From positions 1 through 25,684 of IMG/VR virus record IMGVR_UViG_3300007734_000515: a stretch of 25,684 nt of DNA; one strand, written 5' to 3'. Below, in pieces: positions 1 to 25,684 of the stretch. Below the pieces are notes generated by a model that saw nothing but the letters and a program-made list of their open reading frames with translations, did no database searches and was not told the DNA's origin. Source of the stretch: a virus. The position numbers and the translations under genes are program-made. Numbering within the stretch: the first letter of the stretch is position 1; each line of letters opens with the position of its first letter.

Positions 1-1
1 T

Positions 2-229
2 GAGCTTTTTCGGGTTATTTCGATATACTTCAGGCAGTTGGACAACAGGGGCCCTATAGCCGTTGCAACCCAGCGAAATGGCACTGATGTTATTGCTGCG
101 CTGAGCGCCCCGCCCACAGGGGATACAACGGTTCCCAGTTTGCCGACGCAAGCGGACTTATCCAACTTGCGGGTGGGGGACATCTACTATGACACAACTG
201 CTGGTAACGTACTAAAGGTAAAAACATGA
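2..229 (+). CDS. C-terminal end of a virion protein (partial, 5' end outside window)
   Basis: The frame is open from the left edge with no stop, so this is the last 75 or so residues of a longer protein, not a small gene starting at the internal TTG at 38. The tail carries a LRVGDIYYDTTAGNVLKVKT ending. Short GD-(I/L)-YY-(D/N)-T-x-(A/S)-G-N endings of this kind are common at the C terminus of phage tail or appendage proteins. Its TGA shares bases with the next ATG (ATGA at 226-229), so it is translationally coupled to the large virion gene that follows. The family cannot be fixed from the tail alone; a tail-fibre or tail-associated protein is my best guess. Confidence 0.6.
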   Translation, partial: ELFRVISIYFRQLDNRGPIAVATQRNGTDVIAALSAPPTGDTTVPSLPTQADLSNLRVGDIYYDTTAGNVLKVKT

Positions 230-2445
230 GCCTTCAACTCACCGCCAAACACTTAGCCGCTCATGGGCGCGGCCCCGACACTACGCTTGTCCACATGGCC
301 CCCAAGGAAGTGGCTAGTCTGCAAGACCTTGCTCAACAACATGGCGGCTCCCTGACTATCAACCCCCATACTGGACTGCCTGAAGCTGGGTTTTTGGAAA
401 GTCTGTTGCCTATGGCTCTAGGCGCTGGAGCAATGATGTTGCCCGGTATGCAGGGCGTTGGTGCCGGTTGGATTGGCGCTGGTCTTGGCGCAATAGAAGG
501 TCTTCGTACCGGCAGCTTGAAGCAAGGCTTGATGGCTGGACTAGGTGCGTACGGTGGCGCAAGCATGGCAGGTGGACTCTTGGGTTCGGGTGCTATGCAG
601 GGTATTGAAGGGGGGAAAGACCAAATGGCGCTCCTACAACAACAACAAGCCATAGCTGCTGATAAAGCAACGCCAATATTGGCACGGCAAGCGGCTGAAC
701 AACAAGCGGCTGAACTATCCAAACAAATTGCACAGCGACAGGCCGAAGCACTTGCTAACCAGTCAAGCAAGTCTTTTATGGAAAACCTATCTTCTAACTT
801 CTCTAAAGCTGGTTCAGGATTGACCGGGGGTTTTGGTAATTTTTCCAATAGCGTAGGAATGGTTCCCGGTTCTATTGGGCTCAAGACTGCCCTAGGTGCG
901 GCTGCAATCCCTGCCGTTATGGGTGCTTACGAGGACAGTAAAGAAGGGGTTCCCGCTCAAAAAACCAATGATGCAGACCTTGGCGCATATGCTAAATCAG
1001 GGGCTCAGTTTCACCCTAATTGGGTTGGCCCTTACGAAAGCAGAGTACCCGGGGGTGAGTACACATATGCCCGTCCGTACTATGGCGCTGAAGGCGGCGC
1101 AGTTGGCATGGCAGATGGTGGCGTAACTGGTATGGCTATGGGGGGCATACCTCAGCGCGATGTCTACCAAGAGTACATGGATTACTACAACAACTCTTTC
1201 CCCCCTGTGAGTAAAGAAACGGTCACTACACCACTATTCAAATACCCTGAACCAACCGTTGCTGCCCCTGCCCCTGCACCAGCAACACCTTTCCTTGAGG
1301 CCCCCATTTCTAACAATACTCAGGGTGGTCGCGGTATGAGCCAAGAACAGCGGGATGAGAAGAATGACCCTAATTCTTGGAGCAACCAAACAGACTCCCA
1401 AAAGGCTAGGCAGTACGCATATAGCCCTATCCAGTCACAAATTACCCAATTAGGTTTAGAAGGGTTGAAGTCACCAATCTCTTCTATGGGGCTACTGGGA
1501 AGACTATTTGGGGGGGACACTTTTGTTAAAAATATTGATAAAAACATTGACATAGCCAAGGGTTACGACCCTGCAAATGTTGCCCCTGTAATGGAAGGGT
1601 ATACCCGCGTTTCACCGACTGACCCTTTCCGTCGTACTGTGAAAGAGCAAGATACCTATAGCAATGAAAACTCCAATGCAAAAATTGCCGGAATAATTGC
1701 AAACGCAGAAGCGGCGTTAAGACAATCCGCCAATGAAGGCGATGCGGGTAATCAACAAGCTGCTAACGCTATGGCGGCACAGGCAGCGGCTTCACGCCAG
1801 CCTTCGGTAGTTCGAGGTGACCCTGCGCAACAAAAAGCAGCAATTGCCGGAATGGTGGCAGCATCTAATGCGGCAGCAAATGGTGTATACGGTAATAGTG
1901 CTAACAGTGGCCCCGCAAATGATGGGCGGGCAGACCCCGGCGGAGAAGGTAAGACTAGCTATGGCGCTGTGGCCCGTGGGTATACAGGTGGCAGTGAAGC
2001 TGCTACTGGTGGCCTCTCTACTCTTCACGGCTTTGAACACATGGCCCGTGGTGGCAACGTGCATGGCAATATGCGTCCTCCCCCTGCGTTTTTCCAAAAT
2101 GGAAAGTTCACTACACACCCAGCCAAGATGTATGCTGAAGGTGGAGTTTCTGACCCTTACAACCTAGGCTCTTACTCCGATGGTGGTCGGTTGCTCAAGG
2201 GCCCCGGCGACGGTGTGTCCGACTCTATCCCTGCCACTATTGGTAAAGGCCAACCGGCCCGCCTTGCAGACGGTGAGTTCGTTATTCCAGCCCGCATCGT
2301 GTCCGAAATTGGTAATGGTTCCACGGAGGCTGGAGCGCGTAAGCTGTATGCCATGATGGACAGAATCCAAGCTGGGCGTAAAAAATCTGTTGGTCGGGGA
2401 AAGGTTGCCGTAAACAGCCGTGCAGATAGGTACTTGCCCGCATGA
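226..2445 (+). CDS. Large Gly/Ala-rich phage virion protein (739 aa), probable internal/ejected or tape-measure-like protein
   Basis: Residues about 20-60 carry a block (LVHMAPKEV, INPHTGLPEAGFLESLLP) of a type I recognise from large structural proteins of podovirus-like phages. Residues 59-121 are a Gly/Ala/Met/Leu-rich hydrophobic stretch, suited to membrane insertion or close helix packing. The middle is Gln/Ala-rich and low in complexity. Gly-pair motifs recur (AEGG, MADGG, MAMGG, ARGG, SDGG). The C-terminal 85 residues hold a typical phage element: GPGDGVSDSIPA, then ARLADGEFVIP and the GNGSTEAGARKLYAMMDR helix. It starts at an ATG overlapping the previous stop and is followed at 4 nt overlap by the acetyltransferase. 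The size is near that of T7 gp15, but homology to gp15 is not visible; the role in ejection or tail length is inferred. Confidence 0.75.
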   Translation: MSLQLTAKHLAAHGRGPDTTLVHMAPKEVASLQDLAQQHGGSLTINPHTGLPEAGFLESLLPMALGAGAMMLPGMQGVGAGWIGAGLGAIEGLRTGSLKQGLMAGLGAYGGASMAGGLLGSGAMQGIEGGKDQMALLQQQQAIAADKATPILARQAAEQQAAELSKQIAQRQAEALANQSSKSFMENLSSNFSKAGSGLTGGFGNFSNSVGMVPGSIGLKTALGAAAIPAVMGAYEDSKEGVPAQKTNDADLGAYAKSGAQFHPNWVGPYESRVPGGEYTYARPYYGAEGGAVGMADGGVTGMAMGGIPQRDVYQEYMDYYNNSFPPVSKETVTTPLFKYPEPTVAAPAPAPATPFLEAPISNNTQGGRGMSQEQRDEKNDPNSWSNQTDSQKARQYAYSPIQSQITQLGLEGLKSPISSMGLLGRLFGGDTFVKNIDKNIDIAKGYDPANVAPVMEGYTRVSPTDPFRRTVKEQDTYSNENSNAKIAGIIANAEAALRQSANEGDAGNQQAANAMAAQAAASRQPSVVRGDPAQQKAAIAGMVAASNAAANGVYGNSANSGPANDGRADPGGEGKTSYGAVARGYTGGSEAATGGLSTLHGFEHMARGGNVHGNMRPPPAFFQNGKFTTHPAKMYAEGGVSDPYNLGSYSDGGRLLKGPGDGVSDSIPATIGKGQPARLADGEFVIPARIVSEIGNGSTEAGARKLYAMMDRIQAGRKKSVGRGKVAVNSRADRYLPA

Positions 2446-2903
2446 ACTACACCATCCAACAGGAAAATTTCAAGACTACTTACCTAGAACTTGAACCCCT
2501 GTACCGGCAGCACTATGCCGAGATGGTAGAACGACTTGCTGGGCAGGGGGTGGAATACTCCCCTTATAACCCACGGTTACATGAATACGGCGAGTCATGC
2601 GATAAAGGCTATTTGCTGACCTTTGTACTTCGGTGTGATGGGATTGCATGTGGGTACATCAATGTGTACATCACCAATGACATGCATAACCATGATTTAG
2701 TTGCACAGGAAGATACAATCTTTGTGGTAAAAGAACACCGTAATGGTGTAGGCAAAAAGCTAGTCCAGTTTGGGCTTGATGAGTTAAAACGTCGCGGTGT
2801 AAAGCGATTGCTTGTTTCAGCTATGACAGATTTACGAGTAGCCAAGTTATGGGGCCGCATGGGCTTCAAAGAAGTAGCTACTCAGATGATGTACACCTTC
2901 TAG
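2442..2903 (+). CDS. GNAT-family N-acetyltransferase
   Basis: This is a 153-residue single-domain protein of the Gcn5-related acetyltransferase fold, which transfers an acetyl group from acetyl-CoA to an amine. Motif A, which binds the pyrophosphate of CoA, is present as FVVKEHRNGVGKKLV with R100-N-G-V-G104. The following helix is LDELKRRG, then a strand (KRLLVSAM), and motif B appears as LWGRMGFKEV at 137-146. The length is normal for the family and no key part is missing. It overlaps the upstream virion gene by 4 nt (ATGA) and sits 9 nt before the next one, so it is co-expressed late with structural proteins. The substrate is unknown: a virion protein, a host protein or a small molecule are all possible. 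Confidence 0.9.
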   Translation: MNYTIQQENFKTTYLELEPLYRQHYAEMVERLAGQGVEYSPYNPRLHEYGESCDKGYLLTFVLRCDGIACGYINVYITNDMHNHDLVAQEDTIFVVKEHRNGVGKKLVQFGLDELKRRGVKRLLVSAMTDLRVAKLWGRMGFKEVATQMMYTF

Positions 2904-2912
2904 GACAAAACC

Positions 2913-5285
2913 ATGTGCGGAAATTCACAACCATCAGCACCTACAAGTTCGGGTACTACGATATCCGAATTGCCTGACTGGGCAAAGGGCTATGCCAAGG
3001 ACACGCTGGCTAAAGCAGGTCAACTGACGGATATCAACAAGAATCCGTATAAACCGTATGAAGGTCAGCGCAATGCGGCCCTCTCCCCCATGCAGATACA
3101 AGCAATGCAAAGTGCTGCCAACATGTCTGCTGGGCCTGAAGCGTTCAGTAAGGGTATCAGTGGTTACATGTCTCCCTACATGCAGAACGTGGTGGACATT
3201 GGGAAGCGTGAAGCCACACGGCAGTCGGGAATCATGGGGCAGCAACAGCAAGCGCAAGCTGCTCAGGCCGGTGCGTTTGGCGGTGGTCGAGATGCCATCA
3301 TGCGGGCAGAACGTGAACGCAACCTTGGTATGCAGATGAGCGACATCCAAGATAAAGGGATGCAGTCTGCGTATGACCAAGCGGCTAACCAGTTCCGTCA
3401 AGGTATCACCCAAGGCATGGACATCAATAAGATGCAGGCTGGGTACGGTGGCATGCAGCAAGCCCAAGTACAGAAAGAACTTGATACTAAGTACGGTGAC
3501 TTTGGCAACCAGATGAACTACCCGTACAAGCAGTTGGGTTTCATGTCTGACATGATTCGTGGCTTGCCCGTAGGTACAGCATCTTCCACTACGCAGTATC
3601 AAGCCCCCGGAAGCACACTCGGTCAGCTTGGTGGTCTAGGCGTTACTGCGCTTGGTCTGAGCCGATTCATGGCTGACGGCGGGGAAGTGCGTGGATACGC
3701 TGGCGGTGGTAGTGTGGGTGCAGATGTAGAGAACGAGTCCAATATTGCAGCCATCATTCACAAGTTACCTGATGCGGAGTTACAGAAAGCTGCGCAAGCT
3801 GCGGCTCAACGTGGGGATAAAGAAGAACTGCGGCTCATTGAAGACGAGTTTGCAATGCGGGCTTCTCTAAAAAATGGGGTAGCTAGTGTAGTTCCGTCTA
3901 GCATGACGGGCATGGCTGATGATGGTGGTGATGTACCGGCTGGGGCTAACGGCGGTATCGTTGCGTTTGGTGAAGGCGGTTCTCCATTAAGCCGGTGGTG
4001 GGAAGAAAAGTACAAAAACATGCGGGCTGAAGGAGATAGAGCCGCGCTAGAGAAAGAAATGCGCCAAAAATATGGACGCTTGGGTGGAACTTTTGGTGGG
4101 CTTAGAGAGCAATCAGATACTGACTATGAAGCCAACCAAAAAATATACGAAGCCTTGAACAGTGGGAATTTAACCATTGACCAATTACGGGCAATCAAAG
4201 CTAGGGGGGCCGCAGGGTTACCCGCTCCTGTTACATCACAAACACCTTCTACCACTGGTGGTAGCCGTGTTCAATTAAATTCCGCAAATGACCCCCGGTC
4301 TACGGCGTATAGAGGCACACAAGATGCTGCCCCTGCGGCTGGTGGTGGAGGTAAAGGTGGAGATAGGCCAAGTGCTGCTATCTCGGACAACCTACACCCT
4401 GCCATTGCTGCGACTGTGGATAAAGCCCTAGCGGATATGGCTGCAAGCGGTAAGGTGGATTCTGGCTCCCTTCAGAACAAAATGAAAAGCATGTACGACA
4501 TGATTTCACAAGGCAACGGTGACATGTTGCAAGGTCTTAAAGACCAGATAACCCAAGGTGACCAACAGGTTGATGAAACTAAAGGCCATGCACTGGGCAA
4601 TATCCTTATGGCTTTCGGGGCTAACTGGGCAGCTAATGCATCTAAACCCGGCGCTACAGCTTTAGGGTCAGCAGCGGGAGCAGCGCCAGCGGCTCAACAA
4701 GAGATGGCTGCCCAAGACAAGATTGTGCGTGACATGCGCGATGTGCAAAACAAAATCAAGATGGACTACACCAAGTTCCAAATTAGTCTCAAGAAGGATG
4801 ACCAGAAGACTGCGCTTCAAGCGGCGCAAGACATGGAGCGGAATGAACTTCTTGCTGCTCAACTTAGAGAGCAGGCTGCTTTCCACGGCGGTTCACTTGC
4901 TTTGGATGGGAAAAAACTTGAAATCATGGCTGCTGATGCTAAAGCAGCTGCGGATTCCCGGTTGCAAGAACTGGGTATTCGTAGAGGTCAAGTAGAGTTG
5001 CAAAATCGTAGAATGGACATATACGAAAAAGATGCGGCTGCAAAAGCGCAAGCAAATCAAGTTAGGTTGGCAGCGGTTCAGCGTAACCTTGCAAATGACT
5101 TTGATAAAAACAACTCTAACAAGCTACGGGACTACCAAAAAACAATGCCCCCATTGCAAGCTGAACAAAGGTATAAAGCTGAAAGAAATGCTTACGTAGC
5201 AGATAACGTGGCCCCATACCTTTCTGGTGGAGCGGGGATAAGTTCGACAAGCCGTTACCCTAGTGCAGATAGCCTTTTGGACTAA
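2913..5285 (+). CDS. Large phage virion protein with Gly-rich motifs and coiled-coil C-terminal half (790 aa)
   Basis: The N-terminal 30 residues are Cys/Ser/Pro-rich, followed by a long Gln/Ala/Met-rich helical region: SPYMQNVVDIGKREATRQ, then QAAQAGAFGGGRDAIM and AERERNLGMQMSDIQ. I recognise this block from structural proteins of podovirus-like phages. MADGG and AGGGSVG motifs near 250-265 and VAFGEGG near 350 echo the Gly-pair motifs of the protein at 226-2445. Residues about 540-760 are Lys/Glu/Gln/Ala-rich with heptad-like spacing, probably coiled coil. The ATG at 2913 has AGGA seven bases upstream. The next gene starts 3 nt after the stop. The role, an internal or ejected core component, is inferred from context; enzymatic motifs are absent. 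Confidence 0.7.
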   Translation: MCGNSQPSAPTSSGTTISELPDWAKGYAKDTLAKAGQLTDINKNPYKPYEGQRNAALSPMQIQAMQSAANMSAGPEAFSKGISGYMSPYMQNVVDIGKREATRQSGIMGQQQQAQAAQAGAFGGGRDAIMRAERERNLGMQMSDIQDKGMQSAYDQAANQFRQGITQGMDINKMQAGYGGMQQAQVQKELDTKYGDFGNQMNYPYKQLGFMSDMIRGLPVGTASSTTQYQAPGSTLGQLGGLGVTALGLSRFMADGGEVRGYAGGGSVGADVENESNIAAIIHKLPDAELQKAAQAAAQRGDKEELRLIEDEFAMRASLKNGVASVVPSSMTGMADDGGDVPAGANGGIVAFGEGGSPLSRWWEEKYKNMRAEGDRAALEKEMRQKYGRLGGTFGGLREQSDTDYEANQKIYEALNSGNLTIDQLRAIKARGAAGLPAPVTSQTPSTTGGSRVQLNSANDPRSTAYRGTQDAAPAAGGGGKGGDRPSAAISDNLHPAIAATVDKALADMAASGKVDSGSLQNKMKSMYDMISQGNGDMLQGLKDQITQGDQQVDETKGHALGNILMAFGANWAANASKPGATALGSAAGAAPAAQQEMAAQDKIVRDMRDVQNKIKMDYTKFQISLKKDDQKTALQAAQDMERNELLAAQLREQAAFHGGSLALDGKKLEIMAADAKAAADSRLQELGIRRGQVELQNRRMDIYEKDAAAKAQANQVRLAAVQRNLANDFDKNNSNKLRDYQKTMPPLQAEQRYKAERNAYVADNVAPYLSGGAGISSTSRYPSADSLLD

Positions 5286-5288
5286 ACC

Positions 5289-8200
5289 ATGCTAATTACC
5301 CTACCAAAACTGGGGCCGGTTAACTTTAGGGATGACCTGAGCCCACAGGAATTTGACGCACAGCTACAGCGACTTTCCCAAAAGTATGACTTCAAGATTC
5401 CTAAGCGCGAGATGGGGCTTATGGAAATTGCCAAGCAGGGCGCGATGCGTAGCTTGGGGGAAACAGGTATCGGTATCACGGACACGCTGCCCGCTATGGC
5501 GGCTAGTGCGCTTGGGTTCAATGACTACGCCAAGAAACAAATGGTGGAAGCACAGGAAGCACGGGCTGCACTACAAGAAAAATATCCTACCCGTGTAGCT
5601 TCCTACAAAGACATCAGCAGCCCAAGGGAAACCCTAGAATACGGCTTTGAAACGCTTGGTGAGTTATTGCCCAGTGTTGGTACTGCACTCATCCCCGGTG
5701 TTGGTCTTGAAGCCGCAGGGGCTAGGTTAGGTGCGTCTTCCGCTGCCAAAGTTGCTGCCGAACGAGGACTAGGTGAAGTTGCTGCCAAAGCATTGGTGGA
5801 AAAGGGTGCGCAAAGTGCAGGACGTATTGGGCAAGTCGGTGGCTTGTATCTTGGTTCCGCAGCGCAGAACGTGCCCGAAGTGTTCGAAGGCATCTATCGG
5901 GAAACTGGAAGGCTTGAGCCTACGATTGCTGCGTTGGCTGGTGGTATCAGTTCCGTGTTGGACACTGCGCTCCCCGCCCATATCCTTGGGAACCTAGGTG
6001 GTTACGGCAAGCTGAAGGCTATTGAGGCAATTGCTCGCAATACTGGTGCGGCTCCCAGTGTGTGGAAAACCATTGGTAAGGAAGCAGCTAAGAGCGCATT
6101 GACTGAAGGACTTACTGAGACTGCCCAAGAAGGTATTGCTGCGTACGCTGAACAAGTTGCTGGTAGTACAAAAGGATTGTTCAGTCCTGAGAACATGGCG
6201 CGGTACAAAGAGTCGTTTGTCAAAGGTGCAATCGGTGGTGGCGCATTTGGTGTTCCCGGCGGCGCGGCACAAGGCTTTGCACAGAAGGGCGAGTTCAATA
6301 GACAGCAGGCTGAACAAGCCGCTGCGCAACAAGCCGCTGCACAACCTACGCCTCCACCTATCACTGAAGCAGCCCCCGCTATACCAGCCCCACCTCCGTC
6401 TACCTATCTGAACGATGCGGACAAGGCCAATCCTACGTCTGCTGCTGCGTTGGCACAGATGCGCAAGATGGTCACCGATAACCCCGACATCTCAGCGCAA
6501 GAGCTTGTTCAGGCTATCTCGGAGAAGCACAACATCGTCCCTGATATTCGGTTTGCGCAAGAAGCCAAGCTGCTGGGGCCTGAGACTTACCTGAAGGGTT
6601 CGGAGAAGAACAACCCCATCGTGTCTTCTGCCATTACGCAGATGCAAGGTATGTTGAAAGACAACCCAGCCTTAACCGATGTGGAGTTGGTGGAAGCATT
6701 CAAGGCTGCTTCAGGCCATACCGTTGATGTCCGCTACGCCAAAGAAGCTAAACTTCTTGGCCCTATACCTGAGACTGGAGTAAGCAATGTTGCAGAACCT
6801 AGAAGTGAGCCAAGTGGAGCAAGCGTTGCTGTGGTTGACGCAGCCAGAACTGGAGCCCCCGGAAGTGTTGCGACACCTAAACGAGATGGAGTGGTTCCTG
6901 TTGAGCCGAATGCTGGAGTCGCTGATGTTGGAGAAGCACCAAAGCCCGCTGCATTAAAGAAGAAAAAGGAAACCCCGAGTGTCCCTACGCCCGTTGAAAC
7001 CGTCCAAGCAGAAACGCAAAAACAAACAACGACCCCAGCCGCAGCTACGGTAGTAACTGAGCCCAAGGTAGAACCGGCTCCCGCGCCAGTAATAAAAAAA
7101 CCCGAGCCTGCCCCCGTTCCTGCACCAGCCCCTGCACCCGCGCCCGCAGTGGCAAAGGTAGAGCCAAAGGTAGAACCAAAGGCCGAGCCAAAAGTAGAGA
7201 AGCCCAAAGCGGAGTCCAAGGTTGAACCCAAGGCAGAAGAGCCCAAGTACGGCGCGTCTTCAAAGGACTTGCTTGCTCAGAAGTTTGAGGATGACCTCAA
7301 TGTTGTCCATGAGAAGCTGGGCAAGAAGGGCAAGCTGACCGAGCAAGAGAACGCCGCAAAATCGTATTTTGGTAAGGTAGTGCCTGAACTCGCCATTCGT
7401 TCTATAGCGAATGATTTGGTACATCAAAATACACCATACAGAAACGCCAAGATGAAGGCGTTTGAAAAGTCTGCTGAAGGGCCAGAACCTACCTTTCATA
7501 CACCTGAAGAAGCTGCCTTTTTCAAAGGGCAAGGTGGGGGTAAAACCAAAATGGCTGAAAGCTGGGTACGTGAGAACTTGTCTCCTACAAGTGTGAAGCA
7601 CTTGGACGACCACATCAAACTGTACGAAAAGGAAAAGGCTGGCTCTGCTGCGTTCTCCAAGAAGATAAACAAACAGCAAGAAATCAAAGCTGCTTCCGAA
7701 GAACAGTTCAAGGATGAAAACCGCGCCGAAGGTAAGACAGGCGAAGGTACGGATGTCAATGAGAACCGCGCCAAGAAAGACGCGATGATGGACATCAAAC
7801 TTGACCTTGGCAATGTGCAGGGCAAGCGGGCTATAAAGAACCAGAAGAAAGCCGCTAAGAAGTTGATGGAAACTCGTATGGGTTCGGAGTTTCTTGAGAT
7901 GGATGAGATTGCAGACACGGACGAAGTGTTGCTTGCCTCGCCCGAAGTTGCCAACATGCACGACCTACCGCATCCCGTTGTTGATGCTGCCTTGCGTCGG
8001 GGCGATTTGGTTGGCGCTCTACAACTTCTTGATGAGTCTGAATCTTCAGACTACGTGTCACGTGTGGCAAGTACGCTCGCCAAATATATGGGTGATACGA
8101 AGATTGAGTACGGAGCCAAAGAGTCTAAGTTTGACCCCAAGACGAACACTATCTACTATCGGGAAAACCCCACCGAGTACGAGATATTGCACGAGGCTAC

Positions 8201-11200
8201 CCATGCTGCTGTGTCGCACTTTTTAGCTAACCCTTCTCACCCAGTTACCAAACAACTGCAAGCGTTGTTCGATGAAATCAAGGGCAGTATCGACGGTGCA
8301 TATGGCGCACAAAACCTACAGGAATTTGTTGCCGAGGTTTGGAGTAACAAGCTGTTCCGTCAGCAATTGAAAGAGATGCCATCGGCAACTCCCAAGCTGT
8401 CCATGTGGGACAAAATTCTGAATGTGTTCCGTAGGATTTTTGGGTTTGAACCTAAAGCTGAACCTAAAGCCGAGTCCGTGCTGGACAAAACGGATGCCTT
8501 GATTGACCAAATTGTTGGCCCAGCGCCTGAGTTCCGTGATGGGGATACGCTGTACGCACAAGCAATCAACGACCCTAATATTGCCCGTAGGATTCTTCAG
8601 CAAGTAGGAACCACGGGTACGGTGTTCACTCCTGAGCGTGTAACCGATTGGCTTGCCAGTGCGGAAACCGTGGGAGTTAAGGGGCGCACGACGATGTACA
8701 AGTTCCTCAACTTGTCTGCGTTTGGGCAAGTTTCCAGTAGGTTGCTGGGTAGAGAAGCCATAGACTTTGCGGACAAAGTGAACGAGATGTCAGGGTACTA
8801 CGAGACCTTGATGAACAAGCTGCACCCGTTGCATAAGCGGCTGGAGGCGTACGCCGACCCGAGCAATAACCGGTATAAGGCATGGGCTACGCTGGTGCAT
8901 GAGTCCTCACGGTTCGATGTTGACCCGAGGAAGAACGTCAGTGAGTACGCTACCAATCCTGAGAAGCTGACTAAGTACCGCGAGTTCAAAGCGGAGTATG
9001 ACCGCCTACAGCCAAACGAGAAGGCGCTGTACGATGACTTGTTCAAGGCATACGATGCGATGTACTTGGAATTGAAGGATTCCATTCGTAACAACTTAAT
9101 GGATGCGTTCCCGACTGACCAAGGCAAAGCACTGTCTGCGTACAACAAAATCATGGATGAGATTACGTCCAAGAAGATAGGGCACTACGTGCCGTTGTAC
9201 CGTGATGGTGCGTTCTTCTTGACCTATCTGCCCAAGGGTTCCGCAGAGCATACGACTGAGATGTTCAATACTCAAGCAGAGCGTGAGGCCAAACGATTCC
9301 AGCTAGAGAAAGACGATGCGGTTGAACCAAACAGCTTTGAAGAGAAGGCGCTGTTCGATACGCTGAAAGCCCGCAATATCCCCGCTGGCACTATGGCGGC
9401 GAACATCATCAAGATAATGAAGGACAACGGTGTAGACGATGTTGGCATAGACAAGTTCATCCAGCTTATTGTTAGCGCGATGCCCGAGACCAGCCTGATG
9501 AAGTCTTTCCAGACACGTAAAGGCACGCCCGGTTACATCAACGACCCGGCTCTGGCTTTCTCCAATGTGTCTAGTTCTACTGCTAGGCAGTTGTCACGTA
9601 TGCGTTACAGCGAGACCCTGCAAGGGCTTGTCGATAAGATGAGCGAAAAGGGTAGGCAGATGCGTGGTGGGGATAGTACCGTCGCTGCCGAGTACGTCAG
9701 AGAGTTTGAAGCCCGCCGTGAGTACGCGATGAGCCCGAATGTTTCTACATGGGCACGGTATGCCAGCACGGGTTCTTTTTACTTCAACTTGGCATTCAAC
9801 GTGTCCTCTGCGTTTGTCAATACGTTGCAGACCCCGATGGTTGTGCTGCCGCACTTGGCTGGTGTACACGGCTGGGGTAACTCCCGCAGGGCCTTGCAAA
9901 AAGCCTTGAACCTGTACACAAGCAGTGGACTCAAGCGTAAGGTCACGGACATCAACGGGAAAGAATCTGAAGAGCGGGCCATGCTCTCCATTGAAAACCT
10001 TGTAAACGCTGGAAAAAACCCTGAGTACAAAGCCCTCATTGAACGACTGTCGGCACTTGGGTTCCTACAAAACTCCACCGCCCGCGATGCACTAGAAGCA
10101 TCACAACGCGCCCCATCTGAGAGTGGTGGCAAAAGGCCGTTGGGGGAAAGGGCTGCTGCCGCTTCAGGTTTTATGATGCACCACACCGAGCGGATGAACC
10201 GTGAAATCACTGCGGTTGCTGCATTTGATTTGGAAATGGAACGGTTGAAAGGCAAAGGAATTACTGGGGACGCAGCCCAGAAGCAGGCAATTGAAAAAGC
10301 CGTACGTGTTACAGAGTTAACACACGGTGCTGGCAGTGCAGTATCTGGTCCTAGCATTGGTCATAACGACTTCGGTAAAGTTCTTACCGTGTTTAAGCGG
10401 TTTGGGTTCACCATGTACTACAACTTGTTTGACAACATACGTCGGGCTTTCCCCGTAACCAAGGACATGAGCCCTACTCAAGTTGAAGAAATGCAAGCAG
10501 CGCGTAGGCAGTTGGCGGGCATATACGGCATGGCGGGACTGTTTGCTGGCGTTAAGGGCTTACCCTTGTTTTGGGTTGTGCAGATGGCGTATGACGCTTT
10601 CCAAGACGATGACGATGACAACTTTGACACCATGATGCGTAAGTATCTTCACGAGATGGTGTACAAAGGCCCAGTAAATTACCTCACCAACCTTGGTATT
10701 GCCGACCGTGTGGGCTGGACGGATTTGATTTACCGTGAGAACAAAGGCGGCAAGGCTGATGCAAGTGCGTTGACTAGCATGCTGACCAATATAGCTGGTG
10801 CACCATACGCTACAGCAGATAGCATTTACCGTGGTTCGCAATTGATAGGTGAAGGACAATTTGAGCGCGGTGTGGAGGCCATGTTGCCTGTGGCGCTTCG
10901 TAACGTGTTGAAGGGCGGGCGCTATGCAGTTGAGGGTGTTAACACCCTGCGCGGTGACCCTGTCATGGGGGACATCAACGGCTACAACGCCGCCATGCAA
11001 GTCCTTGGCTTTGCCCCTGCTGACCTGTTGAACCAGATGGAGATGAACCAGTACGCCAAGCAGCTTGACGATGCGACTGTTGGGAAGAGCAAGCGGTTGC
11101 TCAAGCAGTACTACATTGCTGACAAGATGGGTGACACTGACCGTGCCGATGCAATTAGGGAAAAGCTGTTTGCCCTAAGCGACAAGCACAACTTGGGCGT

Positions 11201-11327
11201 TACCGATGCGACTATCAACAAGTCCATGAAGGCAAGGGAACAATTATCGGGCGAGTTGTACCACGGCACTAAGATATCCAAGAGCATCCGCGATGAGGTT
11301 GAGCAAAGCCTTGCGGAGATGGAGTAA
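5289..11327 (+). CDS. Giant polyvalent virion protein with metalloprotease-like domain and PLxRFG/LPD38-like C-terminal region (2012 aa)
   Basis: The N-terminal 40 residues (LPKLGPVNFRDDLSPQEFDA) resemble the short leader of other giant phage virion proteins. Residues about 110-320 are Gly/Ala-rich and partly hydrophobic. Two 61-residue repeats lie at 373-494. A Pro/Ala plus VEPK/AEPK linker spans about 590-655. A zinc-protease motif HEATH lies at 968-972 (H968, E969, H972), preceded by FDPKTNTIYY and followed by E1012/E1016 in NLQEFVAE, as in gluzincin-type sites. A second EPKAEPKAE linker is at 1054-1062. The C-terminal third has TVFKRFGF (F1702-F1707), a hydrophobic helix with a run of Asp near 1740-1780, and a long helical tail. 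Large polyvalent phage proteins of this layout are thought to be packaged and injected. Assignment to LPD38/PLxRFG is from memory of motifs, not a search. Confidence 0.7.
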   Translation: MLITLPKLGPVNFRDDLSPQEFDAQLQRLSQKYDFKIPKREMGLMEIAKQGAMRSLGETGIGITDTLPAMAASALGFNDYAKKQMVEAQEARAALQEKYPTRVASYKDISSPRETLEYGFETLGELLPSVGTALIPGVGLEAAGARLGASSAAKVAAERGLGEVAAKALVEKGAQSAGRIGQVGGLYLGSAAQNVPEVFEGIYRETGRLEPTIAALAGGISSVLDTALPAHILGNLGGYGKLKAIEAIARNTGAAPSVWKTIGKEAAKSALTEGLTETAQEGIAAYAEQVAGSTKGLFSPENMARYKESFVKGAIGGGAFGVPGGAAQGFAQKGEFNRQQAEQAAAQQAAAQPTPPPITEAAPAIPAPPPSTYLNDADKANPTSAAALAQMRKMVTDNPDISAQELVQAISEKHNIVPDIRFAQEAKLLGPETYLKGSEKNNPIVSSAITQMQGMLKDNPALTDVELVEAFKAASGHTVDVRYAKEAKLLGPIPETGVSNVAEPRSEPSGASVAVVDAARTGAPGSVATPKRDGVVPVEPNAGVADVGEAPKPAALKKKKETPSVPTPVETVQAETQKQTTTPAAATVVTEPKVEPAPAPVIKKPEPAPVPAPAPAPAPAVAKVEPKVEPKAEPKVEKPKAESKVEPKAEEPKYGASSKDLLAQKFEDDLNVVHEKLGKKGKLTEQENAAKSYFGKVVPELAIRSIANDLVHQNTPYRNAKMKAFEKSAEGPEPTFHTPEEAAFFKGQGGGKTKMAESWVRENLSPTSVKHLDDHIKLYEKEKAGSAAFSKKINKQQEIKAASEEQFKDENRAEGKTGEGTDVNENRAKKDAMMDIKLDLGNVQGKRAIKNQKKAAKKLMETRMGSEFLEMDEIADTDEVLLASPEVANMHDLPHPVVDAALRRGDLVGALQLLDESESSDYVSRVASTLAKYMGDTKIEYGAKESKFDPKTNTIYYRENPTEYEILHEATHAAVSHFLANPSHPVTKQLQALFDEIKGSIDGAYGAQNLQEFVAEVWSNKLFRQQLKEMPSATPKLSMWDKILNVFRRIFGFEPKAEPKAESVLDKTDALIDQIVGPAPEFRDGDTLYAQAINDPNIARRILQQVGTTGTVFTPERVTDWLASAETVGVKGRTTMYKFLNLSAFGQVSSRLLGREAIDFADKVNEMSGYYETLMNKLHPLHKRLEAYADPSNNRYKAWATLVHESSRFDVDPRKNVSEYATNPEKLTKYREFKAEYDRLQPNEKALYDDLFKAYDAMYLELKDSIRNNLMDAFPTDQGKALSAYNKIMDEITSKKIGHYVPLYRDGAFFLTYLPKGSAEHTTEMFNTQAEREAKRFQLEKDDAVEPNSFEEKALFDTLKARNIPAGTMAANIIKIMKDNGVDDVGIDKFIQLIVSAMPETSLMKSFQTRKGTPGYINDPALAFSNVSSSTARQLSRMRYSETLQGLVDKMSEKGRQMRGGDSTVAAEYVREFEARREYAMSPNVSTWARYASTGSFYFNLAFNVSSAFVNTLQTPMVVLPHLAGVHGWGNSRRALQKALNLYTSSGLKRKVTDINGKESEERAMLSIENLVNAGKNPEYKALIERLSALGFLQNSTARDALEASQRAPSESGGKRPLGERAAAASGFMMHHTERMNREITAVAAFDLEMERLKGKGITGDAAQKQAIEKAVRVTELTHGAGSAVSGPSIGHNDFGKVLTVFKRFGFTMYYNLFDNIRRAFPVTKDMSPTQVEEMQAARRQLAGIYGMAGLFAGVKGLPLFWVVQMAYDAFQDDDDDNFDTMMRKYLHEMVYKGPVNYLTNLGIADRVGWTDLIYRENKGGKADASALTSMLTNIAGAPYATADSIYRGSQLIGEGQFERGVEAMLPVALRNVLKGGRYAVEGVNTLRGDPVMGDINGYNAAMQVLGFAPADLLNQMEMNQYAKQLDDATVGKSKRLLKQYYIADKMGDTDRADAIREKLFALSDKHNLGVTDATINKSMKAREQLSGELYHGTKISKSIRDEVEQSLAEME
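6405..6770 (+). repeat. Tandem duplication of a 61-residue module inside the giant virion protein
   Basis: Two adjacent modules (6405-6587 and 6588-6770, residues 373-433 and 434-494) align without gaps, with 26 of 61 residues identical by eye. Both start with YL, share the patterns NP...A/S-x-QM, DNP and ELV, and end in A-x-EAKLLGP. The duplication is old, since the nucleotide sequence has diverged. It may be a short helical binding module. Confidence 0.75.
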
Positions 11328-11354
11328 AGAAAAACCCCGAGGGTTACTCGGGGT
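11326..11354 (-). terminator. Rho-independent terminator for the minus-strand replication operon
   Basis: The arms ACCCCGAG (11334-11341) and CTCGGGGT (11347-11354) form a perfect 8-bp GC-rich stem around a 5-base loop. Read on the minus strand, the hairpin is followed by TTTTCTTT (11333-11326). On the plus strand it is followed by AAAAGGAGG, which is no U-tract. So the site should stop leftward transcription exactly at the end of the giant virion gene, limiting antisense RNA to it. It may still act weakly on rightward transcripts. Confidence 0.8.
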
Positions 11355-11390
11355 AAAAGGAGGAGAGAGCAACTAAAGCCAAGGAGATTA

Positions 11391-11411
11391 GTGCTAGGCG
11401 AACTCTAGCAC
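11391..11411 (+). terminator. Second hairpin in the convergent junction, possible weak plus-strand terminator
   Basis: GTGCTAG and CTAGCAC form a 7-bp stem with a 7-base loop. It is followed on the plus strand by GAAATCAATTTAT, which has only a broken T-run. It lies between the last plus-strand gene and the stop of the first minus-strand gene. A terminator or transcript-stabilising hairpin for the virion mRNA is plausible but weakly supported. Confidence 0.35.
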
Positions 11412-11415
11412 GAAA

Positions 11416-11619
11416 TCAATTTATCCGCCAGAACCTTACGCCTTGAGTTGCCCCCTCCAAACAAAAACGGGATTTGACTTTCATACCCCGCAGGTTAGCA
11501 GCACGTTCTACCGCTTCCATTAACGTATCAGGTGTTAACGTCGGTATGTAGAACGAACTGCCAACCACAAACTTATGCCACTCTATTATGACTGGTACAC
11601 CGCTATTCAGTATCGTCAT
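11416..11619 (-). CDS. Small conserved phage protein of unknown function (67 aa)
   Basis: It follows the PrimPol-helicase gene with a 17-nt overlap and is the last gene before the terminator. The sequence has a strand-rich start (VPVIIEWHKF), a GSSFYIPTL motif, a helix (LMEAVERAANLRGMK) and an ending ATQGVRFWRI. I recall similar small phage proteins with a G-x-SFF-(I/Y)-P motif and a terminal GVRxWR, but know no function for them. No Shine-Dalgarno is obvious before the ATG at 11619, so it probably depends on coupling to the upstream gene. Codon use and direction match its neighbours. Confidence 0.65.
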   Translation of the reverse strand: MTILNSGVPVIIEWHKFVVGSSFYIPTLTPDTLMEAVERAANLRGMKVKSRFCLEGATQGVRFWRIN

Positions 11620-14482
11620 ATGACGGAGAAGGCAAAGAATTGTCTTCAGGATTCAAGACCGTTGCTTTTGCGCAATCAACCACTAAGGCGCTCACCGCTG
11701 GCGTGGACATGTCTGACCCGCGAGACATGGCTTTCTTGATGATGCCCATCCCAGCCCCGAGGCTGTTCAAATCATCCACCAACGCCTTATAGGAAACTTG
11801 GTTCTCACTGCACCACTCACGCAGTATCTTGACGGAGATGAACAACTGCTTCGTATCGGGCTCAAAGCGACTGATGAGTTCCCCACGGGGTTCTCGCACG
11901 GGTGCTTCGGTAAGACCGGAACGCTTGTCCACAGTGCTGTTGATGATGAGCATGTTGTTGTTGTACCTGTTAAGGAACAATCCAAGGTGTGCAAGAGGGC
12001 CAGTGACGCCGGGCCGCACTTCAACGCGCATCCTGCCAATTGTTTCCACAGCCCACTGGTAGATTGCTCCTACGTCAATGTTGTGCAGACCCAGCTTCTT
12101 GGTGATGATGCCAGCCGTGAGGGCGCATGCCACCGTAGCTGACCAAAACCGCTCCCGTTGGGTGATGCCCGCTGCCTTGTCAAACTTGCGCTGAATCTTG
12201 GCAATCATCTCCTTGACTTCAGGCAGATTGGCAATCACGTAGCGGATGAACATCTCTCCGGCAATGCCGTAGTTCTCATACATACCATTGAACGCCGAGT
12301 CAGATTCGGTCTTGCTCATGTCGTCGTTCTTGGAGACATTGAATTCCAGTATGCGCATCAGTTCGCCTTCAGGAAAATCCTTGAGGTTGAACAACTGGTC
12401 GTACAGGCTCTTGTTCCCCGAGGTAATGGCAATCAATGACCAGCGCAGGATGTTCAGCCGTTCTGCATTGACTTGGCTCTGCATGCGGTTGCGTCCCCGC
12501 CCATGCGTTAACCCGTATGCGGTCATGCTGACTTCGGAGTCGGGCATGTTGGTCAACTCATCTATCGTTGCGGGAATGTTGCCAAGCACCGAGATACGGT
12601 GCATACGTGCCAAGTACTTATCGTCTTGGTTCAACAGGGTCTCAACAGGGTGACCCCAAATACTGTTCACCATGTGTTGGATGGTCGTCTTACCTACGCC
12701 TGACCCGTTGTTCGTCAGATGGATGATTGCCCCGTTCAGCTTGGTGAATTTGAACAACGCCGAGCCAAACCCTGCGAACAGTGTGAACGCCCGCACTTCG
12801 TTGCCCTTACGTGCGTAGTTGTCTGCCACCTTTGCCCACTCATGGATAGTACCCTTCTTGGTGTACATGGTCGCAAGGTGTGCCGTAGCGGAAGATGAGG
12901 GGCTGTAGTTGACACCGCTACTTGTAATTTCCCGATTACCAATGACGAATTTCGTATCGTCTTCGCACCAGCCAAATTGCTGCCGTGCCTTCTCGGCTTC
13001 AGCAGTTTGTTGTAGTTCGTTTACCCAGCGTGTTACATATGACATAAGCGCATCCAATTTCTTGTTAAGTGCAGTGACCCCCTGATAGGCAATTACTTCG
13101 CGGAATTTCTCCTTGGAGAGAACGCTTGATAGGGGGCACGAAAATTCCCGAATCCCGTCCTTGGGCATATGCAAGCGCATCCATAGGGACTCACCAGCAT
13201 CGGGGTCTGTTAGCCGTTTGACCACATAGAAGTCGTACTCATAAATTAACTGGTCACGTTCATCATCGTCCTCCTCGTCTTCCTGCTTCTTCGTGGTCTT
13301 CTTCTTGGTGTTAGGGTTGCCCCGCTTATATACCCCGCCATTCCTGCCACGAAAATATGGGAATGGGTACTCAGGGATTTCAACCGTGATTTCTTCTTCC
13401 AACGTAGCGTTACGCATCACAACGATGTTGTCTTCAGCCTTCGCTTCTGCAATCTGTGCGCCTATCTGAATAGGGGAAGTGATATTGCCTTTGTGCGGGC
13501 ATTCCTTGCAGCCTTCAGGGTTCAGGTTCTCAAACGTGCTGCACTTGTACGGCTTGCCAAGTAGAACGTCTGCCTTGACCTTGGTTACCTGTGGGTCGTA
13601 CTCGTCATGGGCATGGGATATCTTGTGTATGGCAAGTTCCCCGTCCTCGCAGTTGACCGCAATCGACAGCCCCGCTCTCCACAAAGGCTCATCAATCTCT
13701 TGCTGGTTCTTGTAGATATGGACAAGTTGTGCACAGCTTTTACCCTGTGCCGCCTTACGCATGATGGTTCCAAACTTGGAGATGCTGTTACCCATCAAAG
13801 CGCGAGTCGTTGCATCCATTGGGCGGCGATGCGCTGGTGTAGCAAATAGCTGTGTTGGGTCTTCATCCACCTGTCCAGCTCCGATGATTTCCTTGAACCT
13901 ATCGAATGTTGTAGGTTGTGATTCAAGTACCACCGTGACCTTGTTGGGAGGTGTGTCCTTATAGTTAAGTGTGTACGGCACTCGGAGTATTCGGGCTCCA
14001 TCAGCCGTTACTGCTGAGTCAGCGTGTAACTTGTGCTGGGCACAAAACTTCTTGAACGCTTCAGCCGTAGGCTTCCAATCGTTGTAACCTATTGCTTCTG
14101 TCAGTGTCCAGTAGACATGTACACCGCGCCCCGAATTAACGATGGTCGGTTTTGGAAGTCCGGTAGCGTCAACGAACGCTCGTAAGGCAGTGAGAGCAGT
14201 GGTCTGCGTGTCGTATGGTTTTGCATCTCCGCAATCAAGGTCAAGCCAAAAAGACTTGAACCACTTTGCGTTTTGCATGGTGCGTCCATCAACAGGGTTT
14301 GCATACTTGGCACATCCAAAATATGCGTCATACCCTTGGGACATCAACCCATCAACTACACCATCTATCTCCTCGGCTGTCTCTACGAATGTTTGTCTTG
14401 GCACACCTTTCTTCAGCCCCACCACGCAGTACATCCCTTCGGACGCAAGCACGGCAGAGAAAAAGGAAGTCCGTGAGGTCAT
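11603..14482 (-). CDS. Primase-polymerase (AEP/PrimPol) fused to DUF927-like superfamily 3/AAA+ helicase (959 aa)
   Basis: This is the likely replicative primase-helicase. The N-terminal archaeo-eukaryotic-type primase domain shows FWLDLD (D81, D83, metal ligands), SGRGVH (117-122) and the basic ADGARILRVPYTLNYKD segment at 160-176. Residues 314-330 hold C314, C325, C328 and H330, a probable zinc or Fe-S site. A highly acidic/basic linker (about 390-411) leads into a helicase domain with Walker A GSGVGKTT (593-600), Walker B ATIDEL (D641, E642), and an AITSGN sensor-like motif near 685. Its length fits PrimPol-helicase fusions of phages and plasmids. The start at 14482 has a weak GAGAG upstream. 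It lies downstream of the SSB-like gene and a Cro/CI-type HTH gene in the promoter-led unit. Confidence 0.88.
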   Translation of the reverse strand: MTSRTSFFSAVLASEGMYCVVGLKKGVPRQTFVETAEEIDGVVDGLMSQGYDAYFGCAKYANPVDGRTMQNAKWFKSFWLDLDCGDAKPYDTQTTALTALRAFVDATGLPKPTIVNSGRGVHVYWTLTEAIGYNDWKPTAEAFKKFCAQHKLHADSAVTADGARILRVPYTLNYKDTPPNKVTVVLESQPTTFDRFKEIIGAGQVDEDPTQLFATPAHRRPMDATTRALMGNSISKFGTIMRKAAQGKSCAQLVHIYKNQQEIDEPLWRAGLSIAVNCEDGELAIHKISHAHDEYDPQVTKVKADVLLGKPYKCSTFENLNPEGCKECPHKGNITSPIQIGAQIAEAKAEDNIVVMRNATLEEEITVEIPEYPFPYFRGRNGGVYKRGNPNTKKKTTKKQEDEEDDDERDQLIYEYDFYVVKRLTDPDAGESLWMRLHMPKDGIREFSCPLSSVLSKEKFREVIAYQGVTALNKKLDALMSYVTRWVNELQQTAEAEKARQQFGWCEDDTKFVIGNREITSSGVNYSPSSSATAHLATMYTKKGTIHEWAKVADNYARKGNEVRAFTLFAGFGSALFKFTKLNGAIIHLTNNGSGVGKTTIQHMVNSIWGHPVETLLNQDDKYLARMHRISVLGNIPATIDELTNMPDSEVSMTAYGLTHGRGRNRMQSQVNAERLNILRWSLIAITSGNKSLYDQLFNLKDFPEGELMRILEFNVSKNDDMSKTESDSAFNGMYENYGIAGEMFIRYVIANLPEVKEMIAKIQRKFDKAAGITQRERFWSATVACALTAGIITKKLGLHNIDVGAIYQWAVETIGRMRVEVRPGVTGPLAHLGLFLNRYNNNMLIINSTVDKRSGLTEAPVREPRGELISRFEPDTKQLFISVKILREWCSENQVSYKALVDDLNSLGAGMGIIKKAMSRGSDMSTPAVSALVVDCAKATVLNPEDNSLPSPSYDDTE

Positions 14483-14530
14483 TGTTCGCTCTCAAAATTT
14501 CAGAACCCCCGCTGGCGACGGAAGACTGAG

Positions 14531-14779
14531 TTACAACGGTTGTCGTGCTTTTAGTTTTTTGATGACATCATGCAAGGTCTCGCGCATCGTGGGGTGAGGT
14601 AATGACTTACCTAAGAACCACAGATACACGGCCTGACGGGACACATCTAAAAAGTCAGCAACATCTTGGACGGGGATATCTCGCGTAATACATATGCGTC
14701 CAAGCTGCACACCAAGATGGGACTGGTCTGCCTTCCTGTTGGCTTCAATAAACTTACGTGAATAGCCTCTGTTGTTCAT
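14531..14779 (-). CDS. Small helix-turn-helix DNA-binding protein, Cro/CI (XRE) type (82 aa)
   Basis: It carries a compact HTH: LGRICITRDIPVQDVADFLD followed by the recognition helix VSRQAVYLWFLGKSLPHP. The GKSLPHP end is the usual closing helix of XRE-type domains. There is no dimerisation domain beyond the HTH, so it is Cro-sized. It sits between the SSB-like and PrimPol-helicase genes with 75-nt and 48-nt gaps, the only loose spacing in this operon. No Shine-Dalgarno is evident before the ATG at 14779. It may set timing of the replication operon, or act as a replication accessory protein; which of these cannot be told from sequence. Confidence 0.75.
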   Translation of the reverse strand: MNNRGYSRKFIEANRKADQSHLGVQLGRICITRDIPVQDVADFLDVSRQAVYLWFLGKSLPHPTMRETLHDVIKKLKARQPL

Positions 14780-14854
14780 AGTGTTAGGTGGGGGTACTCG
14801 CTGCGTCCGGCATCTACAGAAATCTGCGCGGCATCCGCTTTCCCCCCGAAAGAG

Positions 14855-15760
14855 TTACTCCAGCCAATCGTCCAAGACTTCGGCTACGTCCGTTGGGGTA
14901 GCTTTCTTGGCGCGTTTGGTGGGCTCCGCTACCACCTCTTCTTCGGGCTCCACAGCGGGTTTGGCTTTGGCCTTGGGGGCAGGGGCTTCCTCAGCGGGAG
15001 CGGGAGCGGCAATAGCGGCCTTCGGCTTAGCCCCGTCCATAGCAGAAGATGTTGAGGCAATCGCAACCTTCGCTTCGGCGGATTGACCCTTCTCTTGTGC
15101 GTTCTCCAGTTCTTCAGGCTCCAGCGGGCGCACTGCCTTAAAGGTCAGCTTGGGCGTAGCACTGGCAGTATCGAACCGCATCTCGGTAACCACTGCGGTG
15201 ATAGGAATACCATGACCGCCCAAGAATTTAGCGTATGCCTGTAGGGGCATCTTGCCATTTTCAGCGTTGCCAAAGATAGACTGTCCGGGCAGTTGCAGTT
15301 GATACACATCACCCTGCATATCGTTTTCCAGTGTCACTGCCAAGCGTTGGCTGTAACGGCAAGCACGGCTTGTGCCCTGTCCTGAACCAGCGATGTTTTG
15401 CGGGCAGGAGGCGCACTTACTGGCTTGGGGTTCATCTGACTTTGCGTCGGGGGAGATGCCATCGTTTGACCAGCATGTGGGGGCAATGTTCTTGCCTTCT
15501 TCATAGGTGCCTTCATAGTAGGTACGTGATACGTTCTCATTAGCCGCCACAACCACAATGTTCATGGAGCGGTCTTCGTTTTGGGCAATCTCTTTACCAT
15601 CGACAAGCATGCGGAACACGCCACCACGGATAGAGATGCGTTTACTAGCACCGCCGCTAGAGCCGCCCATCAGGGACTTGGTAGTCGCATCCAGTTGCAG
15701 GTTGCGCAGGTGTGCGGGCAGTGTGTTGCCGCCCTTAGAAAACAATGTCAACTCACTCAT
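14855..15760 (-). CDS. Putative phage single-stranded DNA-binding protein with Cys4 site and acidic C-terminal tail (301 aa)
   Basis: The first 210 residues look like one globular beta-rich domain with four spaced cysteines, C96, C116, C119 and C134, suited to a structural zinc site as in T4 gp32. Residues about 215-285 are an Ala/Pro/Lys/Glu-rich flexible linker. The protein ends in EVLDDWLE, the short acidic-hydrophobic tail typical of SSBs that recruit replication partners. A strong AAGGAG lies six bases before the ATG at 15760. Position between two HTH genes and upstream of PrimPol-helicase fits a replisome role. The SSB call rests on architecture and context, not on recognised family signature; another DNA-binding accessory protein is possible. 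Confidence 0.6.
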   Translation of the reverse strand: MSELTLFSKGGNTLPAHLRNLQLDATTKSLMGGSSGGASKRISIRGGVFRMLVDGKEIAQNEDRSMNIVVVAANENVSRTYYEGTYEEGKNIAPTCWSNDGISPDAKSDEPQASKCASCPQNIAGSGQGTSRACRYSQRLAVTLENDMQGDVYQLQLPGQSIFGNAENGKMPLQAYAKFLGGHGIPITAVVTEMRFDTASATPKLTFKAVRPLEPEELENAQEKGQSAEAKVAIASTSSAMDGAKPKAAIAAPAPAEEAPAPKAKAKPAVEPEEEVVAEPTKRAKKATPTDVAEVLDDWLE

Positions 15761-15911
15761 TTACTTCTCCTTTGATAAACAGATACATGGCTTCAACAAT
15801 CTCAAAAAAGTCTTTATTAGGACTTGGATTCATAGGACTATTGAAATACGATAGTGCCAATTGAACGGCATGAATCCGTACGTGTTGTTCAGCGGTGAGG
15901 TTGCCACTCAT
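15753..15911 (-). CDS. Tiny phage protein of unknown function (52 aa)
   Basis: This short gene begins at ATG 15911, overlapping the upstream HTH stop by 4 nt (ATGA), and ends inside the SSB-like gene start. It has a good AGGAG seven bases upstream. The product begins MSGNLTAEQHVRIHAVQLAL and ends in MYLFIKGEVNE, mostly helical. I recall similar small proteins with an LTAEEHVR start and a FIKGE ending next to phage replication genes, without a known role. The tight overlaps on both sides are the main proof that it is real. Confidence 0.7.
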   Translation of the reverse strand: MSGNLTAEQHVRIHAVQLALSYFNSPMNPSPNKDFFEIVEAMYLFIKGEVNE

Positions 15912-16102
15912 TTAACTTCTCCTGTAGGTTGAGGTTGGGGGTTGGTATTGGTGATTTTTTCAATGTCCGCACGTTTGATGCGCACCTTGTTACCCACTTT
16001 GAAATGGGGAATCTTTCCTTCACGTATCAACGTGTAGACCGTTTGCCGAGAGACCCGCAATAGTTTTGCGACTTCCTCTGCTGTGTATGCTTCAACTTGC
16101 AT
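15908..16102 (-). CDS. Excisionase-like helix-turn-helix protein, HTH_17/MerR-type (64 aa)
   Basis: The sequence is a textbook excisionase-type winged HTH: YTAEEVAKLLRVSRQTVYTL is the helix-turn-helix, REGKIPHFKVGNKVRIKR the wing, and ADIEKI the closing helix. It ends in a short Pro/Gln tail. The ATG at 16102 has AAGGAG eight bases upstream and overlaps the previous stop by 11 nt. Such proteins bind DNA as recombination directionality factors or as regulators and origin-binding proteins. No integrase is visible here, so a regulatory or replication role is more likely than excision. Confidence 0.85.
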   Translation of the reverse strand: MQVEAYTAEEVAKLLRVSRQTVYTLIREGKIPHFKVGNKVRIKRADIEKITNTNPQPQPTGEVK

Positions 16103-16499
16103 TCTTGCTTCTCCTTATGGTGACTGAGTACTTGCTATCAATGTTCATGCCGCGAGGCATGAGGTCGGGGTTTTCCTCCAGTAGCTGTTTCATTCCGGTC
16201 TGACTAACACGCTGCTCCAAGAGTTCAGGCATGTCGTGTTCCTTAATGAATTTGTACATGGATTGCCAATCACTCGTCCAGTAGCGGGTCTTAACCGAAC
16301 GGTAGACCAAGCCATGTTGAGTTTTCAGACTGTCAGTGTCGAGGGTCTTGCAGAGGTCAAGCAGCTTGGTCTCCACAAGTTCCATCTGTGCTTTGATAGC
16401 ACCGTCTTGCTCTTCGTATTCGCGTAGGATTACGCTACGCTTGTCGCGCATCTTGATGTAAGCGGCGACTAATCTATCAACTGAAATATCTTGAACCAT
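16092..16499 (-). CDS. Conserved phage protein of unknown function with N-terminal coiled coil (135 aa)
   Basis: This is the first gene after the promoter at 16527-16554. The start chosen is ATG 16499, which has AAGGAG five bases upstream; an in-frame GTG at 16505 overlaps that Shine-Dalgarno and is less likely. Residues about 8-55 are charged and helical, probably coiled coil. The second half has recognisable phage motifs: YRSVKTRYWTSDWQSMYKF, then FIKEHDMPELLEQRV, NPDLMPRG and a SKYSVTIRR ending. I have seen this type beside phage SSB and polymerase genes, but know no function. A nuclease-inhibitor-like role (Gam-type coiled coil) is a weak alternative. Confidence 0.7.
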   Translation of the reverse strand: MVQDISVDRLVAAYIKMRDKRSVILREYEEQDGAIKAQMELVETKLLDLCKTLDTDSLKTQHGLVYRSVKTRYWTSDWQSMYKFIKEHDMPELLEQRVSQTGMKQLLEENPDLMPRGMNIDSKYSVTIRRSKNAS

Positions 16500-16526
16500 T
16501 TGCACTCCTTAAAAAGAGGAACCCGT

Positions 16527-16554
16527 ATAGTAGCACTAAATTTAACAATGTCAA
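16527..16554 (-). promoter_or_regulatory. Sigma70-type promoter with extended -10
   Basis: On the minus strand a perfect -35 TTGACA (16554-16549) is followed after 16 bases by TACTAT (16532-16527), preceded by TG-C as an extended -10. Transcription should begin near 16520, about 20 bases before the ATG at 16499. It fills the short gap between the helicase stop (16557) and the next gene, so it should drive the SSB/primase unit with host RNA polymerase. Confidence 0.75.
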
Positions 16555-16556
16555 GA

Positions 16557-18107
16557 CTAGTCGGATAAAATTTCTTTGTAGAGGTCAATTATTTTGTTAT
16601 GAAAATCGACTTTGTTATGCAGCATGGAGTACATGTTGCGCTCCGCTCCACTGCCCTGTAGGTGCACCACGGTAGTCGGGTTCTTCTGCCCTGCCCTGTG
16701 GACACGGGCGTTGCACTGGAGGTAGGTCTCCACTGACATGACGGGGCTCCAGTACACGATAGTGTTTGCGGCATGTAGGGTCACGCCATGCGATGCGGCC
16801 TGTGGTTGGATGACCAGCACTTGCGGGATGTCAGTCGTTTGGAATCGGTCAAAGATGTCTGTGCGCTTACCCACGGGCACATCACCATGAATCACCGCTG
16901 TTGAGTACCCATGCTTGCGTAGGTCTTCGGCTACCAACTCAATGCCGTGCCGATAGGGCACGAACACCAACACCTTGTGGCTGGCTTCCTCAATGACTTC
17001 CCGCAGGACTGCAAGCCTATTGCTGGCATCGAACTGCACGGTCTCACCCGAGTCGGAATAGACTGCCCCTGCGGACAACTGCAATAGCTTGTTCAGGCTG
17101 GCTGCGGCGTTGACTGTAGTTATCTCTTCACCAGCAGCTTGCACGATTAAACGTCGGCGGAGCAACTGGTAGTATTTCTCTTGCTGTGCAGTAAGTGGTA
17201 CGTTGCGCGTTACGTAGGTCATCTCTGGGAGGTCTAAACATTCCTCCTTCGTAAACCTAATGGCAGGTTGTAAGGCACGGTGAACAACAACTTGCGCTTC
17301 GGGTTTGGGAACCCATTTGAACTGTGTCACCTTGTTCATCACAGCATCCTTAAACGCCCCCGCATTTTTTGGTACACCATCAGGGTTGACCAGCTTGGCG
17401 ATGCCGTATGCGTCTGTGGGTGATTGGGATGCGGGTGTTCCTGTGAGCAACCATAGCCATGTCTGTGGGGTAAGTATTTTATGTAACACCTTCCAACGTC
17501 TTGTAGAGGGGTTCTTGTATGCGTTAGCTTCGTCAACCACTATCAAGTCAAACCCACCCTTGCGGATGGTGTCTGCCACAATCTCCACACCGTCATAGTT
17601 GATGGCGACATACTCAGCATCCCCGTTAATGATGTCCTCACGCTTCGATGCTTTGCCGTATGCAATATCCACCCTACGGTGCATAGCAAACTTGAACAAG
17701 TCATTGCGCCAAGCCGAGTCCATGATGGATAGGGGGCAAATGATAAGCACCCGCTTGATGAACCCAAGGGACATCAGGTAGTCGGATGCCCAAATTACGC
17801 TGGCAGTTTTTCCTGTGCCTTGCTCGTTGAAACAGAACGCCCGCCGATGCAGGGTTAGGAATGACGATGTAGTCTTTTGATGGTCGAACGGTTTGTACAA
17901 ACCGGGCCATTTGTACGTAGCATTGATTGGTGATGGTACGTTAATGCGTAGGTTCTTTAGTACCGTTGCTTCTTCTAGTCCCCAATGCACCAGCACTTCG
18001 GAGAACCCATCCCCTACGTTGACCACCTTACTTTTCGGTATGACCGTTGTGATGCGGTCAGGGTTGCGCACCTTCAATAAGATGGCTCTGTTATCAATAA
18101 TTTCCAC
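16557..18107 (-). CDS. SNF2-like superfamily 2 DNA helicase/ATPase (516 aa)
   Basis: All main SF2 motifs are present: a Q-motif-like FDHQ (74-77), Walker A GTGKT (97-101), DEAN (192-195), LTGTP (221-225), a C-terminal RecA fold with VFVPYR (381-386), QAASHGVTLHAAN (436-448) and QCNARVHRAGQ (464-474) with R468 and R471 as candidate arginine fingers. The VHRAGQ form marks the SNF2/RapA branch, which moves along double-stranded DNA. I place the start at GTG 18107, with AGGAG at 18117-18113 and 5-base spacing. The open frame continues upstream to an ATG at 18218, but that stretch lies in the folded RNA region and encodes an odd basic peptide. Likely role: remodelling DNA or aiding replication/recombination. 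Confidence 0.9.
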   Translation of the reverse strand: MEIIDNRAILLKVRNPDRITTVIPKSKVVNVGDGFSEVLVHWGLEEATVLKNLRINVPSPINATYKWPGLYKPFDHQKTTSSFLTLHRRAFCFNEQGTGKTASVIWASDYLMSLGFIKRVLIICPLSIMDSAWRNDLFKFAMHRRVDIAYGKASKREDIINGDAEYVAINYDGVEIVADTIRKGGFDLIVVDEANAYKNPSTRRWKVLHKILTPQTWLWLLTGTPASQSPTDAYGIAKLVNPDGVPKNAGAFKDAVMNKVTQFKWVPKPEAQVVVHRALQPAIRFTKEECLDLPEMTYVTRNVPLTAQQEKYYQLLRRRLIVQAAGEEITTVNAAASLNKLLQLSAGAVYSDSGETVQFDASNRLAVLREVIEEASHKVLVFVPYRHGIELVAEDLRKHGYSTAVIHGDVPVGKRTDIFDRFQTTDIPQVLVIQPQAASHGVTLHAANTIVYWSPVMSVETYLQCNARVHRAGQKNPTTVVHLQGSGAERNMYSMLHNKVDFHNKIIDLYKEILSD

Positions 18108-18112
18108 ATGGA

Positions 18113-18117
18113 CTCCT
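18113..18117 (-). promoter_or_regulatory. Shine-Dalgarno that sets the helicase start at GTG 18107
   Basis: AGGAG on the minus strand lies five bases before GTG 18107-18105. The hairpin at 18129-18149 ends 11 bases upstream of it, so folding of the leader could affect access to this site. Confidence 0.65.
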
Positions 18118-18128
18118 ATAGGTAAGCA

Positions 18129-18417
18129 CTCCAAACATGGTGTTCGGAGGGTAGGTTGTTGGCTGTTAGTTCCCCTTTTCCGCTTTCGCGTGCCTTCACG
18201 GCTCCTCATTTGAACCACGCCTGTCCAGTGGTCACCAACACGGCTGGTGACTATTCCAAATAGTACCTAGGAACAATCACCATGCGTATTAGTCCTCGTC
18301 TTTCCGAGGTGTCCGTTAACTCGCGGCTGGAACCTTGCCGTGTTAACTGATGCAGTTATCTCATGCAGGGGATAGCACCCCTCGTCTCACTCACACTTGC
18401 ACCTAACTTCGTGAGAC
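18129..18417 (-). ncRNA. Candidate structured RNA or long folded leader upstream of the helicase
   Basis: The 351 bases between two genes (18108-18458) hold a series of hairpins: 18129-18149 (8 bp), 18181-18190 (CGC-GAAA-GCG), 18213-18233 (6 bp), 18246-18281 (12 bp, 12-base loop), 18294-18309 (5 bp), 18324-18340 (CGGC/GCCG), 18344-18358 (6 bp, 3-base loop), 18367-18382 (5 bp), and 18384-18417 (GTCTCAC/GTGAGAC). Four pairs in three of the helices are G-U on the minus strand but A-C mismatches on the plus strand, so the minus-strand RNA is the folding species. A GNRA tetraloop also appears only on that strand. I cannot match it to a known class: no clear group I or II intron core, hammerhead or tRNA. 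It may be a free RNA or a cis-regulatory leader. Confidence 0.55.
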
Positions 18418-18423
18418 TGTCTA

Positions 18424-18447
18424 CGAAACCGAAACCGAAACTGAAAC
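18424..18447. repeat. Four tandem hexamers (C/T)GAAAC
   Basis: CGAAAC occurs three times in a row, followed by TGAAAC, and then degenerates to CAAAAACC. On the minus strand this reads as GTTTC repeats just after the stop of the HNH-like gene and just before the folded RNA region. It is non-coding. It might be a protein-binding site, part of an origin, or simple slippage. Confidence 0.7.
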
Positions 18448-18458
18448 CAAAAACCAAA

Positions 18459-18719
18459 TTACTTCATTGACTTATCGGCATTCCTTGGGAACGACCGATT
18501 CTTTGATGCGGACTCAAGCCTCACACCGTTCTTGTTTGAACCGCCTTTGGACAGGGCTTTGACATGGGCAACATCCTTACCCGTGCGGTCAACGCCTTTC
18601 TTGTCCAACGCTCGTCTAGCACGTTGCCGCTCCATGCGGGCCTCATGTGCACCATCTCGTTTCTTTTCCAACTCGTACTCCCGCTTAATATTGCGGTCTT
18701 CCTTGTTCTTGTACGCCAT
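18459..18719 (-). CDS. Small HNH-like phage protein (86 aa)
   Basis: The first half is highly charged and helical (Lys/Glu/Arg-rich). The second half has DVAHVKALSKGGSNKNGVR and SASKNRSFPR, which match the core of small HNH-type nuclease folds: D-x-x-H, then GG-(S/T)-N and a closing N-R-S. The Cys pairs that flank many HNH domains are absent, so activity is uncertain. The start is the second ATG of ATGATG at 18719, because AAGGAG is six bases upstream; it overlaps the nuclease stop as TGATG. The folded non-coding region follows immediately. Confidence 0.65.
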   Translation of the reverse strand: MAYKNKEDRNIKREYELEKKRDGAHEARMERQRARRALDKKGVDRTGKDVAHVKALSKGGSNKNGVRLESASKNRSFPRNADKSMK

Positions 18720-19402
18720 CATTCACTCCTTCCATTATGGGGGCAAATCAGCACAGGGCAATACGCCTTGCATGTAAAGTTCTTCTTCGGGTTGAATATT
18801 TCGCTCTCGTAAGCCGCATCCCGTTGTACCAATATGTTATCCAGTTCCGTAAAGATATGCATCGCAGTGGGAGCATCATATTCCGCTTTGACCAAATCTT
18901 CAGCCACCACGAACAGCAGGGCAGCTTTGATATGCACGACAGTCGGAAAGTGCAGGAACACACACGCCGCCATTAACGCCAACTGCTTGGTGTCCGCATA
19001 CCTACTGGACTTGCCCGTCTTGTAGTCGATGATACGCGCCATTTTCCCATCGGGGCTGATGATTACCAAGTCGGCAATGCCCCTGTACCAAACCTTGGGG
19101 TCGTCGAACGCGCAAGGGAGCAACCGCCCATCCACACGTTGTAGCCCCATTTCAAGTTCACAGTACTTTTGACCGGGGTACGTGTTCAGCTTATCCAACA
19201 ACGGGTTTAGGTATGAGTACTTCTCAGGTAGGGGGACGCCATCCCGTATGTAGTATTCGGCGGCGGCATGCACATCTGTGCCGTACATCATGGCGGTACT
19301 CGCGGGTTCTGAAATGTCCTTGGCTACCCGCATGTGGTAGTACTTCTTGGGACATTGGTCGAACAGCGTTATGCCCGAGTAACTCCATGATGAGGGCTTC
19401 AT
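18719..19402 (-). CDS. Cas4/RecB-like PD-(D/E)XK nuclease with probable Fe-S cluster (227 aa)
   Basis: The catalytic residues of the RecB/Cas4 nuclease family are in order: H45 in GTDVHAAAEYYI, D111 in YRGIADLVI, D126 and K128 in IIDYKTGK, and Q140 in the following helix. C17 (QCPKKYYH) together with C211, C215 and C220 (CKAYCPVLIC) gives the split four-cysteine pattern that binds an iron-sulphur cluster in Cas4 and AddB-type nucleases. The start at 19402 overlaps the previous stop by 4 nt (ATGA); the open frame extends 25 residues further but without support. Likely a 5' or 3' exonuclease in phage recombination, or host DNA breakdown. No CRISPR genes are nearby, so it is not an adaptation Cas4. 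Confidence 0.85.
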   Translation of the reverse strand: MKPSSWSYSGITLFDQCPKKYYHMRVAKDISEPASTAMMYGTDVHAAAEYYIRDGVPLPEKYSYLNPLLDKLNTYPGQKYCELEMGLQRVDGRLLPCAFDDPKVWYRGIADLVIISPDGKMARIIDYKTGKSSRYADTKQLALMAACVFLHFPTVVHIKAALLFVVAEDLVKAEYDAPTAMHIFTELDNILVQRDAAYESEIFNPKKNFTCKAYCPVLICPHNGRSE

Positions 19403-19665
19403 TTTGCTCGTACTCGCTTTGTTTTGTCTTTCTTTAACGGGGACGGGCAATGCGGAGGAACATACGCTACACGCCACTTTGCAGCCACGTACTTGCCCTC
19501 AGTCCAACCTGCGATGTATGCGTCAGGCATTTTGCTCAGCACCCTGTAAATATGACGTTCATCTGTTTCCAGCCGAGTACTTATGTCTTGTGCTGTCAAG
19601 CCCTCTATGCTTGCTCGTAGTAATTTGCGAACAAGCGGGGCTTTGTGTTCATACGGTTTTCTCAT
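19399..19665 (-). CDS. Winged helix-turn-helix protein (88 aa)
   Basis: Residues 8-60 form a winged HTH: VRKLLRASIEGLTAQDIST and RLETDERHIYRVLSKMPDAY are the helices, and YIAGWTEGKYVAAKWRVAY the wing. The tail is basic (KKDKTKRVRAK). Similar small winged-helix proteins are common in phage replication regions. GGAG lies four bases before the ATG at 19665, and the gene overlaps the previous one by 17 nt and the nuclease by 4 nt. It is likely a DNA-binding regulator or accessory factor; no ligand-binding part is present. Confidence 0.7.
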   Translation of the reverse strand: MRKPYEHKAPLVRKLLRASIEGLTAQDISTRLETDERHIYRVLSKMPDAYIAGWTEGKYVAAKWRVAYVPPHCPSPLKKDKTKRVRAK

Positions 19666-19843
19666 TCCGCTCCTTCATGTGACGCAGTGCACCATACATC
19701 AACCGTACGCTTACAACTGCGTCCATAGTCTTCGTCATGGCCTCATCAAATTTCCCTTCCAGCACAGCGTTGTGTGCGTCCTTCAGTGAATTCTCTGCAT
19801 CCATGCAGGGTTTAGCGTAATCAATAATCTCAGCAATCTCCAT
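19649..19843 (-). CDS. Small helical phage protein of unknown function (64 aa)
   Basis: It is a mostly helical acidic protein (EIAEIIDYAKPCMDAENSL, then AVLEGKFDEAMTKTMDAVVS, then RLMYGALRHM). The start at ATG 19843 has GGAG six bases upstream inside the polymerase gene; an ATG at 19855 lacks one. It overlaps the polymerase by 14 nt and the winged-helix gene by 17 nt. I do not recognise a function. The position directly after the polymerase suggests a partner, but this is guesswork. Confidence 0.65.
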   Translation of the reverse strand: MEIAEIIDYAKPCMDAENSLKDAHNAVLEGKFDEAMTKTMDAVVSVRLMYGALRHMKERNEKTV

Positions 19844-21659
19844 AGCTATCTCCATATCCAGCTTCGCAGTTCAATGGAATGCCTTGTGCCCAATCAGGGA
19901 CATACCGCATGCACTCCATCACGTATGCCATCGCTTCTTCAGCTTCGGCCTTTGGTGCGATACATGCCACGGCATCATGCACGGTCAGTACTACTGTGTA
20001 CTTCCTAGCTATCCGCAGCATCTGTTCGCCAATAATACAGCGCGCCAAACCCTGACAAATGTTCTCTGTCAACTTGCCGCCGTATAGCTTCGTCACGCCT
20101 TTGCGTGAGTCGTAAATATACTGCATTCCGGTGTTCCCGTCTCGCGTATCTTTGATTTTCTTCAGGTTCGGATAGCGTTGCACCAGCCCGTTGGGCATGA
20201 TGATTCCATCCGCGCCTACCGTGATTACGCCTTCCTTTCCCCACTTGGCAGTCTTCTTCTTGTACATGGCATCTATCGCTTTGCCACCATCACTCCATAG
20301 CTTCTTTATATGGGGGTAAGTTTCCCGATAAGTATTCACGATACGTTCAGCTTCCCTCAGTTCAATGCTTGTGCCAAACGTCTTTAGCTGTGCCTGAAAC
20401 TTAGCGCCACCCATGCCGTACCCTGCACCCAAGATTGTGGTCTTACCCACAAACCGCTCTTGCTTGTCTATCTCCTCGCGGGGCTTGTTGTAGATGGCAG
20501 ATGCCATGATTTTGTAGACATCCTCGCCCTTGGCAAAGGCTTCCACCAAGTCGTCCTGTCCAGCAAACCACGCAAGCACACGGGCCTCAATTTGTGATGA
20601 GTCGCAATCTACGATGACATGACCTGCGGGTGCGAGTATGGCCTTCTTTAACTTGTTGGCATTTTGTCCACGGCTAGGTAAATTCTGAAAGTTCAGCTTG
20701 TCTGCACCACCCCACCGTCCAGTATGGGCAGCGTAGTAAGAGAGAGGCACGGGGATTAGCCCTCGGTCAGCGATAGATATCAGCCGCTCTGTACGTGTCT
20801 CTTCTAGTGTGGTCTTGTTCCCCAAGCGAGCAGCCACCAGCGTTTGTACACGTAGGTCAGGATGTTCAGACAAGGCTTTGAATTCCTCATCGGTTTTGGC
20901 AAACGCTAACGCCTCCTTGCCTGTGGTCGCACTTATCTTCATCGGGGGCTCAACACCCAACTCACGTAGCAGTTCCGCAAATTTAAAGTTACTCATCAAG
21001 TCATCTATGTTGGCCCCAGACTGGGTGAGTAAAGCCTTCTTGCTATCACGTACTTCTATGAGATGGCTATTCAAAAGCACGCCGTCAAGCCTTAGTGATG
21101 GCTCTGTAAACATGCGAATGGTTAAGTTAATCAGGCGTAGTTCCGTCTTGTTGAAATGCGGTAAGAGCGTGAGGAACAGTTGGTAGGTTATCTCCACATC
21201 GTTAGCGCAGTACCCAGCGTAGCTACGCATCTGCTCGTTGGTGAAGTCTTCCCGCCGCTTGTCCTTGGCATTGACTACTTCAGTCCCTTTCTCACCTAGC
21301 TTGTAGTACTGCGCCAGCTTGCTCAGGCTGTTGCCCACCTCTATGCCGTGGATAGCCCGTGCCATGCTCAGTGTGTCACCGATAGCCATTGGCCTGATAT
21401 CCAGTATCCAGTTAAGGATAGCCATATCAAACATCGCGTTGTGCGCCACCACCATGCTGCTTGCCCAGTTGTACTCTTGCAGTTGGTTGCGTAGGGATTC
21501 ATGGCTCCCCGAGAAGAACCGTGTCTTGTTATCGTCCACCTTCACCGCAACCCCAATGATTTGAAACTGCGGGTCGCGTATGTACTCCTCTGTGGTCATC
21601 TTGCTCAAGCTGAAGTCCTTTGAGTAGTACGTCTCAAAGTCGATGGTGATGATGCTCAT
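19830..21659 (-). CDS. Family A DNA polymerase with 3'-5' proofreading exonuclease (609 aa)
   Basis: This is the replicative polymerase. Exonuclease motifs: DFET (D7, E9), HNAMFD (D78) and YCAND (Y150, D154). Polymerase motifs: A as DSSQIEARVLAW (D353, E358), B/O-helix as RFVGKTTILGAGYGMGG (R402, K406, Y414), and C as TVHDAV (H561, D562). The residue matching E. coli Pol I Phe762 is Leu410. The flap-exonuclease domain of bacterial Pol I is absent, as usual in phages. Start ATG 21659 overlaps the VRR-NUC stop by 4 nt. All catalytic residues are intact, so it should be active. Confidence 0.97.
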   Translation of the reverse strand: MSIITIDFETYYSKDFSLSKMTTEEYIRDPQFQIIGVAVKVDDNKTRFFSGSHESLRNQLQEYNWASSMVVAHNAMFDMAILNWILDIRPMAIGDTLSMARAIHGIEVGNSLSKLAQYYKLGEKGTEVVNAKDKRREDFTNEQMRSYAGYCANDVEITYQLFLTLLPHFNKTELRLINLTIRMFTEPSLRLDGVLLNSHLIEVRDSKKALLTQSGANIDDLMSNFKFAELLRELGVEPPMKISATTGKEALAFAKTDEEFKALSEHPDLRVQTLVAARLGNKTTLEETRTERLISIADRGLIPVPLSYYAAHTGRWGGADKLNFQNLPSRGQNANKLKKAILAPAGHVIVDCDSSQIEARVLAWFAGQDDLVEAFAKGEDVYKIMASAIYNKPREEIDKQERFVGKTTILGAGYGMGGAKFQAQLKTFGTSIELREAERIVNTYRETYPHIKKLWSDGGKAIDAMYKKKTAKWGKEGVITVGADGIIMPNGLVQRYPNLKKIKDTRDGNTGMQYIYDSRKGVTKLYGGKLTENICQGLARCIIGEQMLRIARKYTVVLTVHDAVACIAPKAEAEEAMAYVMECMRYVPDWAQGIPLNCEAGYGDSYGDC

Positions 21660-22006
21660 TTAGTTCCCTTCGTTTCTTTCGTTTCTTTCGTTTCTTTCGT
21701 TTCTTTCGTTTCTATATCCCATATCCTCTGCATCAACTTGTCAACGTCCGATATGTTGTCCTCGTTCACCACGATGGCATACCCAGCCTGTCCATGAATT
21801 TGCGCTATGTTCTTATCCTGAAGTGCAGTAGTCTTGCCCTTCCCCGCTTTGCATTCAATGGCAAAGAACCTACCGTTGTAGCAGCCCACAATGTCGGGGA
21901 TACCGGCAGCACCGTAGCCACCAGCAACAGGGTAAAAGTAGTACGCACCATAACCTTTTAGTACGTTCACTACCTTGGCCTTGACTTTCTTTTCCGGTGT
22001 CATCAT
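21656..22006 (-). CDS. VRR-NUC domain nuclease (116 aa)
   Basis: This is a stand-alone VRR-NUC nuclease of the PD-(D/E)XK fold. The catalytic set is clear: GIPDIV (D38), FFAIECKAG (E51, K53) and Q63 in the next helix, with GGYGAAG before the first motif. The family includes junction-resolving and structure-specific nucleases, so trimming of replication or recombination intermediates is likely. Either ATG of ATGATG (22006 or 22003) could start it; both overlap the previous stop. The last 18 residues are an ETK repeat (see separate entry). It is coupled to the polymerase by a 4-nt overlap. Confidence 0.9.
   Translation of the reverse strand: MMTPEKKVKAKVVNVLKGYGAYYFYPVAGGYGAAGIPDIVGCYNGRFFAIECKAGKGKTTALQDKNIAQIHGQAGYAIVVNEDNISDVDKLMQRIWDIETKETKETKETKETKGTK
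21668..21712 (-). repeat. Five tandem 9-bp repeats encoding Glu-Thr-Lys
   Basis: GAAACGAAA is repeated five times (the last copy ends AAG) at the 3' end of the VRR-NUC gene, giving ETK x5 then GTK. As the unit is 9 bp, copy-number change would keep the frame, and it sits just before the stop. It also places the sequence directly before the polymerase start codon. Confidence 0.9.
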
Positions 22007-22242
22007 CTCTTTAGTCCTCTTATAAATACAGCAAAGCTGTCCTGTGTTGCCTGTCCAAACCCTTTGATTTCACCGATGCGTTCGGCAGCTTCATCCAGTG
22101 CGGCGTTCCAGCCGTGGGTATACAGCGGGCTAGGTCGTTCAAACTGCCGAAAGTATTTACCCCGCAACTCGTCACGTTGTGCCTTGATACACGCAGGGTT
22201 TTGGCATAGGTAGCTGCATGTGTGGATGTCTTCTTCAATCAT
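22003..22242 (-). CDS. Small Cys-containing phage protein of unknown function (79 aa)
   Basis: The N-terminal part has H7, C9, C13 and C18 (HTCSYLCQNPACIKAQRDEL), which could bind a metal. The rest has SPLYTHGWNAALDEAAERIG, a helix of a type often seen in small phage proteins. It overlaps neighbours on both sides by 4 nt or so (ATGA at 22242). I recognise the C-IKAQRDELR pattern from other phages, without known function. Confidence 0.7.
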   Translation of the reverse strand: MIEEDIHTCSYLCQNPACIKAQRDELRGKYFRQFERPSPLYTHGWNAALDEAAERIGEIKGFGQATQDSFAVFIRGLKR

Positions 22243-22421
22243 GTGTTCTTTTCCTTGAGAGCAACTTTCATTTCTTCTTCAGTAGGAGGCAACCCTGTGT
22301 CTTTCCAAACCCAACCAATCCTATGGGGCGGTTCGGGGTAGCGCCCCAAAGTAACCTCCCTGCCATTCAGTATCCCGACTATGTTTTGTTTCAACATGTC
22401 TTCCATAGAGTCATCATCCAT
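22239..22421 (-). CDS. Small acidic phage protein of unknown function (60 aa)
   Basis: The start chosen is ATG 22421, which has GGAG eight bases upstream and an 8-nt overlap with the previous gene; an earlier in-frame start at 22457 lacks support. The product begins MDDDSMEDML, then GREVTLGRYPEPPHRIGWVW, and ends in a charged helix (TEEEMKVALKEKN). Trp/Pro-rich centre, no transmembrane part. No family recognised. Confidence 0.65.
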   Translation of the reverse strand: MDDDSMEDMLKQNIVGILNGREVTLGRYPEPPHRIGWVWKDTGLPPTEEEMKVALKEKNT

Positions 22422-22716
22422 TGGTTTTCTCCGTGTGTTTGCTGTACTCCAATCCAAAAAGTTTGTTCAACTCAGGAAGTAGTTCGTCTAGCAACTGCTG
22501 CCGTGTGAGGATGCTTGACCCATCGCTGTATGTGTAGCTGTTTACATCGTATGTATGCATGGCCTTACCCATTGCCGCTGCTTGTCTGTATGGCAATGCC
22601 TCGTACACAATCTCTTGCGGCGGCGCATAAATTTTCATCAAAGACTCTGACCGCACAATGGCAGGAGCCATCGCCGCTGCAAGCATAGCCCCAAAGAATC
22701 CTCGTCTGTTAGTCAT
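22414..22716 (-). CDS. Phage protein with twin-arginine-like N-terminal segment (100 aa)
   Basis: The start at ATG 22716 follows a GGGGG run by four bases. The N terminus is MTNRRGFFGAMLAAAMAPAI: two arginines, then GFFG and a hydrophobic Ala-rich stretch (7-21), which looks like a twin-arginine export signal. The remainder is soluble and includes TYSDGSSILTRQQLLDELLP and LNKLFGLEY, a phrase I recall from other phage and prophage proteins. Export is uncertain, since the consensus SRRxFLK is only partly met. It could equally be a membrane-anchored protein. It overlaps the upstream gene by 8 nt. Confidence 0.6.
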   Translation of the reverse strand: MTNRRGFFGAMLAAAMAPAIVRSESLMKIYAPPQEIVYEALPYRQAAAMGKAMHTYDVNSYTYSDGSSILTRQQLLDELLPELNKLFGLEYSKHTEKTNG

Positions 22717-22876
22717 AAGACCCCCATGCACCCCATAACAATTTCCAACGCATCTTCAATATAGACCATATGCTGGTTCTTGCTAACTGCTTGCGCAGTT
22801 CTATGTTCTCCAACAACATTTCGCTGTGGTGCATTGCAAGTAGGTTGTATGCTTTCTGTACTGCTTCTTCATTCAT
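22709..22876 (-). CDS. Tiny protein with Trp-rich basic tail (55 aa)
   Basis: ATG 22876 has AGGAG seven bases upstream, and the stop (TAA at 22711-22709) overlaps the next gene's start, so this is a real gene in the chain. The first 30 residues form a charged helix (MLLENIELRKQLA). The last 20 hold four tryptophans (W37, W44, W48, W51) with Lys and Arg between them, an amphipathic segment that could bind a membrane. No family recognised. Confidence 0.7.
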   Translation of the reverse strand: MNEEAVQKAYNLLAMHHSEMLLENIELRKQLARTSIWSILKMRWKLLWGAWGSYD

Positions 22877-22886
22877 CGCTCTTCTC

Positions 22887-23123
22887 CTAATAAGTGCTAG
22901 ACCTACGTGAACGTACGTAGCCGTTGTGTGGGGTAGCTGACCCGTCTCTTGGCTCGTCGTAAAACTGCCGTGTTCCTATCATGCTACTCTTAATAAACTT
23001 TTCCGGTGCTGCTCTGCGGATAGCCGCAATGACTTCATCCAGTTCCTTGTTGTCCACGTTAAAGTCCTCGCGCTTGGGGCGTGCTGCCCACACAAGCATT
23101 TGTTGGTGTTCAATACTCAGCAT
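22887..23123 (-). CDS. Small phage protein of unknown function (78 aa)
   Basis: The start is ATG 23123, with AAGGAG seven bases upstream; the longer open frame upstream of it is covered by the gene at 23110-23280 in another frame. The protein has EHQQMLVWAARPKRED, then ELDEVIAAIRRAAPEKF, and ends in a basic, Arg/Ser-rich tail (GYVRSRRSS). The basic tail suggests nucleic-acid or polyanion contact. Function unknown. Confidence 0.65.
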   Translation of the reverse strand: MLSIEHQQMLVWAARPKREDFNVDNKELDEVIAAIRRAAPEKFIKSSMIGTRQFYDEPRDGSATPHNGYVRSRRSSTY

Positions 23124-23280
23124 TGTTCTTCTCCTTGAGTTGTTTTTGCTGCGCCTCAAACTCCGCCTTCCACTTTGCATACTTGGCTTGGCAGTCATCG
23201 CAACTGCACTCCCACGTAAATTCATCGGGGTCGGCAACACCTCCCTCCATCTTGATTGGTGCTTTTCCAAAACCACTCAT
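23110..23280 (-). CDS. Tiny protein with CxCxxC motif (56 aa)
   Basis: ATG 23280 overlaps the previous stop by 4 nt (ATGA) and the gene runs 14 nt into the next. The sequence MSGFGKAPIKMEGGV leads to DPDEFTWECSCDDCQAKYA, where C25, C27 and C30 form a CxCxxC cluster in an acidic setting, possibly a zinc knuckle with a fourth ligand elsewhere or in a partner. A charged helix closes the protein (KAEFEAQQKQLKEK). Function unknown. Confidence 0.7.
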   Translation of the reverse strand: MSGFGKAPIKMEGGVADPDEFTWECSCDDCQAKYAKWKAEFEAQQKQLKEKNNAEY

Positions 23281-23618
23281 GTGTTCTTACTCCTTAACTT
23301 AGCTTCAATCTGGTCAAACAGTTTGCGGGTATAGCCCTTGATGGGCGTGTCTCCGTAGGGCCCAACGATTTCTTTAATCTCCTCATCCGTCAGCCCTACC
23401 CACGGCTTCTTGTAGTCCTGTATGTCATCGTCGTCTTCAACGCGCTCCAACATCTTTCTGTATACCGCCCTAGCAGTAGGTGTATCAGGCATGTTGTTGT
23501 TTGCCAGTAGTTGGCCCAACTTGTCCGCAGCCATTGCTCTCTTAGCGGGAAAGCCACCGCCCCAATCGCCCTGACGCTTAGCAATGTCATCGAACGCTTC
23601 GTCTTCAGGTGTTTTCAT
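23277..23618 (-). CDS. Acidic phage protein of unknown function (113 aa)
   Basis: The start at ATG 23618 has a strong AGGAGG five bases upstream; the longer frame from 23657 is unsupported. It begins MKTPEDEAFDDIAKRQGDW and continues with TPTARAVYRKMLERVEDDDD and WVGLTDEEIKEIVG, ending in a basic helix. The LTDEEIxEI phrase is common in small phage proteins. No catalytic motif is visible. Overlaps: 14 nt with the upstream gene, 4 nt with the downstream gene. Confidence 0.7.
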   Translation of the reverse strand: MKTPEDEAFDDIAKRQGDWGGGFPAKRAMAADKLGQLLANNNMPDTPTARAVYRKMLERVEDDDDIQDYKKPWVGLTDEEIKEIVGPYGDTPIKGYTRKLFDQIEAKLRSKNT

Positions 23619-23778
23619 ATTGCCCTCCTGCAACTGCTGCCAATGTCTTCCAATCATCCGGTGTTAGCTTCCTACCCAGTTCGCGCTCGTACTCCTTGAC
23701 AAACGAACCAAGCCGCAACAGCCGGTCACACACTTCCCCTACGCCGTACTTGGCGTTGAGTTCTTCCAATGCTTTCAT
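23605..23778 (-). CDS. Tiny helical phage protein (57 aa)
   Basis: The start is ATG 23778, with AAGGAG five bases upstream and a 4-nt overlap (ATGA) with the previous stop. The protein is one or two helices: MKALEELNAKYGVGEVCDRL, then FVKEYERELGRKLTPDDWKT. No family recognised. Confidence 0.65.
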   Translation of the reverse strand: MKALEELNAKYGVGEVCDRLLRLGSFVKEYERELGRKLTPDDWKTLAAVAGGQYENT

Positions 23779-24038
23779 GCTTGCTCCTTCAGTTTGTTGT
23801 ACAACGCCTGTTGCTCTTGCTTCCATATGGGCTTTGCGGTTTTGTAGTCCATGTACATGTCGTACATCTTCAACAAGGTCTCTTTGTCAATGTAGCAGTT
23901 GCGTACCACCGCCAGTTCAAGAATGTCGTCCGCAAATGCAGCCATTGCATGTGCGTAGTGCTTGTCGTCTTCGTCATACTCTGACACTAGCTTGGCCCTC
24001 CACTTAAAGTCATCACCTGTTCTGCGTAGTGCTCTCAT
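23775..24038 (-). CDS. Small acidic helical phage protein (87 aa)
   Basis: It begins at ATG 24038 in a 4-nt overlap. Features are a charged N terminus, HAMAAFADDILELAVV, then an aromatic helix LLKMYDMYMDYK and a Gln/Lys-rich end. No metal or nucleotide motif. Function unknown; linked to neighbours by 4-nt overlaps on both sides. Confidence 0.65.
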   Translation of the reverse strand: MRALRRTGDDFKWRAKLVSEYDEDDKHYAHAMAAFADDILELAVVRNCYIDKETLLKMYDMYMDYKTAKPIWKQEQQALYNKLKEQA

Positions 24039-24250
24039 GCCCCGTACCTACACATCAAACGGCTACCATCTAATTGGTAGCCGGGGAACTTTTGCTCCAC
24101 GGTTTTGAATGTGAACGTCCAGTCCTCGGCAATGAGTTCCAGACGCTCCACCCCTGCGTCTACGCCGCTACCCCAATACAGCGCAGGCCAGTGCGGATGT
24201 GTGTTCCACACCCCACCCACATTTACTACCTTGCGTTCTTCTAGTCTCAT
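24035..24250 (-). CDS. Small phage protein of unknown function (71 aa)
   Basis: The start at ATG 24250 overlaps the stop of the membrane peptide gene (ATGA); an in-frame ATG at 24265 is less likely. The sequence is rich in Trp and beta-prone segments: VWNTHPHWPALYWGSGVD, LIAEDWTFTFKTVEQKF and YQLDGSRLMC. It looks like a single small beta domain. No family recognised. Confidence 0.65.
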   Translation of the reverse strand: MRLEERKVVNVGGVWNTHPHWPALYWGSGVDAGVERLELIAEDWTFTFKTVEQKFPGYQLDGSRLMCRYGA

Positions 24251-24375
24251 GCGATAAGCCCCCATACAAAGCTGCCCATCACAAGGATGAACAGGATAAA
24301 AACAAACAAGGCAATGAGGGTCTTCATCAAGTCAAAGAAGAAGTCCCCGCCGCTGTCGGTGTCATCGTCGTTCAT
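24247..24375 (-). CDS. Tiny single-pass membrane peptide (42 aa)
   Basis: ATGATG at 24378-24373 follows the previous stop; the second ATG (24375) is better placed, five bases after GGAG. The peptide has an acidic N terminus (MNDDDTDSGGD), then a strongly hydrophobic segment at about 19-41 (TLIALFVFILFILVMGSFVW). It should span the inner membrane once, N terminus likely outside. It overlaps both neighbours. Role unknown; a small holin-like or membrane-modulating peptide is possible. Confidence 0.7.
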   Translation of the reverse strand: MNDDDTDSGGDFFFDLMKTLIALFVFILFILVMGSFVWGLIA

Positions 24376-24377
24376 CA

Positions 24378-24551
24378 TCACTCCGAATCATCAAAATTAA
24401 AATGGTCTTGTAGTCTGTACCGCAAGTTATTTGAAATGTGTTGAGCGTAAGGCCCAAGTTCCAGCCAAATTGCATGGAGCAATTTTTCAGATTCCATTTG
24501 TTTTTCCAAGCAATTTATTTCCGCTTGCAGTTTTTCAATTCGTTCGTTCAT
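24378..24551 (-). CDS. Tiny coiled-coil phage protein (57 aa)
   Basis: ATG 24551 overlaps the previous stop by 4 nt and its stop overlaps the next start (TGATG). The N-terminal half is a clear coiled coil (MNERIEKLQAEINCLEKQME); the second half is more compact (LLHAIWLELGPYAQHI) and ends acidic. Unknown function. Confidence 0.7.
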   Translation of the reverse strand: MNERIEKLQAEINCLEKQMESEKLLHAIWLELGPYAQHISNNLRYRLQDHFNFDDSE

Positions 24552-24766
24552 GCTTTGCCCCTTGCTCTGATTGCATCTGCAATATCAGTTGCGACATCAA
24601 TTCCACAATCCGTTGAGTAGTAAGTGTTTTTGTCTTCTGCTGTTTTGGCGCATTCTTCACGCTCATGTGCGGCTACCAATGCGGCAAACTTCTCGCGGTT
24701 AAAGATGAAGTCCTGATGGTTGCTACCCATCTCAGTGGCTTGCTTTTCAAGTTCTCGGATGTTCAT
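24548..24766 (-). CDS. Small conserved phage protein (72 aa)
   Basis: It shows the phrase FAALVAAHEREECAKTAED and the closing DIADAIRARGK, which I recognise as the usual pattern of a small helical family found in many phages, with the E-R-E-x-C-A-K core. Overlaps of 4 nt on both sides. No function is known to me. Confidence 0.75.
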   Translation of the reverse strand: MNIRELEKQATEMGSNHQDFIFNREKFAALVAAHEREECAKTAEDKNTYYSTDCGIDVATDIADAIRARGKA

Positions 24767-24972
24767 TTCCCCTCCCTCGCGGCAAGCATTGCGTCTGCCA
24801 ATGTGTATGAGTCAATGGCAATAGCTATCGCTGGTGCATCGTCGTAATCTTTTCTGTTATTCATAGAAAGCATAGCCAGCCCAGCGTAGTGGTCACGCAG
24901 GGTCATGTCCTTTGCAAAGCCGCCTGTCTTCCCCATCCACGTTGGGTCGATGGGTGTGGTGTCTTCTTTCAT
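24763..24972 (-). CDS. Small conserved phage protein with MTLRD and LADAMLAARE motifs (69 aa)
   Basis: The segment MTLRDHYAGLAMLSM and the C-terminal AIDSYTLADAMLAARE match a widespread small phage protein type of unknown role. The N-terminal 22 residues (PTWMGKTGGFAKD) look like a flexible lead. ATGA overlaps on both sides. Confidence 0.75.
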   Translation of the reverse strand: MKEDTTPIDPTWMGKTGGFAKDMTLRDHYAGLAMLSMNNRKDYDDAPAIAIAIDSYTLADAMLAAREGK

Positions 24973-25277
24973 CGTTTGCTCTCCTCAATCAGTTTACGGA
25001 TAGCCGCCTGTGTGGCTCTACGTTCTTCTTGAATAAAAATCCCACGGCAACCAATACGCAGTTCATCACGGCACTCACGCATGAACGCCTCGTCTGCTCC
25101 AACCCCAGTAGCTTGCACGGCTTTGTGTATTCCCCACATCGTTCCTCCCACCAAGGTAAACAGGATGATGATGTCCTTGGCAAACTGCAAGCCGAAGTAC
25201 CAGTAGGCCGCAGTGCTTGCGTCACCTGACAATGTGCGGATGGTCTCCAGTACCAGTTTCAGTTCTTCGATGTTCAT
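24969..25277 (-). CDS. Small single-pass membrane protein (102 aa)
   Basis: The first 32 residues are soluble (MNIEELKLVLETIRTLSG), then a hydrophobic segment at about 33-53 (DIIILFTLVGGTMWGI) crosses the membrane, then a charged C-terminal helix region with paired Cys (ECRDELRIGC). I recall similar small phage proteins with this N terminus and one membrane span. A holin-like role cannot be excluded, but no lysis gene is adjacent. Overlaps of 4 nt on both sides. Confidence 0.7.
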   Translation of the reverse strand: MNIEELKLVLETIRTLSGDASTAAYWYFGLQFAKDIIILFTLVGGTMWGIHKAVQATGVGADEAFMRECRDELRIGCRGIFIQEERRATQAAIRKLIEESKR

Positions 25278-25519
25278 GCTTGCTCCACAGGTTCGTAGGT
25301 CAGTTCAAAGATGTCAGGCTTGCACGGGTAGTGTTCGCCCTTCACGCCAGTGATGATGTAGTCGCCGGGAATCACAGTATGACCACCTTCCAATGTTTGC
25401 ACCCATGCAAACCCGGCTTCATTCATACTTGCGCTTGGATGCTCAATCACGGCAGGATGGTCGCCCAGCTTGAACCATTGTGTGGCCTCAATGACCACGG
25501 GCTTCTTGCGGTACTTCAC
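25274..25519 (-). CDS. Conserved phage protein of the PGDYIITGVKGEHYPCKPDIF type (81 aa)
   Basis: The start is GTG 25519, which overlaps the upstream TGA (GTGA) and has GGAG seven bases upstream. The first strand YRKKPVVIEATQW and the block PGDYIITGVKGEHYPCKPDI followed by FELTYEPV are highly characteristic of a very common small phage and prophage protein family of unknown function. The length is normal for that family, so the gene is intact. Confidence 0.85.
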   Translation of the reverse strand: MKYRKKPVVIEATQWFKLGDHPAVIEHPSASMNEAGFAWVQTLEGGHTVIPGDYIITGVKGEHYPCKPDIFELTYEPVEQA

Positions 25520-25684
25520 GCTTGCTCTCCTTTGTTTGCTTTAGTGATGTAGTCAATGGCAGTTCTAGAGTATCTGACAGCACGAACAGCATAACTAGCA
25601 GCATCAGCAGCATAAGCAGCATAATTAGCATCATTAGCCCCCGCAGTAGGCCAAACAGCATTAGCCGCAAGCGCAGCAGCCTCA
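25516..25684 (-). CDS. Ala/Tyr-repeat protein, C-terminal part (5' end outside window)
   Basis: The frame ending at TGA 25518-25516 is open to the right edge and gives EAAALAANAVW, then a repeating A-x-YAA pattern (NYAAYAADAASYAVRAV), ending in RTAIDYITKANKGEQA. The Ala spacing predicts one long helix. This frame, not the Leu/Met-rich one overlapping it, is the likely gene: its stop is coupled to the GTG of the next gene and it supplies that gene's GGAG. I recall Ala-Tyr-Ala-Ala repeats in other phage proteins without a known role. Confidence 0.6.
   Translation of the reverse strand, partial: EAAALAANAVWPTAGANDANYAAYAADAASYAVRAVRYSRTAIDYITKANKGEQA

Follow-up and report, generated by a model that had tools for sequence, protein, structure and literature searches.

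A candidate phage helicase leader combining a covarying RNA pseudoknot with a cassette of exchangeable RNA payloads

The minus strand between a conserved 87-aa ORF and an SNF2-type helicase gene in IMG/VR virus record IMGVR_UViG_3300007734_000515 (positions 1 to 25,684, the 25,684-nt stretch analyzed here and termed the window) is a composite of two conserved RNAs, a pseudoknotted element (X) and a two-hairpin cassette (H1-H2), joined to each other (Table 1). Our preferred interpretation, which we consider probable, is that this region forms the 5′ leader of the mRNA for the helicase, consisting of X, most likely acting in cis, and an H1-H2 module acquired from a separate phage repertoire. We infer co-transcription with the helicase gene, a cis role for X, and any role of the cassette: minus-strand transcription would place the region at the head of the helicase mRNA, X would act on helicase expression through leader elongation, stability, or translation, and H1-H2 would be an acquired module whose two constant stems (sockets) hold interchangeable RNA payloads. 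The first-pass annotation had proposed an unclassified structured RNA on the minus strand, possibly a stable phage RNA or a leader for the helicase; the composite nature of the region and the membership of the second element in a large family of shuffled modules were absent from it.

Table 1. Features of the region upstream of the helicase gene and its flanks, in window coordinates
Feature	Position	Strand	Basis or remark
87-aa ORF, conserved, upstream of X	18459..18722	(-)	phrog_4590, 6.8e-8, category unknown function
Region studied	18108-18458	(-)	Between 87-aa ORF (end 18459) and helicase start
Element X, pseudoknotted RNA before helicase gene	18294..18417	(-)	Model R1 and covariation
X hairpin P1, GUCUCAC (18417-18411) / GUGAGAC (18390-18384), 20-nt loop	18384..18417	(-)	Complementary stems in relatives
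X pseudoknot 5′ strand GGUGCA, inside P1 loop	18398..18403	(-)	Partner 18354-18349
X hairpin P2, AGGGG / CCCCU	18367..18382	(-)	Sequence and minimum-energy fold
X pseudoknot 3′ strand UGCAUC	18349..18354	(-)	Pairing in protein-selected relatives
X helix P3, GUUAAC / GUUAAC, inner CGGC / GCCG	18315..18347	(-)	Covariation
X hairpin P4, CCUCG-GAAAGA-CGAGG	18294..18309	(-)	Sequence; relatives have two loop types
H1-H2 cassette, between X and hairpin before ribosome-binding site	18158..18290 (about)	(-)	Presence/absence in relatives
H1, conserved hairpin socket with short payload hairpin (UUCC...GGAA)	18237..18290	(-)	Model R2, covariation
H2, stem GUUGG / CCAAC (socket) holding payload Z	18158..18239	(-)	Five Z variants; three-base overlap with H1 3′ arm
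Hairpin P5, CUCCGAACA-CCA-UGUUUGGAG, directly before ribosome-binding site	18129..18149	(-)	Sequence and fold; relatives with similar hairpins
Helicase ribosome-binding site AGGAG	18113..18117	(-)	Sequence
SNF2-type helicase gene, start GTG 18107-18105	16557..18107	(-)	Pfam SNF2-rel_dom 5.6e-22, Helicase_C 6.4e-17

The helicase start was set by comparison with homologues, and the position of the start codon is kept in the related locus L011. The 87-aa ORF gave no match in Pfam; it has at least about 600 relatives in IMG/VR and none in the isolate-phage collection. The minimum free energy of the minus strand (18458-18108) was -126.7 kcal/mol, compared with a mean of -104.1 for its dinucleotide shuffles (100 per strand; z = -4.55; 0/100 shuffles as good), and that of the plus strand (18108-18458) was -94.5, compared with -93.1 (z = -0.28; 36/100 shuffles as good). 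The strand bias that had been deduced earlier from pairs that are G-U on the minus strand and A-C on the plus strand is therefore real, because only the minus strand folds beyond chance. Two structures described at the same time also proved correct: the 12-bp helix lies exactly as placed, with minus-strand GGUGAUUGUUCC (18281-18270) pairing with GGAAUAGUCACC (18257-18246), two G-U pairs included, and the GAAA tetraloop is present as CGC-GAAA-GCG (18190-18181). The minimum-energy fold also paired the 5′ end, rich in GGUUUC, with the H2 domain; this pairing was dropped because L011 is without those repeats and the relatives give no support for it.

Element X consists, in order, of hairpin P1, hairpin P2, the 3′ pseudoknot strand, helix P3, and hairpin P4. 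Because the 5′ pairing strand sits in the loop of P1, X is a pseudoknot, which the minimum-energy fold of the region cannot represent. A covariance model (R1) constructed from 31 sequences, with the window excluded, matched window positions 18296-18416 at an E-value of 3.7e-13. For the pseudoknot, upstream regions were chosen by protein only, the motif was located by its invariant bases, and the pairs were read afterwards; under strict rules the motif was located in 41 of 103 upstream regions, and 32 non-redundant rows were read. All 192 pairs in these relatives (six pairs each) were standard, and compensatory changes occurred at four of the six positions. Pairs 3 to 6 appeared as U-A or C-G, G-C or A-U, U-A, C-G, or U-G, and G-C or A-U, respectively; at pair 6 the window carries A-U, the rarer form, and most relatives carry G-C.

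The helices around the pseudoknot are likewise conserved at the RNA level. The two sides of P1 are mutually complementary, yet their sequences are unrelated between relatives: the mean stem was 6.3 bp, compared with 4.2 bp when the flanks were swapped, and stems of at least six pairs formed in 73% versus 18%. In the outer helix of P3, 98.9% of cells were paired, and both-side changes were present at all five pairs counted. For the whole structure in 56 distinct rows, 89.6% of cells were paired compared with 74.5% after shuffling, and the covariation score was 0.489 compared with 0.244, with 0/500 shuffles as high and slid versions scoring 0.015-0.109; these shuffles ignore the relatedness of the rows, so that the figures are not probabilities. 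Alignment of P4 was poor (66%), since its two loop types had been merged into a single alignment. The proposal of an unclassified structured RNA was thereby upheld: covariation is present among the homologues, where the first-pass annotation had asked for it, the helices are conserved in them, the segment does not read as protein-coding in the homologues that carry X, and an Rfam search, which had also been suggested, matched no family to the region.

To place X in its genomic context, we collected 80 loci through the 87-aa protein and 80 through the helicase. In many of them, the 87-aa ORF and the helicase gene are separated by roughly 150-240 nt containing a common motif, AAGGYRYGAGTR ... 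AACCRYRYCAGTYA; other relatives have a gene between the two or nearly no gap. Scanning IMG/VR for this motif gave at least 120 matching stretches, and the helicase gene lay directly downstream of X in 92 of 101 distinct matches among those listed, although this count, like the others from pattern-selected or hand-picked loci, is not a measure of prevalence. X thus occupies a position before the helicase gene in most cases, as the earlier leader reading predicts, and that reading gained support accordingly. Since the position is conserved in the same orientation, X would be a cis-acting leader element. No terminator-like structure or start-site-sequestering switch was found in X; therefore, no specific cis mechanism is supported.

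Most of the evidence comes from uncultured phage contigs. Promoter-like and tRNA-like features beyond the named tool matches were read by eye. Some relatives of X have a promoter apparently directly upstream, and none was seen in roughly 40 nt before P1 of the window. X also occurs away from the helicase gene, preceding H1-H2 units and a tRNA-Met-like gene in L349, L301, L410, and L361, and additionally a gene resembling the terminase small subunit in L349; in L168, H1-H2 and a promoter-like sequence come after X. Judging from the L301/L349 group and L168, the function of X may not be tied to the helicase gene, and its conserved position is compatible with a role in trans as well. In Xanthomonas phage Xp15 (L418), the genes are arranged similarly (polymerase, exonuclease, and two small ORFs ahead of the helicase gene), and no X was identified in it by eye.

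The cassette is a separable part of the region. Between P4 and P5, the window is about 134 bases longer than L002, L003, L004, L012, and L014. L011 carries a similar insert of about 165 bases at the site where L012 has a few bases, and the flanks on either side are 94-97% identical between these two loci; the cassette is thus present or absent between close relatives. H1 is built of constant arms, ACACGCAUGGGGAUUG / CAGUCCCCAGCCGUGUUGG, with a variable apical payload, and H2 of a stem, GUUGG(UG) / (CA)CCAAC, carrying a second payload. A covariance model of H1 (R2), with the window outside its seed, matched positions 18232-18294 at an E-value of 2.7e-12. In 40 variants without the search word, the H1 stems keep pairing through both-side changes (e.g. 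GGUG/CACC in the window, GAAG/CUUC in L214, and GGGU/ACCC in L178), and a conserved internal loop is flanked on either side by covarying stems. The payload in H2 of the window, Z, is conserved, and two compensatory pairs among its five variants weakly support a structure. Z also occurs alone after promoter-like sequences.

Presence and absence between close relatives, together with the imperfect inverted repeat formed by H1, could point to a DNA-level element with palindromes, such as an origin or a recombination site. We regard this explanation as very improbable and largely refuted: the strand bias led us to reject an origin or DNA palindrome, as one strand only folds beyond chance, a G-U pair occurs in the H1 copies on just one of the strands (mostly as U-G), and the pseudoknot of X covaries as RNA.

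The H1-H2 units form a broad repertoire. A 19-base H1 word was found in at least 120 stretches of IMG/VR, with no genuine site in 84,980 bacterial and archaeal genomes; the single bacterial match, in Victivallaceae, lies inside a 440-aa ORF and was read as chance. Units are single or tandem, as a rule with one cluster per record, and nine large records from the helicase lineage gave no R2 match. Among 69 genes scanned downstream of arrays, 22 matched a terminase small-subunit family and several more a large-subunit family; about 40-50% of the genes scanned were thus terminase genes. Payload lengths range from about 20 to 130 nt, and payloads recur between phages. In 101 complete units, the payloads fell into 60 H1 and 59 H2 clusters; 20 of the 24 recurrent H1 clusters met at least two H2 clusters, and 15 of the 18 recurrent H2 clusters met at least two H1 clusters. 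A few payloads occur in both sockets (one cluster under a stricter rule). The window itself combines an H1 payload common to L301 and L410 with an H2 payload common to L011 and L165. Payloads are therefore reshuffled between units.

Several arrays (L046, L056, L174, L200, and L287) are followed by a recurrent unit resembling a small RNA, which has a promoter-like sequence and ends in a terminator of the type GCCGTTAC...GTAACGGCTTTTTT. At L174:782-899, downstream of an H1-H2 array, Rfam Betaproteobacteria-1 matched with 93.3 bits, which suggests a betaproteobacterial host for L174.

This exchange bears on the main rival for the cassettes, namely a trans-acting decoy or regulatory RNA that is carried in the helicase leader and cut out of it, with payloads that differ with host or rival factors. 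Such a role would account for payload families that are many and exchangeable and for the occurrence of Z alone; moreover, some payloads are tRNA-like (L255:6178-6281 in H2, RF00005, 44.9 bits; L218:6055-6153 in H1, an ARAGORN match with an odd anticodon), and some units adjoin tRNA genes. We nevertheless consider it unlikely for the region as a whole, as X is bound to one gene neighbourhood and no processing signal or target was identified.

A broader proposal, which we advance tentatively and stop short of calling probable, is a general combinatorial phage RNA system in which a constant H1-H2 scaffold exchanges many unrelated RNA domains like gene cassettes at the RNA level; lambdoid phages of enterobacteria would have a related arrangement on another scaffold, and the window would then represent one such cassette that landed in a conserved helicase-leader pseudoknot. 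One recurrent payload, M_d (GGTGAATGCGCAGGCTGATGCGC ... GCCGGAGATCAGCACCGGCC), stands on a different scaffold; it is carried, mostly without annotation, by 145 isolate phage records and 1034 of 5426 complete E. coli genomes, and most of the E. coli matches extend over no more than the first 40-50 bases of the module. The location of M_d differs between phages: it lies before the lysis genes in PY54 and downstream of the repressor in mEp460. In Salmonella phage STGO-35-1, a weak match to tmRNA_permuted (L421:860-1000; 29.4 of 47 bits) lies upstream of an M_d module and contains a tag-like frame, ANDDVVLMAA, read by eye and followed by two stops; a phage tmRNA-like RNA is possible at this site.

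If these interpretations are correct, a covariation-supported pseudoknot class would be added to phage biology, along with a widespread modular RNA system for which we found no described counterpart in the open-access literature or Rfam 15. Swappable leader RNA domains would then provide phages with a new route to exchange regulatory or counter-defence functions, and the presence of M_d-type modules in isolate phages and E. coli would make function testable at once in laboratory strains.

Another explanation of the leader-like positions is suggested by analogy with HK022 putRNA, the reference case for an RNA acting on the RNA polymerase elongation complex, which is about 70 nt long, has two stem-loops, acts without proteins, and lies downstream of early promoters (PMC9378689). 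Nascent X and, separately, H1-H2 might similarly bind the elongation complex and aid readthrough of long operons. This put-like antitermination is a serious rival because X and H1-H2 both favour leader positions, the H1-H2 arrays often upstream of terminase genes; the module on the other scaffold lies between the late antitermination gene and the holin gene in Klebsiella phage 6, and the internal loop of H1 between covarying stems would also fit. The high variability of the payloads would be left unexplained, however, and M_d had no sequence match to the HK022 stretch compared, which may not include put, its exact sequence not having been located therein. We judge a put-like effect to have a minor chance of being correct. 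HK022 putRNA binds the β′ zinc-binding domain and suppresses termination. Like it, X and H1-H2 would be phage leader RNAs built of stem-loops, whereas X is a pseudoknot with several helices, differs in stem number, and showed no sequence relation to putRNA in the comparison made.

The sole match of Rfam 15 to the window was PsrR1, with 26 bits against a gathering score of 42, at 11330-11408, outside the region; no known aptamer matched, and the tRNA finder detected no tRNA in the window. A BLAST comparison of the region with isolate phages and plasmids yielded nothing useful. In the X and array loci scanned, neither X nor H1 scored above the cut-off of any Rfam family, and tRNA was the only family to do so at some payloads or neighbours. 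GOLLD, ROOL, and OLE, which are also large and structured and belong to bacteria and their phages, had no Rfam match at any of these loci. STnc100 and the Pas prophage sRNAs, which are discrete base-pairing sRNAs (PMC13192938), resemble the RNAs described here as structured RNAs in phage genomes; an STnc100 match in Aeromonas phage ST4 (L423:643-751; 39.1 of 47 bits) falls short of the Rfam cut-off and is located upstream of an H1-H2-like (M_d) module, not within it.

TIGR arrays are, like H1-H2, phage-borne and alternate two constant segments with variable segments between them; their spacers are short guides, 8-12 nt long in the stem-loop arrays, and they have box C/D motifs and a partner protein with a Nop domain (PMC12045711). 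They were rejected as a counterpart, because H1-H2 payloads are far longer than such guides and no Nop protein accompanies them: the Nop domain (PF01798) was found in 0 of 16 array records, some of which are fragments, and the control was positive in four archaea. A further architectural parallel to consider for X may be the Pistol ribozyme, whose six-pair pseudoknot arises from pairing between a hairpin loop and a junction downstream of it. X had no Rfam ribozyme match and differs from Pistol in that a complete second hairpin precedes the 3′ pseudoknot strand.
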